From an uncultured Coriobacteriaceae bacterium (GTDB lineage Bacteria > Actinomycetota > Coriobacteriia > Coriobacteriales > Atopobiaceae), in assembly GCA_902803315.1 (NCBI GenBank), contig CADCPM010000088.1:1-64000 (forward strand): DNA of 64,000 bases. The letters are read 5' to 3'. Made by a program: the position numbers and the translations under genes. Numbering within the stretch: the first letter of the stretch is position 1; the number at the start of each line of letters is the position of its first letter. Shown piece by piece: positions 1-64,000 of the stretch. A model generated the notes under the pieces. The model searched no databases and was not told where the DNA came from. It saw only the letters and a list, made by a program, of their open reading frames with translations.

Positions 1-97
1 ACTGAGAATGTGGAGCTGCACCGCCAGTGCATGGAACAATGTACTGGCGGTGCATGGAACGTCGCACGGCATAGCGCGTCATACGCAGGCTAACGAG

Positions 98-355
98 ATG
101 GCTGCAAAAGACTATGCGCAGTATGTTGCATTGCCAGTGGTTTGCCCTGCTGTAGAAGGGCAAACCAAAAAGAAGATGATAGGCCTATTGCAGGTCGCAG
201 TAACTGAATCTGAGATTTGGAAAAACGTGGAGGAGGTAAAGGAGATGGCGGGCGATTACATGATTCCGATTGCATGCCAACTCCTTATGATTCACAAGCT
301 TAGGAACTCCTTGCGTGCGGCTCCCAAGAAACAGAACCCGGCGTTAAGTGGCTGA
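98..355 (+). CDS. Hypothetical protein, possibly a gene fragment
   Basis: An open frame of 85 codons runs from ATG 98 to a TGA at 353-355. No good ribosome binding site precedes the ATG, and the frame stays open upstream to near the window edge, so this may be the 3' end of a longer or broken gene. The product has mixed composition with a weakly hydrophobic stretch near residues 50-62, and I recognise no family. Its place at the edge of an eroded accessory region makes a remnant as likely as a real small gene. Confidence 0.25.
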   Translation: MAAKDYAQYVALPVVCPAVEGQTKKKMIGLLQVAVTESEIWKNVEEVKEMAGDYMIPIACQLLMIHKLRNSLRAAPKKQNPALSG

Positions 356-423
356 AGCTCTGATTTAGCTACATTACATATTAGTATATTAAGCTTTGCA
401 TTTATTTATAGTTGGGAAGTCCG

Positions 424-639
424 ATGGCAAACAAGAATAGTGGAAGAAAAATCTATAGGCACAGTAGGTTAAAGCAGCGAAAGCGACGAAATCCAAATGA
501 TGATGTTGAACGTATTGATATGTCATCTCGAATGAGCATGTCGCAATTCGATGTGGAAGAGCCTGAAGATGGGACAACTAGAGACCTCGTGGAGATGTAC
601 TTGGACGAGTTAAAACGACTGTCCATACGACCTAAATGA
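424..639 (+). CDS. Small basic hypothetical protein
   Basis: A 71-residue frame starts at ATG 424. The first third is strongly basic (Lys/Arg-rich, residues 1-25), followed by an acidic segment and a C-terminal helix-like stretch. This composition is common in small nucleic-acid-binding proteins from mobile DNA, but no family is recognisable. It lies about 200 bases upstream of the DnaC-like ATPase on the same strand and could belong to the same mobile replication module. The ribosome binding site is weak. Function unknown. Confidence 0.35.
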   Translation: MANKNSGRKIYRHSRLKQRKRRNPNDDVERIDMSSRMSMSQFDVEEPEDGTTRDLVEMYLDELKRLSIRPK

Positions 640-833
640 TGGATTGAAGGCTGGCCGTAATACTGATTACAATTTGGGCTGGTTACGCTAACGGAAGTAC
701 GCGGTAACAGTAATGACATCGAGGAACTCTGAGTCGTTCTACACTAATGGGAATGCGTTTGCGACAAATCGTGTCAAAATAGAAAATCACACAGAATCTC
801 AGGGTAAAGAGTATATCTGGATGGGAGAGCGAG

Positions 834-1385
834 ATGTTTCAACTTGTTACTGGCCTATCGTCAATACCGCTGCGGTACTGTGAAGCGGAGCCTGAGATTG
901 AGCTCGCAGCAAGGCTATTCGAAGGATTTGACCTGCACATCGTGGGCGGGATTGGATCTGGAAAGTCCACGATGGCGTGTGCAATCCTGAAAGGTGTTGT
1001 TGAGCTCTGCCCCGATTTGAGCATCGGGTACATCAATGCATATGATCTCCATGGGATTAGGATTGATCAAGATGGATATCGAGGACAAATGGAAGACCTG
1101 TTTAATGTCGACGTGCTGGCGCTCGACGGCATTGACATAGGTCTATACGGTATGGATGGGTACAACATTCTGTATAGGGTCCTTAGTCGGAGATATCCAG
1201 TCGCAAAGCATACGGTAACTACGTCGTTTTACGATGGGGATGACTTGGCGGCAAGGCTCTCGAAGCAATGCGGCGCTGAGCTCGCAAGGGCCATCGTAGA
1301 TAGGGTACGAGAACTATCGGAGACGGTTCACCTTCATGGCCTGGACAGAAGACTCCAAGAAAGAGTAGAACGAGCTGTATTCTGA
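834..1385 (+). CDS. DnaC/IstB-like AAA+ ATPase, orphan
   Basis: This is a 183-residue P-loop ATPase of the helicase-loader type (DnaC, DnaI, IstB). Walker A is GGIGSGKST at residues 38-46 and Walker B is VDVLALDG at 92-99. A sensor-I-like TVTTSF lies at 127-132, and a possible arginine finger sits in a DRVRE segment near 156-160. The usual Walker B ends in two acidic residues; here the second is a glycine (LDG). There is no N-terminal helicase-binding or zinc domain, so the protein is close to a bare AAA+ core. A GGGAG ribosome binding site precedes ATG 834. Such proteins load replicative helicase for phages or assist IS21-type transposases. No transposase or primase is adjacent, so the role is open. 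Confidence 0.6.
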   Translation: MFQLVTGLSSIPLRYCEAEPEIELAARLFEGFDLHIVGGIGSGKSTMACAILKGVVELCPDLSIGYINAYDLHGIRIDQDGYRGQMEDLFNVDVLALDGIDIGLYGMDGYNILYRVLSRRYPVAKHTVTTSFYDGDDLAARLSKQCGAELARAIVDRVRELSETVHLHGLDRRLQERVERAVF

Positions 1386-1831
1386 ATAAATCGCATAACG
1401 GATAAGCTCAATTGAGTATTCTGGGCAAAGACAGCACCTGTCGCAGCCATTCGTCACGAGCTCTAGGCGTTGGCGAACATTACGATAATAAGCGCCCAAC
1501 CCAAATGACCGTCATCCATGGATTGCTGCGATTAGAAGAAGGGCTCGTGCAAAATAACGAACAGCACGGAATGGAATGATGATAGCTCACGTTAGGCATT
1601 TAGATCAAAACGGCTTCAAGATGTGTTTGGGCTGGTCGGAAGCAATCGGTTCGCATCCAGATCTACAGTCATGCTTTTCTGGTCAGACTACGTCGTATGA
1701 TCCGTTTGCTTTGCTGAGGGGCACGATAGCGGATAACGTTGGATTGTGGTCCAAGTTCCCTACTGCGGTCCCAAATAATTTCAATTCCATAATTTCGCAT
1801 AGCGTTCGAAAATGATAAGTGGTGAGCTTCC
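1386..1831. other. Gene-poor stretch
   Basis: About 445 bases between the ATPase gene and the TIGR02391-type gene. A short plus-strand frame (1576-1815) and an overlapping minus-strand frame exist, but neither has a convincing ribosome binding site or a recognisable product. I see no RNA gene or clear repeat. Confidence 0.4.
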
Positions 1832-2557
1832 TTGAATCCTTTATTTGTAGAAAGTATAGCCAATGAGCTTAGGCGCATGGCAAACACTCCTGGTATAGTC
1901 AATATGGCCATTGAGCCGACAACGGTAGCAAGTATGAGCCGTGACCTTGCTGGCGTGGCGAAAGACATACAGCAAATCGACCCCGCCTTGTCGAGGAACC
2001 TTTCTGTTGCGGCAAGCAACCTGTTTTGCTCAAATGGATTTGGCCAGTGTTTCATCAACCCCTTTGCCCTCGGACAGTCCGTCTGTGCACTTGACTACCT
2101 TGTCGGCAAGAGCATAAGTGACGCCAATATCTCACGAGAAAACGATATGTGGTCATGCATACATCCGAAGATCGTCCAGTCGTCGAAGAAGCTCTTTGTG
2201 GACGGTCATTATGCGCAAGCCGCAGTCGATGCTTTTATTGAGTTCAACGATCAGGCAAAGAGCCGTTACAAGGAAGTCAATCCAGGCGCTAGAGATGTTC
2301 CAGATGGAAGAGATCTGATGAACAAGCTGCTTTCACCAAAGAGACCCATGCTGCTAGCTCAGTGTGACGTACAGGGAAGCGAACGTGACTACCAAGAGGG
2401 ACTTCATCAAATGGCGTCTGGCGCTATGGCAGCCTTGCGTAACCCGAAGTCACATTCCAACGAAGAGGAGCTGACGAAGGAAGAAGCCATGCGCCGGCTT
2501 ATGTTCGCAAGTTTGCTGATGTATAAGCTGGACGAATGTTCATCGAACGAGGCTTAG
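1832..2557 (+). CDS. TIGR02391 (Ymh-like) family protein
   Basis: This 241-residue protein has the C-terminal pattern of the TIGR02391/Ymh family, which is common in phages, restriction loci and abortive-infection contexts. The signs are a helix with FVDGHYAQAAVDAFIEF around residues 130-146, a DGRDLMNKLL segment, and a conserved GAMAALRNPKSHS block near 200-212, followed by a helical end. The RNP.SH motif is shared with HEPN-like and Abi-associated proteins. The start is most likely TTG 1832 after GGTGAG; an in-frame ATG at 1877 is an alternative. The next features downstream are insertion-sequence remnants. Biochemical activity is unknown; a defence role is inferred from family and neighbourhood. 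Confidence 0.6.
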   Translation: MNPLFVESIANELRRMANTPGIVNMAIEPTTVASMSRDLAGVAKDIQQIDPALSRNLSVAASNLFCSNGFGQCFINPFALGQSVCALDYLVGKSISDANISRENDMWSCIHPKIVQSSKKLFVDGHYAQAAVDAFIEFNDQAKSRYKEVNPGARDVPDGRDLMNKLLSPKRPMLLAQCDVQGSERDYQEGLHQMASGAMAALRNPKSHSNEEELTKEEAMRRLMFASLLMYKLDECSSNEA

Positions 2558-2654
2558 ATGCCAAAACTAGCGTGTAGCGTGTCTTCACTTGCTGTGCGCC
2601 CGGAGTGACAACCGTTGCCGATCAACAAGGGGAGGCGTGATAACGTCATGGCAG

Positions 2655-2807
2655 ATGCAGAACAGGTCGATACGTGGGCAACGGGTCGAGTGGTGTCTGA
2701 CCATCGATATGACTGTCAAGGAGTGGTACGGACTCAAGCGGACCGGCGAGTCGAACATCTGCCGGCAGATGGCCATATGTAGACGAGGCTTTGCCCAGGA
2801 ACGCTAA
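2655..2807 (+). pseudogene. Insertion-sequence accessory protein remnant (IS66 TnpA-like), copy 1
   Basis: The 50-residue frame has a helix-turn-helix pattern (VKEWYGL followed by ESNICRQMA) that aligns residue by residue with the broken copy at 9044-9280. DNA upstream is also related: both copies are preceded by a GCCAAAA...TCTTCAC block (about 2562-2590 and 8968-8990). The arrangement resembles the small helix-turn-helix accessory proteins of IS66-type elements, though that assignment is tentative. The C-terminal half is missing and no transposase follows, so it is a decayed fragment. From here to 3294 I see no other credible gene. Confidence 0.4.
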
Positions 2808-3294
2808 TGCGATCTTGGCCTTTGCGTTGCAAATGGTTCAACGGGGCCCCTACGTCCTGGACAGCTGTGAGAAATAGTGAAGAGTGCTCCTGGGGTGATG
2901 CTGACGAGCCGTGCCGTCGAAATGGGTAATGACGAAAACCCGCCATGTGACCCAAAGGCGCTCGTCAATGAGTAGGGTCGCTTCCGTCTCGCCGGTGGAG
3001 TATTGACCCTTCGCTTGCCTTATCAGCTCTACGTAAGTGTTGATTACCTATTCGGCGCTTCTACAGAGTGCTCGAATTGCTTTGTGCGGTATTTGCACGC
3101 GTTCCATGTATGCGGCACGCTCGAAAACCAGCGTTACGTCAGTGTTGCGCCGATAGCCCAGGCATACGCCTCCTTGAGGACAATGTATCACGAAGGGGCA
3201 AAAGTCGTATTATCCAACGCATCGCGGGTATTTTCGTCTTGTCATGGTGGTAATCTATTACGCATGTTTTAGGCGGATTCATGGAGGCGATTGA

Positions 3295-3906
3295 ATGGTT
3301 CTATCGGACAAGGAGATTGTGAAGATTCAGGATGGCTCCACTCCCCTTATCACTCCCTTTGACGATTCTAAGCTAAGAGCTGCATCGTATGACGTATCCC
3401 TCGACGGCGAGATTACCGCGTTGTTGGAGCGAGCAGACGTCCTAGACCTCTCGAACCAGGATGCTATCGACCTAATATACAGTACCAAGCGTGACTTGGG
3501 GGAATTCATTCTTAAGCCTGGCCAATATTGTCTCGCTGCGCTCAATGAGTTTATAGCACTTCCCGACGATGTTGTTGCACGCGTGATGCCCAGAACTAGG
3601 TTTACGCGCTTGGGACTTCTCGTGACACCTCAATTCTGCAATCCCGGCTATTCAGGACGTCTGCAAATTGGAATTCTCAACATCTCGGGTAGCAACATCA
3701 AACTCGCCCCAAAGATGAGGATTGCACAGCTGGTCTTTGAACGTCTGGAGTCCACGCCAACCGATGGCCGCTTGTATCGAAATCAAAAGTCGGCTGCGTA
3801 CCAGGACGAAGATGGGTTCATCGGTGCCCGAATGGACACCGAGATGTCTGACGGAGCTCGTCGCATCCTTGACAGGATGATGTCTGGTATTGAGACGGGG
3901 TCATAG
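3295..3906 (+). CDS. dCTP deaminase / dUTPase-fold protein, catalytic glutamate replaced
   Basis: The 203-residue product has the dCTP deaminase (Dcd) layout: LSDKEI at the N-terminus, an ASYDVSL strand at 30-36, the RTRFTRLGL segment at 100-108 matching the Dcd RSSxARLGL triphosphate motif, NPGYSG at 116-121, and a C-terminal YRNQ at 161-164. Aligned to E. coli Dcd, Asp128 corresponds to Asn116 and the catalytic Glu138 to Gly126. Ordinary deamination is therefore unlikely; a dUTPase, nucleotide-binding or defence role is possible. A GGAGG site lies 7 bases before ATG 3295. The stop directly abuts the ATG of the membrane protein gene, so the two are probably co-translated. Dcd-family enzymes are known phage-defence effectors that deplete nucleotides; that role here is inference. 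Confidence 0.7.
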   Translation: MVLSDKEIVKIQDGSTPLITPFDDSKLRAASYDVSLDGEITALLERADVLDLSNQDAIDLIYSTKRDLGEFILKPGQYCLAALNEFIALPDDVVARVMPRTRFTRLGLLVTPQFCNPGYSGRLQIGILNISGSNIKLAPKMRIAQLVFERLESTPTDGRLYRNQKSAAYQDEDGFIGARMDTEMSDGARRILDRMMSGIETGS

Positions 3907-4371
3907 ATGGGCAGGTATTTGGATAAGCTGGTATACAGCTACTATCAATTGCATAAAGATGACAATGACTTAGAGAACGATGCCTTAACTGCCATGAAAG
4001 AATACGAACAAACAGTCGTTGACGAGATTTTGCGAGAGCATGCAGAAGAGGCAGTGCGACAGGAGGCTTCCCTTCGCGAGGAGAGGCGCAAGAAAGAGCA
4101 GGAACAGAGTCTTCGGGAGTCGCTCCGCTCCTTTATACGATTGCTTCTTGAGGGCGTTGCGCTGGCAACGATAGTCGGGCTGATTGGAAGCCATATATAC
4201 GGGCTTGGTGAAGCGTTCTGGTATGCCCCAGCAGCAGGTTTCAACTACGTTGCGTCGGTGGCAGTTACGGCCGTCCTTGTGGTGTTGTGCGTTGCGCTAC
4301 TGGTGTATATGTTCGTAAATAGTCTGCCCGAGTGGGTTGCGAATGCAATGGGGCGAAACGATGAGCGTTGA
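3907..4371 (+). CDS. Coiled-coil membrane protein of unknown function
   Basis: A 154-residue protein with a charged, Glu/Arg/Gln-rich N-terminal half (residues 10-75) predicted to form a coiled coil, then two hydrophobic segments at roughly 80-98 and 112-138. The topology suggests a long cytoplasmic helix attached to two membrane spans. It starts at the base after the stop of the Dcd-like gene and overlaps the next gene by 11 bases, so the three form a tightly coupled unit. No family is recognised. A small membrane protein tied to a nucleotide-metabolism-fold protein fits an effector or anchor, but this is speculation from architecture. Confidence 0.55.
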
Positions 4372-4609
4372 GAATACTGACCTGCCATTGCCGGGTGTCT
4401 ATCGCCATTTCAAGGGAAACCTCTACGAGGTCTATGGCACAGCAAGCCATTCGGAGACTGGTGAAAAGCTGGTTGTATACCGCGCGCTCTACGGTGAGTT
4501 TTTACTCTACGTGAGACCCCTCGATATGTTCTGTAGTGAGGTGGACCATGTTGCTCATCCTGAGGTAATGCAGAAGTTGCGATTCGAGCTTGTGACGCCG
4601 ATCGCGTAG
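4361..4609 (+). CDS. DUF1653 domain protein
   Basis: An 82-residue protein that is almost entirely one DUF1653 domain: [18 protein letters not shown] near the N-terminus, then a [15 protein letters not shown] block and a conserved PLDMFCSEV segment. Function of the family is unknown; members are small, soluble and often near nucleotide or NUDIX genes. ATG 4361 is preferred over an in-frame TTG at 4337 because the domain begins a few residues later. It overlaps the 3' end of the membrane protein gene, which implies translational coupling. Confidence 0.65.
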
Positions 4610-4682
4610 GTGGATCAGCCTTTACACGATTCGCTGTTGGTGCTCAGAAGATATTTTTGTTTTATTAGGGTGTTACATGGCA

Positions 4683-5252
4683 TGGATTCTGATCACGGGC
4701 GGCGGGCCAGCTCCCAGGCGTGGGACAAGCTCTACCGTGGCGATCTGTTCGCGGACGTGCGGTTCCCAGACGGGCACGCCTTTGAGGACGTCGTGACGAC
4801 GCATCGGCTCGTGATGCGTGCGGGTAGGGTAGCGTGCGTGCCCGACGCGCTGGTCCACTACCGCGAGCGGAAGGGGCATCTCCAAGCAGCACTCCGTCGC
4901 GAACCTCGTGGACTACTGGCGAGCGTACCTACGGCGCTACGAGGAGCTGGGGGAGATCTCGGGGGAGTGTCGCCGTGCCTGCGTGCGTGGGTGTCTCAAC
5001 GCGATTTCGAGGACCTGGTGCTGGTGGGCGTCGTGTTCCGCCGAAGAGAGGGCGGCGAGCCGCGCACACGTTGACGCCATGACACGCTTTGCACGCGACC
5101 ACACGCGAGAGGTTCTGCGAGGGGAGTACTCGCTGGGCGACAGGGTCCGCTGCGTCGTGGGCCGCCATGCGTCGCCTGTGGTGTGGGTGCCCATGGGTGC
5201 GCTCAACAGGCTCCGTCACGTCTTCAGCCGCAGGCGTGGGCTGTATGGGTGA
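4683..5252 (+). pseudogene. Glycosyltransferase (GT2-like) remnant, truncated and frameshifted
   Basis: The first part reads KLYRGDLFADVRFPDG then FEDVVTTHRLV and VPDALVHYRERKG, typical of the middle of GT-A family 2 glycosyltransferases. Near base 4875 the frame breaks: shifting frame restores ISKQHSVANLVDYW, which continues open to 5252. The N-terminal nucleotide-binding half with its DxD motif is absent. The GC content is clearly higher than the flanking accessory genes, so this piece has a different origin, probably an exopolysaccharide or cell-wall glycan locus. It cannot make an intact enzyme. Confidence 0.65.
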
Positions 5253-5522
5253 GGGTAGGGGGTGAACTCTTGGTGTTGGAGCCAAACGCTTAGGCGGCAT
5301 CAAAACGAGTTACTGCTCACTGAAAAGGCAACCATGATTGACATTGCGTTGAATTCCGCCTCGACTGCCGCCTGGCATGTGGATACCACTCGCAAACGCG
5401 TCGGGAGATTCGCTCGTATATGGTACGACGGCAACGATTGCCCGTCACTTGCGGCGATATATGCACTACGAGTTGCTACGCGGTGTAAATTATCCCTTGT
5501 TTGTGTTCAGGACACCCGCTTT
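5253..5522. other. Intergenic stretch between glycosyltransferase remnant and AIPR gene
   Basis: About 270 bases with no convincing gene on either strand. GC content falls sharply compared with the remnant to its left, consistent with a junction between DNA segments of different origin. I see no clear terminator for the AIPR gene, which ends here on the minus strand. Confidence 0.35.
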
Positions 5523-7595
5523 CTACAAGCTGTCTACCTTCTTTTCGTGCTTATCGCGCAAATCGGAGAGCCGCTCACCTCGGTATGTAAACCATTCAGG
5601 ACCACGATATCTGCCATTGGGGTCGTTGTTCAGTATTGCGGCGAGGCGCGAGGTGCTGTACTTGTGCCCATCGTACAAAACCTTATTGTCGTCTCCTACG
5701 GTGGTGCATACGATGGAGTCATTGCCAACGAAGTGGATTTCTGATTCTGGAGGTATGCCAGCCATCTTGAACTTGAACGGCGGACGTCTCCTTGACGCGA
5801 TTTCGTTGTCAGTGTCTTTATTTGCATTATTACTACTTGCGTAATCGACAACATCCGACTGACCGTCAGCCTTGCGCTCCTGCGCTGCAAGCATGTGTTT
5901 GCACATGATGATGCCTTTGAGCACTTCGTTGGGCATCGTGGAAGACTTTGCAGTGGCTGGAGTGCCGCCTAAGCGCATGTACACATCGCATGCAGTGTCG
6001 GAAGCGGTACCGATCAGCTCGTCACTCAGTTTGCCTAAATCGACGTTTGCGAGGTCCTTGAGATCAAGTTTCGTCTTGGGTTTAGGTACTAGGAGATGTG
6101 CCACTCCCATCAACACATAAAACCTTACGTCGCTGATCTCGGACCTCGTGAGATTAGGTCTAACCCTTGGCAAGCGTAGCATGACGGACTTACCCATAGC
6201 TGCGGCTTTGTAGTAAGCCTCAAGCTCTCCGTTCTTCCTGAAAAGCTGGTCGTACTTCCTTTCGTCTGACAGGAGTGTCGAGGGTCGCGCGCGGGCTTGG
6301 TTGGGCTGGTTAAGAACGATGGACATTAGACACTGGGCGAGGAAAGATATGCTGACTATCTCCTCAGGTTTCTTACCTTGGTTCTTGTAGTAGTTTTTTC
6401 TGCGCTCATAGTAAAGACCCTTTGGCTTTAGGTAGAGCTCAATTTGATGATGGATCGGATCAGTAGCCCTGAGCGAGGTCTTTTTTACGCTTGTCTGACT
6501 ATTGGTGGCCATGATGACCTTGCTTCTGGTGGCGTCGTTGTCAGGGATGAGAATACGAACCATGACCTGCCTGTTATCGGGATCGTCCGAGGATCTTCTC
6601 TGCATGTAGCCGTAGATTTCGTATGTCGTTTGCAGACCGTTGACGATGCGTGGCTCCTCCATGCGCACCACGGAGCCAGTCGCTTGGACAGCACTTGAGG
6701 CCAAGATGGTCACCCCGTTGTTTAGCCACCAGAAGTCTTCCCCAGACGGGTTGTCGAGAGTGTTCCGAATCGCTTTGTTCACTGCGACATTTCCCTCATA
6801 GTCGCGTATGTTCGCCTCAAGGAGGTAGCTTCTTAGTCTTCCCTTGTCATCGACGAGGAAGTTGTGGAAGTCGCTCAGCGATACGAGGTCGAAGAAGTCG
6901 CTCCTCTCCGGAACGCTAGCGTAGGGGCCAGAGAACTTGATGCACAAGGCGCTCTCGTCTGGTGGGAACCACATCTCCATCAGCTGGTCAGCACCGACTA
7001 GGTCAGCCTGGACGCTAAACGAGTTGGCATTGACCTTCTGCTTCGCGTACTCGACAAGCTCGTCGGACTGCCTTAGCACCCCGTTGCTCGGTTGGCCAGC
7101 GTTTGCAACATACACGAATCGCATCATTGCTTGCGCTCCTTTGAGCGAAGCAGTCTTTATAGCTTCGCGTATGCGAGTGAATGCTTCGAGTACCTGCTCC
7201 GAATACTTTCCATCGAGTGAGTCTATGGGAACGTTGTAGTCCAGCAGGTCGTTACATGCGTCTTTCCACTTGAGGAACACGTCTTCAGTAAAAGATTTGC
7301 TCGTCTTGCACTGGATGATGACGATCTCGATTCTGGAGCCGCGTCTGATGACTGACTCGATGCTAGCATCCTCGCCTAGGAGTAGCTCGTTGCACAGAAC
7401 ATAGATCGAGTCGCATCCGCCATCTAGCGCACCACCGAGAACACCGTTCTCGATCTCATCGTCGTCCAGATCGTATTGTGTCATTACCTTTGAAGACGCA
7501 AGGAACTCGAAGAATGTCGCTTTATCGTCGTATTGCGACTGATCATTATATTCTTGTTCCACGAGTTGATTTATGAGTATCTGGTTGTTTGTCAC
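5523..7595 (-). CDS. AIPR family abortive-infection protein with nuclease-like N-terminus
   Basis: A 690-residue protein of the AIPR family (abortive infection phage resistance). The family signature is clear in the middle: EDFWWLNNGVTILAS followed by EPRIVNGLQTTYEIY at about residues 290-350. Near the N-terminus, LDGGCDSIYVL (about 58-67) followed by IEIVIIQCKTS (89-99) resembles a PD-(D/E)xK nuclease core, with Asp62 and Gln95-x-Lys97 as candidate catalytic residues. The last 90 residues resemble a DUF4357/RAMA-like domain (IPPESEIHF, a short strand, SRLAAILNN, WFTYRGERLSDL). The start is GTG 7595 after AAGGCGG with 7-base spacing. It is a single gene with no partner on its strand nearby; the next minus-strand gene encodes a DUF2971 protein. 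Confidence 0.8.
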   Translation of the reverse strand: MTNNQILINQLVEQEYNDQSQYDDKATFFEFLASSKVMTQYDLDDDEIENGVLGGALDGGCDSIYVLCNELLLGEDASIESVIRRGSRIEIVIIQCKTSKSFTEDVFLKWKDACNDLLDYNVPIDSLDGKYSEQVLEAFTRIREAIKTASLKGAQAMMRFVYVANAGQPSNGVLRQSDELVEYAKQKVNANSFSVQADLVGADQLMEMWFPPDESALCIKFSGPYASVPERSDFFDLVSLSDFHNFLVDDKGRLRSYLLEANIRDYEGNVAVNKAIRNTLDNPSGEDFWWLNNGVTILASSAVQATGSVVRMEEPRIVNGLQTTYEIYGYMQRRSSDDPDNRQVMVRILIPDNDATRSKVIMATNSQTSVKKTSLRATDPIHHQIELYLKPKGLYYERRKNYYKNQGKKPEEIVSISFLAQCLMSIVLNQPNQARARPSTLLSDERKYDQLFRKNGELEAYYKAAAMGKSVMLRLPRVRPNLTRSEISDVRFYVLMGVAHLLVPKPKTKLDLKDLANVDLGKLSDELIGTASDTACDVYMRLGGTPATAKSSTMPNEVLKGIIMCKHMLAAQERKADGQSDVVDYASSNNANKDTDNEIASRRRPPFKFKMAGIPPESEIHFVGNDSIVCTTVGDDNKVLYDGHKYSTSRLAAILNNDPNGRYRGPEWFTYRGERLSDLRDKHEKKVDSL

Positions 7596-7881
7596 AGGTA
7601 TACCGCCTTATCCCCATTGATGAAATCCGTGGTTAGTCGCTGCTTAGTCACTATCCACGACGAGAGTCATCGTTTCTTTGTTACACGGAATGATGTCAGT
7701 ATGCATAGCCGTTCTGACGGTTGCTCTGCCCATCATTTATTCTAGCGTTCGTCATGCATGTGTGTAGTGATTCCATCGGAGGGAGGGCTGGTTGGATGCG
7801 AAGAGCGCGTGCTATCAGGACTTAGTGATCTTGAGAAAAAAAAGACTCACTTTCGAAGCGGAAAAGAACATTACTGTTTTG
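7596..7881. other. Intergenic stretch, probable AIPR promoter region
   Basis: About 285 AT-rich bases between two minus-strand genes. It must hold the promoter of the AIPR gene. I cannot pick a unique promoter and see no tRNA or repeat. Confidence 0.3.
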
Positions 7882-8682
7882 TCACGCTAGCTCTAACGAG
7901 CTCTCACGTATCGTAGCCAGCGGACAATACTTCTCCACCAAATCGTATACCAACAGCTTAAAACCTGCATTTATCTTCGGAGCGAGCGTGATCTCCATGT
8001 CGTGCATGGCGTCATCCGATAAGGGGAAGTCAAGGTAATCAGGCATATTCATGGGCATCTTGCCGCCCAACTGCATCTTGAGTTGGTCGAGATACACGGT
8101 TGGCGCATTCGGTGTATTTATCATCGCTCCCGGTATTGCCAAGTGTATATAGCGCCATTCCTTTTGATACCTCCAAGCTTTAGGTTTATATTTACCCAAT
8201 AGTTGCAAAGCGAATCTATTGTCCGAGACTCGTATTGCGGGGGACAGCTTGTTCATGTCGTTGGTGTATTCAACCTCATATAGAATATTTGATTCGGCTG
8301 CTGTAAAACACACTACCCCTTGTGCAAGCTGATCCGCAACGCTCATGCGCGTATTATATGTTCCAGTAGTTGAAAAAACAGAATCTGTGCTTACGGTTGG
8401 GCGTGTTGTGTCTGCAACCCATTTGAACGGGCTCGTTGTTAGGCTAATTCGTACACCAGACTCAACGGATGCGTATTCACGCCACATGGGTATAAGCTCT
8501 TCGGATTCATTTGTCCATGAACTAACGTAGCAGAGGCTTGACGTTGCGGCCAAATCGCGAACCCTCCACTCAACTGGGTCGTCCAAGAGTCGTAAGGAAC
8601 TGAATCGTAGGGTTTTGTTTTTCAGAATCAAAGCCAATGCAGCGACATCGGTGTAGTGATACAAAACTGAGGGGTAAGCCAT
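7882..8682 (-). CDS. DUF2971 domain protein
   Basis: A 266-residue protein opening with VLYHYTDVAALALILKN and TLRFSSLRLLDDPVEW, the hallmark start of DUF2971 proteins. The middle carries YVSSWT and LIPMWREYASVESGVRISL, and the C-terminal half carries KPKAWRYQKEWRYI. The fold resembles ADP-ribosyltransferase-like or stress-response proteins in some analyses, but the activity is unproven. DUF2971 genes are frequent in defence islands and near toxin genes. The start is ATG 8682; the ribosome binding site is weak. It is transcribed in the same direction as the AIPR gene but 290 bases away, so a separate promoter is likely. Confidence 0.7.
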   Translation of the reverse strand: MAYPSVLYHYTDVAALALILKNKTLRFSSLRLLDDPVEWRVRDLAATSSLCYVSSWTNESEELIPMWREYASVESGVRISLTTSPFKWVADTTRPTVSTDSVFSTTGTYNTRMSVADQLAQGVVCFTAAESNILYEVEYTNDMNKLSPAIRVSDNRFALQLLGKYKPKAWRYQKEWRYIHLAIPGAMINTPNAPTVYLDQLKMQLGGKMPMNMPDYLDFPLSDDAMHDMEITLAPKINAGFKLLVYDLVEKYCPLATIRESSLELA

Positions 8683-9043
8683 AATACAAACAATTCTCTC
8701 GCCGTAGCCAAAAAATATGGCTTACTGTTGGTCGGTTACTAAGTCGTCCCATCGTCGAACACTCGCTGTAGTTGCGTCAAGCCTCTTTTGCGCATTTTTA
8801 ATGTGAGCGGATTTGCCAAAAGAAGAGCAGGACGATTACCAGCTTAAAAACTTGCTTCATAGACAGGAAAAATGGCTTCCAGTAAATTTAGGCGGATATG
8901 AATTCAACACAAGACTGTTTTGGCAGAAGGATTCGTGAGGCACTTGACATGGTGCGGGATAAATGAAGCGCCAAAAGTGACGCGTCTTCACCTGCGGCGT
9001 GATCGGCGCGACAATCCTTGCCAACCAAGGATTGGAGGCAGCG
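8683..9043. other. Gene-poor stretch with insertion-sequence end
   Basis: About 360 bases without a convincing gene. The right part, from about 8968, is related to DNA upstream of the other IS remnant (2562-2650) and probably represents the left end of the decayed element. The left part shows nothing I can name. Confidence 0.35.
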
Positions 9044-9280
9044 ATGGCGACTACGGCCCAGCAGACGCAGAACAGGGCATTGCGCAGGGAGCAGGTGGAG
9101 AGGTACCTGGCAACCGACATGACGCTCAAGGAGTGATGTGGGCTCAATCACGTCAGCGAGTCCACCATGTACCGGTGGATGGCCGTGTTCCGCCGCGAGG
9201 AGCCGGACCTCTTCGCCCACCCCACGCTCGGTGAGTGGATCGAGCTGTCGTGCGGCCCGATCGCTGCGAGGGCTCATTAG
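9044..9280 (+). pseudogene. Insertion-sequence accessory protein remnant (IS66 TnpA-like), copy 2, with in-frame TGA
   Basis: A GGAGGCAGCG site precedes ATG 9044. The frame reads 30 codons, stops at TGA 9134-9136, then continues open as CGLNHVSESTMYRWMA to TAG 9278-9280. The first copy of this family (2655-2807) has Trp at the stopped position, so a TGG codon has become TGA. The product would be a helix-turn-helix accessory protein; the C-terminus is cut short at an abrupt junction with a DUF3800 gene. No transposase is present. Confidence 0.55.
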
Positions 9281-9310
9281 AGGCCGAACGTGCCCATAAC
9301 GGCATGGGCG

Positions 9311-10000
9311 CTATTGGTGTAGCTTTCGGCGCGCCTGCTTGAGCTGGTTGGCCTTAAATGAGCGGGCGCCTCCAAATAGCTTGAGGTAGGTCGACGTCTG
9401 CTCGTGATTCCCGTAGCGAAGCGCGGCAAGCTCGATGCAACAGAGAAAATCGGCGACCTGGGCAAGTCGGCGCTCCTGGTAATGGAGCTTCTTGTATTCT
9501 GCCGTGTCCACCGACAGCGTCTCGTCGAATGCCCTGCGAATGGCAGCGCGTGGCGTATCCTGACCGCCGTCGTAATAAACGGCAACCGTGTCGTACGACT
9601 GGAACTCGGCGAGGTTGGACTCCACGAAGGCAACGAGATCCTTGCATAGGCGCTCGGAGAGGGCGGCGGAGTCCTTGAGCTCCGAGCGACGATACGCAAA
9701 CGTGACATAGCTTACCGGCAGGCGACGAACGAAGCCGGCGAACCTGAAGAAGAGCTTCTTTCGGACTTCGAAGTCGAGCCCCTCATAGCCCTTCTGCCTA
9801 TGGAAGAGGTCGTAAGCGTGAAATGGGATGTCGGGGAGCGACGCAGCGGCCAAACACGATTCGTATCATCTGGAGACGTGCTCGGCTATTGGCCTGCTCT
9901 GGTCGTGGAGCACCATCGTGAGAAGGTAATACTTCGTATCGGGTTGGTACTCCTTTTCCTGACCGCTCTCATCGAAAAACGCGCTGACTGTGCCCGGCAC
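9311..10000 (-). pseudogene. DUF3800 gene interrupted by an in-frame TGA, copy 1
   Basis: From GTG 10000, behind an AGGAGG site, the frame reads FFDESGQ near residue 9, then meets TGA at 9868-9866 after 44 codons. It then continues open for 184 codons to TAG at 9313-9311. The rest carries VYYDGGQ and LAQVADFLCC, which with DESG supply the three acidic sites typical of DUF3800 proteins, thought to be RNase H-like nucleases. The second copy has Thr-Tyr-Glu where this one has stop-Tyr-Glu, so a single sense codon has been lost. A shorter protein from TTG 9853 would lack the first catalytic Asp. A structured leader RNA lies just upstream. Confidence 0.7.
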
Positions 10001-10017
10001 GACCTGGACACCTCCTT

Positions 10018-10082
10018 AAGACGAAAAAGCGCGGGGACATCCCCGCTCGCTTGGCTTCCCCCGCGCCAGGCGCGAGTGGTTG
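10018..10082 (-). ncRNA. Structured leader RNA upstream of DUF3800 copy 1 (DUF3800-motif-like)
   Basis: On the minus strand a -10 box TATAGT (10093-10088) is followed by a segment with a CUCGC/GCGAG stem. Immediately after comes a hairpin GCGGGG-AU-GUCCCCGC with a run of five U, and then the AGGAGG site of the DUF3800 gene. The layout matches the leader of the second copy. Candidate RNAs named DUF3800 motifs have been reported upstream of genes of this family; membership here is inferred from layout and position. The hairpin plus U-run could terminate or attenuate transcription. Confidence 0.45.
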
Positions 10083-10201
10083 CCTTCACTATAGCACAGA
10101 TTGCGCCCATTGGGTCGGATCGGCTTATGGGACGTGCGAAACACCAACTAAGATGCCTGCGGACCGCCATGGCGGAAGGCTCCGCCAACTTGCCCGCCCT
10201 C

Positions 10202-11050
10202 TCAGGGCAGGACCCTCCTCACCACGTTGCTCATGGGCTCATCCGAGTCCTTTCCAGTGAGGTATGGGTGGATATAGCACGGCTCGTAGTGCCAATCGTT
10301 CCTAGGCCTGTGCCTCCTCTTCGACCAATGGCCGCGTACGGGATGCGGCGTGGGTGACGATCCGTGTCTTCCCGCTTTGGTGCCAGCCCTTGTGCCCTCG
10401 TGTCGTGCTAAGCGTATGGCGGACCCGAACCGTGCGCCCACCTCGTAGTGCGCCTGGGCAGAGGCCTTGCGCGATACTTTTCCCTTACGTGTCGCCCCTT
10501 TCCCGTCTGTTGCGGGGTCGTACGTGAGGTCTTTCTGGTCTCTCATGTTCGGAGCCGAGAGGAACGCGACGAGGTTCGAGCCCGTTGCGTGAATTCGCTC
10601 CGTCGCCCACGCGTAGCTGTCCTTATCGAGTTCCATTCCCATCGACTGCGCGTATTTCCCAATGTCAAAGGCAACCGCGTCCAGGAGGGTCCTGGGATGG
10701 TCCGACAGCGTCGGAAGGTTGTGTGGTATCGGGATGATCTGTTTTCTGACTTCCGTTGGGTCGACGTTGCCGTCGCTCCAGCCATAGTCATGGGCTACTT
10801 CCTCGATGAGGTCGCTCGACACCACGCCCAGTCCCGCGATTACGTCGGATCGTCTCGTCTCGATGAAGGAGGTGGAGTAGGGGAAGGCACTTATCGCCTC
10901 GTCCTCGGTTCCGAACGCGTCCGATCTCTCGATCTCGTCGTATGCGTCCGGATCGAAGGCGAAGATGGAGACGCCGCCTCTGTCGAGCTACCTTGCCAAT
11001 GCGATGCACTCGCAGAGAGTCAACCGTCGCTCATGTTCGCCCGATCCCAT
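10202..11050 (-). pseudogene. Mobile-element-type protein with early in-frame TAG
   Basis: From ATG 11050 the frame reads 20 codons, stops at TAG 10990-10988, and continues open as LDRGGVSIFAFDPDAY through to the end at 10202. A shorter version could start at GTG 10825 (207 residues), inside the conserved region. The C-terminus has HPVRGHWSKRRHRPRN and then YIHPYLTGKD, an ending (HWxRxxxGPR...IxPYxxG) seen in many proteins from plasmids and conjugative elements, including relatives of AcrVA2. No domain with known activity is visible otherwise. I treat it as a pseudogene of mobile origin; the AcrVA2 comparison is a weak resemblance from memory. Confidence 0.4.
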
Positions 11051-11484
11051 TGTCTCGGCAAAAGAGTACGTTTCGCACGCCGCGGAATGCAGCTACGGCC
11101 CAGCTGGTGCGTCAGGGCTCGAGCGGTCTCATCGCGCATGCTTGGGGCGTTTGTCGTTCTCGATGCGGGAGACACCCCGAGGGACGGATCTCCGCTGGGT
11201 CTTCGCACGGAGGCGCCAGCGGCGGCAGGCAACCTGTTACGACTGTTTGATTTGCGCGAACAGGGCTTCTGGAGGGCCGTTCCTTCTCCAAGGGCTGGCC
11301 CCCGGCCGCAGACGTACGCACGCTTGCCGCGACTCCTTGCACGTGGTTGAATGGCAGTGGGTGCGGCGCCCTTGGGCTCGCAAAGGATTGCGCTCGGTCC
11401 CTCCGGGGGCCACGCCGATCGCTTGTGTGCGGGGAACGTCGCCCCTTTTTCGGAACTACGCCGGCGGTTTGGAGGTGCTTTGCC
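11051..11484. other. Gene-poor stretch with frame debris
   Basis: About 430 GC-rich bases between the mobile-element remnant and the VanZ-like gene. Several frames are open on both strands, as expected at this GC content, but none gives a recognisable product or has a good start site. Confidence 0.35.
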
Positions 11485-12069
11485 GTGGACAGGATCGCGG
11501 CTCTGCTGCGCTATCTGTGGACGTACCTCGTGGTGCGGCTCGGTCCCCTCTGGTGGGGTGTCGCCGCGGTCGTGGGCGTTGCGGCCTCAGTCGGCTGTGT
11601 GGCCGTGATGCGCTCTCGTGGTAGGGCCGCACACCCGGGGAGGGTCCTGTGCGCGGGGCTGCTTGCCACCTACGTTACGGTGGTGGTCGCCGGGACGGTC
11701 GCCGTGCGCCAGCGGGCGACGGCGCGGGTGATGCGCCCCGACGTCGTGGCCCGGCTGTGGCGCGTCTTCGGCCAGGGCCACGCGCTTGAGCCGGAGCCCT
11801 TGGCAAACATGCTCATGTTCGTCCCCGTGGGCTTCCTGCTGCCGGCGGCCCTGGGCTGGGAGACGCGACGGACGATCTTGTCTTCCCTCGCGCTCTCCGC
11901 CTGCATCGAGGCTGCCCAGTACCTGCTGGCGCGAGGGGAGTGCGAGCCCGCCGACGTCGTTCTCAACGTTGCCGGGGCGCTTTTGGGCTACGCCGTCTGG
12001 AGGCTGGCATGCTGGCTTCGGTCGTACGCCGGTAGTCGTCCGCGACACATGCGGGGCGCGCGATCCTAG
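11485..12069 (+). CDS. VanZ-like family membrane protein
   Basis: A 194-residue membrane protein starting at GTG 11485, 9 bases after GGAGG; an upstream in-frame start at 11347 lacks a site. Hydrophobic segments occur near residues 8-38, 55-72, 110-127, 134-148 and 160-175. The VanZ pattern is visible: PEPLANMLMFVPVGFLLPAAL, then a helix with CIEAAQYLLARGECEPADVVLNVAGALLG. VanZ-like proteins modify glycopeptide tolerance or act in cell-envelope loci. Here it sits among remnants of a polysaccharide region. The frame appears intact. Confidence 0.7.
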   Translation: MDRIAALLRYLWTYLVVRLGPLWWGVAAVVGVAASVGCVAVMRSRGRAAHPGRVLCAGLLATYVTVVVAGTVAVRQRATARVMRPDVVARLWRVFGQGHALEPEPLANMLMFVPVGFLLPAALGWETRRTILSSLALSACIEAAQYLLARGECEPADVVLNVAGALLGYAVWRLACWLRSYAGSRPRHMRGARS

Positions 12070-12157
12070 GCGGGCGCATGGCCTCGCCCGGGGAGCCGCT
12101 CAAGCTGACCCGGATGGCGGACCTCAAGCTCGATCCCAAGAAGTTCAAGTAGGCGCC

Positions 12158-12312
12158 ATGCCCATACCCACGACGTTCGCATTCCTCGGCGACCTGCTCG
12201 CCGAGGGGTTCTCTAAGTCCAGCATCCGCAGGGCGTTCTCCCGTTTCGAATGCGAGCGGGACGCCGACGTGGCATTCTTCCTCAAGGCGCATGCCATCCA
12301 GAACGAGGTTCT
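12158..12312 (+). pseudogene. GNAT acetyltransferase N-terminal fragment
   Basis: From ATG 12158 the frame encodes FLGDLLAEGFSKSSIRRAF and FECERDADVAFFLKAHAI, which resembles the first 50 residues of a group of GNAT acetyltransferases (pattern: CxRDxDVxxFLxxxAI). After about base 12312 the sequence switches abruptly to the tail of the second DUF3800 gene on the other strand, and no acetyl-CoA-binding core follows. It is a truncated remnant. The 80 bases before it encode another short orphan tail ending DPKKFK that I cannot assign. Confidence 0.4.
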
Positions 12313-12342
12313 TACGCATAGTCTCAACCTCTCAAATGCTTG

Positions 12343-13013
12343 TTATAGCAGGTGCTTACGAAGCTTCCTGATGTGGTTTCTCTTAAAGTCCGCCCACTTT
12401 CCGAAGAAAAGGGCGTCGGTCGACGTCTGTTCGCGGTTTTGTACTTAATTGCCGTCAGCTCGATTCCACAAGCATAGTCAGCCACTTGCAATAGTCTGTA
12501 CTTTGTCGGCGATGCGTCACGATAGACTACCGCATCCCGCGAAAGCGCCTAGTCTATTGCTTGGTGTAAGGCGCTAGTAACCAACGGTTGCCCGTTGTCG
12601 TAATAGACCTTTACGGTATCGAACGATTGGAAAAACTCCAGGTGGTCGAAGAGGTAGTTCACGATGTCACGTTTCACGCGGTTGAGCAAAGCCTCGTTAT
12701 TGCTATACTCTGTTTTTCGGTATGCGAACGTGCGGTACAGAAATGGCAGGTGGTCGGTGAACGCCCTAAAAAGGGATAGCAGCCTTTTACGCTTGCGGGA
12801 ATCCATGTTTGCATAGCCGTCATGGGCGTTTATGAGGGGCGACAGATGAAACACTTGATTCGGGAGGGACTCTTGGCGCAGTGCTTGCTCGTAAGTGCGA
12901 ATTCTCTTGGTTAAAGAGTCGCGCTGGTCGTGAAACACCAGCGTTATGAGGTAGTACTTGGAGACGGTGCCCATGTCGCCGCTTTCGTCTACGAGGATAG
13001 ACAGTTCAGACAC
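12343..13013 (-). pseudogene. DUF3800 gene with in-frame TAG and a frameshift, copy 2
   Basis: GTG 13013 follows GGAG with 8-base spacing. The frame opens with LSILVDESGDMG (first acidic site) and VKVYYDNGQ (second), then hits TAG at 12551-12549. Past it the frame continues through LLQVADYACGIEL (third site, matching LAQVADFLCC in copy 1). A one-base shift follows near 12425, and EQTSTDALFFG in the new frame runs to TAA at 12345-12343. The shifted tail matches the EQTST tail of copy 1, confirming the break. Two independent lesions mean no full nuclease-like protein is made. A leader RNA like that of copy 1 precedes it. Confidence 0.7.
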
Positions 13014-13023
13014 CTTGATGGCT

Positions 13024-13094
13024 CCAATCTAGAAAAACAAAGCCGGGGGGAAGCCCCCGGCCCTTGGAAGCTCTCCCTAAGAAGGGAAAACCAA
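13024..13094 (-). ncRNA. Structured leader RNA upstream of DUF3800 copy 2 (DUF3800-motif-like)
   Basis: A -10 box TATTAT lies at 13104-13099 on the minus strand. The transcript would begin with a CUUGG/CCAAG stem enclosing a CCCUUCUUAGGG hairpin. A strong GCCGGGGG/CCCCCGGC hairpin follows with a U-rich tail, ending just before the GGAG of the gene. The order (outer stem, GC-rich hairpin, U-run, start site) is the same as for copy 1, although the base sequence differs. This conserved layout with different bases supports a folded RNA. Confidence 0.45.
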
Positions 13095-13147
13095 GTACAT
13101 AATACTACAAGTTGCCGGCAGAAATACACCCATCTACAAACAGTGCG

Positions 13148-13219
13148 TCAGTCCCTGCGGAACAGGTCGCGCGTGTAGACGCAGTCGGCCACGAAGTCCT
13201 TGCGTGTGCGGTTGGCGGA
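13148..13219 (-). pseudogene. UDP-glucose 6-dehydrogenase C-terminal remnant
   Basis: The last 23 codons read VADCVYTRDLFRRD before TGA at 13150-13148. The ending VYTRDxFRRD is characteristic of bacterial UDP-glucose 6-dehydrogenases. Nothing upstream on the minus strand continues the protein: the sequence meets a palindromic repeat at about 13220. UDP-glucuronate synthesis belongs to exopolysaccharide pathways, in line with the glycosyltransferase remnant at 4.7-5.2 kb. Confidence 0.5.
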
Positions 13220-13220
13220 C

Positions 13221-13415
13221 TAGGCGGGACTAAGGGGACGTAGGCGTTTGTCCTGTCCGGCAAGCCCGTCTGGGCTTGCCACCAAGATTAGGCAATTAAA
13301 GCAATGATTAACATCCAAAACTCGGTGAAGTTTCCGGACAAATGCCTCCGTCCCCTTTGTCCCCTCGGGAAGTTCCCGGACAAACGCCTACGTCCCCTTT
13401 GTCCCTGTCCCCGTG
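13221..13415. repeat. Inverted and direct copies of a G/C-skewed repeat unit
   Basis: A unit containing GGGGACGTAGGCGTTTGTCC (13230-13251) recurs in inverted orientation twice, at about 13338-13361 (variant) and 13378-13401 (near exact). The arms could fold into a large hairpin around the TetR upstream region. The block lies at the boundary between the eroded accessory region and the conserved chromosome. No gene is present. Confidence 0.5.
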
Positions 13416-13493
13416 TCCCAATTAGCTGAGTGCATAATCTCGTAAGCAAATAGTGGACTTTAAGCAACTTTACGCATTTAAGCGTTACGTAAT

Positions 13494-13508
13494 ATGACAG
13501 TATGTCAT
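13494..13508. promoter_or_regulatory. Dyad upstream of TetR gene, candidate operator
   Basis: ATGACA-GTA-TGTCAT is a perfect 6-bp dyad with a 3-bp spacer, about 60 bases upstream of the TetR start. A second dyad, ACGC-ATTTAA-GCGT, lies at 13472-13485. TetR-family proteins usually bind short dyads near their own gene, so autoregulation is plausible. This is inference from position and symmetry only. Confidence 0.35.
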
Positions 13509-13566
13509 GCTTTGTTTCTCGTTTATTAAGGATATTGAAATAGGCCTCATCAAAGTTGGAGAAGCA

Positions 13567-14196
13567 ATGCCTCGGTACGGCGCCTATAGGGGTCGTTTCC
13601 GCAAAGACGTATCTGAGAGTCATCGTCTGCAGAGCGACCTCATTGTGCAGAGTGCAAAAAAGTGCATGGAATCCAAGGGCGTGCAAAAGACGACCTTGGT
13701 GGACATTGCGCGCGAGGCCGGTATAACGCGTGAACTCATCTACTATTACTTTTCGGGTAAACAAGAGATAACCGACCATCTGGTGGATTCTTATATTCAG
13801 GATGCGGTAGAGTCTGCGCGGCTTTGGTGCGAGGCATGGGACGATCCCAGCGCGAGCGATGAGGACCCGCTTCCTCGAGAGGCCTATGTTGATGCCGTTG
13901 CTTCCGTACGACGCTATATGCATACTTCCACTGGCGAACATCGTCCCATGTTTAGGGTGCTCGAAGGGGCGAATTACCTTCAGGAGTTTCTCTCTCGCGT
14001 GTGCGTGACCATGATTAACGAATTGGGCTCATGCGGTACGGCAAAGAGGTTAGTTGCCACCTTTAACCGCATTGGAAAGGGTAAGGAAAAGCATCTGTTG
14101 GAATTCTACCTGGCGGGTGTTATGGGCGTCATTGAGAGCAGCGACATTACCGATGAAGGTGTCGTGGACCTGTTTTCCATGTTTGCGAAGCGCTGA
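13567..14196 (+). CDS. TetR-family transcriptional regulator
   Basis: A 209-residue regulator. The N-terminal helix-turn-helix spans about residues 20-72, with TTLVDIAREAGITRELIYYYFSGKQEI as the recognition region, here split by its usual glycine and tyrosine positions. The C-terminal ligand domain shows no recognisable specificity. ATG 13567 is preferred because GGAGAAGCA precedes it; an upstream in-frame start at 13507 lies inside the candidate operator. The gene directly precedes the DUF512 gene on the same strand with a 40-base gap, but a regulatory link between the two is not shown. Confidence 0.8.
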   Translation: MPRYGAYRGRFRKDVSESHRLQSDLIVQSAKKCMESKGVQKTTLVDIAREAGITRELIYYYFSGKQEITDHLVDSYIQDAVESARLWCEAWDDPSASDEDPLPREAYVDAVASVRRYMHTSTGEHRPMFRVLEGANYLQEFLSRVCVTMINELGSCGTAKRLVATFNRIGKGKEKHLLEFYLAGVMGVIESSDITDEGVVDLFSMFAKR

Positions 14197-14235
14197 TCAA
14201 CTGCTCCATGCGTAGACTTCTGATAACATCAGACA

Positions 14236-15663
14236 ATGAGGAGTATCCCCTTTGTCTGGGTGGGAGGTTACGTGCGGAGCGGTCCACTAAAGGGTAAGCG
14301 CGCGGATTACGCGAGCACGCGTGAGCGTGCTGTGGGCGCGTGGGTTGCCTCCGTGGAAGAGGGCAGTCCTGCCTGGGAGGCTGGCTTGGAGCCAGGCATG
14401 CGCATAGACGCCGTAAACGACCAGCCGATGGAAGACATCATTACCTGGCGCTGGGAGGCGGACGGGAGTATCGCCGAACTGGCGGTGTTCAATCCCGACG
14501 ACGGCGAGGAATATGCCTGCACGTTGGAGCGCGAGCCGGGGCAGGACTGGGGCGTGGAGTTTACCGACGTCCTCTTCGACGGCATTCGAACCTGCGTGAA
14601 CGCCTGCCAGTTTTGCTTTATGGCAATGCTTCCCAAAGACGCACGCTCTTCTCTGCTGCTGCGCGACGACGACTACCGCCTGTCGTTCTTGCAGGGCAAC
14701 TTCGTCACCCTCACCAACCTTACGGACAAGGACGTGGGCCGCATCATACGCTGCCGCATGGAGCCCATGAACGTGTCCATCCATGCCGTGAGTGAGAAGG
14801 TGCGCGTGCCGCTCATAGGAAGACGCGCCATGCGCGGCATGGAGGTGCTCGAGCGCCTGTGCGAGGCGAATATAGAGATCCATGGGCAGATCGTCCTTTG
14901 TCCAGGCCTTAACGACGGGGAGGAGTTGGCACGCACGCTGTCTTGGGTGGAGGAACATCCGCAGGTCACGTCACTTGCCATCGTGCCTTTGGGCTACACC
15001 AAGCATTCCACGCGCTTTTCCTCGTCGTTTTCGGACGACGTCGAGGCCAGCAGGGCAGTGGTGAAGTTGCTCGAGCCGTATCAGGAACGTGCGCGGGCCA
15101 CCCTTGGCATTACGCGTTTCCAGCTCTCCGACGAGTTCTACGTCGACGCCCAGCTGCCCATTCCCGCCGCGCACACCTACGACGGCTATCCGCAGTTCTA
15201 CGACGGCATTGGCATGCTGCGCTATTTTTTAGACGAGATCGAGCGCGTGAAAGCCGAGCGTGAGGAAGAGCTGCGGACGTCCGCGCGCATGTTGGCCACC
15301 TCGGGCCAACGCGCCTTGCTCGTGTGCGGCGAGGCTGCCACGAGTGTGTTCGACAAGCTCTGCGAGGTGTGGGGCAAACCGTTCGCAGCTTATCCCATCC
15401 GCAACCATTACTACGGCGGCGACGTAAACGTAACGGGTCTCATCGTTGCGTGTGACCTGCTTGCGCAACTGCCAGCAGACCTCTCGCACACGCTCGTGGT
15501 GCTTCCCGAGGTCATGTTCAACTTCGACGCGCTCACCCTCGATGGCGTCTCGCGGGAAAGCATTGCGGCGGAGATACAGAATAGGGGCGGAAAGGTCGTT
15601 GTGTCCGTTCCCGATCCCGGCGCACTGGTTAGCGCGGTTGCCGAGGCGTTGGATTTGGCCTAA
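14236..15663 (+). CDS. DUF512 protein: PDZ-like domain plus radical-SAM-like cluster motif
   Basis: A 475-residue protein. Residues about 35-100 form a PDZ-like domain (VASVEEGSPAWEAGLEPGM, VNDQPMEDIITW). Next comes a CxxxCxxC motif at Cys120, Cys124 and Cys127 (CVNACQFCF), as in radical SAM iron-sulfur enzymes. The long C-terminal part is DUF512, with QLSDEFY and HTYDGYPQFYDGIGMLRYFLDE. The family is widespread in Clostridia and Coriobacteriia and commonly sits beside der; its substrate is unknown. Here the der neighbour is separated by an EAL gene on the opposite strand. The stop codon overlaps the stop of that convergent gene by two bases. The ATG has no clear ribosome binding site; GTG 14272 after GGGAGG is an alternative start. 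Confidence 0.85.
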   Translation: MRSIPFVWVGGYVRSGPLKGKRADYASTRERAVGAWVASVEEGSPAWEAGLEPGMRIDAVNDQPMEDIITWRWEADGSIAELAVFNPDDGEEYACTLEREPGQDWGVEFTDVLFDGIRTCVNACQFCFMAMLPKDARSSLLLRDDDYRLSFLQGNFVTLTNLTDKDVGRIIRCRMEPMNVSIHAVSEKVRVPLIGRRAMRGMEVLERLCEANIEIHGQIVLCPGLNDGEELARTLSWVEEHPQVTSLAIVPLGYTKHSTRFSSSFSDDVEASRAVVKLLEPYQERARATLGITRFQLSDEFYVDAQLPIPAAHTYDGYPQFYDGIGMLRYFLDEIERVKAEREEELRTSARMLATSGQRALLVCGEAATSVFDKLCEVWGKPFAAYPIRNHYYGGDVNVTGLIVACDLLAQLPADLSHTLVVLPEVMFNFDALTLDGVSRESIAAEIQNRGGKVVVSVPDPGALVSAVAEALDLA

Positions 15664-17564
15664 CCCTCACGTACCTTGCCATACGTGCGTGCGAACTCGT
15701 CCATGGGCAGAGGCCTCGAGAACAGGTACCCCTGCAGGAAGTCGGCTCCGATGCCGCGCAGGCTCTCGGCCATCTCCTCGGTTTCGATGCCCTCCGCCGT
15801 TATGGTGTAGCCAATGTCCTTGAGGCCGCTCACCACTACGGGAAGCAGGTGTCCCTTGCCACTGCTATAGCTGCGCACGAGTGACATGTCCAACTTGATA
15901 TTGGCAAACGGGTAGTCCGACAGACGAACGAGATTGGAATAGCCCGTTCCGTAATCGTCGAGGGAGAACTTGAAGCCCATGTCGCGAAGTTGATTGATCT
16001 GGTCCTTAACGAGGGCGTAGTCGATGATGCTCTGCTCGGTGATTTCCAGGTGGATTACATCGGGCGAGACGCCATATTGCTCAAGGGTGTTTGCAAAGCG
16101 CTTCGCGATGTCTTGCTGGACGCACTGGAGGGGCGAGAGGTTGATGTTAATCCACTGCAGACCCAGCTCTTCCATATTGTGAGTGGAGATAAACGCGCAG
16201 ACCTTGCTAAACACCTGCTCGCCCAATTTGTCTATGAGCCCGACGTGCTCGGCAATGGGAATGAACAGCGCCGGCGAAACAATGCAACCGTGCTCGTCGC
16301 GTATGCGCGCCAACGCCTCGGCCCCCACCAGCTCCTGGGTCTCGCTTTGCACGAGCGGCTGCAGAAAGACCTCGACCTCGTTGCGCTCGAGCACGCCCTC
16401 GAGCGTTCTGAGCGTCGCAACCTGCTCATACACCTCGCCAATGCTCAGGGTGTCCTTGCTCGAGTCGGAGGCCATCGACATGTCGCGCTCGGCGCTTTCG
16501 AGCGAAAGTGTGAGGGTGTTGATGATTTTGTCTGCCGTGCTGAGACCCGAGCTTTCGTCGATGTTCACAAAGAGCACGCTGAGGTTGAGCGCGCTCCCCC
16601 CGGTTTCCCAGGGCTGTTGGAAGCGTTGGCGGATCTGAACGTGAACGTCCTCCCAGTCCACGTTGTCGTCTCCTGTCATTGCAAACTGACCGGATCCCAT
16701 ATAGAAGAGGACGTTTTTGGGAAAGGTATGCGTAATCCAGCTGCTGATGTCACCAACGGCATTGTCGATGCGCTCGCCGCCAACGATGACACGCTCTTGT
16801 TGATAGTTCTTTATGACCATGCCCATGAGGTGCATGCCGCCTTCCTCGAGGGCCTCGGAAAGCACGAGCCTGAGTCCGCGCTTTTTGTATGCGATTCGTC
16901 GCTGGTCGATAAACAGATGGGGGTTCATAAACCCAAAGAAGATGATGGTAATGGCTATGGTGCAAAAGGTGTCCATTACCAGCACCTTGGGAAAGAGGAG
17001 CCGCATGCCATATCCTGCCAGCAGCGCGGCGTTATAGGCAATAGCCACGTTTCGCTCGTAGGGACGCAAGCCCTGGCCGCGATTTACGAGGGCGAGGATC
17101 GAGAGGCCCACATAGAGGAACGAGCACACGTAGAGGACGTTATATAAGGGGCCGCTGTGATAGCCAGTCTCGTTAATGGTAAAGATCGCGCCCGTAAAAA
17201 CGCTCGTCACGCAAAGTGCCTGCGCCAGCCAAAAGGGAATGGAGAGGATGGCCTCAAGGCCACGTCGAGCCCCAGAGGCCACGTGCACCACCCTTAGACA
17301 AAAGCGATAGAAGCAATAGGACCTGGCAAAGTAGAGCATGAAGTAGAGGCAGTTCGCCACGTACAAGGCACCCTGGCTCACGCTTTGGTAGTTTTGGTCT
17401 GCCAGCGTGGAGACGATGTCCGATCCCATGACGCACAGTTCGAGCATGAGGAGGGCCAAGAAGGTCTTGTTTGCGCGTATGGGCAGACGGGGCTCGCTGA
17501 AGTAGAAGCCCAGTATGGTAAACAGCATGAGCGCGCAGGGTGTTAGGAAGCTAAAGTCCCACAT
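15660..17564 (-). CDS. Membrane EAL-domain protein with degenerate GGDEF domain
   Basis: A 634-residue protein. Seven hydrophobic segments fill residues 5-215. A GGDEF-like region follows (about 230-365) in which the signature is replaced by GSGQF at 290-294, so it cannot be a cyclase. The EAL domain (about 385-630) looks active: EAL at 416-418, NINLSP, LEITEQ, SLDDYGTGYSNL, IKLD, AEGIET and FLQGYLFSRPLP are all present. It should hydrolyse cyclic di-GMP at the inner face of the membrane. A perfect AAGGAGG site precedes ATG 17564. Together with the GGDEF protein at 57.3-58.7 kb this gives the window both sides of c-di-GMP turnover. Confidence 0.85.
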   Translation of the reverse strand: MWDFSFLTPCALMLFTILGFYFSEPRLPIRANKTFLALLMLELCVMGSDIVSTLADQNYQSVSQGALYVANCLYFMLYFARSYCFYRFCLRVVHVASGARRGLEAILSIPFWLAQALCVTSVFTGAIFTINETGYHSGPLYNVLYVCSFLYVGLSILALVNRGQGLRPYERNVAIAYNAALLAGYGMRLLFPKVLVMDTFCTIAITIIFFGFMNPHLFIDQRRIAYKKRGLRLVLSEALEEGGMHLMGMVIKNYQQERVIVGGERIDNAVGDISSWITHTFPKNVLFYMGSGQFAMTGDDNVDWEDVHVQIRQRFQQPWETGGSALNLSVLFVNIDESSGLSTADKIINTLTLSLESAERDMSMASDSSKDTLSIGEVYEQVATLRTLEGVLERNEVEVFLQPLVQSETQELVGAEALARIRDEHGCIVSPALFIPIAEHVGLIDKLGEQVFSKVCAFISTHNMEELGLQWININLSPLQCVQQDIAKRFANTLEQYGVSPDVIHLEITEQSIIDYALVKDQINQLRDMGFKFSLDDYGTGYSNLVRLSDYPFANIKLDMSLVRSYSSGKGHLLPVVVSGLKDIGYTITAEGIETEEMAESLRGIGADFLQGYLFSRPLPMDEFARTYGKVREG

Positions 17565-17620
17565 AATCGACCTCCTTTCCTAGAATATCATCATAGCATG
17601 TTATAGGTATTCAGAGGAGG

Positions 17621-17850
17621 GTCCACGCCCCGCGTCCGCGACGCGTCCCGCAAGCGGCGTAACAGCTCACGCCCCCGCGCCTTCACCGGACCCGCAAGCG
17701 GCGACTCACGAAGTGAGCGAGCAAAGCGAGCGTGGAGCCGCGCGCGGGTCCGGCGAAGGCGCGGGGGCGTGAGCTGTAACCATGCGGCGACTCACGAAGT
17801 GAGCGAGCGCGGAGCCGCATGCGGGACGTGTTGCGGGCGCGGGACGTGAC
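17621..17850. repeat. Hairpin repeat family 1, two copies nested
   Basis: The family-1 core (CGGCGACTCACGAAGTGAGC onwards, ending GCGGAGCCGC) occurs twice. An inner element (17660-17780) has complementary arms of about 30 bases ending in (G)TAACAGCTCAC / GTGAGCTGTAAC. It lies inside an outer element whose left arm is 17621-17659 and whose core and right arm are 17781-17850. The outer arms pair with each other with a few mismatches. GCGGCG occurs on both sides of the inner element, as a target duplication would. The block lies between the divergent EAL gene and der; der expression signals must lie to its right. Confidence 0.75.
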
Positions 17851-17967
17851 CGGACGCCAGAAGCGGATGCCCGTTTGTTTGCTCCCTATGTGTGTATGGA
17901 GTACTTGTCGGCCAGCGTGCTAAAATCAGGGCTTGAACGTTTGTTTTTAACGATGAAAGGCGGCCAT

Positions 17968-19287
17968 ATGGCCAAACCGATAGTAGCTGTGGTGGGAAGG
18001 CCCAATGTGGGCAAGTCCACCCTGGTAAACCGTCTTGCGGAACGACGCGAGGCCATTGTGCACGAGTCACGGGGCGTCACGCGCGACCGCTCCTATCACG
18101 AGACGGACTGGAACGGTAGGGAGTTCGTTCTGGTGGACACGGGCGGCATCGAGTCCGTCCACTCCAAGGACACCTTTGCGCCGCGCATTCGCGAGCAGGC
18201 CCTGATCGCCTGCGAGGAGGCGGACGCCATCGTGTTCGTGGTGGACGGTACGGTGGGCCTCACCGATGAGGACGAGGAGGTCGCACGGGTGGTGCGGCGT
18301 TCGAAGAAGCCCGCCTTCCTTGTGGTGAACAAGATCGACGACCCCAGCCAGGAGCTCGCAACCTGGGACTTCTACTCGTTGGGCGTAGGTGAGCCGCGAC
18401 CAATATCCGCAGGTCACGGGCATGGCACGGGCGACCTCTTGGACGAGGTGGTTGCCGCGCTTCCACCTGAGCACGAAGACGATGACGCGCTCTACGAAGA
18501 CGCCCTCAACGTGGCCATAATCGGGCGACCCAACGTGGGCAAGTCCTCGCTCACCAACAAGCTCGTGGGCAGCGACCGCTCCATCGTGAGCGACGTGGCT
18601 GGGACGACGCGGGATGCGGTGGACGTGGTGGTTTTGCACAACGACACGCGCTATCGTTTGGTAGACACGGCGGGCATGCGCAAGAAGTCCCAGGTACATG
18701 AGGACGTGGAATACTACAGCATGGTGCGCGGCCTCATGGCTATGGACAAGGCCGACGTTTGCTTGCTCGTAATCGACTCGTCGGTTGGTGTTACCGAGCA
18801 GGACCAAAAGCTTGCCGGCATGGCCATCGAGCGCGGATGCGCGTTGGTGATCTGCCTCAACAAGTGGGACCTCGTTACCACCGACCAGGCGCGCGAGGAC
18901 GTGGAGGCCTCCTTGGCCCGCCGCATGCCGTTTGCCACCTGGGCGCCCCACATTCGCATATCGGCGCTTACCGGCCGTAGCTGCCTGCGCGCGCTGGACC
19001 ACGCGAGCGTGGCTGCTGCCAACAGGGCCAGCCGCGTGCAGACCTCCAAGCTCAATGCGTTGCTGGAGGAAATTAGGGCGTCGGGCCACACGGTTACGCA
19101 GCGCAATCGCAGGCTTAAGCTCAACTATGCTACGCAGGCCAACACCTGCCCTCCCACGTTCACGTTCTTCTGCAACGCACCAGACCTCGTTGATGACAAC
19201 TTCCAGCGGTTCTTGGAGAACCGCCTTCGCGAGCGCCTGGAGCTGACGGGCACGCCCATTCGCCTAAAGTTTCGTCGAAAGGACTAG
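17968..19287 (+). CDS. der: Ribosome-assembly GTPase Der (EngA)
   Basis: Der is a tandem-GTPase needed for maturation of the 50S ribosomal subunit. This 439-residue protein has the first G1 loop GRPNVGKS at residues 10-17 with DTGG as G3, and the second G1 loop GRPNVGKS near 187-194 with DTAGMRKK as G3. The NKID and NKWD G4 motifs are both present. The C-terminal KH-like domain ends NRLRERLELTGTPIRLKFRRKD, typical of the family. ATG 17968 is chosen because the first G domain begins at residue 4; an ATG at 17953 is also possible. plsY begins 3 bases after the stop, so der, plsY and gpsA form one transcription unit. Confidence 0.95.
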   Translation: MAKPIVAVVGRPNVGKSTLVNRLAERREAIVHESRGVTRDRSYHETDWNGREFVLVDTGGIESVHSKDTFAPRIREQALIACEEADAIVFVVDGTVGLTDEDEEVARVVRRSKKPAFLVVNKIDDPSQELATWDFYSLGVGEPRPISAGHGHGTGDLLDEVVAALPPEHEDDDALYEDALNVAIIGRPNVGKSSLTNKLVGSDRSIVSDVAGTTRDAVDVVVLHNDTRYRLVDTAGMRKKSQVHEDVEYYSMVRGLMAMDKADVCLLVIDSSVGVTEQDQKLAGMAIERGCALVICLNKWDLVTTDQAREDVEASLARRMPFATWAPHIRISALTGRSCLRALDHASVAAANRASRVQTSKLNALLEEIRASGHTVTQRNRRLKLNYATQANTCPPTFTFFCNAPDLVDDNFQRFLENRLRERLELTGTPIRLKFRRKD

Positions 19288-19289
19288 AG

Positions 19290-19958
19290 ATGGATCCATT
19301 GATCCTCCCAACCGCTATTGCGGCTATTATTTCATTTCTTATTTGTGGTATTCCATTTGGCCTTCTCATCGCGTCTGCCATGAACGGCGTGGACGTGCGC
19401 AAGACGGGCTCGGGCAACATTGGCATGACCAACGTCGCACGTTCCGCCGGCGGCAAGGCCGCAGCCCTCACCTTCCTGCTGGACGTGGGCAAGGGCGTGG
19501 TGTGCGTGCTTGTCTCCAAGCTCGTCATCGCCAACCTCTGTCTCGCGGGCGACTTGGACATGCTCGCGCACAACACGGCCTTCGGATGGGTTGGCACGGT
19601 CGTGTACGCGGCATGCGTCTTTGGCCACATCTTCAGCCCGTATTTGCACTTCCACGGCGGAAAGGGAATATCGGTAGGGCTGGGCGGGGGCCTTGCCCTG
19701 TACTGGCCCTTGGGACTCAGCATGCTCGGCGTGTTCTTGGTGCTCACCATCCCTACGCGCTACGTGTCTCTGGGCTCCATTGCCGCTGCCGCCAGCCTGC
19801 CGATCTTTGGCGTCGTGTACGGTGTGCAATTCGTGGCGCTCATACCGCTGGTGCTTATAGCGGTCGTGGTCATTTGGTCGCATCGCGAGAACATCGGGCG
19901 CCTGATGCGTGGGGAAGAGCGGCGCTTCTCTATAGGCAAAGACAAGGGCGGTAAGTAA
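19290..19958 (+). CDS. plsY: Glycerol-3-phosphate acyltransferase PlsY
   Basis: PlsY transfers the acyl group of acyl-phosphate to glycerol 3-phosphate in the membrane, the first step of phospholipid synthesis. The 222-residue protein has the family motifs: a GSGNIGMTNVAR loop near residues 42-53, GHIFSPYLHFHGGKGISVGLG near 111-131, and a last loop ending SHRENIGRLMRGEE. Five hydrophobic segments match the known topology. It starts 3 bases after the der stop with AAGGA as ribosome binding site, and gpsA follows after a single base. PlsY and GpsA act in successive steps, which explains the coupling. Confidence 0.95.
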   Translation: MDPLILPTAIAAIISFLICGIPFGLLIASAMNGVDVRKTGSGNIGMTNVARSAGGKAAALTFLLDVGKGVVCVLVSKLVIANLCLAGDLDMLAHNTAFGWVGTVVYAACVFGHIFSPYLHFHGGKGISVGLGGGLALYWPLGLSMLGVFLVLTIPTRYVSLGSIAAAASLPIFGVVYGVQFVALIPLVLIAVVVIWSHRENIGRLMRGEERRFSIGKDKGGK

Positions 19959-19959
19959 C

Positions 19960-20997
19960 GTGGTTGCGAAAGAGCAGTCCTTGGTGGCGGAACGCGTCTG
20001 CGTGATTGGCTCAGGCTCGTGGGGCACGGCCGTAACCTCGCTCGTGGCGCCGCGTTGCGAGCACATCGCGTTGTGGTGTCACGAGGAGAGCGTGGCCAAG
20101 GGCATAAACGAGACCGGCCACAATCCCGTGCAGCTGCCCGACTTTGAGTTTTCCCCCAAGGTGCGGGCCACGACCTCACTTGCCGATGCTGCGCGTGACG
20201 CGGATGCCATCTTGCTGGTGGTGCCTTCCGCCTTCCTGCGTGGCACATGTGCCCAGCTAGCGCCTTATGTTGCGGATGACGTGCCGGTGCTCGTTCTTAC
20301 CAAGGGTGTGGAGCGAGGCACGGGCTGCCTCATGGCCGACGTGGCGGCACAGGAGCTTGGGACACCCGAGCGCGTTGCCGTGCTCAGCGGGCCCAACCAC
20401 GCCGAGGAGATAAGCCAGGGAACCATATCGGCCGCGGTGGTGGCTGCGCCTCAGGTTGACGTGGCACGCTTCTTCCAACGGCTTCTGGTGTGCCCTTCCT
20501 TTAGGGTGTACGTCACCGACGACGTTGCGGGCGTGGAGATTTGCGCCGCAGAGAAGAACGTCATCGCCATTGCCTGCGGCATTGCCGTGGCACTGGGGGC
20601 TGGCGACAACACGCTTGCGGCGCTGATGACGCGCGGACTTGCTGAGATAAGCCGCATAGCCACGGCAATCGGGGCGGACCCGCTTACCTGCATGGGCTTG
20701 GCGGGCATGGGTGACTTGGTGGTTACCTGCACGTCCCAACACTCCCGCAACCGCACCTTTGGCGAGGCCTTCGTGGGCGGAGAGTCGCTTGTGGACTACC
20801 AGCGCCGTACTGGCATGGTGGTGGAGGGTGCCGAGGCGGCGGCGAGCATCTTGGAGCTGGCGCAGGCGCATGACGTGCAGGTGCCCATTACGCAGGCCGT
20901 CTACGACCTGCTGTATTCCAATATGCCGCTGACCGAGGCCATCGATGCGCTTTTGGGCCGCAATCCCAACCAGGAGTTCTACGGCGTAGATCGCTGA
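19960..20997 (+). CDS. gpsA: NAD(P)-dependent glycerol-3-phosphate dehydrogenase
   Basis: GpsA reduces dihydroxyacetone phosphate to glycerol 3-phosphate, the substrate of PlsY. The 345-residue product has the Rossmann loop GSGSWGTA at about residues 16-23, LSGPNHAEEI, the catalytic-lysine region AAEKNVIAIACGIAVALGAGDN, and GLAGMGDLVVTCTS with SRNRTFG. The start is GTG 19960, one base after the plsY stop. Length and motifs are standard. The gene ends about 135 bases before rpe; the gap contains a short decayed palindrome near 21035. Confidence 0.95.
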   Translation: MVAKEQSLVAERVCVIGSGSWGTAVTSLVAPRCEHIALWCHEESVAKGINETGHNPVQLPDFEFSPKVRATTSLADAARDADAILLVVPSAFLRGTCAQLAPYVADDVPVLVLTKGVERGTGCLMADVAAQELGTPERVAVLSGPNHAEEISQGTISAAVVAAPQVDVARFFQRLLVCPSFRVYVTDDVAGVEICAAEKNVIAIACGIAVALGAGDNTLAALMTRGLAEISRIATAIGADPLTCMGLAGMGDLVVTCTSQHSRNRTFGEAFVGGESLVDYQRRTGMVVEGAEAAASILELAQAHDVQVPITQAVYDLLYSNMPLTEAIDALLGRNPNQEFYGVDR

Positions 20998-21034
20998 TGC
21001 GACGGTGCGTGCCCTCGTTGCAAGGAGCCCTAGC

Positions 21035-21062
21035 AAAGGGGCAGTCCCCCCCCCCTTCGCCT
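21035..21062. repeat. Decayed GGGGACTGTCCCC-type palindrome
   Basis: AAGGGGCAGTCCCCCCCCCC resembles half of the palindromes found at 27938-27976 and 38945-38982 (core GGGACTGTCCC), with a homopolymeric C tract of ten where the second arm would start. It lies between gpsA and rpe and appears to be a degenerate member. Confidence 0.35.
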
Positions 21063-21131
21063 CCCTTGCATAGAGAGCCAACGCCAAATGCTAGAATAAT
21101 CATGATTGCAAAACACGAACGGGAGCAGCAT

Positions 21132-21812
21132 ATGGCAACCACCGTACGAATCTCGCCTTCGATCTTGGCGGCAGACTTCCTCCATCTGGGGGCCGAGTTA
21201 AAGAGCGTGAGCAATGCCGATTTTATCCACTACGACGTTATGGACGGCGACTTCGTGCCCAACATATCGTTTGGCCCTGGCATTCTGCGCACGGTAAAGC
21301 GCGGAACCGACCTGCCTGTTGACGTGCACATGATGGTAAGCAATCCCGATGAGGTGTTTCGCGACTACCTTGACGCGGGGGCAGACATCCTCACCTTCCA
21401 TCTGGAGACGGCCAAGCATGCCCATCGCATGGTGGACGAGATCCACAAGCAGGGCAGGCGCGCGGCCGTGGCAATCAACCCTGGCACGGCCGTTTCGGCT
21501 CTTGATGCCATTATCGACTACTTGGACATGGTGCTCATCATGTCGGTGAACCCGGGCTTCTCGGGACAGAGGTTCATCGAGCACACATATACGCAGCTGA
21601 ACAAGCTCTCCGCGCTCTGTCAGAGCCATTCGGTGCGTCCGCTCGTGGAGATAGACGGCGGTGTGTCCGCCGCTAACGCCGCGCAGGTGGTGGCGGCAGG
21701 TGCCGACGTGCTGGTGGGCGGAAGTGCCGTCTTCGATTCGGAGGACCATGCGAAGGCGGTTGACGACATGCGCCAAGCGGGCATTCGGGGCTTGGAGATG
21801 AGGGGTCAGTGA
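21132..21812 (+). CDS. rpe: Ribulose-phosphate 3-epimerase
   Basis: Rpe interconverts ribulose 5-phosphate and xylulose 5-phosphate in the pentose phosphate pathway. The 226-residue TIM barrel has SPSILAADF at the N-terminus, HYDVMDGDFVPNISFGP with metal-binding His and Asp, DVHMMV, MSVNPGFSGQRFIE and EIDGGVS, all family signatures. ATG 21132 is selected because the conserved start follows at once and GGGAG lies upstream; a longer in-frame extension overlaps gpsA and has no homologous content. Its stop overlaps the GTG of the cysteine desulfurase gene. In many Firmicutes rpe sits between rsgA and thiN; here it has moved to this cluster. Confidence 0.95.
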   Translation: MATTVRISPSILAADFLHLGAELKSVSNADFIHYDVMDGDFVPNISFGPGILRTVKRGTDLPVDVHMMVSNPDEVFRDYLDAGADILTFHLETAKHAHRMVDEIHKQGRRAAVAINPGTAVSALDAIIDYLDMVLIMSVNPGFSGQRFIEHTYTQLNKLSALCQSHSVRPLVEIDGGVSAANAAQVVAAGADVLVGGSAVFDSEDHAKAVDDMRQAGIRGLEMRGQ

Positions 21813-22987
21813 CAACGGCCAAGAACGCGCGCGTGTATTTGGACTACGCGGCTTCCGCTCCTGTGCGCCCCGAGGCAATTGAGGCCGAGCGTGCCTATGA
21901 GCAGGCTTCCTATGCGGGAGCTAATCCCAACTCACTGCATTCGGCTGGGCGCGAGGCGGCCCGCGCTCTGGATGGCGCGCGACGCGACCTGGCGCGCCTT
22001 TTAGGTGGGCGCTTCAGGCCGGCTGACATCGTGTTTACCTCGGGTGGTACCGAGAACAACAACCTGGCGATCGTTGGCATGGCGCAAGGTGCGCGAGCGA
22101 AGGACCGGAAAAAGAAGCGCGTGCTCCTTTCGGCCATCGAGCACGATTCGGGCTTGGACGTGGCGCCGCATTTGCGCGACTTGAACTTTGAGGTGGAGCT
22201 TCTCAAGCCGTCGCGCCAAGGGTCGGTGGCGCCTGAGGCGCTCGAGGAGGCGCTGGGAAACGACGTGGCCTTGGTTTCCGTGATGGCCGCAAACAACGAG
22301 ACGGGCGTTCTGCAGCCGATCGCGGAGCTTGCCCAATTGGCAAAATCTGCCGGCGCATCGTTCTACACCGATGCCGCGCAGGGCTTTGGCAAGGTGCCGC
22401 TCGATGTGAGTCGCTGCGATGCCGTGGGAATCGTGGGCCATAAGATCGGTGCGCCGGTTGGTACGGGCGTGCTGGCCATTCGTGGTGGCGTGCCGTTGCG
22501 TCCCCAGACCTTTGGCGGCGGACAAGAGCGTGGCATACGCCCCGGCACCCAGGACGTTCGCGGCGCCCTTGCCCTGGTGGCAGCTGCGAAGGCGAGCTGT
22601 GCGAACCTCGCGCAAACAAGAGACGAGGTGGCTGCTCGAGCGGAGCGGCTGTACCAGCGCATTTGTGCGGAAGGTACCCATATTCTGCCAACCACCACGA
22701 CGAGCGTGGGGGAGGATCGGCTGCCGGGCATGGTGAGCGTGCTGGTTCCCGGCGCGGACTCGGAATCGCTCGTGCTGCGGCTCGATGCCCTTGGCTTTGA
22801 GGTGAGTGCTGCCTCGGCATGCGCGAGCGGATCTCTGGACGCGAGCCACGTGCTAACGGCAATGGGCATACCGCGCAACGAAGCGCTGGGCTCTTTGCGC
22901 ATATCGTTTGACGAGCGAGTGCCCGCGAGCGATCTCGACGCCTTTGCGGAGGCGCTGCTTGCCGTCGTTGCCGACCTCACGGCGTAG
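21809..22987 (+). CDS. Cysteine desulfurase, NifS/IscS class
   Basis: A pyridoxal-phosphate enzyme that takes sulfur from cysteine for iron-sulfur clusters or thiolated tRNA. The 392-residue product shows LDYAASAPV at the start, TSGGTENNN, SAIEHDSG with the PLP-stacking His, the lysine site VGHKIGAPVGTGVL, and the persulfide cysteine in SAASACASGSLD. The Cys loop is of the long class I type. The GTG start overlaps the rpe stop (GTGA), implying translational coupling. No IscU partner is next to it, so the acceptor is unknown; a role with MnmA is possible. Confidence 0.9.
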   Translation: MTTAKNARVYLDYAASAPVRPEAIEAERAYEQASYAGANPNSLHSAGREAARALDGARRDLARLLGGRFRPADIVFTSGGTENNNLAIVGMAQGARAKDRKKKRVLLSAIEHDSGLDVAPHLRDLNFEVELLKPSRQGSVAPEALEEALGNDVALVSVMAANNETGVLQPIAELAQLAKSAGASFYTDAAQGFGKVPLDVSRCDAVGIVGHKIGAPVGTGVLAIRGGVPLRPQTFGGGQERGIRPGTQDVRGALALVAAAKASCANLAQTRDEVAARAERLYQRICAEGTHILPTTTTSVGEDRLPGMVSVLVPGADSESLVLRLDALGFEVSAASACASGSLDASHVLTAMGIPRNEALGSLRISFDERVPASDLDAFAEALLAVVADLTA

Positions 22988-23072
22988 TCTGTCCTCTTTT
23001 TTCATGCCCTAGTTACCGAACGCGACGTTAACGTGTAACATAGGGGGAACGAACTGCCGCGTGGAGGTGGCC

Positions 23073-23801
23073 ATGAAAGAGACAGAAGCGCTGGTGCGCA
23101 TGCAAGAGATAGACCTCGCGCTCATGCGCGACAAACGCATGTTGGCCAACATGCCGCAGGCGAAGAAGCTGCAGGCTGTAAGCGCCGCGCGCAAGAAGGT
23201 CGCCAGCGAGCTCACTAAGATCGTAGGCCTTCGCAAGGATGCCCAGATGGATTTGGACGAGAACGAGTCCACACACCTGGAACTTGAGGAGGAGGCAACG
23301 GCTATCCGCCAGAGGTATGAGTCAGAGACCTTGGGATACCGTGAGATCTCTGACTTGGAGTCACAGCTCACCACCATCGCAAAGCGCATAGAGAAGCTTG
23401 AATTCAAGCACAAGGACCTGGTGGCGCGGTTGCAGAAGGTGCAAAAGGCCGAGCGCAACGCGCTTACGGTTGACGAGCAGCTCAAAGCCGAGGGCGCTGC
23501 TCAGCTGCGCTCGCTCAAGGAGCAGTGTGCCGACATAGAGCGCGAGATGGCGGCCCTCACCGCCGAACGTGAAGAAGTTCGTGGGGAAGTGTCCAGTAAG
23601 GTGCTGGAACGCTACGACAAGGCGATGGAGCGCTTTGGCGGCATGGCTGTGGAGACGCTGCGTGGCAATCAGCCGTCCATTTGCAGGGTGACGGTACCCC
23701 CAAGTTCGTTTGCCGACATTCGCAAGGGCCCCAGCATTGCCGAGTGTCCGTATTGTCACCGAATTCTCGTTACAGACGGTATGTTTGACCTCGATGAGTA
23801 G
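23073..23801 (+). CDS. Coiled-coil protein with partial C4 zinc ribbon
   Basis: A 242-residue protein, mostly a long coiled coil (residues 1-185) rich in Glu, Lys and Arg, followed by a C-terminal zinc-ribbon-like region ending CPYCHRILV. Proteins of this type (DUF164, zinc ribbon at the C-terminus) normally carry two CxxC knuckles. Here the first is reduced to a single Cys in SICRVTV, leaving three cysteines. GGAGG lies 5 bases before ATG 23073. The 3' end overlaps the start of coaBC by 8 bases. In other genomes the family sits near the Nif3-like or RNase genes; its function is unknown. Confidence 0.75.
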   Translation: MKETEALVRMQEIDLALMRDKRMLANMPQAKKLQAVSAARKKVASELTKIVGLRKDAQMDLDENESTHLELEEEATAIRQRYESETLGYREISDLESQLTTIAKRIEKLEFKHKDLVARLQKVQKAERNALTVDEQLKAEGAAQLRSLKEQCADIEREMAALTAEREEVRGEVSSKVLERYDKAMERFGGMAVETLRGNQPSICRVTVPPSSFADIRKGPSIAECPYCHRILVTDGMFDLDE

Positions 23802-25044
23802 GGGGCAGCACTTGTCTTCGAACTTGAATGGGCCACAGGTGCTCCTGTGCGTGAATGGCGGCATAGCGGCATACAAGGCCGTGGAGGTGCTGCGTCTGCT
23901 CCAAAAGGCAGATTGTAAGGTAAGGGTGGCGAGCACCGAGGATGGCCTGCGCTTTGTGGGGGCGGCCACATGGGAGGGGCTCACGCATCAAAGCGTGGCC
24001 TCGTCGCTCTATGGGTGGACGGAGTCGGCCATACCCCACATCATGCTCTCCGAATGGGCTGACGTCGTGCTTGTATGCCCAGCCACCGCGAACACCATGG
24101 CAAAGATGGCAGCTGGCATTGCGGATGATTTGGTGTCGACGACGCTTTTGGCGGTGCCTCGCACCACTCCTGTGGTGGTGGCCCCCGCGATGAATGTGAA
24201 CATGTGGCAGGCGGCGCCGACCCAGGTCAATGTAAGGACGTTGCGAGAGCGCGGCGTTCGCTTTGTGATGCCGGTGGAAGGGCGGCTTGCCTGCGATGCC
24301 GTGGGAGAGGGAAAGCTCGCTTCGGTGGACCAAATCGCCCGTGCGGTTCTTGATGCGGCAGGCTCGCGCGCGTCGAGCAGGACGATGGCGGGCCGTAGTG
24401 TGGTGGTGACGGCAGGACCCACTCACGAGGCCATAGATCCCGTGCGATACATAGCCAATGCCTCCAGCGGCAAGATGGGCTACGCCATTGCCGCCGAGGC
24501 AGCACGAAGGGGCGCCCGCACGGTGCTTGTTTCTGGCCCGACCGCGCTCGAGGCGCCTGTTGGCGTCGAGCGGGTGGACGTGGTCTCTGCGGCGCAGATG
24601 CATGAGGCGACCTTGCGCGCCTTCGAGGGTGCCGACGTTGCCATTTGCGCGGCTGCCGTGGCGGACTATACCCCGGCTCATCCCGCGGACCACAAGCTGA
24701 AGAAGGCGCACGAACACCTGGACACAATCGAGCTCAAAGAGACGAAAGACATCCTTGCCGAGCTCGGACGACGCAAATCGCAGGATGGTCGAGCACGTGT
24801 GGTGGTGGGCTTTGCCGCCGAGACGAACGACTTGGTGGCCAACGCGCAGGCAAAGCTCGAACGCAAGGGATGCGACCTCGTGGTCGCCAACGACGTGACG
24901 CGGAGTGACTCGGGCTTTGGAAGCGCGACCAATCACGTGACGCTCGTGTCTGCTGCTGGCATACGGGAACTGCCGACGCTTGCCAAGGAAGAGGTGGCAG
25001 TGCACCTGCTCGACGAAGTGGAGCGCCTGCTCAAGCGTGGCTAG
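23794..25044 (+). CDS. coaBC: Bifunctional CoaBC (coenzyme A synthesis)
   Basis: CoaBC joins cysteine to 4'-phosphopantothenate and decarboxylates the product. The 416-residue protein has the CoaC flavin half first: GGIAAYKA, active His in IPHIMLSEWADV, PAMNVNMW, and the LACDAVGEGKLA loop with its Cys. The CoaB half follows: VTAGPTHEAIDPVRYIANASSGKMGYAI, AAVADYTP, the KETKDIL region and NDV...GFGS. ATG 23794 overlaps the preceding stop; TTG 23812 after GGGGGCAG is an alternative. Both halves appear intact. Confidence 0.93.
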   Translation: MSRGQHLSSNLNGPQVLLCVNGGIAAYKAVEVLRLLQKADCKVRVASTEDGLRFVGAATWEGLTHQSVASSLYGWTESAIPHIMLSEWADVVLVCPATANTMAKMAAGIADDLVSTTLLAVPRTTPVVVAPAMNVNMWQAAPTQVNVRTLRERGVRFVMPVEGRLACDAVGEGKLASVDQIARAVLDAAGSRASSRTMAGRSVVVTAGPTHEAIDPVRYIANASSGKMGYAIAAEAARRGARTVLVSGPTALEAPVGVERVDVVSAAQMHEATLRAFEGADVAICAAAVADYTPAHPADHKLKKAHEHLDTIELKETKDILAELGRRKSQDGRARVVVGFAAETNDLVANAQAKLERKGCDLVVANDVTRSDSGFGSATNHVTLVSAAGIRELPTLAKEEVAVHLLDEVERLLKRG

Positions 25045-25089
25045 GGCCGAATGCCCGAGTCGCCCCATTAGCCCATTAAGGAGAATAGT

Positions 25090-25935
25090 ATGGAATTGGT
25101 CGTTGGCTGCCATCTCTCTGCGGCACAGGGATTCGCCGCGATGGGTCGCACTGCAAGCCAGATTGACGCAAACACCTTCGCGTTCTTTACGCGCAATCCT
25201 CGTGGCGGCAACGTAAAGGCGCTTGACGAGGAGGACGTCAATGCCTTGAGGGAGCATTTGGAGCGGGAAGGCTTTGGCAAGCTCGTGGCGCATGCCCCCT
25301 ACACGCTCAACCTGTGTTCCGCAAAACCTGGAGTCATCGAGTTTGCGCGTCGTGCCATGGCGGAGGACCTCAGGCGCCTTGAGTCCCTTCCGGGCAACTA
25401 TTACAACTTCCATCCGGGAAGTCATGTGGGGCAGGGTGCCAACGCTGGCATCGATCTGATTTGCGAGGGATTGGACGAGGTGCTGGACGAGGGTCCCCAC
25501 ACTACCGTGCTTCTAGAAACGATGGCCGGCAAGGGCTCGGAGGTCGGACGGAGCTTCGAGGAGCTTGCACGCATAATGGAGGGCTGCAGGAGGGGAGACG
25601 TGCTGGGCGTCTGCCTTGACACGTGCCACGTATGGGATGGTGGCTACGACATCCGCGAGGACTTGGACGGCGTGCTGGACGAGTTCGACCGCGTTATTGG
25701 CCTTGAGCGCCTAAAGGCGCTTCACCTCAACGATTCGAAGAACGGCTGCGGTTCTCATAAGGACCGTCACGAGAAGATCGGCCAGGGGGCACTGGGCACA
25801 AGCACGTTTGCCGCGGTGGTTCAAAACCCTCGTTTGAGGGGGCTTCCCATGGTGTTGGAGACACCCAACGAACTGGATGGGTATGCAGACGAGATAAGGC
25901 TCTTGCGTACGCTTGCCACACGAGAGGAGGCATAA
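25090..25935 (+). CDS. nfo: Deoxyribonuclease IV (apurinic endonuclease)
   Basis: Endonuclease IV cuts DNA at abasic sites in base excision repair. The 281-residue TIM-barrel protein carries the zinc ligands in expected contexts: GCHLSAAQG, NFHPGSH, LLETMAG, CLDTCHVWDGGYD, HLNDSKNGCGSHKDRHEKIGQG, and LETPN near the end. AAGGAG precedes ATG 25090. The next gene starts one base after the stop, so nfo and the ABC-F gene are probably co-transcribed. Confidence 0.95.
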   Translation: MELVVGCHLSAAQGFAAMGRTASQIDANTFAFFTRNPRGGNVKALDEEDVNALREHLEREGFGKLVAHAPYTLNLCSAKPGVIEFARRAMAEDLRRLESLPGNYYNFHPGSHVGQGANAGIDLICEGLDEVLDEGPHTTVLLETMAGKGSEVGRSFEELARIMEGCRRGDVLGVCLDTCHVWDGGYDIREDLDGVLDEFDRVIGLERLKALHLNDSKNGCGSHKDRHEKIGQGALGTSTFAAVVQNPRLRGLPMVLETPNELDGYADEIRLLRTLATREEA

Positions 25936-25936
25936 G

Positions 25937-27763
25937 ATGGGCATCCTCATAGGCGCCGACCGACTTGGACACGAGTGGCCTGGCAAGCGCGTGCTCGCCA
26001 ATCAGACGCTGGGTGTATACGAAGGCGACCGCATTGGCATCGTCGGCCAGAACGGCGACGGAAAGTCAACGCTCCTCTCACTGCTTGGCAGGGAACTGGA
26101 GGCCGAAGAGGGGACTATAACCTATCGCGGCGGCATTGCGGTTGGTATGCTGGGCCAGGCAGACAAGCTCGATGACAATGACACGCTTGGGCATGCCATT
26201 GTGGGCGATGTTCCCACCTATGAGTGGGCGTCGAACGCGCGTGTGAGACAAATACTGGAAGAGCTGGTGGGCGACCTGGATTGGGAGTGTCGCGTAGGCG
26301 AGCTTTCGGGTGGCCAGCGAAGGCGTGCCGACCTTGCGCGGCTCCTGGTTGGCACCTGGGACGTGCTTCTAATGGACGAGCCCACCAACCACCTGGACCT
26401 TCATGCCATACGCTGGCTTGCCAGGCACCTGCGCGATCGTTGGCCAGACGGTGAGGGCGCGCTCCTGGTGGTGACGCATGACCGCTGGTTCCTGGACGAG
26501 GTGTGCACGTCCATGTGGGAGGTCCACGACGGCAGGGTGGAGCCCTTCGAAGGCGGCTACTCCGCCTACATCCAACAGCGCGTCGAGCGCGAGCGGCAGG
26601 CGGCGGTGGCCGAGGAACGACGGCAGAACATGCTGCGCAAGGAGCTCAACTGGCTTGCGCATGGGGCAAAGGCCCGTACGAGCAAGCCGAAGTTTCGCAT
26701 CGACGCCGCGTTGGCGCTCATAGAGAACGACCCACCCTTGCGCAATCCCGTCGAGCTGCATCGCATGGCAATGAGCCGACTGGGCAAGCAGGTCGTTGAG
26801 CTTACCGGCGTCGTGGTACGCTACCGCGACGATGCGGGGACCCTAGGAAGGCCCGTGCTCGATGGCATAACCTGGATCATAGGGCCAGGAGACCGCGTGG
26901 GCATACTCGGTGAGAATGGCGCGGGCAAGTCGACGCTGCTGCGCGTCCTGGGTGGTTTGCAGCAACCGACGCGTGGTCGGGTGAAGATCGGCAAGACGGT
27001 ACGCTTCGGATGGTTGGGCCAGCGCTTGGAGCGACTTGGCGAGCACGATGACTGGCGCGTGCAGGAGTTGTTGGGCACGTTCAAGCGCTCGTATGTGGTG
27101 GAAGGTAAGGCGCAAAGTCCCGAGCAGATGGCGGAACGCCTGGGTCTCACGCGCAAGGAGCTCATGAGTTACGTGCGTGACTTGTCGGGTGGGCAACGCA
27201 GGAGGCTTGCGATTCTTTGCGTGCTCATGGAAGAGCCAAACGTGCTGATTCTGGACGAGCCGGGAAACGATTTGGATACCGACATGCTTGCCGTCGTGGA
27301 GGACTTGCTGGATACATGGCCTGGCACGCTGGTTATGGTGAGCCATGACCGAGCACTGCTGGAGCGCGTTACCGACGACCAGTACTCGCTTATAGACGGC
27401 AAGCTCACCCATTGTCCGGGGGGCGTGGATGAGTACCTGGAGCGACTTGACGCAAGGCTTGGAGAGCAGCGCAAAAGCGTGCAACCTGCTTCGAGCGAGA
27501 CGACGGGACGTGGTGGACAAAGGCCGAACGGGCTCTCCAATGCCGAGCGCCGTGAGCTGAAGAAGCGCTTTGACGCGGTGGAACGGCGCCTGTCCAAGTT
27601 GTCGGGTGAGCCCGAGCGTTTGCGCGAGGAGCTGGCAGCCACCGATCCCACTGATTACGAAGCGCTGGTGGCCAAGCAACGCGAGGTTGACGAGGCACAG
27701 GATGAGCTCGATGAGCTCGAGACGCAATGGCTGGAACTCAGCGAGCGACTGGGCATAGCGTGA
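25937..27763 (+). CDS. ABC-F family ATPase (Uup-like)
   Basis: A soluble twin-ATPase of 608 residues with no membrane domain, typical of ABC-F proteins that act at the ribosome. Walker A loops are GQNGDGKST at about 37-45 and GENGAGKST at about 324-332. Each half has an LSGGQRRR signature and a DEP Walker B (MDEPTNHLDL and LDEPGNDLD). A C-terminal coiled coil (about 520-608) follows, as in Uup. ATG 25937 follows GAGGAGG. The gene ends before a strong intrinsic terminator at 27894. Whether it gives antibiotic protection or is a housekeeping factor cannot be told from sequence. Confidence 0.88.
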   Translation: MGILIGADRLGHEWPGKRVLANQTLGVYEGDRIGIVGQNGDGKSTLLSLLGRELEAEEGTITYRGGIAVGMLGQADKLDDNDTLGHAIVGDVPTYEWASNARVRQILEELVGDLDWECRVGELSGGQRRRADLARLLVGTWDVLLMDEPTNHLDLHAIRWLARHLRDRWPDGEGALLVVTHDRWFLDEVCTSMWEVHDGRVEPFEGGYSAYIQQRVERERQAAVAEERRQNMLRKELNWLAHGAKARTSKPKFRIDAALALIENDPPLRNPVELHRMAMSRLGKQVVELTGVVVRYRDDAGTLGRPVLDGITWIIGPGDRVGILGENGAGKSTLLRVLGGLQQPTRGRVKIGKTVRFGWLGQRLERLGEHDDWRVQELLGTFKRSYVVEGKAQSPEQMAERLGLTRKELMSYVRDLSGGQRRRLAILCVLMEEPNVLILDEPGNDLDTDMLAVVEDLLDTWPGTLVMVSHDRALLERVTDDQYSLIDGKLTHCPGGVDEYLERLDARLGEQRKSVQPASSETTGRGGQRPNGLSNAERRELKKRFDAVERRLSKLSGEPERLREELAATDPTDYEALVAKQREVDEAQDELDELETQWLELSERLGIA

Positions 27764-27893
27764 GCCACGGCACCATGAAGGCTGTTGCAACGGTTCCGTT
27801 GCGCTGTTGTTGTCGTTTCGTGATTATTGATGCTTTACGTGCAAGAACGAAGTCAGAACGAGTAAAAAGATAATAGTTCCATCCCTTCCTTAA

Positions 27894-27928
27894 GCGCGAG
27901 CCGGCGTTTTTGCCGGCTCGCGCTTTTT
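27894..27928 (+). terminator. Intrinsic terminator after the ABC-F gene
   Basis: A perfect 12-bp stem (GCGCGAGCCGGC / GCCGGCTCGCGC) with a G/T loop is followed by TTTTTA. It ends the nfo / ABC-F transcript. The 130 bases between the stop codon and this hairpin show no gene. Confidence 0.85.
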
Positions 27929-27937
27929 ATGTGCCTA

Positions 27938-27976
27938 GGGACCCCAACAAAGGGACTGTCCCTTAGTCGGGGTCCC
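27938..27976. repeat. GGGACTGTCCC-centred palindrome
   Basis: A 19-bp inverted repeat around a single central T, from GGGACCCC to GGGGTCCC, with the inner core GGGACTGTCCC. It shares this core with 38945-38982 while its outer arms differ. It lies between a terminator and the end of a minus-strand gene. Confidence 0.6.
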
Positions 27977-27987
27977 GATGAGAAACC

Positions 27988-28170
27988 CTACATCAAATGA
28001 CTCTCCACCGATTTGTACGGATCGCTGTTCTCGATCTTCTTTACGAGTTTGCGAATCAAGATGATGGGCACGACAATCAGGACGATGGTGGCTACGCCTC
28101 CGACGATCTTCTTTACGTCGTTTGCGAGGGTATCCTCGTCTTGTACCTGCTCTTCAATGATTTCTGCCAT
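27988..28170 (-). CDS. Small single-span membrane protein
   Basis: A 60-residue protein: an acidic N-terminus (residues 1-17), one hydrophobic helix (about 22-41, VGGVATIVLIVVPIILI), then basic residues and a polar tail, suggesting a cytoplasmic C-terminus. ATG 28170 is preferred over an upstream in-frame start because of an AAAGGCG stretch before it. It follows the CmpB-like gene in the same direction. Function unknown. Confidence 0.55.
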   Translation of the reverse strand: MAEIIEEQVQDEDTLANDVKKIVGGVATIVLIVVPIILIRKLVKKIENSDPYKSVESHLM

Positions 28171-28227
28171 GATGCGCCTTTCGCTATTGGGATGCTCGTC
28201 CATTCTAACATGAGGAGGAGCTCTGTG

Positions 28228-29334
28228 TTATGCAGGTACGATAAAGTGCAACGCGGCCTCGAAGACGTACACGGAGAGCAAGCCGAAGAACGCTACGTCG
28301 AGCACGCCTCGCGGCACCTTGCGCAGACCGAGATCCATAAGCGGGTACACAACCCATACGATCAGCGTCGCCGCAATGGTGTATACCATCGAATTCTGCA
28401 GACACACCTGACCCATAAAGTTGAAGGGCATGTCCCTATAGTCCCATAGCTCGTAATTCTGGTTTGCCACCATGCCGGTTCCAAAGTCGATCGAGGTGCA
28501 AACGAGGCCGTTGATGGCGAACGAGCAGGCAAGCGCCGGGAGCGTCCGTCCCTCAAAGTGCTCCAAGAGCTTCTCCTTTACGGGATGCAGGAGCACCACC
28601 ACCATGGCAAGGGCAATGCCCTCCGCCGAGAAGGGGAAGAGCCATTGGTCCCACAGCATGGCATTGGTGGGATCGTAGCTACCCATAAACACCCCTGCGA
28701 TGATGAGCCTGCAAAACAGGATTTCGGCCCAGTGCCCCAAAAAGGAGAACACGATGAAGTAGATGGCGAGGTCGCGCCAGTACGGCCAGGTGCGGATTCG
28801 CTCGCGCAAAGGTCGATCCCAGCTGTGGCCATCGCCTTCTGGCTTGCCGGCTATGTCCACGCAGAGCACTTCGCGAGGATGGCGGGCCAAGGCGAGGTAG
28901 GTAACGGTAACGATAGCCCCCACATATTCCACCGTAACGAAGGCGGCGCTTGCAAAGGGACCAAGCAGCGCAAACACTGGGGCGTTGGCATGCATGGCAA
29001 ACATGTCTATGAGCGAAAGAACGGTGCAGACGCTCGTTGCGACGACGCAAAAGGGAATGGCCCATTTCGCGCGTCGTTGGAGCATGTATACCGCCTGCGC
29101 CGACGTGCACAGCTGTATGCAGGCGCGCAGCATGGAAAGGTCATACACAAACCCTAAGTCACCCTTGGGGTTTATGAGCGCAGCATAGCCAAATCCAACG
29201 AGCATTACGATTACGTAGTAGATTTGGATTATGCGAAGCTGTGGACCTAATGGCTTACGCCCGGTGACTGGGGCCGGGCGTCCTGGTCTGCGCCCGACGA
29301 ATCTGGCCGGGCGTCCGGATACTCTTATCTGCAC
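28228..29334 (-). CDS. Putative ABC-transporter type IV (CmpB-like) membrane protein
   Basis: A 368-residue protein with about nine hydrophobic segments. The C-terminal half has the pattern of the CmpB/PF06541 family: EILFCRLIIAGVF, a helix ending LLHPVKEKLLEHFEGR, and NYELWDYRDMPFNFMGQVCLQNS. The link to ABC transport is by annotation only, and no ATPase gene is adjacent. The first 30 residues are unusually Arg/Pro-rich with an internal repeat at DNA level (GGACGCCCGGCC twice), so GTG 29334 may be too early a start. It is followed by the small membrane protein and preceded by a small minus-strand gene 2 bases away. Confidence 0.6.
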   Translation of the reverse strand: MQIRVSGRPARFVGRRPGRPAPVTGRKPLGPQLRIIQIYYVIVMLVGFGYAALINPKGDLGFVYDLSMLRACIQLCTSAQAVYMLQRRAKWAIPFCVVATSVCTVLSLIDMFAMHANAPVFALLGPFASAAFVTVEYVGAIVTVTYLALARHPREVLCVDIAGKPEGDGHSWDRPLRERIRTWPYWRDLAIYFIVFSFLGHWAEILFCRLIIAGVFMGSYDPTNAMLWDQWLFPFSAEGIALAMVVVLLHPVKEKLLEHFEGRTLPALACSFAINGLVCTSIDFGTGMVANQNYELWDYRDMPFNFMGQVCLQNSMVYTIAATLIVWVVYPLMDLGLRKVPRGVLDVAFFGLLSVYVFEAALHFIVPA

Positions 29335-29336
29335 GG

Positions 29337-29540
29337 CTACTCGGTACGTTGATCGTTCTTGGGCGGAATTATGGTGCCGGCGGCTGCGAGCATGTCAAGT
29401 TCCTCGTTGTCCAGCTCGCGGTACTCGGCGCCCTGCTCCATACGCTCGAGTTCCTCAGCGAGCATGTGGTAGGTCTGCAGACGCTTTTTGCTCAGGTGGG
29501 AAAAGTCGTAACGCAGTGCGGAAGAATCGAAGTTTGTCAT
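29337..29540 (-). CDS. Small hypothetical protein
   Basis: A 67-residue charged, mostly helical protein (LSKKRLQTYHMLAEELERME). AGAGAGGAAC precedes ATG 29540, a good ribosome binding site. The gap to the CmpB-like gene is 2 bases, so both are likely on one transcript. No family recognised. Confidence 0.55.
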   Translation of the reverse strand: MTNFDSSALRYDFSHLSKKRLQTYHMLAEELERMEQGAEYRELDNEELDMLAAAGTIIPPKNDQRTE

Positions 29541-29657
29541 GGTAGTTCCTCTCTCTGAATTTCATGTCACACAGTACTACGTTGATGGCGACTACGTGTC
29601 CCAAAAAATTTTCGCTAACAATAATACCGTGCAATCTATAATTGTCCTGTCAAGCCC

Positions 29658-29687
29658 GATACCGTGCTGTATGATTCATACGGTATC
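29658..29687. promoter_or_regulatory. Composite dyad upstream of the sigma-factor gene
   Basis: GATACCGT...ACGGTATC forms an 8-bp inverted repeat, and within it GTATGA-T-TCATAC is a second perfect dyad. The structure lies about 30-55 bases before the sigma-factor ATG and overlaps a possible -10 box TATGAT (29670-29675). It could be an operator or part of the promoter; no protein is identified. Confidence 0.35.
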
Positions 29688-29714
29688 GCATTTTTATTTT
29701 GGAAGAGGGTGTGC

Positions 29715-30230
29715 ATGCGTTCTAGAAGAGCAAAGGGCGGACGCCTTACTCGCGATGACCTCGACGACCTGTTTAACGAATATTATCCGCGCATATTCAA
29801 CTATCTGTACTATCGAACGCTCGACAGGGCCCTTTCGGATGACCTCGTGGGCACGGTCATGCTCAATATCGTGCGCAAATTCGAGACGTTCGATCCCGAG
29901 CGCGGCAACTTGGACGCCTGGGTCTTTCGCATTGCGCGAAACACGCTTTTCAGCCATTTTAGGAAGAGCAAGACTGAGGTGGACATAGATGCGGTTCCTC
30001 AGTCGGTGTTTGCCTACGAGGACGAGGACGCGCTCGACGACAAGGGCGAGATGGTGCGCGGCTTGCTCGAGGTGCTTACGGACGACGAGCGCGAGCTGAT
30101 ATATCTGAAGTATTGGGAAGAACTCTCCAACAAAGAGATAGCGGAGCGCCTGGGACTCAATGCCTCCACCGTCTCCACGCATCTGTGGCGTGCGAACAAC
30201 AAAATGAGAAAGGCGATGCCTGACGACTAG
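29715..30230 (+). CDS. ECF-type RNA polymerase sigma factor
   Basis: A 171-residue sigma-70 family protein of the extracytoplasmic-function kind. Region 2 is visible at about residues 12-78 (LFNEYYPRIFNYLYYRTLD, then FDPERGNLDAWVFRIARN). Region 4 is at about 115-168 (LTDDERELIYLKYWEELSNKEIAERLGLNASTVSTHLWR, shown here in two parts by its helix-turn-helix). Regions 1 and 3 are absent. ATG 29715 has AGAGGG upstream; an earlier in-frame ATG at 29664 would add hydrophobic residues unlike the family. The VanY-like lipoprotein gene follows 60 bases later and may be a target. No anti-sigma gene is adjacent. Confidence 0.82.
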   Translation: MRSRRAKGGRLTRDDLDDLFNEYYPRIFNYLYYRTLDRALSDDLVGTVMLNIVRKFETFDPERGNLDAWVFRIARNTLFSHFRKSKTEVDIDAVPQSVFAYEDEDALDDKGEMVRGLLEVLTDDERELIYLKYWEELSNKEIAERLGLNASTVSTHLWRANNKMRKAMPDD

Positions 30231-30290
30231 CAGGCTGTGCTAGAGTCCTAGGGTCTTTTGATAGGCAAAATGTAACGAGGAGGAATACCT

Positions 30291-31247
30291 ATGACAAACG
30301 CAACCTTGCGCAACCGATGTGTCTCTGCCGTGGCGGCGGCCTGCCTGGTGGCGCCCCTTGCCTTGTTTGGCTGTGGCGGCGCTCCCGCAAGTTCGCAAGC
30401 CGACTCTTCGCAGGGCACGGAGCAGTCCAGCAGTTCGCAGGGCAGTGACGCTGGCTCGAACGCCTCGAATTCGTCTGACTCGGGTGCAAAGACTGCCATG
30501 AGCGAAGACGGTAGGCTGGACCTCCTGACGCTCGTAAACAAGGAATACGCACTTCCCGACGGCTGGGAAGAGAAGCTCGACCTCGTGAAGGTAGACAACT
30601 CCAAGGGCGATACCGTGCAGATCGACAAGATCGCCGCCAAGGCGTTTGAGGAGCTGCAGGAGGACCTCAAGCAAAACGAGGGAATTACCATCGAGCTCAA
30701 CTCTGGATACCGTAGCGTCGAGGAACAAAAGAGAATCTGGGACCAGTTCATGCAGGAGTACGGCGAGGACTACGTTCGCGAGTTCGTGGCTGAGCCTGGC
30801 CATTCCGAGCACCATACGGGCATCGCGCTCGACGCGTTCCTCATCGAGAACGGAATCCCCATCCTTACGAACGAGGAGATCTTCGCGCACGAGAGCACGT
30901 GGAAGGTCATCCACTCCTACTTGGCGAAGCATGGCTTCATCCTTCGTTACCTCAATGGTCAGGAGGCCATTACCGGATACACCTACGAGCCGTGGCACTA
31001 TCGCTATGTGGGCGAGCAGGCTGCGAAGGAGATCATGGACAAGGGCATAACCCTCGAGGAGTACCTGGATAAGGTGCCCAGCACCTCCATGGCCGCGAAC
31101 GCGAGCTCGGGCAGCACGTCCTCCAGCAGCTCGAGTAGCGATAGCTCGAGCTATGGGAGCACGAGCACGAGTGAATCTGGCTCGCAGTACGACAGCTCGG
31201 GCTCCACTTCGGAATACGGCAGCTCGAGCACTAGCTCAAGCTACTAG
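30291..31247 (+). CDS. VanY-like D-alanyl-D-alanine carboxypeptidase lipoprotein
   Basis: A 318-residue exported enzyme that should trim the terminal D-Ala from peptidoglycan stem peptides. Residues 1-24 are a lipoprotein signal with lipobox LFGC; a Ser-rich linker follows to about 65. The M15B domain (about 75-255) has SGYRSVEEQKRIW, the zinc site EHHTGIALD (first His and Asp), and EPWHYRYVG (second His). The last 60 residues are a low-complexity Ser/Thr/Tyr/Gly tail, possibly spanning or sitting in the wall. AGGAGG precedes ATG 30291. Its position after the sigma factor suggests envelope-stress control. Confidence 0.85.
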   Translation: MTNATLRNRCVSAVAAACLVAPLALFGCGGAPASSQADSSQGTEQSSSSQGSDAGSNASNSSDSGAKTAMSEDGRLDLLTLVNKEYALPDGWEEKLDLVKVDNSKGDTVQIDKIAAKAFEELQEDLKQNEGITIELNSGYRSVEEQKRIWDQFMQEYGEDYVREFVAEPGHSEHHTGIALDAFLIENGIPILTNEEIFAHESTWKVIHSYLAKHGFILRYLNGQEAITGYTYEPWHYRYVGEQAAKEIMDKGITLEEYLDKVPSTSMAANASSGSTSSSSSSSDSSSYGSTSTSESGSQYDSSGSTSEYGSSSTSSSY

Positions 31248-31380
31248 GCCGCTTGCGGGAAGTGCGTAGGTGCTCGGTTTCGAACAGCAACGGTTACACC
31301 TCGCATTTTCGTCGCCCATTGGCGGATTGGTTGCGCGCTGCCGCTTGCGATGCAGTATCTTTTATGAGAGCTGCACGCAC

Positions 31381-31446
31381 GGCAGGCAAAGGGGAGTGTC
31401 CCCAATGCCTGGAATCAGGCATTGGGGACACTCCCCTTTGCCTGCC
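31381..31446. repeat. Perfect 31-bp inverted repeat
   Basis: Two arms of 31 bases, fully complementary, separated by four bases (GAAT). The inner part contains GGGGAGTGTCCCC, similar to the cores at 27938 and 38945. It has no U-run on either strand, so it is not a standard terminator. The 240 bases between the VanY-like gene and the oxidoreductase operon contain nothing else clear. Confidence 0.75.
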
Positions 31447-31487
31447 GCGAGCTAATCTAGGGTATGGCGAAGTATCGGGGGGAGCCT

Positions 31488-32936
31488 ATGGAAGCTGCGT
31501 ATGATGTTGTGGTAATCGGTGCGGGAGTTTCGGGCTGCGCGGTTGCCCGAGAGCTTTCGCGCTACGACGCGCGCGTGTGCGTTGTGGAACGCGAGGAGGA
31601 CGTGTGTTGCGGCACCTCCAAGGCCAATTCCGCCATAGTGCACGCGGGATTTGATGCCCAGACGGGCTCTCTCATGGCAAAGCTCAACGTGGAGGGCAAC
31701 GAGCTCATGTGGGAGCTCGCGGAGGACCTCGACTTCAAGGTAAGGCGTTGCGGATCGCTGGTTGTTTGCACTGACGAGCAGAGCCGTCCCGGCCTGGACG
31801 ACCTCCTCGCGCGAGGCAAGGCGAATGGCGTCCCCGACCTGCGCATCATTGAGCGAGACGAGTTAAAGGAGATGGAGCCGAACATCTCGGATGCGGCCGT
31901 TTGCGCCCTGTGGGCACCAAGCGCCGGCATCGTGGACGTCTTTGGGCTCAACATCGCCTTGGCCGAGAACGCCGCGCAAAACGGCGTTGAGTTTGTCTTC
32001 AATGCCGAGGTAAGCGACGTGGCGCGGCAGGGGGACGGTACGTGGCTGGTTAAGACCAGCGTTCGCGATTTGCGTACGCGCTGCGTGGTGAACGCCGCCG
32101 GTGTGTACTCGGACGTGATCCATAATATGGTGTCGGACGATAAGATTCAGATAATCCCGCGCAAGGGCGAGTATATGCTGCTCGATACCACGGCGGGATC
32201 GCATGTGAGCCATACCATCTTCATGCTGCCCACCAAGATGGGAAAGGGCATTTTGGTGAGTCCGACGGCGCACGGCAACCTGTTGGTTGGACCGACGGCG
32301 AGCGACGTAGAAGACCCAGAGTCAACCGACACGACGGTTGAGGGCTTGGCCGAGGTGGCGAGCAAGTGTGCGCTTACCGTAAAGGACGTCCCGCTGCGCG
32401 AGGTAATAACGAGCTTTGCGGGCCTGCGTGCGCACCAACCTGGCCACGAGTTCATAATCGGTGAGGTGGAAGGCGCTCCTGGCTTCGTGGACTGCGCGGC
32501 CATAGAGTCGCCAGGCCTCACCTCGTGCCCGGCGATCGGTCGCATGGTGGCGGACATCGTCAGCTCGCTGTTGGGCCTTGTTGACAAGCCTGACGGGAGT
32601 TGGGTGGCAAAGCGCAAGGGATTCGTGACCTTGGAGGGGGAACCCCTTGACGTGTGGGCAAACTTGGCCAAGCGGGACAAGGCATACGGAAACGTCATTT
32701 GTCGCTGTCGCCACGTTACCGAGGCGCAAATCGTCGATGCCATCCACAGGCCCTTGGGCGCTCGATCGCTCGACGGCGTCAAGCGTCGCGTGACGGCGGG
32801 CATGGGTCGCTGCCAGGGCGGGTTCTGCTCGCCCAAGGTCATGGAGATTCTCGAGCGAGAGCTAGGCATGGAGCCTGAGGACGTAACGAAGTCGGGGCCT
32901 GGCTCGGAACTCTTGGTGCAAGAGGGGGGTGAGTAG
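31488..32936 (+). CDS. GlpA-like FAD-dependent oxidoreductase with [2Fe-2S] BFD-like domain
   Basis: A 482-residue flavoprotein. The N-terminus has VVVIGAGVSGCAVARELS, the FAD-binding GxGxxG. The DAO-type fold continues with GTSKANSAIVHAGFD, typical of the GlpA / L-2-hydroxyglutarate oxidase group. The C-terminal 95 residues form a BFD-like iron-sulfur domain with cysteines in ICRCRHVTEAQI and GRCQGGFCSPKV. In three-gene operons with a GlpB-like protein and a DUF1667 protein, this is taken to be an anaerobic-type glycerol-3-phosphate dehydrogenase. ATG 31488 is selected because GGGGGGAG lies just upstream. It is the first gene of a three-gene operon. Confidence 0.85.
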   Translation: MEAAYDVVVIGAGVSGCAVARELSRYDARVCVVEREEDVCCGTSKANSAIVHAGFDAQTGSLMAKLNVEGNELMWELAEDLDFKVRRCGSLVVCTDEQSRPGLDDLLARGKANGVPDLRIIERDELKEMEPNISDAAVCALWAPSAGIVDVFGLNIALAENAAQNGVEFVFNAEVSDVARQGDGTWLVKTSVRDLRTRCVVNAAGVYSDVIHNMVSDDKIQIIPRKGEYMLLDTTAGSHVSHTIFMLPTKMGKGILVSPTAHGNLLVGPTASDVEDPESTDTTVEGLAEVASKCALTVKDVPLREVITSFAGLRAHQPGHEFIIGEVEGAPGFVDCAAIESPGLTSCPAIGRMVADIVSSLLGLVDKPDGSWVAKRKGFVTLEGEPLDVWANLAKRDKAYGNVICRCRHVTEAQIVDAIHRPLGARSLDGVKRRVTAGMGRCQGGFCSPKVMEILERELGMEPEDVTKSGPGSELLVQEGGE

Positions 32937-32937
32937 C

Positions 32938-34215
32938 GTGGAGCAGCGCGATATCGTTATAGTTGGTGGCGGTCCTGCGGGGCTTGCGGCTGCCATATCG
33001 GCCTTCGAGCAGGGCACGACCAATATTTGCGTGCTCGAGCGCGATGTGCAGCTGGGCGGCATCCTAAACCAATGCATCCATAACGGGTTTGGCCTGCATA
33101 CCTTCAAGGAGGAGCTCACCGGTCCCGAGTATGCGCTGCGTTATGTCAAGCGTGCGCAGGAACTGGGAATCGAGTGTCGCATGGGAACCATGGTGCTCGA
33201 CGTATCGCCCGATCGTGTGGTTACCGCCGTAAATGAGCGTCAGGGCGTCTTTAGCATCCAAGCCGGATCCGTCGTGCTTGCCATGGGTTGCCGTGAGCGA
33301 CCGCGTGGCGCCCTTAACATTCCGGGCTTCAGGCCTGCGGGCGTCTACACCGCTGGTACGGCTCAGCGCTTGGTGAACATCGAGGGCCAGATGCCAGGCC
33401 GCGAGGTCGTTATCCTGGGGTCGGGCGACATCGGCCTCATAATGGCGCGTCGCATGACCCTCGAGGGGGCGCACGTGGCCTGCGTCGCCGAGCTCATGCC
33501 CTATTCCGGCGGTCTCAAGCGAAACATCGTCCAATGCCTGGACGACTATGGGATTCCGTTGCTTCTGAGCCATACGGTCACGCGCGTGGAGGGCAAGCGT
33601 CGTGTCGAGGCCGTGTGGGTGGCACAGGTGGATGAGTCACTGCGGCCTATCCCGGGAACCGAGCGACGCTATCCCTGCGACACGCTGCTACTCTCGGTGG
33701 GTTTGCTTCCCGAAAACGAGCTTTCTCGAGGCGCTGGCGTGGAGCTTTCGCCGATTACGCGAGGTCCCGTGGTGGACGAGCACCTGCAAACGAGCGTTGC
33801 GGGCGTGTTTGCCTGCGGAAACGTGCTGCATGTGCACGATCTGGTGGACTACGTGAGCCAGGAGGCGGCTGCGGCAGGAGCCTCTGCGGCCCGTTACGTC
33901 CAGGGATCGGATGATGCGCGCGAGGCAGATAAGGACGTGGCCCGCATACCTGTGGTCGCGCAGGATGGTGTGCGCTATACTGTGCCCTCGTCGATATCGC
34001 CTGACCTCATGGATGACAAGCTCACCGTGCGCTTTCGCGTGGGCAATGTGTACAAAGACCGCTTCGTGTCGGTGTATTTGGGCGAGGAGCGCGTCTCCCA
34101 TCGCAAGAAGCGCGTGTTGGCGCCAGGGGAGATGGAGGAAGTGGTGCTCAAGCGGGCAGACCTTTGCTCGCGCCCCGGCATCGATCGCATCGTGGTAAAG
34201 CTTGAGGAGGAGTAG
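32938..34215 (+). CDS. GlpB-like FAD/NAD-dependent oxidoreductase
   Basis: A 425-residue pyridine-nucleotide-disulfide-type flavoprotein. FAD motif VIVGGGPAGLAAAISA is at the start, a second Rossmann motif VVILGSGDIGLIMARRM near residues 160-175, and a GVFACGNVLHVHDLVDYVSQEA site near the FAD pyrophosphate region. The pair GNVLHVHDLVD is typical of partners of GlpA-like proteins. It should pass electrons between the GlpA-like subunit and NAD(H) or another carrier. GTG 32938 starts one base after the previous stop; a GTG at 32929 overlapping that gene is also possible. DUF1667 follows after 2 bases. Confidence 0.82.
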   Translation: MEQRDIVIVGGGPAGLAAAISAFEQGTTNICVLERDVQLGGILNQCIHNGFGLHTFKEELTGPEYALRYVKRAQELGIECRMGTMVLDVSPDRVVTAVNERQGVFSIQAGSVVLAMGCRERPRGALNIPGFRPAGVYTAGTAQRLVNIEGQMPGREVVILGSGDIGLIMARRMTLEGAHVACVAELMPYSGGLKRNIVQCLDDYGIPLLLSHTVTRVEGKRRVEAVWVAQVDESLRPIPGTERRYPCDTLLLSVGLLPENELSRGAGVELSPITRGPVVDEHLQTSVAGVFACGNVLHVHDLVDYVSQEAAAAGASAARYVQGSDDAREADKDVARIPVVAQDGVRYTVPSSISPDLMDDKLTVRFRVGNVYKDRFVSVYLGEERVSHRKKRVLAPGEMEEVVLKRADLCSRPGIDRIVVKLEEE

Positions 34216-34217
34216 CC

Positions 34218-34583
34218 ATGGCAGAGGAAAGGCGCGAACTCACCTGCATAAACTGTCCGCTGGGATGTCTGCTCACCGTAACGATTTCCAACGGCGAGGT
34301 CGTTGCCGTGGAAGGCAACACCTGCAAGCGCGGCGAGGTGTACGGTCGCAAAGAGGTGACAAACCCCACGCGCATTGTGACCACTACCGTACCGGTCGAC
34401 GGCAGCGCCACCGAACGCATGGTTTCGGTAAAGACTGCGTCCGACATACCCAAGCCACTCATATTCGACGTGATGGCCGCCCTTGCGGACGTGCGCGTAA
34501 AAGCGCCCGTTGCCGTGGGCGACGTGGTGCTCGCAAACGTGTGTGGCACCGGCGTGGACATCGTGGCAACCAAGGAAGCGTAG
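34218..34583 (+). CDS. DUF1667 protein, cysteine-rich third subunit of the GlpAB-like operon
   Basis: A 121-residue protein with a Cys cluster at the N-terminus (CINCPLGC) and a further Cys in GNTCKRGEVYG, fitting an iron-sulfur or zinc site. DUF1667 genes commonly follow the two oxidoreductases in Clostridia and Coriobacteriia and are thought to serve as an electron-transfer or assembly subunit. An AGGAGGAGTAGCC stretch precedes ATG 34218. A family-1 hairpin repeat follows the gene. Confidence 0.82.
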   Translation: MAEERRELTCINCPLGCLLTVTISNGEVVAVEGNTCKRGEVYGRKEVTNPTRIVTTTVPVDGSATERMVSVKTASDIPKPLIFDVMAALADVRVKAPVAVGDVVLANVCGTGVDIVATKEA

Positions 34584-34607
34584 AAGGAAAAGGCCGACCC
34601 TCACGGC

Positions 34608-34707
34608 AGCCCCGCGCCCGCGACGTGACCCGCAAGCGGCGACTCACGAAGTGGGCGAGCGATGCGAGCGCGGAGCCGCCTGCGGTCGCATCGCGAGCGC
34701 GGGGCGT
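34608..34707. repeat. Hairpin repeat family 1 copy
   Basis: The conserved core (CGGCGACTCACGAAGTG onwards to GCGGAGCCGCC) lies between complementary arms at 34609-34634 and 34681-34706 (outermost CCCCGCGC / GCGCGGGG). The arms pair with several mismatches. It lies 25 bases after the DUF1667 stop and before the YdcF-like gene. Confidence 0.75.
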
Positions 34708-34801
34708 GGACGTGCGGGGGCGGGCATCAGCCCCTGCTTCACAACACTGCTTTGCGCCTTGGTGCGGCACTCCTGTATCATGTCATGCATAGGAGGGTTT
34801 T

Positions 34802-36295
34802 ATGACAAAGAGCGTGCATGGCAACAATCCGACCAAGGGAATATGGCTTCGATTCCTCGTCCTTATCCCCATAGCCCTTACAATGTTTTTTGTATCGCGA
34901 GCGTACATCCAATCGAAGTGCGCCACCTACGATGCATGGACGCCCGTAAACATGAAGGGTAATTACAGCAACCTTAGCATTAAGGACGTAACGTGCGACC
35001 CCGCGGGCGTCGTGGAGCCCGTGAGCATCCATCCGGGCGCAAACGGTGCGGCGTGCGTAACGTTCAAGGCGCTGTCGGACGGCGAAGCGATGGTGAGGCT
35101 TGGCAATGCACAAGTGGGTGCGGAAGACGAGGTATGGTGGTATTTCCGCGTGACGCAAGGCGCCATAATTGAGGGCGGGGTCAATTTCTCGGGCTGGGAA
35201 TCTATACACGCGTGCATCTGCATATTCCTGGGCGTTTGCGCCGTACTCTTTGGGAGCGTGGTCGTGCGCCTGTGGCGTGCGTCATGGTACGGATACGAGA
35301 TGGTGGCCGCCGGAGGCGGATTCGTGTTCAGTGCCTTTGAGTGTGCGTTCTTTACCATCCTCTTCGTACGTGGGAGCTTTCTCGAATTCGCGGACATCGC
35401 ATACGAAATCACCAACATGGCCTCCTGGTTCGTAAACATAACCTTCTTGCCCATGGGTGTTCTGGCGTTGCTTGTGTCGATAAGCAACATATGGCTCATT
35501 CGCCACGAGGGCATGCGTCCCGTCAACCTTCTCGGCATCGCTGTGAGTGTTTTGTATGCTGCCGTAATGTTCGTTTGGTTCCATTGGTGGTCTGTGGGGG
35601 TAGACCTGCCCATCTCGTTTGAGGCGCTACATTTTGTGGACTCGATATTGGCAGCGGGCATAACCTTTGGGGAGTGCCTGCTATTATCCACCATCGTGTG
35701 CGCGTGGCTTGCATCGCGTCACGTTCCGCACCATGGCGTGAACTACCTTGTGGTGTTGGGGTGCGGCATTCGTCCGGACGGGACGCCGTCGCCCCTCCTT
35801 GCCGGACGCGTGGACAGGGCGTTTGCATTCGATAAGGACCGCACAGGGGCGGGCGATGCACCGGCGACCTTCGTGCCGAGTGGCGGTCAGGGGCCGGATG
35901 AGGTCATGAGCGAAGCGCAGAGCATGCACGACTATCTTGTGAGAAAGGGCGTCGATTCAAGCCGCGTCGTATTGGAGGGCAAGTCGAGCACGACGCGTGA
36001 GAACATGGTCTTTTCGCGCGAGGTAATAGAGGACCATGCCGGTGCGAGTGCAGACGAGCTGAGCATAGCGTTTAGCACCACGAACTATCACGTGTTCCGC
36101 GGCTATGTGTGCGCGCATAAGGCCGGCATGGTGGCGGAGGGGATGGCGAGCAAGACAAAGGCCTACTTTTGGCCTAACGCCTTTTTGCGTGAATTCGCGG
36201 GCTTGTTGGTAACGCAATGGAAGGGAATACTGCAGACCTTCCTCATAATCGCGTTGGTATACGCCGTCGCCGAGTACATATTGTTTCTTAGCTAA
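34802..36295 (+). CDS. YdcF-like (DUF218) membrane protein
   Basis: A 497-residue membrane protein. A hydrophobic N-terminal helix (about 15-33) is followed by an extracytoplasmic domain of about 90 residues, then six or so membrane helices (about 135-310). The DUF218/YdcF domain is at about 315-465: YLVVLGCGIRPDGTPSPLL, a FVPSGGQGPDE loop, EGKSSTTRENM and FSTTNYHVFRG. A last helix ends the protein. YdcF-like domains occur in envelope proteins linked to vancomycin sensitivity (SanA) and lipid-carrier recycling; the substrate here is unknown. AGGAGGGTTTT precedes ATG 34802. Confidence 0.82.
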   Translation: MTKSVHGNNPTKGIWLRFLVLIPIALTMFFVSRAYIQSKCATYDAWTPVNMKGNYSNLSIKDVTCDPAGVVEPVSIHPGANGAACVTFKALSDGEAMVRLGNAQVGAEDEVWWYFRVTQGAIIEGGVNFSGWESIHACICIFLGVCAVLFGSVVVRLWRASWYGYEMVAAGGGFVFSAFECAFFTILFVRGSFLEFADIAYEITNMASWFVNITFLPMGVLALLVSISNIWLIRHEGMRPVNLLGIAVSVLYAAVMFVWFHWWSVGVDLPISFEALHFVDSILAAGITFGECLLLSTIVCAWLASRHVPHHGVNYLVVLGCGIRPDGTPSPLLAGRVDRAFAFDKDRTGAGDAPATFVPSGGQGPDEVMSEAQSMHDYLVRKGVDSSRVVLEGKSSTTRENMVFSREVIEDHAGASADELSIAFSTTNYHVFRGYVCAHKAGMVAEGMASKTKAYFWPNAFLREFAGLLVTQWKGILQTFLIIALVYAVAEYILFLS

Positions 36296-36347
36296 TCCAT
36301 ATTTCCAGTGATGGATTTGGATAGATTGACTCAAATGAGGGGGTTCC

Positions 36348-38912
36348 ATGGAAATCGACGCATTCGCACCGGGTTCGCTGGGATCGCTGTCGCCTGACTT
36401 CGAGAATGGGGAGGACCCGCTTGGGGGAGAGGAGGCGCTCGAGCTCTTCCTGGAGTGGGTTGAGGCCCGAGGGCTCACGTTGTGGGAGCATCAGGAAGAG
36501 GCCCTTCTCTCGATTGCCATGGGAAATCACGTTATCCTGGGTACGCCCACGGGGTCGGGAAAGTCGCTCGTGGCTGTGGGCATGTGCTTTATGGCGCTGG
36601 CCGCCGACTATACCTCCTACTACACCGCACCCATAAAGGCCCTCGTAAGCGAGAAGTTCTTCGAGCTTGTGGAGCTGTTCGGTCGCGACATGGTGGGCAT
36701 GATAACGGGGGACGTGTCCATAAACCCAGGCGCGCCGGTGGTGTGCTGCACGGCCGAGATCCTGGCAAACCAGGCGTTGCGCGAGGGGGAGGACACAAGC
36801 GTTGCGTGGGTGGTAATGGACGAGTTCCACTATTATGGGGACCCAGACCGCGGCTGGGCGTGGCAGGTGCCGCTGCTTGCGCTGCGCAACACCAAATTCC
36901 TGCTCATGAGCGCCACGTTGGGCGACGTAACGCACATAGCCACCTCGCTGGAGGAGCGTACCAATACCGAGGTGGACCTGGTGCTTGACGCACCTCGGCC
37001 TGTGCCGCTCTCGTACGAGTTCGTGGAGACGCCCCTGGAGGCAACGGTGGAGCTTGCGTTGCGGGCCGGTGACGCACCGCTCTACATCGTTCACTTTGCC
37101 CAAGACGCGGCACTCAAGAGCGCGCAGGCGCTCGCAAGCTATGGCGTGTCAACCCGCGAGCAGCGCGATGCGGTAAAGGCAGCCTGCAAGGGAACGCGCT
37201 TTTCCACGGCATTCGGAAAGACGCTCCAGCGTCTTTTGAGCACCGGTGTGGGCGTGCACCATGCGGGCATGCTTCCACGATACCGCCTTCTTGTTGAGAA
37301 GCTCGCCCAACAGGGGCTCCTGCCCGTTATCTGTGGCACCGACACCTTGGGCGTGGGCATAAACGTGCCCATACACACCGTGCTGCTCACGGCCTTGGCA
37401 AAATACGACGGCCGCCGCCAACGCAGGCTCAACGCTCGTGAGTTCCATCAGATTGCCGGCCGCGCCGGCCGCGCCGGCTTTGACACCGAGGGCGTCGTTC
37501 TTGCGCAGGCCACGCCCTATGACGTCGAGAAGGCAAAGGCGTTGGCCAAGGCGGGAGGCGACCCAAAGAAGGCTCGCCGCATACGCGTTGGAAAGCCGCC
37601 AGAAGGTTACGTAGGCTGGAACAAGGGCACCTTCGAGCGCCTTACCGCTGCCGCACCTGAGGCGTTGCGCCCTCGGTTGAAGGTGACGCATTCCATGGTG
37701 TTGGCCGAGGTCGGCCAGGGAGGCGACGCGCTGCAGAGGATGCATGAGCTCATAGACGCCTCCGCACAGGACAGTGAGCAAAAGCAAGCTCTCCATACGA
37801 GAACGGACGAGATATTCGCCACGCTCATGGATGCGGGCGTGGTGGTTCGCGAGGAACTGCCGGATGGCGAGGTGGACTACTACACCACGGTGGACGTGCC
37901 TGATGACTTTGCGTTGGACCAGCCCCTCTCGCCGTTTTTGCTGGCTGCGCTGGAGCTGCTTGACCGCGAGTCCGAAACGTACTCCATGGACGTGATTTCT
38001 CTGGTGGAAGCCACGCTGGAAGACCCATACCAGATTCTAAGGGCCCAGGAGCGCGCCGCGCGCGATGAGGCGATGGCGCGCATGAAGGCCGACGGGGTGG
38101 AGTACGAGGAGCGCATAGACCGGCTGCAGGAGGTTTCGTATCCCAAGCCGTTGGAGGAGTTGGTGGATGCGGCCTTTGCGCAGTATTGCCAGAAGGTGCC
38201 GTGGGCGAATGACTACGAGCCTCGTCCCAAGTCGGTGCTGCGCGACATGCTGGAGACGGCATCTGACTTCAAGGGCTACATTCAGCGTTGTAACATCGCG
38301 CGTGCCGAGGGCGTGCTGCTGCGCTACCTTTCCGAGGCCTATCGTGCGCTTGATCGCACGCTGCCACTTGACGCGCGCGATGAGCGACTGGAGGAGATAA
38401 TTGCCTGGCTGGGCCTTGTGGTACTCTCGGTTGATTCTAGCCTGGTGGACGAGTGGGCACGCTCTGGCGAGCTTTCAGACGATGCGCTCGCTCCGCCGCC
38501 CGCGCCCGACGAGGTGGTGCACGACCGCCGCGCAGTGACGTTGCTCGTACGCAACGCGCTGTTTGCGCGCGTACGCCTGGCCGCTCACAACGACGTGCGT
38601 GCGCTTGGTGAGCTTGATGCCGAGTGGGGATGGAGGATGCCGCGTTGGAAGGCCGCATTGGATGCGTACTTCGAGGAGCATGAGGAGATTCTGCTGGACG
38701 CGGATGCGCGCTCAACGTCCTTCTTCCTGCTCGACGAAGCGGGCGAGAAGTCCAACCACACCTGGCACGTGCGTCAGATTTTCAATGACTCCGAAGGCGA
38801 CCGGGACTTTGGCATCGATGCCCAGGTGGACCTGGACGCCACGCAGGAGGCGGGCGAAGCAGTCTTTTCCGACTATTGCGCAGGATTCGTCGAGGACCTA
38901 TTGGATCTATAA
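36348..38912 (+). CDS. Ski2/Mtr4-like DEAD/DEAH helicase with DUF3516 region
   Basis: An 854-residue superfamily 2 helicase probably acting on RNA. Motif I is GTPTGSGKS at about 64-72, motif II is MDEFHYY at about 156-162, and motif III is SATLGD. Motif VI is HQIAGRAGRAGFD at about 365-377. The C-terminal half matches DUF3516, an actinobacterial extension with helical content and without a known activity. AGGGGG lies 6 bases before ATG 36348. It is a single gene; the preceding YdcF-like gene ends 52 bases upstream. A GGGGACTGTCCCC palindrome follows the stop. Confidence 0.85.
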   Translation: MEIDAFAPGSLGSLSPDFENGEDPLGGEEALELFLEWVEARGLTLWEHQEEALLSIAMGNHVILGTPTGSGKSLVAVGMCFMALAADYTSYYTAPIKALVSEKFFELVELFGRDMVGMITGDVSINPGAPVVCCTAEILANQALREGEDTSVAWVVMDEFHYYGDPDRGWAWQVPLLALRNTKFLLMSATLGDVTHIATSLEERTNTEVDLVLDAPRPVPLSYEFVETPLEATVELALRAGDAPLYIVHFAQDAALKSAQALASYGVSTREQRDAVKAACKGTRFSTAFGKTLQRLLSTGVGVHHAGMLPRYRLLVEKLAQQGLLPVICGTDTLGVGINVPIHTVLLTALAKYDGRRQRRLNAREFHQIAGRAGRAGFDTEGVVLAQATPYDVEKAKALAKAGGDPKKARRIRVGKPPEGYVGWNKGTFERLTAAAPEALRPRLKVTHSMVLAEVGQGGDALQRMHELIDASAQDSEQKQALHTRTDEIFATLMDAGVVVREELPDGEVDYYTTVDVPDDFALDQPLSPFLLAALELLDRESETYSMDVISLVEATLEDPYQILRAQERAARDEAMARMKADGVEYEERIDRLQEVSYPKPLEELVDAAFAQYCQKVPWANDYEPRPKSVLRDMLETASDFKGYIQRCNIARAEGVLLRYLSEAYRALDRTLPLDARDERLEEIIAWLGLVVLSVDSSLVDEWARSGELSDDALAPPPAPDEVVHDRRAVTLLVRNALFARVRLAAHNDVRALGELDAEWGWRMPRWKAALDAYFEEHEEILLDADARSTSFFLLDEAGEKSNHTWHVRQIFNDSEGDRDFGIDAQVDLDATQEAGEAVFSDYCAGFVEDLLDL

Positions 38913-38944
38913 AGCGTGCAAAAGGGGATGGGTGGAGCGGTTAA

Positions 38945-38982
38945 GGACCCTAAGTAGGGGACTGTCCCCTACTTAGGGCCCC
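38945..38982. repeat. GGGGACTGTCCCC-centred palindrome
   Basis: An 18-bp inverted repeat around one central T, from GGACCCTAAG to CTTAGGGCCC, with core GGGGACTGTCCCC. It lies between two convergent genes and could serve as a bidirectional end of transcription, though U-runs are absent. Confidence 0.6.
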
Positions 38983-39016
38983 GAGAGATGCAGAAGATGG
39001 CTGGTCTTATGGACGC

Positions 39017-41371
39017 TTAGAGGCGACGGACGGCAATGGTGTAGAGGGCGCTGACGGCAAAGCATATGATGCCGCCCACGATGAATGCGATTACCCTGGC
39101 AATGGAATCGGTGGCAGATACGTCAATGGCTACGATCTTGAGTACGCTTAGCAGGATGACAACAAGGCCGAAGGGACGCAGCGTGTCCAACCGCCGCGCG
39201 AAGCCCAGCCCAACGCAAACGAGCGCCGCGAGCATGGCCACAACCGACACTACGGCTCCGCCTTCTTTTCCTAGCAAGCCTTGTGCCACGCATGTGGACC
39301 AAAGCACAAGCATTATGCCACCCAGGACTTGCTCGAACTTAGCGCAATCGCGTGACTTGAGCGCAATGAGGACAAGCCGTACCACGATCGTGAGCCCGGC
39401 AAGAAGCGACGTCGCAACGGCGAGGACAGGCGCATAGGGTGCTATCTGCGCATAGTCCTGTGGACCGCATGCCACGACCGTGACGCACGCTACGCAAACG
39501 ATTGCGAACTCGTTGAGTCGCAACGCGACGCAGGTGGGATGGGAGAGGTTGAGCCTGCGGGTAAGGTCGGCACTGGCAATGCCGCAGACGATGAGCATCG
39601 CGCTGGCCTGGGTCGCGAGCTCGCAGAGCGGGGCGGGAGCGCCACAAGTTGCCCAAACAGGCCAGAATGAGAGCTCGGTGCCGATTATGCAGGCAAGCAG
39701 GACGCCGTTTAGCGCCTTTGCACGTCTCTCCTCCCCAAGGGCATACCACCAAAGTAAGGCAAGGCAGTCGAGGAGAATCAGATAGGCGATGCCGAGGGCG
39801 ACGGGTGCAAGCGAGTTTAGAAAGCCGTAGCCGCCACACGGCATGAGGAGCGCATCCAGCGCCACCAACGCACCGGCACACAATTGCAGGCTCGACTCGC
39901 AAAGCACCTTGCCCGAGAGCCACAGTGCCATAGCGACGAGAATGACCAAGGGAATCGTTCCGTAGGGCAATGAGTAAACTTGGCGCATGAGGAGTAAAGG
40001 CACGCAGGAGATTGCGCAAAGGACAGATGAGGTGAGCGCCATGCGAACGTCCAGCATTCGCGCCTTATTGAGGACTATTGCGAAAGCCCATCGAATTGCA
40101 ATGACGGCGCACGTAACCAACGTGATGGTCGAAATGTCCAAGTCAGCGAGAGGGCCTGTTCCCATGTGCAGAAGCGGAAGGTAGACGTCGAGTCCGAGCG
40201 AAACGAACCAAAGGACTGAGGAGGTGGCATGGGCGGCGCGGTCTGCGCTGGTTGGTCCTTGCCCGTCTCTTTCTCGACCGCACAGTATGCTTACGAACAG
40301 CGAGAGGGCGCTTGCAACAACCAGCTGCGTTGCCATGGCGCATGCGTAGGCGGGCCAATCGGGCGTGCCAACGCGATGTCCATGCGACCATTGCATCTGC
40401 AGGCTCACCAGTATGCACACGGCCATGGAGACGAATGCCGCTGAGAGCCGAGCCTTACCCTGTGACTTTATGCAACCAAACACCGCGATGAGGCATGCCG
40501 CAAGCTGATAGCCAACCAACAGAGGCAGCTGGCCGAGCTCCACACCGCGCGAATAGGCAAAGCACGTGGATATGGCCATGCCAGCTTGTGCCACGACACT
40601 GAGCACGACCGATCTTTGACGTATGGAAAGCAAGACGCACGCAACGAGCCATACGAGCAAAAGGACGGAGGCCGATGCGTCCGTGAGGTATCCAAAGTAC
40701 AAGTACGTTAAGAGGAGCGATACGAACACGGACCCAAGTCCGCAGCCGAGCAACGCCTGCGAAAAGGGCGATCGGTTTCGTGCACTCGTGACAAGACCTG
40801 CGGCGGTAAGGCCGGCACTGAGCACGAAGAGCGAGGCACAGCGAATCTGGTCGGTGAGCATGGGTGCTACGAGGACGCCCAAAAAGATGAGCCCGGCAAA
40901 GATGAGCAGTGCGGCCAACACGCCAAGCACGCGCGTTCCGAACAGGTTCTCAAACGAGGCGTGTCCATGCGATCGTTCTTGCTGTGCCGGTACCTGTGGC
41001 TTTGGCATGGGTCGGGCCTGAGCGGTTGGTGCGGGCGATGGTTGTGTGGGCGATGGCCGTGCGGGCATATTGGATATCGAAGGAGGTATGGGGCCAGCGC
41101 CTGGCGCGGTGGGTAAAGAAGCCTGTTGGGCGGTTCCCACCATCACAGCCGGGGCTTCAGCTGTGACGTTCGTCTTTGCCTGTGGCCCATGCTGCCATGT
41201 GTCTTGCATGGGTGGGGGAGGCGGCTGATGCACCCCTGGCTGTTTCGAGTCATTTTGCATGAGCTCATTGAGGTCACGTTTGAGCACGCGAACCGTAGAG
41301 TAGATGTTAGCCACCAAGATAGTGAGCAGAACGAGCAAGACCATAATGAATGCAAGCTGAATCTCGACCAT
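39017..41371 (-). CDS. DUF2339 polytopic membrane protein
   Basis: A 784-residue membrane protein with one N-terminal helix (about 5-25), a Pro/Gln-rich linker to about 130, and then more than twenty hydrophobic segments. The DUF2339 signature follows the linker: FENLFGTRVLGVLAALLIFAGLIFLG, then the repeated helix pairs. Function is unknown. GGGAGGGAGAG lies just before ATG 41371, which is better than the upstream in-frame start at 41422. It is divergent from the TetR gene at 41.6 kb. Confidence 0.8.
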   Translation of the reverse strand: MVEIQLAFIMVLLVLLTILVANIYSTVRVLKRDLNELMQNDSKQPGVHQPPPPPMQDTWQHGPQAKTNVTAEAPAVMVGTAQQASLPTAPGAGPIPPSISNMPARPSPTQPSPAPTAQARPMPKPQVPAQQERSHGHASFENLFGTRVLGVLAALLIFAGLIFLGVLVAPMLTDQIRCASLFVLSAGLTAAGLVTSARNRSPFSQALLGCGLGSVFVSLLLTYLYFGYLTDASASVLLLVWLVACVLLSIRQRSVVLSVVAQAGMAISTCFAYSRGVELGQLPLLVGYQLAACLIAVFGCIKSQGKARLSAAFVSMAVCILVSLQMQWSHGHRVGTPDWPAYACAMATQLVVASALSLFVSILCGRERDGQGPTSADRAAHATSSVLWFVSLGLDVYLPLLHMGTGPLADLDISTITLVTCAVIAIRWAFAIVLNKARMLDVRMALTSSVLCAISCVPLLLMRQVYSLPYGTIPLVILVAMALWLSGKVLCESSLQLCAGALVALDALLMPCGGYGFLNSLAPVALGIAYLILLDCLALLWWYALGEERRAKALNGVLLACIIGTELSFWPVWATCGAPAPLCELATQASAMLIVCGIASADLTRRLNLSHPTCVALRLNEFAIVCVACVTVVACGPQDYAQIAPYAPVLAVATSLLAGLTIVVRLVLIALKSRDCAKFEQVLGGIMLVLWSTCVAQGLLGKEGGAVVSVVAMLAALVCVGLGFARRLDTLRPFGLVVILLSVLKIVAIDVSATDSIARVIAFIVGGIICFAVSALYTIAVRRL

Positions 41372-41562
41372 GGCTCTCCCTCCCGTAGTAACGTTAATGC
41401 TAACACTCAACGGACTGCCCATGCATCGTCCAGGGCGCTAGCTCTTGATAGTCACGTGCGGGCGCCTGCGAATAAAGTGCCTTTGTTTATACCGTTTGGG
41501 GGAATGTCCACCCACTCGTTTGTCCAATACCGCCAGCTGTCGAAAAAGTGACTTCATGGGGC

Positions 41563-41590
41563 TTGTCATGGACAGACTCGATGCTAGGAT
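41563..41590 (+). promoter_or_regulatory. Promoter and operator-like dyad for the second TetR gene
   Basis: A -35 box TTGTCA (41563-41568) and a -10 box TAGGAT (41585-41590) are separated by 16 bases. TGTC-ATG-GACA (41564-41574) is a dyad overlapping the -35 box, as expected for an autorepressed TetR gene. The assignment rests on sequence only. Confidence 0.4.
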
Positions 41591-41610
41591 GCAAAAAGGG
41601 TCAGATGGGA

Positions 41611-42333
41611 ATGGTGGTGAGCAATATGGACAAAGTAATAGGTGCTGGGCTGGTGGACGAAGCCCGTGGGGTGCGCAATAACCCGTATGAAGGCATGGGA
41701 GTGCATGTGGCGCGCCACGATAAGGAGCGGTTGCGTTCCACCACCAAAACGCGCAAGAGCGCAGAGACGCGTCGGCGCATTATGGAGACGGCCTCGGAGC
41801 TTATGGTCGAGCGTGGCAACACCGCGTTCCAGATGAGCGAGATCTCGCGACGCTGCGGCATGTCAAAGGGAGCCCTGTACTATTACTTTGCGGACAAAGA
41901 GGACCTGTTGCGCGCCATCTACGATGACGAGATTGGTGAACTTGTCCGATCCATAGACGATGCGATTCAGGAGGCGGACACAGCCGAAGAGGCCCTTCGC
42001 GGAGCCTGTGACGTCTATGCCGACTGCGTACGGCGCGAGGGTCCGCTTGCCATGGCGCTCGTTCGGGAGCTCGTGCTCGCGCGCGAGAGTGGCGAGGGTA
42101 GCGAAGGCGCAGGCGCGCTTCACCACATAGTAAGAGCGGTTGCCGAGCAGATAGAGCGCGCGAAGAACGAGGGCGTCATACGGTCGGATGTGGACGTGCA
42201 CCTGGCGGCGGTATCGGTTTGTGGTGCCTTTGCCTTTACGGCCATGAGCGCAGCCGATCCCCATGGGCACATTGATGACAACACGTTCGAAGAGGACCTG
42301 TTTGACCTCATAGTAAAGGGCACGGGCGCATAG
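41611..42333 (+). CDS. TetR-family transcriptional regulator
   Basis: About 240 residues. The helix-turn-helix domain spans about residues 50-105, with FQMSEISRRCGMSKGALYYYFADKEDL as its recognition part. The N-terminal 45 residues before it are longer than usual and could be partly untranslated. ATG 41611 is used; ATG 41626 (after GGTGGTGAG) is equally plausible. The C-terminal domain has CGAFAFTAMSA near its end, with no known ligand. It lies upstream of the SAM riboswitch and metK, but a regulatory tie is not shown. Confidence 0.8.
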   Translation: MVVSNMDKVIGAGLVDEARGVRNNPYEGMGVHVARHDKERLRSTTKTRKSAETRRRIMETASELMVERGNTAFQMSEISRRCGMSKGALYYYFADKEDLLRAIYDDEIGELVRSIDDAIQEADTAEEALRGACDVYADCVRREGPLAMALVRELVLARESGEGSEGAGALHHIVRAVAEQIERAKNEGVIRSDVDVHLAAVSVCGAFAFTAMSAADPHGHIDDNTFEEDLFDLIVKGTGA

Positions 42334-42403
42334 CTTCTTTATCTGGATTCACGGCGTTCGCATATTCGTCCATTAAATACGCTACAATCAAGGAACTCGT
42401 CAA

Positions 42404-42531
42404 GAGGCGTCTTGCAAAGAGGCGCATAGAGTCGAGGGACCGAGCCCTATGACGCTCCGGCAACCTCCCACTTGCTGGGAAAGGTGCCAATTCTCGGCAG
42501 ACCGTGCGGTTTTGCACGGTCGGAAGACGGG
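42404..42531 (+). ncRNA. SAM-I (S-box) riboswitch controlling metK
   Basis: The conserved S-box elements are visible in order: the CAAAGAGG box, GAGGGACCGAGCCCTATGA, CTCCGGCAACC, AAGGTGCCAATTC, and a P4 hairpin GACCGTGC / GCACGGTC. P1 pairs CGTCTT (42408-42413) with AAGACG (42524-42529). A -10 box TACAAT lies at 42383-42388. The riboswitch precedes an intrinsic terminator and metK, whose product makes SAM, so binding of SAM should stop transcription. The pairing also offers an alternative: GGCGTCTT (42406-42413) matches AAGACGCC (42557-42564) in the terminator. Confidence 0.88.
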
Positions 42532-42557
42532 GACGTTTAAAAGAGCGCGGCTCACAA

Positions 42558-42590
42558 AGACGCCCCTGTTTTAGGGGTGTTTTTTTGTTT
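42558..42590 (+). terminator. Riboswitch-controlled terminator before metK
   Basis: The stem CGCCCCT / AGGGGTG with a GTTTT loop is followed by seven T. Its 5' half begins inside a segment (42557-42564) that can pair instead with the P1 5' strand of the riboswitch, so formation depends on SAM. Confidence 0.8.
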
Positions 42591-42633
42591 TACGTGAGCG
42601 CTTTTTGCGTCGAAGGGAAAAAAGGAGCTGACC

Positions 42634-43875
42634 ATGGCCGTGAAGTCGTATCTGTTTACCTCTGAGAGCGTAACCGAGGGGCATCCTGACAAAATCGCAG
42701 ACCAGATCTCGGATGCGATCCTGGATGCCATACTGGCCAAGGAGGCCAGGCTCGAGGCCGAGGGCTACGTGGCGCCTAACGGTGCGAGGGCCTCTCTTGA
42801 GGACGTGCGCTGCGCATGCGAGACGTTCCTTACCACTGGAACCGTTATCGTGGCGGGCGAGATTCGCACGCAAGCGTATGTGGACATACAAAAGATTGTG
42901 CGCGAAGTAATTCGAGGCATCGGCTACGATCGTGCCAAGTATGGGTTCGACTGCGATACCTGTGGCGTCATAAACATGATCCATGAGCAGAGCCCCGACA
43001 TCGCACAGGGTGTGGACGGCACCTTCGACCGTGCAGAGTCCGATGAGCTCGATCGCATTGGAGCCGGCGACCAGGGCATGATGTTTGGCTATGCCACCGA
43101 CGAGACCGACGTGCTCATGCCCATGCCTGCCTACCTTGCGCAAGGCATGGCGCGGCGCTTGGCTGCCATACGCAAAGACGGCACGCTCGACTACCTGCGC
43201 CCTGACGGCAAGACGCAGGTGACGGTGCGCTACGAGGACGATCGTCCGGTAGAGGTGTGCGCCGTGGTTGTCTCCACGCAGCATGACTCCATAATCGAGG
43301 ACATGTCGCTTGTAAAGGCGGACATGATAGAGCATGTGATCGCGCCCGTGCTCGACGAGGCGGGCATACCGTGGGCAGACGCGAAGATCTACGTCAATCC
43401 GACGGGACGCTTCGTAATCGGGGGGCCTATGGGAGATACGGGGCTTACCGGTCGTAAGATCGTCGTTGACACATATGGTGGTATGGGCCGCCATGGTGGG
43501 GGTGCCTTTAGCGGAAAGGATTGCACCAAGGTGGACCGATCCGGCGCCTATGCGGCCCGTTGGGTGGCGAAGAACGTGGTGGCCGCAGGGCTTGCGCATC
43601 GCTGTGAGGTTCAGTTGTCCTATGCCATAGGGGTGAGCCACCCGATCTCGATCATGGTGGACACCTTTGGCACGGCAACCGTGGATGAACGAGAGCTGGA
43701 GCAAGCGGTGAGAAAAGTGTTTGACCTGCGGCCTGGTGCCATCATTCGCGACTTGGACCTGCGTAAGCCCATATTCCAAAAGACGGCCGCCTATGGGCAC
43801 TTCGGACGCGAGGACGCTGACTTTACTTGGGAGCGAACCGATCGAGTCGATGAGCTGCGTGCGGCGCTGAGGTAA
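42634..43875 (+). CDS. metK: S-adenosylmethionine synthetase
   Basis: MetK joins methionine and ATP to make SAM. The 413-residue protein has [20 protein letters not shown] at the start, the ATP-binding [16 protein letters not shown] near residue 145, and the phosphate-binding [19 protein letters not shown] near residue 288. [15 protein letters not shown] is also intact. AAGGAG lies 6 bases before ATG 42634. The residues TAYGHFGR at the C-terminus match the family as well. Expression is set by the upstream SAM-I riboswitch. Confidence 0.97.
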
Positions 43876-43897
43876 TGGGTATAAGAGATGTGGCTGG

Positions 43898-44024
43898 CTG
43901 ACCCTAAAGCTGAGCCAAATCCGAGAGGGGACGCTGGAAAGCAAGCCATGCGAGTTCGCGGAGCGCTGTTCGAGCATGGCGCTTTCCACGTCCCTGGAAG
44001 GGTTTGACTCAGCTTTGGGGTCAG
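43898..44024. repeat. Hairpin repeat family 2 copy
   Basis: The core (GAGTTCGCGGAGCGCTGTTC) lies at 43951-43972. Left arm 43898-43951 and right arm 43974-44024 are complementary over about 50 bases with a few mismatches (outermost CTGACCCTAAAGCTGAG / CTCAGCTTTGGGGTCAG). It lies just after metK and before the TerB gene. Confidence 0.7.
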
Positions 44025-44054
44025 GGGTGGCTGGCTTGTTGACATTGGTGTGCG

Positions 44055-45755
44055 ATGATGGGCGGTGCGATGCGTCGGGAGTCACGAGCAGAGGAAATCG
44101 CGCGAGAGATCTTGTCGAGCGAGCGTTATGCCAACGCGCGTGCGTTCGAGGATCGCATCTATAGGGACGAGCCTATTTTGCGTACGGGAGCGCAGGCGTT
44201 TAATGGCTCTGCACAGAGGGGAAATGTCACTGACGTGAGGGGCACAGGCCCCGACGGAAGGGTCTTTCGTCCTAGGCTCTCCCAAGATACAGCTCTGCCC
44301 ACCGAGTACAGGCGCATGCGCGCAATCGCCCGAAAGCAAGGCTTGCGAGGTGGGCATGCGGGTCAGTCGGTGGGCAAGGCGCACCTCTTCTACCTGCAGG
44401 GCAAGTATATGGAGGACTTCGAGGAGGACTTTGACGGCCAGACGTACTTCGATCGCTACTACCCCTCCTATGAGGAGATGAGTAACTACCAACTACGGTG
44501 CTATTTCTCGTGGAGAACCCGCTATCGTGCGGGGCAGACCCCAGACGCGCCGCTGTCCTTCCTGTTCGTGCATGCCTACGAGCTTCTGTGCGGCATCGGA
44601 ACGAAGCCGGGCCAGGAGGGCTTCGAAGCACTGAGTGACTTTGCTGCTGCGTATGCGGGCGCGAGTCCCTCTTTTGACATGCACATGAAAAGATGGCGCT
44701 TTGACTACGCCGTGTTCTACGGCCTGGATGGTGCCGCCGCGTTGGCCGGCTCCTCGTCGTTTCCCTATGAGGCCGTTTCGTTATTGCATAGGGCGGAGGA
44801 CGCCCTTTTGGCAAGAGGATGCCCAAAAGAATGGCCGCAGATCGATGACGGCGAGCTGCCTGGCGCTGGCGATCTGTTAGATGCGCTGTGTGCACTCTCG
44901 CGCTATAGAGCCGAACGCTCGCGCTTCGTAAAGGCGCATAGGGAAGACGTCGCGGAGGTGAGCGCACGTGTATTCGGGTGCATGGTGACTCATTGCAAGA
45001 AGAGGCGAAAGATGGGATACGTCCAAGGTATCTTTGGATCGCCCACGCTCAGGTACTACACCATGTTCGCTTCGGCGCTCTTTTGGACGCCCGTGCCGCA
45101 TTCCGATGCGACCTATGTAATAAGCGACAGCGAAAAATTCGTGTGCGAGAATGGTATGTGGTGGCGCGAGCTCCCATGCCGTCGTGCGGAAACCAGCAAG
45201 GAGATCGGTGCGCTTCTTCATGCTATAGACGCGCGGTTGCGTGTGGCAACGGGCGACCCCCATCCGCTCAAGGAGCGGTCTTTGCCCAAGTATCAGGCGA
45301 AGTTTGTGGACGAGGGGATTGCCGCCCTGCTCGCGCGCAAGAAGGCCGAGGAGGCAGCGCGCATACGAATAGACCCCTCTCGATTGGCAGGCATTCGCTC
45401 TGCTGCCGCGCGCACGCGCGAGGCGCTGCTTACCGACGAGGAGCGTGCGGACGATGCGGTCTTGTCCGTTGCCGAGAGAGCGCCTCAGCCCCAGCCTAAG
45501 CCTGAACTTGAGCCCAAGGAAGAGGCAAGAGGTGCGGACGATGCCCTTGGCCTGTCTGGCGAGCAGTTGGAGCTCTTAGTAAGTCTCCTGGCGGGAGAGG
45601 TACCGCAGACAAAAGACTCGCTCTTCCTCACGTTGGCCGTCGATGCCATAAACGAGGCGTTTTTGGATGTGGTTGGCGACACGGTGGTGGAGTTCGACGG
45701 AGAGACACCCGTGCTTGTGGAAGACTACGCGGACGACGTGCGGGCTGCCCTGTAA
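44055..45755 (+). CDS. TerB_N/TerB_C domain protein
   Basis: A 566-residue soluble protein. The TerB_N domain occupies about residues 75-250, recognised by MRAIARKQ, a FEEDFDGQTYFDRYYPSYEEM block and LRCYFSWRTRYRAGQ with FLFVHAYELL. The TerB_C segment covers the last 75 residues (LTLAVDAINEAFLDVVGDTVVEFDG). A Pro/Gln/Glu-rich linker lies at about 475-490. Comparative work on tellurite-resistance proteins placed TerB_N/TerB_C proteins in DNA-processing gene sets with helicases and ATPases, as here. ATG 44055 lacks a strong site; ATG 44070 is an alternative. It is followed, across a family-1 repeat, by the BrxD-like ATPase and helicase genes. Confidence 0.75.
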   Translation: MMGGAMRRESRAEEIAREILSSERYANARAFEDRIYRDEPILRTGAQAFNGSAQRGNVTDVRGTGPDGRVFRPRLSQDTALPTEYRRMRAIARKQGLRGGHAGQSVGKAHLFYLQGKYMEDFEEDFDGQTYFDRYYPSYEEMSNYQLRCYFSWRTRYRAGQTPDAPLSFLFVHAYELLCGIGTKPGQEGFEALSDFAAAYAGASPSFDMHMKRWRFDYAVFYGLDGAAALAGSSSFPYEAVSLLHRAEDALLARGCPKEWPQIDDGELPGAGDLLDALCALSRYRAERSRFVKAHREDVAEVSARVFGCMVTHCKKRRKMGYVQGIFGSPTLRYYTMFASALFWTPVPHSDATYVISDSEKFVCENGMWWRELPCRRAETSKEIGALLHAIDARLRVATGDPHPLKERSLPKYQAKFVDEGIAALLARKKAEEAARIRIDPSRLAGIRSAAARTREALLTDEERADDAVLSVAERAPQPQPKPELEPKEEARGADDALGLSGEQLELLVSLLAGEVPQTKDSLFLTLAVDAINEAFLDVVGDTVVEFDGETPVLVEDYADDVRAAL

Positions 45756-45791
45756 GGCCAAATGGCGACAGGTCCGAAGTTATGCGTTATT

Positions 45792-45903
45792 GCTCACGTT
45801 TCCGCGCTTGTCGCCCGGCCCGCAAGCGGCGACTCACGAAGTGGGCGAGCGAAGTGAGCGCGGAGCCGCATGCGGGCCGGGAGACAAGCGCGGAAACGTG
45901 AGC
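45792..45903. repeat. Hairpin repeat family 1 copy with nearly perfect arms
   Basis: Arms 45792-45824 and 45870-45903 are complementary over 33 bases with about one mismatch, around the conserved core. The outer part (GCTCACGTTTCCGCGC / GCGCGGAAACGTGAGC) is not shared with other copies. It separates the TerB gene from the ATPase gene by about 250 bases. Confidence 0.85.
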
Positions 45904-46009
45904 CATTCCCAAGCCATCCCCAACCGTCGTCGCATGGCATATATTGGAAAAACAGATTGCGAACATGTGTACGTGGTGATATACTGATTGCCCGTCTAAG
46001 GAGAAGCCC

Positions 46010-47353
46010 ATGGCAAACCCACAGCAACATCCCCATGTGCCCAAGCGCATAGCTACCGTGCTCATAAACTCCCTCAAAGGTGGAGTGGTGCCGCGGATCG
46101 GCCTGCCCTACATAACGGTGGGGCGCGAGGCCGAGATCAGTGCGCTGCTGCGCGACCTGGACATCGTTGCCGACGGCGGAGCGTCGTTTCGTTTCGTGGT
46201 CGGTCGATACGGCAGTGGCAAGAGCTTTCTTCTGCAAACTATCCGAAACCATGCGATGGGGAAGAACTTCGTGGTGGCAGATGCCGACCTCTCGCCCGAG
46301 CGTCGCCTGCAGGGTGGAAAGGGGCAAGGCCTTGCGACCTATCGCGAACTCGTTCGTAACCTCTCGACGAAGACGCGGCCCGAGGGTGGGGCGCTCACGC
46401 TCGTGCTCGACCGCTGGATAGCAGGCATACAGTCTGCCGTTGCCCAAGACGGCATTATGCCCAACGATCCGGGGTTCGATGGCGAGGTGGAAAAGCGAAT
46501 CTATGCTGTCATTGACGATCTGCAGCAGTTGGTCCACGGCTTCGATTTCGCGCGGCTCCTGGCTGAGTACTACCGCGCACATGTGGAGGGGGACGACCAA
46601 ACCAAAGCCTTCGTTACCAAGTGGTTCCGTGGCGAGTACCGCACCAAAACGGAAGCGAAGGCAGAGCTTGGTGTCTCCTGCATCATTACGGACGACGACT
46701 GGTATGACTACATAAAGCTTCTTGCCCGCTTTTTGGTTGGCGCAGGTTATGCGGGGCTTGTGGTCCTCGTGGACGAGTTGGTTAACCTCTACAAGATTCC
46801 GCATGCCATTGCGCGCCAGTATAACTACGAGAAAATTCTCACCATGTACAACGACGCCTTGCAGGGCCGTGCGGAGCACTTGGGCATCATCATGAGCGGA
46901 ACGCCGCAATGTGTGGAAGACCGGAGGCGCGGCTTGTATTCGTACGAGGCGCTGCGCTCGCGCCTTACCCAGGGGCGCTTTGGTCGCGAAGGCATGCTGG
47001 ACCTTTTGGCGCCCGTCATCCGACTGCAGCCCCTTACGCATGAGGAGCTGCTCGTACTGGTGGAGAAGCTTGCGAACATCCATGCCGAGCTCTTTGGCTA
47101 CGAGAGAACGCTCACAGAGGAAAACCTCGTTGAGTTTCTCCAGCTCGAGCTCGGACGCGTGGGAGCGGACTCCCACATTACCCCACGCGAGGTTATCCGC
47201 GACTTCATAGAGATGCTCGACATCATGTGGCAGGACCCCACGGTAACGGTGGCGGGACTCCTTGGCTCGGGTAGCTTCGCGCACGCCGTTCCAGATGGTG
47301 ACGGCGGCGATGGGGGAGACGTGGCCCCAGAATATGCCGAGTTCAAGATCTAG
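46010..47353 (+). CDS. BrxD-like ATP-binding protein (DUF2791)
   Basis: A 447-residue P-loop ATPase of the DUF2791 family, to which BrxD of BREX phage-defence systems belongs. Walker A is VGRYGSGKS at residues 64-72 and Walker B is LVVLVDELVNL near 249-259. The C-terminal half has GTPQCVEDRRRGLYSYEALRSRL and a RLQPLTHEELLVLVEKL block, typical of the family. AAGGAGAAGCCC precedes ATG 46010. The helicase gene starts 25 bases after the stop. No PglX methylase, PglZ phosphatase or BrxC is present, so this is not a standard BREX locus. Confidence 0.8.
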   Translation: MANPQQHPHVPKRIATVLINSLKGGVVPRIGLPYITVGREAEISALLRDLDIVADGGASFRFVVGRYGSGKSFLLQTIRNHAMGKNFVVADADLSPERRLQGGKGQGLATYRELVRNLSTKTRPEGGALTLVLDRWIAGIQSAVAQDGIMPNDPGFDGEVEKRIYAVIDDLQQLVHGFDFARLLAEYYRAHVEGDDQTKAFVTKWFRGEYRTKTEAKAELGVSCIITDDDWYDYIKLLARFLVGAGYAGLVVLVDELVNLYKIPHAIARQYNYEKILTMYNDALQGRAEHLGIIMSGTPQCVEDRRRGLYSYEALRSRLTQGRFGREGMLDLLAPVIRLQPLTHEELLVLVEKLANIHAELFGYERTLTEENLVEFLQLELGRVGADSHITPREVIRDFIEMLDIMWQDPTVTVAGLLGSGSFAHAVPDGDGGDGGDVAPEYAEFKI

Positions 47354-47378
47354 CAAGGCAGAGGAGGTGTTGTAGCCC

Positions 47379-49745
47379 TTGTCTGACGTGTTCGGTTGCT
47401 ATGCCCCTTTTGTGCAGGACTTCATATACGAGCATGACTGGGAATCGCTCCGTGGCATTCAGGTGGCGGCAGGGGAGGCCATCTTCAACACGGACGCAAA
47501 CGTGTTGCTCACGTCATCCACGGCATCGGGCAAGACGGAGGCGGCGTTCTTTCCCATACTCACGCTCTTTGACGAGGAGCCGCCTGCCTCAATAGGCGCC
47601 ATATACATCGGGCCGCTCAAGGCCCTCATCAACGACCAGTTCTATAGGCTCACGGACCTCTGTCGCGAGGCAGACATACCGGTATGGCACTGGCACGGCG
47701 ATGTGAGCGCCTCGCATAAGGCGCGGCTCATGAAGAAGCCGAGGGGAATACTCCAGATAACGCCCGAGTCGCTGGAGGCAATGCTTCTGCATAGGCACTC
47801 TGCCATCCCCAAGCTCTTCTGCGATCTGAGGTTCGTCGTTATCGACGAGGTGCATTCGCTTTTGCGCGGGGACCGTGGCGGGCAGACGCTGTGCCTCATA
47901 CAAAGGCTCTCTCGCATGGCGGGTTGCAATCCGCGGCGCATAGGCCTTTCCGCCACCATAGGCGACCCAGAGGCATGCGGCAGACTCCTCTCGCAGGGCA
48001 CGAACCGCATTACCGTGGTTCCTCGCGTTGAGCCCGGTAACCAAACGTGGCGCATTTCGATGGAGCACTTCTATACCTACGGCACGCAGGCGGCGGAGGC
48101 CTTTGGCGGCGTTCGCACGGGCTCGGGCATGGTGCACGTTGACGCCATAGTGGAAGAGGTGGATGCGCAGGCCAAAGGCCTCCCAGACCCTGCGTCTGCA
48201 GGCATCGCCGATACCGTTGAGGTGTCCGACCCGGCGAGTACGGAGCTTTCCCTCGCGCTCGATGGGCAGGGTTCCGATTCCGCACCCGTCAACGCAGATC
48301 CCGGCATAGGGTACATCTACGAGCACTCAATGGGTCGCAAGTGCCTCGTGTTCTCCAACTCGCGCGAGGACTGTGAGGCGGTTACCACCACGCTGCGCAG
48401 CTATTGCGAGGCGAACGGCGAACCCGATCGTTTCCTCATTCACCACGGCAACCTGTCGTCCAGCTTTCGCGAAACGGCCGAGGACCTCATGCGTGACGAC
48501 GAGCTGGCCCTTACGACGTGCACTACGGCAACGCTGGAGCTGGGCATAGACATCGGCAGGCTGGAGCGCGCGTTCCAAATTGATGCGCCGTTTACGGTGA
48601 GCGCTTTTTTGCAGCGTATGGGCCGTACCGGAAGGCGCGGGGCCCCTCCCGAGATGTGGTTTGTCATGCGCGAGGACCCGCCTGAGCCAAGGGCGATGGT
48701 AAGCGAGACCGTTCCCTGGAAGCTCTTGCAGGGCATCGCGCTCGTGCAGCTCTACGTGGAAGAGCGCTGGGTCGAGCCGCCACGGCTGGACCGCTTGCCC
48801 TACAGCCTGCTCTATCATCAGACGCTTGCCACCCTTGCCTCCAGTGGGGAAATGTCTCCGGCGGCCCTGGCTGGCAGCGTCCTCTCGCTTGCGTACTTCC
48901 ATCGTATCGACCAGGACGACTATCGTGTGCTGCTTCGCCATCTGATCGAAACCGACCACATAGAGCGCACCGAGACGGGAGGGCTTATCGTCGGCCTTGC
49001 GGGAGAGCGCGTTACCAACAACTTTCGCTTCTACGGCGTGTTCGTGGAAAGCGAGGAGTACACGGTGCGCAGCGAGTCCCAAGAGCTTGGCACGGTGGTG
49101 CAGCCGCCTCCCGTGGGGGAGAAGCTCGCAATCGCCGGCCACGTGTGGATCGTGGAGGAGATAGACCACAAGCGTCGCCTGGTGTATTGCACGCAGGTGC
49201 GAGGAAAGGTCCCGGCCTACTTTGGGGAATGTCCCGGAGACATAAACACCCGCATCCTGGAGCGCATGCGAGAGGTGTTGCGTGAGCATCGTGACTATCC
49301 GTACCTGCGCAACAACGCCCGCGCCCGACTGGCGCACGCGCGTACGGTTGCCGTGAACGCAGGCATTACCCAAGAGCCCCTGATCAACCTCGGTGGCGAC
49401 ACCTGGGCCCTGTTTCCTTGGCTGGGTACGTATGCCTTCCTGGCGCTGGAGCGCGTAATCAAGCTGCGGCTTCCAGCGCGGCTTGGCATCAAAGGCGTGG
49501 ACGTGAGCAGACCCTACTACATCCAATTTCGCATGAAGGCGGACGGCAGGGAGTTCATGGATGAGCTTCGGCAGGCATTCGAGCAGCAATTCGACCCGAT
49601 GGAGCTGGTGTATCCCGCCGAAGTGCCAGTTTTCGACAAGTACGACGAGTATCTTCCCGAAGAGCTCGTTCGAAAGGGGTTCGCCTATGGCGTGCTTGAC
49701 GTCGAGGGGGCTCGTGAGCGCGTGCTTGGGTGGATGAGTGGCTGA
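47379..49745 (+). CDS. Lhr-like/BrxHI-like DEAD/DEAH helicase
   Basis: A 788-residue superfamily 2 helicase. Motif I is TASGKTEAAF at about 48-57, motif II is VIDEVHSLLRGDRGG at about 156-170, motif III is SATIGD, and motif VI is QRMGRTGRRGAPPEM near 411-425. The order and the GRGxQ-like loop after the DEVH box match Lhr-type helicases, among them BrxHI. A long C-terminal region carries no named domain. TTG 47379 lies 11 bases from GAGGAGG. It is the last gene of the TerB/ATPase/helicase cassette and is followed by a family-1 repeat. Confidence 0.82.
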   Translation: MSDVFGCYAPFVQDFIYEHDWESLRGIQVAAGEAIFNTDANVLLTSSTASGKTEAAFFPILTLFDEEPPASIGAIYIGPLKALINDQFYRLTDLCREADIPVWHWHGDVSASHKARLMKKPRGILQITPESLEAMLLHRHSAIPKLFCDLRFVVIDEVHSLLRGDRGGQTLCLIQRLSRMAGCNPRRIGLSATIGDPEACGRLLSQGTNRITVVPRVEPGNQTWRISMEHFYTYGTQAAEAFGGVRTGSGMVHVDAIVEEVDAQAKGLPDPASAGIADTVEVSDPASTELSLALDGQGSDSAPVNADPGIGYIYEHSMGRKCLVFSNSREDCEAVTTTLRSYCEANGEPDRFLIHHGNLSSSFRETAEDLMRDDELALTTCTTATLELGIDIGRLERAFQIDAPFTVSAFLQRMGRTGRRGAPPEMWFVMREDPPEPRAMVSETVPWKLLQGIALVQLYVEERWVEPPRLDRLPYSLLYHQTLATLASSGEMSPAALAGSVLSLAYFHRIDQDDYRVLLRHLIETDHIERTETGGLIVGLAGERVTNNFRFYGVFVESEEYTVRSESQELGTVVQPPPVGEKLAIAGHVWIVEEIDHKRRLVYCTQVRGKVPAYFGECPGDINTRILERMREVLREHRDYPYLRNNARARLAHARTVAVNAGITQEPLINLGGDTWALFPWLGTYAFLALERVIKLRLPARLGIKGVDVSRPYYIQFRMKADGREFMDELRQAFEQQFDPMELVYPAEVPVFDKYDEYLPEELVRKGFAYGVLDVEGARERVLGWMSG

Positions 49746-49799
49746 GTAACCCGTGCACAGGGCTAAACCCTTGTCGCTTGCCGAAATATGGGATTTGGC

Positions 49800-49920
49800 G
49801 TTACAGTTCAACCCCCGCGCCTTTGTCCTGACCGCAAGCGGCGACTCGCGAAGTGAGCGAGCAATGCGAGCGCGGAGCCGCATGCGGGATCGGCGAAGGC
49901 GCGGGGGTGTGAACTGTAAC
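49800..49920. repeat. Hairpin repeat family 1 copy
   Basis: Arms 49800-49836 and 49883-49920 (outermost GTTACAGTTCA / TGAACTGTAAC) flank the conserved core. The outer arm resembles the inner nested copy at 17.66-17.78 kb (GTAACAGCTCAC), so these two are close relatives. Confidence 0.75.
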
Positions 49921-50055
49921 GATTTAGTACATCGGATGGCACGATGTGTCCTTCTGTGTCGGTGCGCCAAGCGCTATTATGTTTCAATAGAGGCCATAGC
50001 CATTACGTAAGGGCCGTAACTATCCTCGCAGAATCGCGAGGGAATGGAGGTTGAT

Positions 50056-51375
50056 ATGGGACTCTTGAAGGCGGGCATCGGCGCTGCTTCCAGTGCTCTC
50101 TCGGATCAGTGGCGCGATTACTTCTATTGCGATTCGCTCTCGGCGGACGTGCTTATGACCAAAGGCCGTCGTCGCGCAAAGAAGGGCACGAACAAGGGCA
50201 GCGAGAACATCATCACCGATGGCTCCATCATTGCGGTGAACGAGGGCCAGTGCATGATCGTCGTGCAGCAGGGCGAGATCATCGAGGTATGTGCCGAGGC
50301 AGGCGAGTTCGTGTTCGACAACAAGACCGAGCCTTCGATTCTTTATGGTGGCCTTGGTGAGGGCATAAAGAACACCTTCGCGCGCATAGGCTATCGCTTT
50401 ACCTTTGGCGGAAACGAGGCCAACGACCAACGCGTGTACTTCTTCAACACGAAGGAGATCATGGGCAACAAGTTTGGCACGCCCACACCGGTGCCCTTCC
50501 GCGTGGTGGACATGAACATCGGCCTGGACACCGACATCTCGGTGCGCTGCAACGGCGAGTACTCCTATAAGATCGTCGACCCGTTGCTGTTCTACAAGAA
50601 CGTGGCGGCCAACGTCGAGGGCGACTTTACGCGCGACCGCATAGACAGCCAGCTCAAGAGCGAGTTCCTCACTGCCCTCCAACCTGCGTTCGCAAAGATC
50701 TCCGAGCAGGGCGTGCGCTACAGCGCGGTGCCTGGCCACACCATGGAGCTTGCGCAGGCCATGCGCGAGGTGCTCTCGCCCAGTTGGACCGAGCAGCGCG
50801 GCATCGCCATCGAGGCCGTGGGCATCAACTCCATCTCGGCCAATCCCGAGGACGAGGAGCGCATAAAGACACTGCAGATGACGGCCGTTATGCGCGATCC
50901 CAATATGCGTGCCGCCAATCAGAGCATGGCGACTGGCGATGCCATGCGCACCGCGGCAGCGAACGAGAACGGCGCCATGATGGGCTTCATGGGCATGAAC
51001 ATGGCCGCAAACGCAGGCGCAGGCATGAACCAGCCGGGCATGTATGACGGCGTTGGCCAGCCCTATCAGTATCAGAACGCCTATAACGTGGCGAGCAACG
51101 GCGGCTTTGGTGGCCCGCAGGGTGGCGCCGGCGCCTGGAAGTGCGAGTGCGGCACGCAGAACACGGGAAAGTTCTGCATGAACTGCGGCAAGCCGAAGCC
51201 TGCGCCCCAGCCCGCAGGTGGCTGGGCTTGCCCCAAGTGCGGTGCGCAGAACTCCGGCAAGTTCTGCATGGAGTGCGGCACGCCCAAACCGACCGACGAC
51301 GGCTCCTGGACCTGTGAGTGCGGCACCCAGAACAAGGGCAAGTTCTGCATGAACTGCGGCAAGCCACGCGCATAA
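50056..51375 (+). CDS. SPFH-domain protein with three C-terminal zinc ribbons
   Basis: A 439-residue protein. The N-terminal part is a band-7 SPFH domain of the YdjI-like type (residues about 1-280: GSENIITDGSIIAVNEGQ, then FGTPTPVPFRVVDMNIGLDTD). A Met/Gly/Ala/Asn-rich linker follows (about 285-355). Three near-identical zinc ribbons end the protein (C.CGTQNxGKFCMxCGxPKP repeated). It may form membrane-edge scaffolds like other SPFH proteins, with the ribbons for partner binding. GGAGG precedes ATG 50056. It lies between the helicase gene and priA with no operon partner. Confidence 0.8.
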   Translation: MGLLKAGIGAASSALSDQWRDYFYCDSLSADVLMTKGRRRAKKGTNKGSENIITDGSIIAVNEGQCMIVVQQGEIIEVCAEAGEFVFDNKTEPSILYGGLGEGIKNTFARIGYRFTFGGNEANDQRVYFFNTKEIMGNKFGTPTPVPFRVVDMNIGLDTDISVRCNGEYSYKIVDPLLFYKNVAANVEGDFTRDRIDSQLKSEFLTALQPAFAKISEQGVRYSAVPGHTMELAQAMREVLSPSWTEQRGIAIEAVGINSISANPEDEERIKTLQMTAVMRDPNMRAANQSMATGDAMRTAAANENGAMMGFMGMNMAANAGAGMNQPGMYDGVGQPYQYQNAYNVASNGGFGGPQGGAGAWKCECGTQNTGKFCMNCGKPKPAPQPAGGWACPKCGAQNSGKFCMECGTPKPTDDGSWTCECGTQNKGKFCMNCGKPRA

Positions 51376-51394
51376 CGCGCATCGCTATAGCCCC

Positions 51395-51645
51395 GACGCA
51401 GTTCGCGAAGTGAGACCCGAGGGGGAGACGGAAGTATCCGCGCGCAGTTCGCGAAGTGACTCTGGAAGGTGGAGGACGGGACGGGATGAGCTCCGCGTGC
51501 GCAGTTCGCGCAGCGCTGTTTGAGCACGCGGAGCTCATCCCGTTCCGCTCCCACATTTCCGAGGTGACCGCAGCGCTGTTTGAGCACGGAGTCTTCCGTC
51601 TCCCCCTCGGCGCGCGGTGCTGTTTGAGCTCGGCGTTTTCCACCC
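51395..51645. repeat. Hairpin repeat family 2, nested copies
   Basis: Three levels are visible. The innermost copy has core GCAGTTCGCGCAGCGCTG at about 51510-51530 and arms reading GAGCTCCGCGT / ACGCGGAGCTC. It lies inside a second copy whose arms contain CCGAGGGGGAGACGGAAG / CTTCCGTCTCCCCCTCGG. That copy lies in an outer, weaker one ending near the priA start. GTGAC flanks the innermost insertion on both sides (about 51457-51461 and 51565-51569). Confidence 0.75.
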
Positions 51646-51660
51646 ATGGAGAAGGTTCGT

Positions 51661-53979
51661 ATGACATACGCAAGCATTGTTCCCGACATATCGACCCGCG
51701 CATTCGGCGGCTCTTTCTCCTATGTCGTGCCCGACAATCTGGTGGGGCAGGTGAAGGTGGGCACCACTGTTCTTGTCAACTTTTCACATCGTCCTGCAGT
51801 GGGATACGTGGTTGGCCTTTCGGATGTGCCACCCGAGGGGGTGGACGAGGATGCCATGCAAAACGTTATTCAGGTGCTTGCCCCCGCCGCCTTCGACGAG
51901 GGAGGGGTGGACGTCGCGGAGTGGATGGCTCGCGAGTATGCGTGTAACCTCCCCGACGCGTTGCGTCTGTTTTTGGCTCCCGGCCAGCGCGTGCGTGTGA
52001 GGCGAGATGAAACGAGCGACAGCTGGGAGTTGGTAAACGAGAAGGCGGGGCCGGTGGACGAGCGTTGGATATCGCTCGTTGAGGAAATGCGCTCCTTCGT
52101 TCCCAAATCAAACGCTACGAGGCAACAAAGGATATTGGAGGTCCTTAGAGAAGGACCCGTTCGCATGGCCGAGCTCAACGCGACGATGGCGGGGTCTACA
52201 GGTGCCGTACGCGCACTTGCGCGAAAGGGCGTCGTAAGGGTCGAGAAGAGGCGCCACGTGCGCGGTAGCGTGGACACCACGCTCTCCTCTGCCGAGGCGC
52301 CACGACCGCAGACTCTCACCGAGGGCCAGCGCCAAGCGCTTGAGGCCATTGGATGTGCTTGCGAGCGAGGAGCGGGCGACGTGGTGCTCGTTGACGGCGT
52401 TACTGGCTCGGGTAAGACAGAGGTCTATTTGCAAGCCATAGAGAGGTGCCTGTATGAGGGCAAAGGCGCCATCGTATTGGTTCCCGAGATCTCTCTTACC
52501 GCACAGACGCTGGGTCGCTTTCGCGCGCGGTTTGGCGACAGGGTGTGCGTGCTGCACTCGCGTCTTTCGGTGGGTGAGCGCTACGATCAATGGGACCTGG
52601 TGCGTCGTGGAATCGCTCGCGTCGTGGTTGGTGCGCGCTCGGCTCTGTTTGCCCCACTCAGTGATCCTGGCGTGATCATAATCGACGAGGAGCACGAGGG
52701 CTCATACAAGCAGGACAGCGCTCCGCGTTACCACGCGCGTGAGGTTGCCGCCCGCCTTGCGAGCGTACGAGGGTGCGCACTTGTGCTGGGGTCTGCCACG
52801 CCTTCCCTGGAGAGCTTGGGACGCTGCAGGGCGGGATCGTGGGGCGGCGTTCGATGGGACCGCGTCTCCATGCCCGAGCGACCTGGCACGGCCGTGTTGC
52901 CAAGCGTGCAGGTCGTGGACATGGCCGACCAGTTCAGGAGCGGGGGCAGATCGGTATTCTCCGCCCCACTTGCGGAGTCGCTGTTGGAAGTCGCAAAGAG
53001 GCGCGAGAAGGCGGTTCTGTTGCTCAATCGCCGTGGCTTTGCGAGCTTTCTCATGTGCCGAGAATGCGGCTGCGTTCCGGAATGCCCCCATTGCTCGACT
53101 TCTCTTACCTATCACGAGCGCACGCGCATGCTCGCCTGCCACACCTGCGGACAGACATGGCCAATTCGCGCCTATCCCGACCCAACCACCAGCTGTCCGA
53201 ATTGTGGCAGCCGTTACATGGGCGCCTTTGGCGTGGGAACGCAGCGCGTGGAGGACGAGCTGGGATTGCTTATGGCCGAGGCCGCCGAAGGCGAATCGGT
53301 GCGGATCATACGCATGGATGCCGACACAACGAGGAAGAAGGGCGCCCATCAAGCGCTCTTGGAAGAGTTCGACGCAGCCGAGTGCGCCGTTTTGGTGGGA
53401 ACGCAGATGATTGCGAAGGGGCTCGACTTTCCTGAGGTAACGCTGGTCGGCGTCGTGAACGCGGATACCACGCTCAAGATGCCCGACTTCAGAGCAGGAG
53501 AGAGGACCTACGGCCTCTTGGAGCAGGTTGCGGGTCGCGCGGGAAGGGGAGAGAGGCCAGGCAAGGTTATCGTGCAATCGTACTGGGCGACTCACCCTGC
53601 CATACAGGCAGTGGCGCAGCACAACCGCGAACTGTTCTTGGAATCGGAGCTTGCGCAGCGTGAGGAGGCGGGATATCCGCCCTATACGCGATTGTCCAAC
53701 GTGATCGTGTGGGGTAGGAACAGCGCTCAGGTGTGTGCCGTGTCGGACGAGTTGGGCAGACGCGTGCGCGACGCGGTGCAGGGGAAGGACGGCTGGGAGG
53801 TCTTGGGTCCCGCGGACTGCACGAAGGCCAAGATAAAGGACAGCATTCGTCGCCATATTGTGGTCAAGTCGCCAGGCGACTCGACACCAGGCGTTTTGCT
53901 CGGCGATTGCGTGAAGGATGTCAAGGTGCCGCGTGGCATCAACGTCGCCGTGGACGTGGACGCCCACGACCTCATGTAG
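51661..53979 (+). CDS. priA: Primosomal protein N' (PriA) helicase
   Basis: PriA restarts stalled replication forks. The 772-residue protein has the N-terminal DNA-binding domain, the helicase Walker A VTGSGKTEVYLQ at about 245-256, the DEEH box IIDEEHEGSYKQD near 340, and the cysteine-rich zinc region about 465-520 (CRECGCVPECPHC, CHTCG, CPNCG). Motif V/VI is AGRAGRGERPG. ATG 51661 follows GGAGAAGG at good spacing; ATG 51646 is an alternative. It heads the conserved priA-def-fmt-rsmB gene order, though two hairpin repeats separate it from def. Confidence 0.95.
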   Translation: MTYASIVPDISTRAFGGSFSYVVPDNLVGQVKVGTTVLVNFSHRPAVGYVVGLSDVPPEGVDEDAMQNVIQVLAPAAFDEGGVDVAEWMAREYACNLPDALRLFLAPGQRVRVRRDETSDSWELVNEKAGPVDERWISLVEEMRSFVPKSNATRQQRILEVLREGPVRMAELNATMAGSTGAVRALARKGVVRVEKRRHVRGSVDTTLSSAEAPRPQTLTEGQRQALEAIGCACERGAGDVVLVDGVTGSGKTEVYLQAIERCLYEGKGAIVLVPEISLTAQTLGRFRARFGDRVCVLHSRLSVGERYDQWDLVRRGIARVVVGARSALFAPLSDPGVIIIDEEHEGSYKQDSAPRYHAREVAARLASVRGCALVLGSATPSLESLGRCRAGSWGGVRWDRVSMPERPGTAVLPSVQVVDMADQFRSGGRSVFSAPLAESLLEVAKRREKAVLLLNRRGFASFLMCRECGCVPECPHCSTSLTYHERTRMLACHTCGQTWPIRAYPDPTTSCPNCGSRYMGAFGVGTQRVEDELGLLMAEAAEGESVRIIRMDADTTRKKGAHQALLEEFDAAECAVLVGTQMIAKGLDFPEVTLVGVVNADTTLKMPDFRAGERTYGLLEQVAGRAGRGERPGKVIVQSYWATHPAIQAVAQHNRELFLESELAQREEAGYPPYTRLSNVIVWGRNSAQVCAVSDELGRRVRDAVQGKDGWEVLGPADCTKAKIKDSIRRHIVVKSPGDSTPGVLLGDCVKDVKVPRGINVAVDVDAHDLM

Positions 53980-53981
53980 AT

Positions 53982-54083
53982 GGCGCCCCGTGCCCGCGAT
54001 GCGGCCGCACACGGCGACTCACGAAGTGAGCGAGCGAAGCGAGCGCGGAGCCGCGTGCGATCCGCATCGCGGGCGCGGGGCGC
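53982..54083. repeat. Hairpin repeat family 1 copy, with an adjacent partial copy
   Basis: Arms 53982-54010 and 54055-54083 (outermost GGCGCCCCG / CGGGGCGC) flank the core. A second core follows at about 54100-54135 but degenerates after AAGTGAGC and lacks its right arm. The locus lies just after the priA stop. Confidence 0.75.
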
Positions 54084-54147
54084 GAGCTGGGGCTCGCACA
54101 CGGCGACTCACGAAGTGAGCAAGAGATGCGAACGCGATGTTGTCAGC

Positions 54148-54223
54148 CGAGGGAGGGTTGGCAGTCACCGCGCGCAGTTCGCGCAGCGCTGTTTGAGCAC
54201 GGTGACTGCCGACCCTCCCTCGG
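54148..54223. repeat. Hairpin repeat family 2 copy
   Basis: Arms 54148-54173 and 54198-54223 pair over about 25 bases (CCGAGGGAGGGTTGGCAG / CTGCCGACCCTCCCTCGG) around the family-2 core CGCAGTTCGCGCAGCGCTG. It lies between a family-1 copy and def. Confidence 0.78.
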
Positions 54224-54391
54224 CAAGCATGGTGTCGTTTGAGCATGGATTCGATGCGGGCCGCATCGCAAGAACAGGGGGTGCGAGCCTGCCTTACGCG
54301 AGCTTCCCAACGAAGTTATGGTATTGCTGCCAAGACACGACGGCACGGGTACAATATCGAAGAACGACTTTACCTAGTCAGGAGGTAACCC

Positions 54392-54937
54392 ATGCCTGCA
54401 GTAGAAGACATAGTACTGGCGCCGGACACGCGCCTGAGGACGGAGTGCGCTCCCATAGACGAGATCGACGATTCGGTACGCGCTCTTGCCGCACACATGC
54501 TCGAGGACATGTACGCCACCGATGGCTGTGGACTTGCCGCCCCGCAGGTGGGCGAGCTCGTGCAACTGGTGGTAATCGACGTGGACTACGGAAAGAGCAA
54601 GCGCAATCCATACGTGCTCATAAACCCCAAGATCATCGTCGCGGACGGCGAGGAGCGCGAGACGGGCGAGGGCTGCCTTTCGTTCCCGGGAATAACCGTG
54701 CGCGTGAGCCGTCCAAGCCACGTGGTCGTGGAGGCTCGCAACCTGGATGGTGACCTGATGCGCTACGAGGCGAAGGACAACCTCATGGCAGTTTGCCTGC
54801 AACACGAGATCGATCACCTGCATGGCGTTACCATGGTCGATCACCTGCGACCGCTCCAGCGCGCTCGCAAGATGCGCGAATACGAGGACGCCCTTGCTGC
54901 TGGCGCACGCCCCGGCGACGTGGATGTGGAAGACTAG
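54392..54937 (+). CDS. def: Peptide deformylase
   Basis: Def removes the formyl group from the first methionine of new proteins. The 181-residue enzyme has the three metal-site motifs: GCGLAAPQVG near residues 46-55, EGCLSFPG with the metal Cys near 91-98, and QHEIDHLHG near 135-143. AGGAGG lies 6 bases before ATG 54392. fmt starts 18 bases after the stop, a functional pair with opposite roles on formyl-methionine. Confidence 0.96.
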   Translation: MPAVEDIVLAPDTRLRTECAPIDEIDDSVRALAAHMLEDMYATDGCGLAAPQVGELVQLVVIDVDYGKSKRNPYVLINPKIIVADGEERETGEGCLSFPGITVRVSRPSHVVVEARNLDGDLMRYEAKDNLMAVCLQHEIDHLHGVTMVDHLRPLQRARKMREYEDALAAGARPGDVDVED

Positions 54938-54955
54938 CTCTTAGGGAGGACGCTC

Positions 54956-55870
54956 ATGCGCATTGTCTTTATGGGGACGCCGGCCTTTGCCGTCCCCTCG
55001 CTGCGTGCGGTTGCCGCAGAGCACGAAGTCAGCTTGGTGGTGACGAGGCCGGATGCGGTTCGCGGCAGGGGAAAGCGGTTGGAGCCCTCGCCTGTGAAGG
55101 ATGAGGCCCAGCGACTTGGAATCGACGTCTTGGAGACAAGTCGCATTGGTGCCGATGAGGTTTCCCGCATTGCGCAAGAGCGGCCCGACGTCATCTGCGT
55201 AGCGGCCTATGGTGCCATACTGCCCGACGAGCTTTTGTCTGTTCCTGCGCTCGACATCGTTAACGTACATGCCTCTCTGTTGCCCCATGGCAGGGGAGCG
55301 GCACCTATACAGCGTGCGGTGCTTGAGGGTGACGAGCTGGCAGGCGTGTCCATCATGCGCATCGTACATGAGTTGGACGCCGGTCCCTATTGCTCTCAGG
55401 CGTCGCTTCCCATTGGGAGCAAATCGTGCGCGGAGGTCATGGCGCAAGTCGCGGAGCTTGGCGCGGAGAAGCTGATTGAAGCGTTGTCAAATATAGCGGC
55501 TGGCACTGCCGTGTGGACCGAACAGGATGAGGGTCAGGTCAGCTATGCGGCAAAGGTGCAAAAGGCGGAGATGCTGCTCGACCCATCAGACGATGCGCTA
55601 GCGAATGTGCGTCGGGTCCAGGCGTCTCTGGATGCCGCGCCGGCTCGTGCCAAGGTATGCGGACGTGGCGTGCGCGTCATGGAAGCATGCGTAAGCCCAC
55701 AAGAGGTCGCTCAGGGTGAGGTCCTCGTGCGGAAAAGCCGCGTGTTCCTTGGATGCGCTGGGGAGAGCCTGGAGGTTCTTTCGGTCAAGCCGGACGGCAA
55801 GCGCCAGATGCCTGCGAGCGCCTGGGCGAGCGGGCTGCGCAAGGGCGAGCTGCGCTGGGAACGCGTATAG
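54956..55870 (+). CDS. fmt: Methionyl-tRNA formyltransferase
   Basis: Fmt formylates initiator Met-tRNA with 10-formyl-tetrahydrofolate. The 304-residue protein has GTPAFAVPSL at the start, the VNVHASLLPHGRGAAPIQRA active-site region near residue 102-120 (shown here in its family form), and the C-terminal domain ending SAWASGLRKGELRW. AGGGAGGACGCTC precedes ATG 54956. The stop lies one base before the rsmB start. Confidence 0.95.
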   Translation: MRIVFMGTPAFAVPSLRAVAAEHEVSLVVTRPDAVRGRGKRLEPSPVKDEAQRLGIDVLETSRIGADEVSRIAQERPDVICVAAYGAILPDELLSVPALDIVNVHASLLPHGRGAAPIQRAVLEGDELAGVSIMRIVHELDAGPYCSQASLPIGSKSCAEVMAQVAELGAEKLIEALSNIAAGTAVWTEQDEGQVSYAAKVQKAEMLLDPSDDALANVRRVQASLDAAPARAKVCGRGVRVMEACVSPQEVAQGEVLVRKSRVFLGCAGESLEVLSVKPDGKRQMPASAWASGLRKGELRWERV

Positions 55871-55871
55871 C

Positions 55872-57215
55872 ATGGCGGGCGCAACCCGTGCTCGCCGCGT
55901 GGCCTTGGGTACGCTCGGAGAAGCCCGTCGTCGAGGTGCCCGAGCGCGCGAGCTGCTGCGTGGATCAAAGGCGCTCATGCGGCTAGACGAGCGCGATCGG
56001 GCCTTTGCAACGAGACTCGTCTTGGGAACGACAGGTGCGCTCGGTTTGCTCGACAGCCTCATCGACGCACGGTTGCGAAAGGGCAAGCTGGAGCCAAAGG
56101 TTCGCGATGCCCTAAGGATGGCGACCTATGAGCTGCTGTTTCTCTCTACCCCCAACTCAATAGCGGTGAGTCAGGGTGTCGAGCTCGCGCACCTTGCGTC
56201 GTCTCGGTCTGCGGGGTTGGCCAACGCCGTGTTGCGTCGCATCTCCTTGGAAGAGGTTCCGCGCAGACTGGAAGCCCTCGAGCGCGTCGAAAGGGAAGAG
56301 CCATCGGGCGATGACCTTTGCCTCGTGTCGGGCTACCCATCTTGGTTACTTTCTCGCATTGAGAAGGACCGCGGTGCCAGCGTTGCTTTGGCACTTGCGC
56401 TTTCGTCGCTCGATCCTGCACCGGTGTACGTAGCTGCCAATGAGGCACGCATCTCGGCAGACGAGGCGTACGACTTGCTCGAAGAAGCTGGGCTTCGACC
56501 ACGTAAGGCGGAAGCGCAAGGGGCCTTTGTTCTGGACAGTCCTGCGGGACTCTCGTCGTGCGGGCTTGTGCAGGATGTCCGTGTGGTCGTGGCGGACCTC
56601 AGCGCCCAGCGCGTCGCTCAGCTGACGACGCCCTCTGCCGATGCGCGTGTGCTCGAAGTGGGACAAGGCCGTGCGACGAAGACGGTGCTCCTGTGCAAAG
56701 ACGCATTGCGGGCGGGCGCGCACATCTCGCTCGTTGGCATGGACGTGGAAGGGTTCAAGGTCGAGCTCGCGCGTGACCGTATGCTTCGCGCGGGGCTTGT
56801 CGAGCATGTGCGATGCGTGCAGTGCGATGCTCGCTTGTTGGGCATGCCCGAACGTGTTCCCGAAGAGGCGAGAGGGGAGTTCGACCTCGTGTTCGTGGAT
56901 GCGCCCTGCTCGGGTACGGGGACCTTACGGCGCCATCCCGAGATTGCGTGGGGTCTTACCGAGGACGGTTTGGAAGAGCTCGTATGCCTGCAGCAAGAAA
57001 TCCTCAAGGCGAGCGCCATGCGCGTGGCCAAGGGTGGCGTCCTTGCGTATGCGACCTGCTCGGTGCTATCTGCGGAAAACGAGGGGGTCGTACGCTCGTT
57101 TCTCAAGAGCGAAGCGGGCTCTGCCTTTACGCTCTTGTCCGATACGTTCCAATCGTTTCCGCAGCGCAAGGGGCCCGATGGTCACTTTTGCGCCCGCTTG
57201 ATGAGGTCTTGCTGA
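55872..57215 (+). CDS. rsmB: 16S rRNA cytosine-5 methyltransferase RsmB
   Basis: RsmB methylates C967 (E. coli numbering) of 16S rRNA. The 447-residue protein has an N-terminal NusB-like domain (about 1-140, with RDRAFATRLVLGT) and a C-terminal methyltransferase domain. In the latter, DAPCSGTGTLRRHPEI carries the release cysteine near residue 346 and YATCSVLSAEN the catalytic cysteine near 396. The SAM motif I region is VLEVGQGRATKT, unlike the usual CAAPGGKT but as in some actinobacterial relatives. ATG 55872 is chosen because the NusB part begins there; an upstream in-frame extension lies inside fmt. Confidence 0.92.
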   Translation: MAGATRARRVALGTLGEARRRGARARELLRGSKALMRLDERDRAFATRLVLGTTGALGLLDSLIDARLRKGKLEPKVRDALRMATYELLFLSTPNSIAVSQGVELAHLASSRSAGLANAVLRRISLEEVPRRLEALERVEREEPSGDDLCLVSGYPSWLLSRIEKDRGASVALALALSSLDPAPVYVAANEARISADEAYDLLEEAGLRPRKAEAQGAFVLDSPAGLSSCGLVQDVRVVVADLSAQRVAQLTTPSADARVLEVGQGRATKTVLLCKDALRAGAHISLVGMDVEGFKVELARDRMLRAGLVEHVRCVQCDARLLGMPERVPEEARGEFDLVFVDAPCSGTGTLRRHPEIAWGLTEDGLEELVCLQQEILKASAMRVAKGGVLAYATCSVLSAENEGVVRSFLKSEAGSAFTLLSDTFQSFPQRKGPDGHFCARLMRSC

Positions 57216-57304
57216 GATTGCGAGCAATGCGGGGCGAGACGCGCAGATTTGCTGGGATCGCCCACACTGCGGCACTTCTCAGCAAACCCAAAGCGTCAAT
57301 AGAC

Positions 57305-58672
57305 TTATGCGCCAAAGAAGGTATAGCAGTCCCGGCCCTTGCCCTTGGACTTGTACAACGCGTTATCGGCGGCGTGATAGAGGCTGTATCCCGTCTCCAG
57401 CTCGTTGCTCAGGGCTATGCCTGTGGATAACGAGACCTCGGGGAGGCCGTCTGAGGTATTACGCAACACCTGGGCAATGCTGTCGAGTTTGTCGGTTATT
57501 ACGCTGCGGGGCACGCCTTCCATCCCCGTCATGATTACGGCGAACTCGTCTCCTCCTATGCGGCAGGCATAGTCGGAGGCGCGGAAGTTAACCAACAGCG
57601 AATTGGCGATTTTTTTGAGCACCGCGTCACCCGTTTCGTGGCCAAAGGAATCGTTAATGTCCTTAAAGCGGTCAACATCCAAAATGAGCAGCGCCACGTC
57701 TTCGCTATGGTAAGCAAGCAGGCGGTCATAGGTGCCTCGATTAAAGAGGCCGGTTAGCGCGTCCGTCTCGGCCTCGTGCTTGAGATGCTCGGTGCGTTTG
57801 CGGTTGGACTCGTATATTTGGTTGTATGAGCTAATTACCTGTATGAGTTCGGACGAGCCTTCCTCGTCGAGCGGCTTGTTCTCCTTGATTTTTCCGAGCA
57901 TGGAATTGAGAGGCGCAATAATGAGTCGATTGTTCATAAAGGTGTCGTAGGCAACGAGACCCACGAGCATCGCGACGATTACGCCCTGGACGGTAAGCGT
58001 GGTGGCAAGCCCGCGCTCCTGTTCGCGCTCCCTGCGTTCGAGCGTTTTTATGAGGTCGTTTGTGCATTCGCTTACCTTGGAGACGATGGAGCTCTTAATG
58101 GTATCGTACTCGTCTCCGAAGACGAGCTCCTTGGCCAGCTCCAGCTTCTTTTCGGAGCTCAATGCCTCGTCTTCGGGGGATATATGCGTTCTGAGGATGC
58201 TCTCGGGAAGTGGCCTGAGGCCGTATGCCTCTGCCGCAACGCGCATGGCATATAGCTCACGCTCCGAGAGCTCGTTAGACTCCTTGAGCGCCCCTTGCAG
58301 ATCCTCCGCGGCTTCGGCGCCTCCGACCTCACTCTCGTTCTCGATTGTCCGCACCGCCTCGTTGCGATGCTGGCTTTGATATATTTCGTCCAGATAGCTG
58401 TTAAGGTGTCGCACGACACCCGTCGTCACGTACGACCGCGCCTGGGATGTTAGTTCGTCGGACGCGTCCATGAGCTCCTCTGCGGCATTCGAGCAAGCCT
58501 GATAGTGACGATAGGAGTCCCTTAGGCGGTTGAGCGCGCTAAAGGTGAGCACGATGGTGACGATTGCGATTGCCGAAAGGCCAAGTGCAAATACAAATGT
58601 GCGCATGTGTATGGCGCGAATAGATGCGTGATGTTTGGATGTTGCATCCTCGTCCGTCTGATTCTGTTCCAT
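57305..58672 (-). CDS. Membrane-anchored diguanylate cyclase (GGDEF)
   Basis: A 455-residue protein. A hydrophobic helix at about 25-48 and another near 222-245 bracket a helical sensor region. The GGDEF domain (about 285-450) has the intact signature CRIGGDEFAVIM and, five residues before it, RASD, the RxxD inhibitory site. It should make cyclic di-GMP and be feedback-inhibited. It is transcribed against its neighbours and interrupts the otherwise conserved priA-to-recG gene order. ATG 58672 has only a weak ribosome binding site. Confidence 0.9.
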   Translation of the reverse strand: MEQNQTDEDATSKHHASIRAIHMRTFVFALGLSAIAIVTIVLTFSALNRLRDSYRHYQACSNAAEELMDASDELTSQARSYVTTGVVRHLNSYLDEIYQSQHRNEAVRTIENESEVGGAEAAEDLQGALKESNELSERELYAMRVAAEAYGLRPLPESILRTHISPEDEALSSEKKLELAKELVFGDEYDTIKSSIVSKVSECTNDLIKTLERREREQERGLATTLTVQGVIVAMLVGLVAYDTFMNNRLIIAPLNSMLGKIKENKPLDEEGSSELIQVISSYNQIYESNRKRTEHLKHEAETDALTGLFNRGTYDRLLAYHSEDVALLILDVDRFKDINDSFGHETGDAVLKKIANSLLVNFRASDYACRIGGDEFAVIMTGMEGVPRSVITDKLDSIAQVLRNTSDGLPEVSLSTGIALSNELETGYSLYHAADNALYKSKGKGRDCYTFFGA

Positions 58673-58772
58673 GATGAGGGCTCTTCGTCTCGATACTTGC
58701 GTGACCTGTGTCGTATGCGCGATCTTTCAATCCTGCCGTGGAGTTCTTGGGTTAGGTGCGTTTGCAGTACCT

Positions 58773-59063
58773 TTAGTCTTTCTTGGCGGATTTGCTGGTA
58801 TTGGAAGCGGAGGCGTCAGTTGCCTTGCTGGGCTTCTCGGATGCCGACGATGTGGTCGAGCTCGTAGCACTGGTGGCTCCGGACTTTCCCCTTTGGTCCG
58901 TGTTGTAGAAGCCTGACCCCTTAAACACGATGCCAGATGCGCCAAACACCTGCTGTGCCTTGGCGCCGCACGAGGGGCACGTTATGGTTGGGTGCTCGGA
59001 CATGGGGTGCTCCACCTCAAACTCAGTCGAGCACGCGGGACAACGGTAGTCGTAGCGAGCCAT
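58773..59063 (-). CDS. FmdB-type zinc-ribbon protein
   Basis: A 96-residue protein with an N-terminal zinc ribbon (YDYRCPACSTEFEV, then TCPSCG) and the FmdB-family segment VFKGSGFYNTD. The last 35 residues are a Ser/Thr/Lys/Ala-rich disordered tail. AAGGAAGGATAGGC precedes ATG 59063. FmdB proteins are regulators of amidase and formamidase genes in some bacteria; the role is otherwise unknown. Confidence 0.85.
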   Translation of the reverse strand: MARYDYRCPACSTEFEVEHPMSEHPTITCPSCGAKAQQVFGASGIVFKGSGFYNTDQRGKSGATSATSSTTSSASEKPSKATDASASNTSKSAKKD

Positions 59064-59211
59064 GCCTATCCTTCCTTAGCCGGGTTTTCCCGGAAACATA
59101 GATGTCGCAATTGACCCATACTCTACCACATGAGACACAAACCCACCTTGGTATTGGCGTCACGTGCGCTAGAATTGCTTCATCGCGGCATGAGATCGTA
59201 ACGGAGGACTC

Positions 59212-60543
59212 ATGGCAATAAAGGGCGCCCTATTTGATTGCGACGGTACGATAGTGGACTCCATGCCCATGTGGACGAGCTGCTGTGTGTCGCTTTTGGA
59301 GCGCTATGGCGTTCGTGACGCCATGCGCGTCTTTTTGGAGCACGAGTCCTTGGATATGAACAAGAAATGCTTATGGTATCACGACAACCTTGGCATCGGG
59401 CAGAGTGGCGAGGCGTTGTACGAGGAACTGTGGGCTATGGTAAGCGATGCCTACGACCGCCAGGTGCAAGTTTTCGAGGGATGTCGTGCGTTCTTGTCTG
59501 AGTTGCATGCGCACGGGGTGCCGTGCGCAATCGTGAGCTCCACGCCAACCGCGCTTGTGGAGCATGTGCTTGAGTGCCATGGCCTTGCTCACTACTTCCA
59601 AAAGGTCGTGTTCGTGGGCGATGTGGGCCGCGGAAAGGAACACAGCGATTGCTACGTTGCCGCCTGTCGCATGCTGGGTACCCCTCGAGAGGAGACTTGG
59701 GTCTTTGAAGACGCGCCGTTTGGAGTGCGTTCCGCCGTACGTGCGGGCTTTCCCACGGTCGCCGTGCTAAACGACCACGATGGGAGGGACGAGGAGTTTC
59801 TTGCGACCTGGGCGACGGTGGTTGCGCGTTCGTACAAGGAGCTTACGGTGTCGCGTCTGGAGGAGCTGCGCCCGCGCGTGACGCGTGCGCTCGTGGTCGC
59901 GGGATCACCGCAGCAGAGCTCGCAGGATCTGCTCATGAGCCTCGCATCAGACGCCGACTGCGTGATTGCCGCCGATGCGGGCGTTAACGTGCTGTATCGT
60001 GTTGGCATCGTTCCCCACGCGTACTGCGGGGATGCCGACTCCGCATCGCCCGAGGCGATTGAGTGGGCGCGAAATGCGGGAGCCCGCCTTGATGCGCACC
60101 CGATCGAAAAGGACGACACGGATCTTGGCTTGGCCCTCTCCCTTGCAAGGGACTGGGCAGAGGAGCGTGGCACGGCGCTGCGGGTATGTGTGACCTGCGC
60201 TTCCGGAGGCCGTCCCGACCACGCGCTGGGAGTGTGGGGCGTGCTGGCAAGATACGCCAAGGCCTGCCCACGTCTCGTAGAGGATGGCTTTGAGTGCAGG
60301 GTTCTCTCGCCTGCGGGCGAGGCGTCGTGGGATTTGCACGAAGAGGCAGGAACGACTGTCTCCGCAATAGCGCTTGCGCCTCACACCGTGGCGAGCGAGA
60401 GGGGAATGCGTTGGGAGCTCGAAGGCGAGGAGCTTGGCCTCTTGGACGATAGGGGCGTCTCCAATCGCATGACGGGAGACCGAGCGCACGTTGAATGCGA
60501 GTCAGGCGTGCTTGCCGTCTTCGTCCTGCGCGAGAACGGATGA
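59212..60543 (+). CDS. HAD-phosphatase :: thiamine pyrophosphokinase fusion
   Basis: One 443-residue frame joins two enzymes. Residues about 1-215 are a HAD hydrolase of the beta-phosphoglucomutase type: the nucleophile loop FDCDGTIVDSMPMW at 8-21, the VSSTPT loop, and VFEDAPFGVRSAVRAGF. Residues about 225-443 are thiamine pyrophosphokinase-like: CVIAADAGVNVLYRVGI, the GDADSASPE loop, HPIEKDDTDLGLAL, and CASGGRPDHALG. The TPK half fits thiN of the conserved thiN-rpmB-yloU-yloV-recG order. The HAD half may act on a phosphate ester such as thiamine monophosphate, but that is a guess. GGAGG lies before ATG 59212. Confidence 0.85.
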   Translation: MAIKGALFDCDGTIVDSMPMWTSCCVSLLERYGVRDAMRVFLEHESLDMNKKCLWYHDNLGIGQSGEALYEELWAMVSDAYDRQVQVFEGCRAFLSELHAHGVPCAIVSSTPTALVEHVLECHGLAHYFQKVVFVGDVGRGKEHSDCYVAACRMLGTPREETWVFEDAPFGVRSAVRAGFPTVAVLNDHDGRDEEFLATWATVVARSYKELTVSRLEELRPRVTRALVVAGSPQQSSQDLLMSLASDADCVIAADAGVNVLYRVGIVPHAYCGDADSASPEAIEWARNAGARLDAHPIEKDDTDLGLALSLARDWAEERGTALRVCVTCASGGRPDHALGVWGVLARYAKACPRLVEDGFECRVLSPAGEASWDLHEEAGTTVSAIALAPHTVASERGMRWELEGEELGLLDDRGVSNRMTGDRAHVECESGVLAVFVLRENG

Positions 60544-60557
60544 CGACGCCCATACCC

Positions 60558-60615
60558 TCGCACCTGCGATGCGGCCCGCAAGCGGTGACTTACGAAGTGG
60601 ACGAGCAAACCCGAG
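60558..60615. repeat. Hairpin repeat family 1, left-half remnant
   Basis: CACCTGCGATGCGGCCCGCA and a mutated core (GCGGTGACTTACGAAGTGGA) are present, then the sequence breaks off before the right arm. It lies 15 bases after the fusion gene. Confidence 0.55.
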
Positions 60616-60755
60616 GTTGACACTGCAGAAGCCAAACCCTTCACTTGCCGGCTTTTCGCGGTTGACGTGGCTCTTGCATCAGGCTAAACTACGAATTTGC
60701 GCTTGTCTGCTCCGCGCGTATGTGGGCAAATGAGGGATGACCCCCAATTTGGCCA

Positions 60756-60783
60756 TTGCGTGCCATCAAGCATGTGGTATAGT
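60756..60783 (+). promoter_or_regulatory. Promoter of rpmB
   Basis: A -35 box TTGCGT (60756-60761) and a -10 box TATAGT (60778-60783) are separated by 16 bases. The start of transcription would be about 70 bases before the rpmB ATG. No riboswitch is seen in the leader. Confidence 0.5.
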
Positions 60784-60857
60784 ACGTTCGTTTTGTGAGT
60801 CTGCGCGTCGGTGGCCACTACTTCGCCAAGACGCCGCCATTGGAGGTTTGAGTAGTC

Positions 60858-61046
60858 ATGTCCAAGGTATGTGAGATTTGCGGCAAGCACCCTGTTGCCG
60901 GTCGCTCGATTTCCCACTCGTTCCGTACGGTTAACCGCAAGTTCCGTCCGAACATTCAGCGCGTTACGGTCGTTCAGGATGGCCACAAGCGCAAGATGAA
61001 CGTCTGCACCCGCTGCCTGAAGAAGGGCAATATCGCCAGGAGCTAA
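60858..61046 (+). CDS. rpmB: 50S ribosomal protein L28
   Basis: A 62-residue L28 of the zinc-binding kind: CEICGK at residues 5-10 and CTRCLKKG at 52-59 form the four-cysteine site. SRSISHSFRTVNRKFRPN-like core sequence is intact between them (here beginning GRSISHSF). GGAGG lies 11 bases before ATG 60858. It is followed by an intrinsic terminator, so it is largely monocistronic. Confidence 0.97.
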   Translation: MSKVCEICGKHPVAGRSISHSFRTVNRKFRPNIQRVTVVQDGHKRKMNVCTRCLKKGNIARS

Positions 61047-61084
61047 CGGCAGCACACAAAACGCAGCTCACACATAGCATTTTT

Positions 61085-61112
61085 GGGATCGCCTGCGGGC
61101 GGTCCTTTTTTG
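61085..61112 (+). terminator. Intrinsic terminator after rpmB
   Basis: GGATCGCC / GGCGGTCC form an 8-bp stem with a TGCG loop, followed by six T. It ends the rpmB transcript 40 bases after the stop. Confidence 0.85.
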
Positions 61113-61139
61113 CGGGCAGTCACCCCGCGTGTTGGAGTA

Positions 61140-61254
61140 GCTGTTCGCGCCCCGCGCTTGCGCACCCCCGCAGGCGGCGACTCACGAAGTGAGCGAGGGA
61201 AGCGAGCGCGGAGCCGCATGCGGGGGTGCGCAAGCGCGGGGTCTGAGCAGTAGC
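61140..61254. repeat. Hairpin repeat family 1 copy
   Basis: The 23 bases next to the core (CCCCGCGCTTGCGCACCCCC... and complement) pair perfectly; outer parts GCTGTTC / GAGCAGTAGC pair less well. The core differs from others at a few bases (GAGGGAAGCGAG). It lies between the rpmB terminator and the Asp23-like gene. Confidence 0.78.
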
Positions 61255-61355
61255 CGTCCATCAATCGTATGCGCACGTTCCGTGTGCTTTTACATAACCC
61301 AAGGGCATTTGATATAATCGCCACGTTTCTAGGTATCGTCGCAGAGGAGACACCC

Positions 61356-61700
61356 ATGGCATCTAAGGTTCCCGGTTCCCTCAGAGTTTCGAATGACGTA
61401 ATAGCCGACCTCGCGGGCTATGCCGCGTTGGAATGCTATGGCGTCGTGGGTATGGCAGACATAGACGAGGAGCAGAGCGTCGTACGCTTGCTGCCGATAT
61501 ATCGCCTGCGCAAGGGGATTGAGGTCTCTTTGGAGGATGGACTAATCGTCGTGGACCTGCACGTTATCCTCGAGCACGGCGTGAACATGGCGTCCGTAGC
61601 CCAGAACCTCGAGAGTACCGTTAAGTTCATACTCAACCAGATCGCCGAAATCAGTCAGGCGGAGGTTCGCGTGCACGTAGAGGGTTTGCGCAAAAACTAG
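61356..61700 (+). CDS. Asp23/YloU-family protein
   Basis: A 114-residue member of the Asp23/DUF322 family, small proteins that link envelope stress to the fatty-acid kinase locus. LRVSNDVIADLAGYAALECYGVVGM near the start and VNMASVAQNLESTVKFILNQ in the middle are family features. AGAGGAG lies 5 bases before ATG 61356. fakA starts 51 bases after the stop, the usual yloU-yloV order. Confidence 0.9.
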   Translation: MASKVPGSLRVSNDVIADLAGYAALECYGVVGMADIDEEQSVVRLLPIYRLRKGIEVSLEDGLIVVDLHVILEHGVNMASVAQNLESTVKFILNQIAEISQAEVRVHVEGLRKN

Positions 61701-61751
61701 CGTTGCTCCCACGATTCTGTAGGCCTATATAACCGAGAGGCACCAAGCTCT

Positions 61752-63419
61752 ATGATTTCCAGTGCAATTCGTAAGTGTTTTCCCGTCGCGGCCCGCGTGG
61801 TGGCCGACAAGGCGGAAGAGATTAACAAGCTCAACGTGTTCCCCGTACCCGATGGCGATACGGGAACCAATATGTCGCTTACGCTCGCAACCGTCGTCCA
61901 TGAAGTCGAGTCATTGCCCGACAGCGCATCCATGGAGGATGTGGCAAAGGCAATAACGCATGGCTCGCTCATGGGCGCTCGCGGAAACTCGGGCGTCATC
62001 ACGAGTCAGATTTTGCGCGGCGTGGCCGAGGGCCTGGTGCCCGTAAAGAGCGAGCACGCCACGCCCGTCGATGTGGCCATTGCGCTGCGAAACGGCGTGG
62101 CCGTGGCCTTTAAGGCGGTGCGGAAGCCGGTGGAGGGCACCATCCTTACGGTGCTGCGCGATATTTCCGCAAAGGCAGATCATCTCGCCAAGAATCGCGA
62201 CATGACGGTTGACGACATGCTCGAGCAGATTGTCGTGGAGGCATATGAGTCGGTTGCCCGCACCCCGGACCTGCTTCCCGTGCTCAAAGAGAATGGCGTG
62301 GTGGACTCCGGCGCATACGGACTGGCCACGTTCATCGAGGGGTTCGTGAACGCATACCTCGGACGCTCCGACGAGCTCACCGACTTCAACCCCACCATTG
62401 GAGCCTCCGATGCCAAGGGCAGCGTGGCCGACGTGGTGGATATCGAGATAAACGACGACTGGACGGGTTCGGAGTTCCGCTACTGCACGGAGTTCCTCTT
62501 CCATGCGGACTCGCCGCACTTCGACGAGGAGGCGTGCTTGCGTTACTTCTCGTCCATGGGAGACTGCGAGCTGCTGGTAGGCTCGAACCCCGACTTCAAA
62601 TGCCATGTCCACACGAACCGTCCCGATCGCGTGATTAGGCATATGCTGCATAGGGGTCAGGTATTCAACGTGTTCGTGCACAACATGGACCTCGAGGCGC
62701 AGGAGCGTACGGAGGGCATACGTGCCGATAAGCAGGCCGATGCCGCTCAGCGCAAGGGACTGGGCTTCGTGGCGGTTGCCGCAGGTTCGGGCGAGGCGGA
62801 CATTCTCTCTTCGCTTGGCGTTGACGTTGTGGTTTCGGGCGGTCAGACCATGAATCCCTCCACGGCCGACATTCTTACCGCCATCGAGTCGTGCAATGCC
62901 GACGAGGTCGTCGTGCTGCCCAATAACGGAAACATCCGCATGGCTGCCGAAGCCGCAGCGAGCGCATGTGAGAATACGCGGGTATATGTGGTTCCCACGC
63001 GTACGGTGCTGCAAGGATTCGCTGCGATGTTCGCTGCAAACACAGAGGGAACGGGCGAGGAGAACGCCGAGGTAATGTCTGATGCCATTACGGAAGTTCG
63101 CGATGGCGAGGTTACCACGGCGGTCCGTGATTCGCAGGCCGCAGACGGCTCGCCCATCCACGCCGGCGACGTTATGGGAATTGAGGGCGACGCCATTACG
63201 GTTGTAGGCAGCGACGTGGCTGCCGTTACCCTCGAGCTCATCGATCGCATGCAGGAGGCCGAGGAGGGCGACACCCTAACCATCCTTGCGGGCGAGGATC
63301 TTTCGGACGAGGCTTTTGAGTCCATCCAAGGTCTGATCGAGGAGCATCAGCCCGATTTGGAGATAGACGCCCATCGTGGCGAGCAGCCCCTCTATCCGAT
63401 CATCTTCTCCATAGAGTAG
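61752..63419 (+). CDS. fakA: Fatty acid kinase catalytic subunit (DAK2/YloV family)
   Basis: FakA phosphorylates fatty acids bound to FakB for membrane synthesis. The 555-residue protein has the DhaL kinase domain at about 1-200: NKLNVFPVPDGDTGTNMSLT near residues 29-48 with three metal Asp residues, and SLMGARGNSGVITSQILRG near 74-92. A middle domain and a DegV-like C-terminal part (PDLEIDAHRGEQPLYPIIFSIE) follow. The start is ATG 61752. recG follows in the conserved order. Confidence 0.92.
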   Translation: MISSAIRKCFPVAARVVADKAEEINKLNVFPVPDGDTGTNMSLTLATVVHEVESLPDSASMEDVAKAITHGSLMGARGNSGVITSQILRGVAEGLVPVKSEHATPVDVAIALRNGVAVAFKAVRKPVEGTILTVLRDISAKADHLAKNRDMTVDDMLEQIVVEAYESVARTPDLLPVLKENGVVDSGAYGLATFIEGFVNAYLGRSDELTDFNPTIGASDAKGSVADVVDIEINDDWTGSEFRYCTEFLFHADSPHFDEEACLRYFSSMGDCELLVGSNPDFKCHVHTNRPDRVIRHMLHRGQVFNVFVHNMDLEAQERTEGIRADKQADAAQRKGLGFVAVAAGSGEADILSSLGVDVVVSGGQTMNPSTADILTAIESCNADEVVVLPNNGNIRMAAEAAASACENTRVYVVPTRTVLQGFAAMFAANTEGTGEENAEVMSDAITEVRDGEVTTAVRDSQAADGSPIHAGDVMGIEGDAITVVGSDVAAVTLELIDRMQEAEEGDTLTILAGEDLSDEAFESIQGLIEEHQPDLEIDAHRGEQPLYPIIFSIE

Positions 63420-63431
63420 CGCCAGGCTTGG

Positions 63432-64000
63432 GTGAATAACGTGACGGCCGTGGCAAGCGAGGCGAGCACGCGTGTCTTGCGCACGTGCTCGCTTGCCGAT
63501 GACGCTAGCTCATTGCGTTACGTAACGGGTAAGCGGCGCGCGGCGCTTGATCGTTTGGGACTCAAACGCGTGCGAGACGTGCTTCTGCATCTGCCGCATC
63601 GCTATTTGGATTTCAGCAACGTTACCTACATTGGCTATGCCGAGGTTGGCTCGGACGTTACAGTGGTGGGTACCGTAGACAAGATCAAGCTCAAGAGACC
63701 GCGGCCTCGCATGCAGATCGTGGAAGTGAGCGTCGTCGATCAGACGGGCGTGCTTGTCGCTACGTTTTTCCAACAGCCGTGGATTGCCGATCAGCTCAAG
63801 CAAGGGGATGTGGTTGCCCTCTCGGGCAAAGTGACTTTCTCATATGGCTTTAGGCAGATGAAGGCTCCCTTCCATGAGGTGGTGGCGCAGGGGGAGGGCT
63901 CAGGCTCCTATTCACGCATTCTTCCCGTTCATCCCGTGAGCGAAGGTCTAAGCGCCTCGTGGATGCGTCGCATCGTCGCGTGCGCGATCGCAGACGCGGG
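63432..64000 (+). CDS. recG: ATP-dependent DNA helicase RecG, N-terminal part (cut by window edge)
   Basis: RecG remodels replication forks and Holliday junctions. The 189 codons present cover the start of the wedge domain: RRAALDRLGLKRVRDVLLHLPHRYLD and the OB fold with VTVVGTVDKIKLKR and LKQGDVVALSGKV. ILPVHPVSEGLS precedes the helicase core, which lies beyond the edge. The start is uncertain among GTG 63432, GTG 63441 and TTG 63477. A 14-bp hairpin (63452-63497) overlaps these starts. Confidence 0.9.
   Translation, partial: MNNVTAVASEASTRVLRTCSLADDASSLRYVTGKRRAALDRLGLKRVRDVLLHLPHRYLDFSNVTYIGYAEVGSDVTVVGTVDKIKLKRPRPRMQIVEVSVVDQTGVLVATFFQQPWIADQLKQGDVVALSGKVTFSYGFRQMKAPFHEVVAQGEGSGSYSRILPVHPVSEGLSASWMRRIVACAIADA

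Follow-up and report, generated by a model that had tools for sequence, protein, structure and literature searches.

A family of hairpins with a constant apex and copy-specific arms in Atopobiaceae, described as a palindromic mobile element

ERIC and REP-BIME palindromes are intergenic, occur in high copy number, form long hairpins and are sometimes arranged in tandem. MITEs derived from the ISBst12 group of IS66-type elements are short and non-coding, with terminal inverted repeats and an 8-bp target duplication. In ISDge4, an IS66 element of this group, the ends are GTGACTACTCAGCA / GTAACTGCTCAGCA and the direct repeat is 8 bp long (PMC12898284), and Paracoccus IS66 elements have been tabulated with 8-bp repeats (PMC3281130). 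In inverted repeats subject to template switching (quasipalindromes), switching between the arms homogenises the arms and inverts the spacer (PMC8604942), and multi-base compensatory changes result (PMC8794818). Those two papers treat short repeats within coding genes of yeast and the stems of RNA genes.

The hairpins described here are a non-coding mobile element of about 120 bases, present in about 190 copies in a rumen bacterium. Like ERIC and REP-BIME palindromes they are intergenic, high-copy, long and sometimes in tandem, but their sequence is unrelated, their arms vary between copies, 8-bp duplications are present and there is no link to a RAYT gene. With MITEs of the ISBst12 group they share size, lack of coding capacity, terminal inverted repeats, the 8-bp duplication and ends resembling those of ISDge4, the same end adjoining IS66 remnants in sister species. 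Unlike those MITEs, the entire element is a single hairpin, the centre rather than the ends is conserved in most copies, and the autonomous partner was not found in this genome. Arm homogenisation, multi-base compensatory change and spacer inversion are shared with quasipalindromes, here in a dispersed family of mobile elements whose apex is 42 nt long. The preferred reading, with a probability of about 0.6, is a palindromic MITE moved in trans by an IS66-type transposase, its arms being kept complementary by replication template switching.

Copy number, anatomy and copies in the window

The core was searched for in G000, an Atopobiaceae draft genome (87% complete), and in relatives, the carriers being uncultured Atopobiaceae/Coriobacteriaceae MAGs. 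G000 yielded 190 core matches, against 0 for a reversed-pattern control. The close relative G001 (MAG RGIG5826, sheep jejunum) yielded 165 copies and G004 (RUG11733) 47; the remaining genus members were mostly without core or gave chance-level matches only. Within the window (the whole 64-kb stretch of DNA that was analysed), eight matches to the core 20-mer with at most 3 mismatches were found at 17699, 17785, 34637, 45827, 49839, 54012, 54101 and 61175, where chance predicts none, and a decayed core remnant was additionally present at about 60583. The first-pass annotation had listed at least seven loci sharing a core. The core was confirmed, but the copies at 17785, 54101 and 60583 proved partial or interrupted, and the 17.7-kb locus is one copy inserted within another (Table 1). 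Viral contigs that were searched held no exact core match. The window gave no Rfam match at the gathering score, and sub-threshold matches in a permissive search were generic long hairpins.

Anatomy was derived from 168 regular copies, taken from about 1.2 Mb of G000 sequence plus 0.84 Mb from G001/G004. A single copy is a hairpin of about 120 bp, with the 42-nt core as apex and two arms of about 39 nt. The core consensus is CGGCGACTCACGAAGTGAGCGAGCGAAGCGAGCGCGGAGCCG, with a mean identity of 96.5%. Following searches with either half of the core, the other half was nearly always intact and intermediate decay was almost absent; core conservation is therefore not due to ascertainment alone.

Table 1. 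Copies of the hairpin element in the 64-kb window
Feature	Position	Strand	Remarks
Copy under study, aged, 5' end GTTATTGCTCACG	45786..45909	+	core 45827-45868
42-nt constant core (apex) of the copy under study	45827..45868	+	
Complete 122-bp copy, both end repeats GTAACAGCTCACGCCC ... GGGCGTGAGCTGTAAC	17659..17780	+	nested in older copy
Older host copy	17619..17869	+	5' arm about 17619-17658; rest, with core, from 17785 past the insert
Aged copy, imperfect arms	34607..34710 (outer limits approximate)	+	core 34637-34678
Complete 121-bp copy, ends GTTACAGTTCAACCCC / GGGTGTGAACTGTAAC	49800..49920	+	
Aged copy	53983..54085 (outer limits approximate)	+	core 54012-54053
Partial tandem copy	54092..54135	+	5' part of core from 54101
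Truncated remnant, decayed core CGGTGACTTACGAAGTGGACGAGC, without 3' arm	60556..60608	+	
118-bp copy, ends GTAGCTGTTCGCGCCC / GGGTCTGAGCAGTAGC	61137..61254	+	core 61175-61216

The copy under study is flanked by a TerB-domain gene and a BrxC/D-family ATPase gene and lies upstream of a sigma-70-like promoter (45957-45985). The orthologous G001 site is also occupied, with arms that have changed yet are complementary. The neighbours in 44055-51372 are a TerB_N/TerB_C protein, a BrxC/D-family ATPase, a DEAD/DEAH helicase and an SPFH/Band 7 protein, a possible defence-type cluster. At 17.7 kb, between divergent genes, the inner copy has the target duplication CAAGCGGC (17651-17658) / CATGCGGC (17781-17788), and the orthologous G001 site is without either nested copy. 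The G001 site corresponding to the 34.6-kb copy is without core. A decayed 8-bp duplication, GATTTGGC (49792-49799) / GATTTAGT (49921-49928), flanks the 49.8-kb copy; in G001 (L120, about 7150-7600), repeated GTTTGCTGG / CACACTGTGG units form the intergenic region replacing this element.

Insertion and the putative IS66-type partner

Recognisable ends GTTACNGTTCANACCC and their complement are kept in 39 copies, spaced mostly 117-124 bp apart. These two-ended copies are flanked by an 8-bp direct repeat (5.46 of 8 positions matching versus 2.13 when shuffled, z=15.2). Other duplication lengths between 3 and 12 gave no signal in the same 39 copies, and in copies without recognisable ends duplication was not above chance. 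The comparison of orthologous sites covered about 1.2 Mb per genome. Of 40 such sites in G001/G004, the core was absent from 21, present in the same orientation at 13 and in the opposite orientation at 6; among the sites empty in G001 the cleanest is at L205:3978, with GTGAGGCC/GTGGGGCC. Pair 90 has its own perfect duplication in G001, AAGCATAG on either side, so that some opposite-orientation cases are independent insertions. Two-ended copies with 8-bp target duplications, combined with some empty sites in a relative and the nested copy at 17.7 kb, identify a non-autonomous mobile element (MITE), being short and non-coding, with terminal inverted repeats, a target duplication of fixed length and empty sites in relatives. 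One of the roles first proposed, a small palindrome moved in trans, fits these observations. Acquisition of the arms from the target by fold-back was rejected, as the arms are absent from the empty sites.

The element is most likely a non-coding MITE of about 118-124 bp moved in trans by an IS66-type transposase of the ISBst12 group, which would recognise the ends GTTACNGTTCANACCC and generate the 8-bp target duplications. An exact copy of the 16-bp end, outside hairpin elements, adjoins an IS66-family (PF03050) transposase remnant in G011 and a related transposase remnant in G010, G011 and G010 being sister species. The hairpin element has the traits of the IS66 / ISBst12 group, namely an 8-bp duplication and GTNAC-type ends. 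A 111-bp element in G001 carries the same ends and a duplication, GTTCCTCT, around an unrelated interior. The hairpin element of about 120 bp encodes no IS66 transposase and is thus at most an IS66 derivative, not an IS66 element. Since the transposase gene was found neither in G000 (87% complete draft) nor in G001, we infer the partner from these ends and remnants.

Movement of a REP-type element by a RAYT (Y1) transposase is very improbable, and the link was rejected. Of 16 genus genomes, 15 encode Y1_Tnp proteins (G000 has four), but these are equally present in genomes without copies, regardless of copy number. An 8-bp duplication is not expected of Y1 enzymes, and one is observed here.

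Arm pairing and its maintenance

In the 168 copies, arm pairing exceeded that of shuffled partners over about 39 nt of either arm, beyond which it was at background (median extension score 19.5 for the own partner versus 4 for a shuffled partner). Together with the 190 genome copies, this bears out the initial description: the repeats form a genuine family in which the core is constant and the complementary arms are specific to each copy. Entropy in arm columns -9 to -39 is 1.2-2.0 bits, though these columns are paired. In 52 of 73 intact G000 hairpins an arm was closer to its own partner than to any other copy's arm, the opposite of what a plain MITE predicts; the two arms of a copy thus evolve together. 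Arm covariation also survived comparison at orthologous sites. Neither end is recognisable in 85-89 copies, in which the duplication is lost; there, pairing erodes from the tips inward, with the inner stem still above controls and the core intact. Equal length and inward erosion suggest that these copies arose by the same insertion route.

Once a copy has inserted, its two arms would form an inverted repeat, and the strand being synthesised at replication may switch template between them, copying changes in one arm to the other and sometimes inverting the apex; the end repeats and target duplications would erode as a copy ages. Such arm-to-arm copying would let arms drift far between copies, yet stay complementary.

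The main rival is a functional RNA hairpin in transcribed intergenic regions (an mRNA stabiliser, or a processing or pausing site) in which selection restores pairing; it is considered rather unlikely. G·U is acceptable in an RNA hairpin, whereas A·C is not. Isolated arm mismatches comprised 44 G·T and 41 A·C, with 27 and 26 in copies sense with the flanking genes and 5 and 5 in other genera. C-G and G-C pairs swap freely at identical stem positions. In the hairpin upstream of hisF (here and below, hisF and leuC-like are the author's reading of the encoded peptides), the sister species L330/L335 have near-identical arms, flanks 92-98% alike and a 44-nt centre that is the exact reverse complement (44/44); the apex is likewise inverted in pair 71, with homologous arms. 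Equal G·T and A·C counts, exact apex inversion and free C-G/G-C exchange point to pairing kept at the DNA level rather than in RNA. Of the alternatives originally offered, selection on a hairpin or its mechanistic production, the second fits better than RNA selection. In the core-stem interior G·T exceeded A·C (about 69 versus 30, summed), which may reflect shared ancestry or RNA selection. The transition/transversion contrast of compensated changes was left unused, its counts being inherited within subfamilies.

The strand symmetry of the mismatches and the inverted apex speak for DNA replication over selection on RNA, and the family shows the signature of template switching, arm homogenisation with spacer inversion, from which we infer the cause of arm matching. 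Apex inversion alone could be explained by recombination between the arms. At L150:6988 and L099 (G001), nearly identical flanks and arms enclose cores with several base differences (CTCGCGAAGCGAGTGAGC v CTCACGAAGTGAGCGAGC), which suggests conversion or template switching inside the core.

Covarying base pairs are widely held as proof of a working RNA. Because the arms most likely stay complementary through copying during replication, their covariation is poor evidence for a functional RNA in this case. In hundreds of copies, of which some occupy known orthologous sites, strong covariation is combined with strand-symmetric mismatches and apex inversion. The family therefore offers a natural test bed for measuring bacterial template switching and a warning for covariation-based RNA discovery.

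Gene context, orientation and the apex

Gene context was obtained with our own codon-usage gene caller (85% coding density). Intergenic positions account for 181 of 183 classified copies. The placement directly behind a stop codon that was first described does not hold throughout, the 17.7-kb locus lying between divergent genes. Divergent-gene gaps hold 55 of the 181 classified sites and convergent-gene gaps 6. Between co-directional genes, 103 copies are sense and 17 antisense, the p-value being nominal as orthologous copies among them are non-independent. The bias is equally strong in young two-ended copies (16:3). Where flanking genes oppose the local majority strand, the core follows the flanking genes in 10 cases versus 1, which contradicts replication direction as the sole cause of orientation. 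At divergent sites the G-rich strand is favoured (30 versus 12).

Sense hairpins start a median of about 37 nt past the upstream stop, with the core at 76 nt, a position that would suit ordinary transcription terminators with a conserved loop. The hairpins lack a trailing T-run (3-4% versus 2% at random), and convergent sites are far fewer than divergent ones; terminators are hardly credible. They had been discounted from the outset for the missing U-run, rightly so, and the transcription-end role suggested at the same time is not supported.

For the RNA rival speak the sense bias between co-directional genes, its tracking of flanking genes over the local majority strand, a core that barely decays, and recurrence of the hairpin upstream of hisF across genera. 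Against it, roughly one copy in three is located between divergent genes. A strand that follows the flanking genes (103 versus 17; 10 versus 1) also counts against the preferred reading of a MITE with template switching, as neutral drift predicts no such bias. The ends being symmetric, the bias must act through the core, which makes a process linked to transcription, or selection acting on the apex, likely. Some selection on the apex or the apex strand is likely.

Covariance model R1 was built from 34 hairpins, of which the members from G000's genus were picked for good pairing. With no more than 47 candidates scored in any one genome, it retrieved the same apex on unlike stems, with at least 46 matches in G006 (same genus) and, in other genera, at least 34 in G028, at least 24 in G058 and a few in several further genomes. 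Many hairpins, with differing complementary arms, immediately precede hisF in roughly a dozen genomes; a second recurrent location is beside a leuC-like gene. The apex pattern of the wider set is GC-GA-N-TCACGAAGTGA-GCGAGCGNNGCGAGC-GC-N-GA-GC, and the two N positions adjoining the GA steps covary (C-G 23, G-C 5, A-U 4), R1 pair counts leaning towards structure. GCGAAGC, contained in the apex, is a mini-hairpin DNA with a Tm of 78 C (PMC4686876).

A DNA-level site, with a host nucleoid or gyrase factor recognising the apex as cruciform or single strand, agrees with an apex conserved across genera in either orientation, with its GNA-loop mini-hairpins, as in d(GCGAAGC), and with strand-symmetric mismatches. 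The patchy distribution, from 0 to about 190 exact-core copies within one genus, counts against this quite unlikely reading. More speculatively, and still doubtful, a self-folding DNA apex of about 40 nt might promote fold-back and arm copying, so building and maintaining its own stem, and have been captured later by an IS66-type element. The apex (stacked GA pairs and GNA-loop mini-hairpins) would then be the only conserved sequence, on any complementary stem and in either orientation.

A plasmid search gave only short partial matches to the GCGAAGCGAGC-like apex, among them matches in haloarchaea and Aeromonas. A similar GAGCGAAGCGAGC apex tops hairpins on plasmids of unrelated taxa, L382 and L383 from haloarchaea and L381 from Aeromonas, possibly by convergence on a very stable mini-hairpin. 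In G006, three tandem repeats of about 130 bp, each with a core, lie directly upstream of rpsL (L039, about 1500-1800). In G050 (L044, reverse strand, about 156), a hairpin of this type falls in frame within a long ORF and contributes residues such as SHEVSDERSEERR to the tail of the protein, which is acidic and rich in Pro and Ala.

The window holds, at 27952 and 38958, a second family of hairpins, built on the core GGGAC(A/T)GTCCC with flanks that differ between copies; it was also seen in L009, L099 and L161. Its matches number 61 over 1.19 Mb of G000 sequence and 46 over 1.18 Mb from G001. It occupies some sites where the other species carries the first family, and in L009 one of its hairpins holds an element of the first family in its loop.
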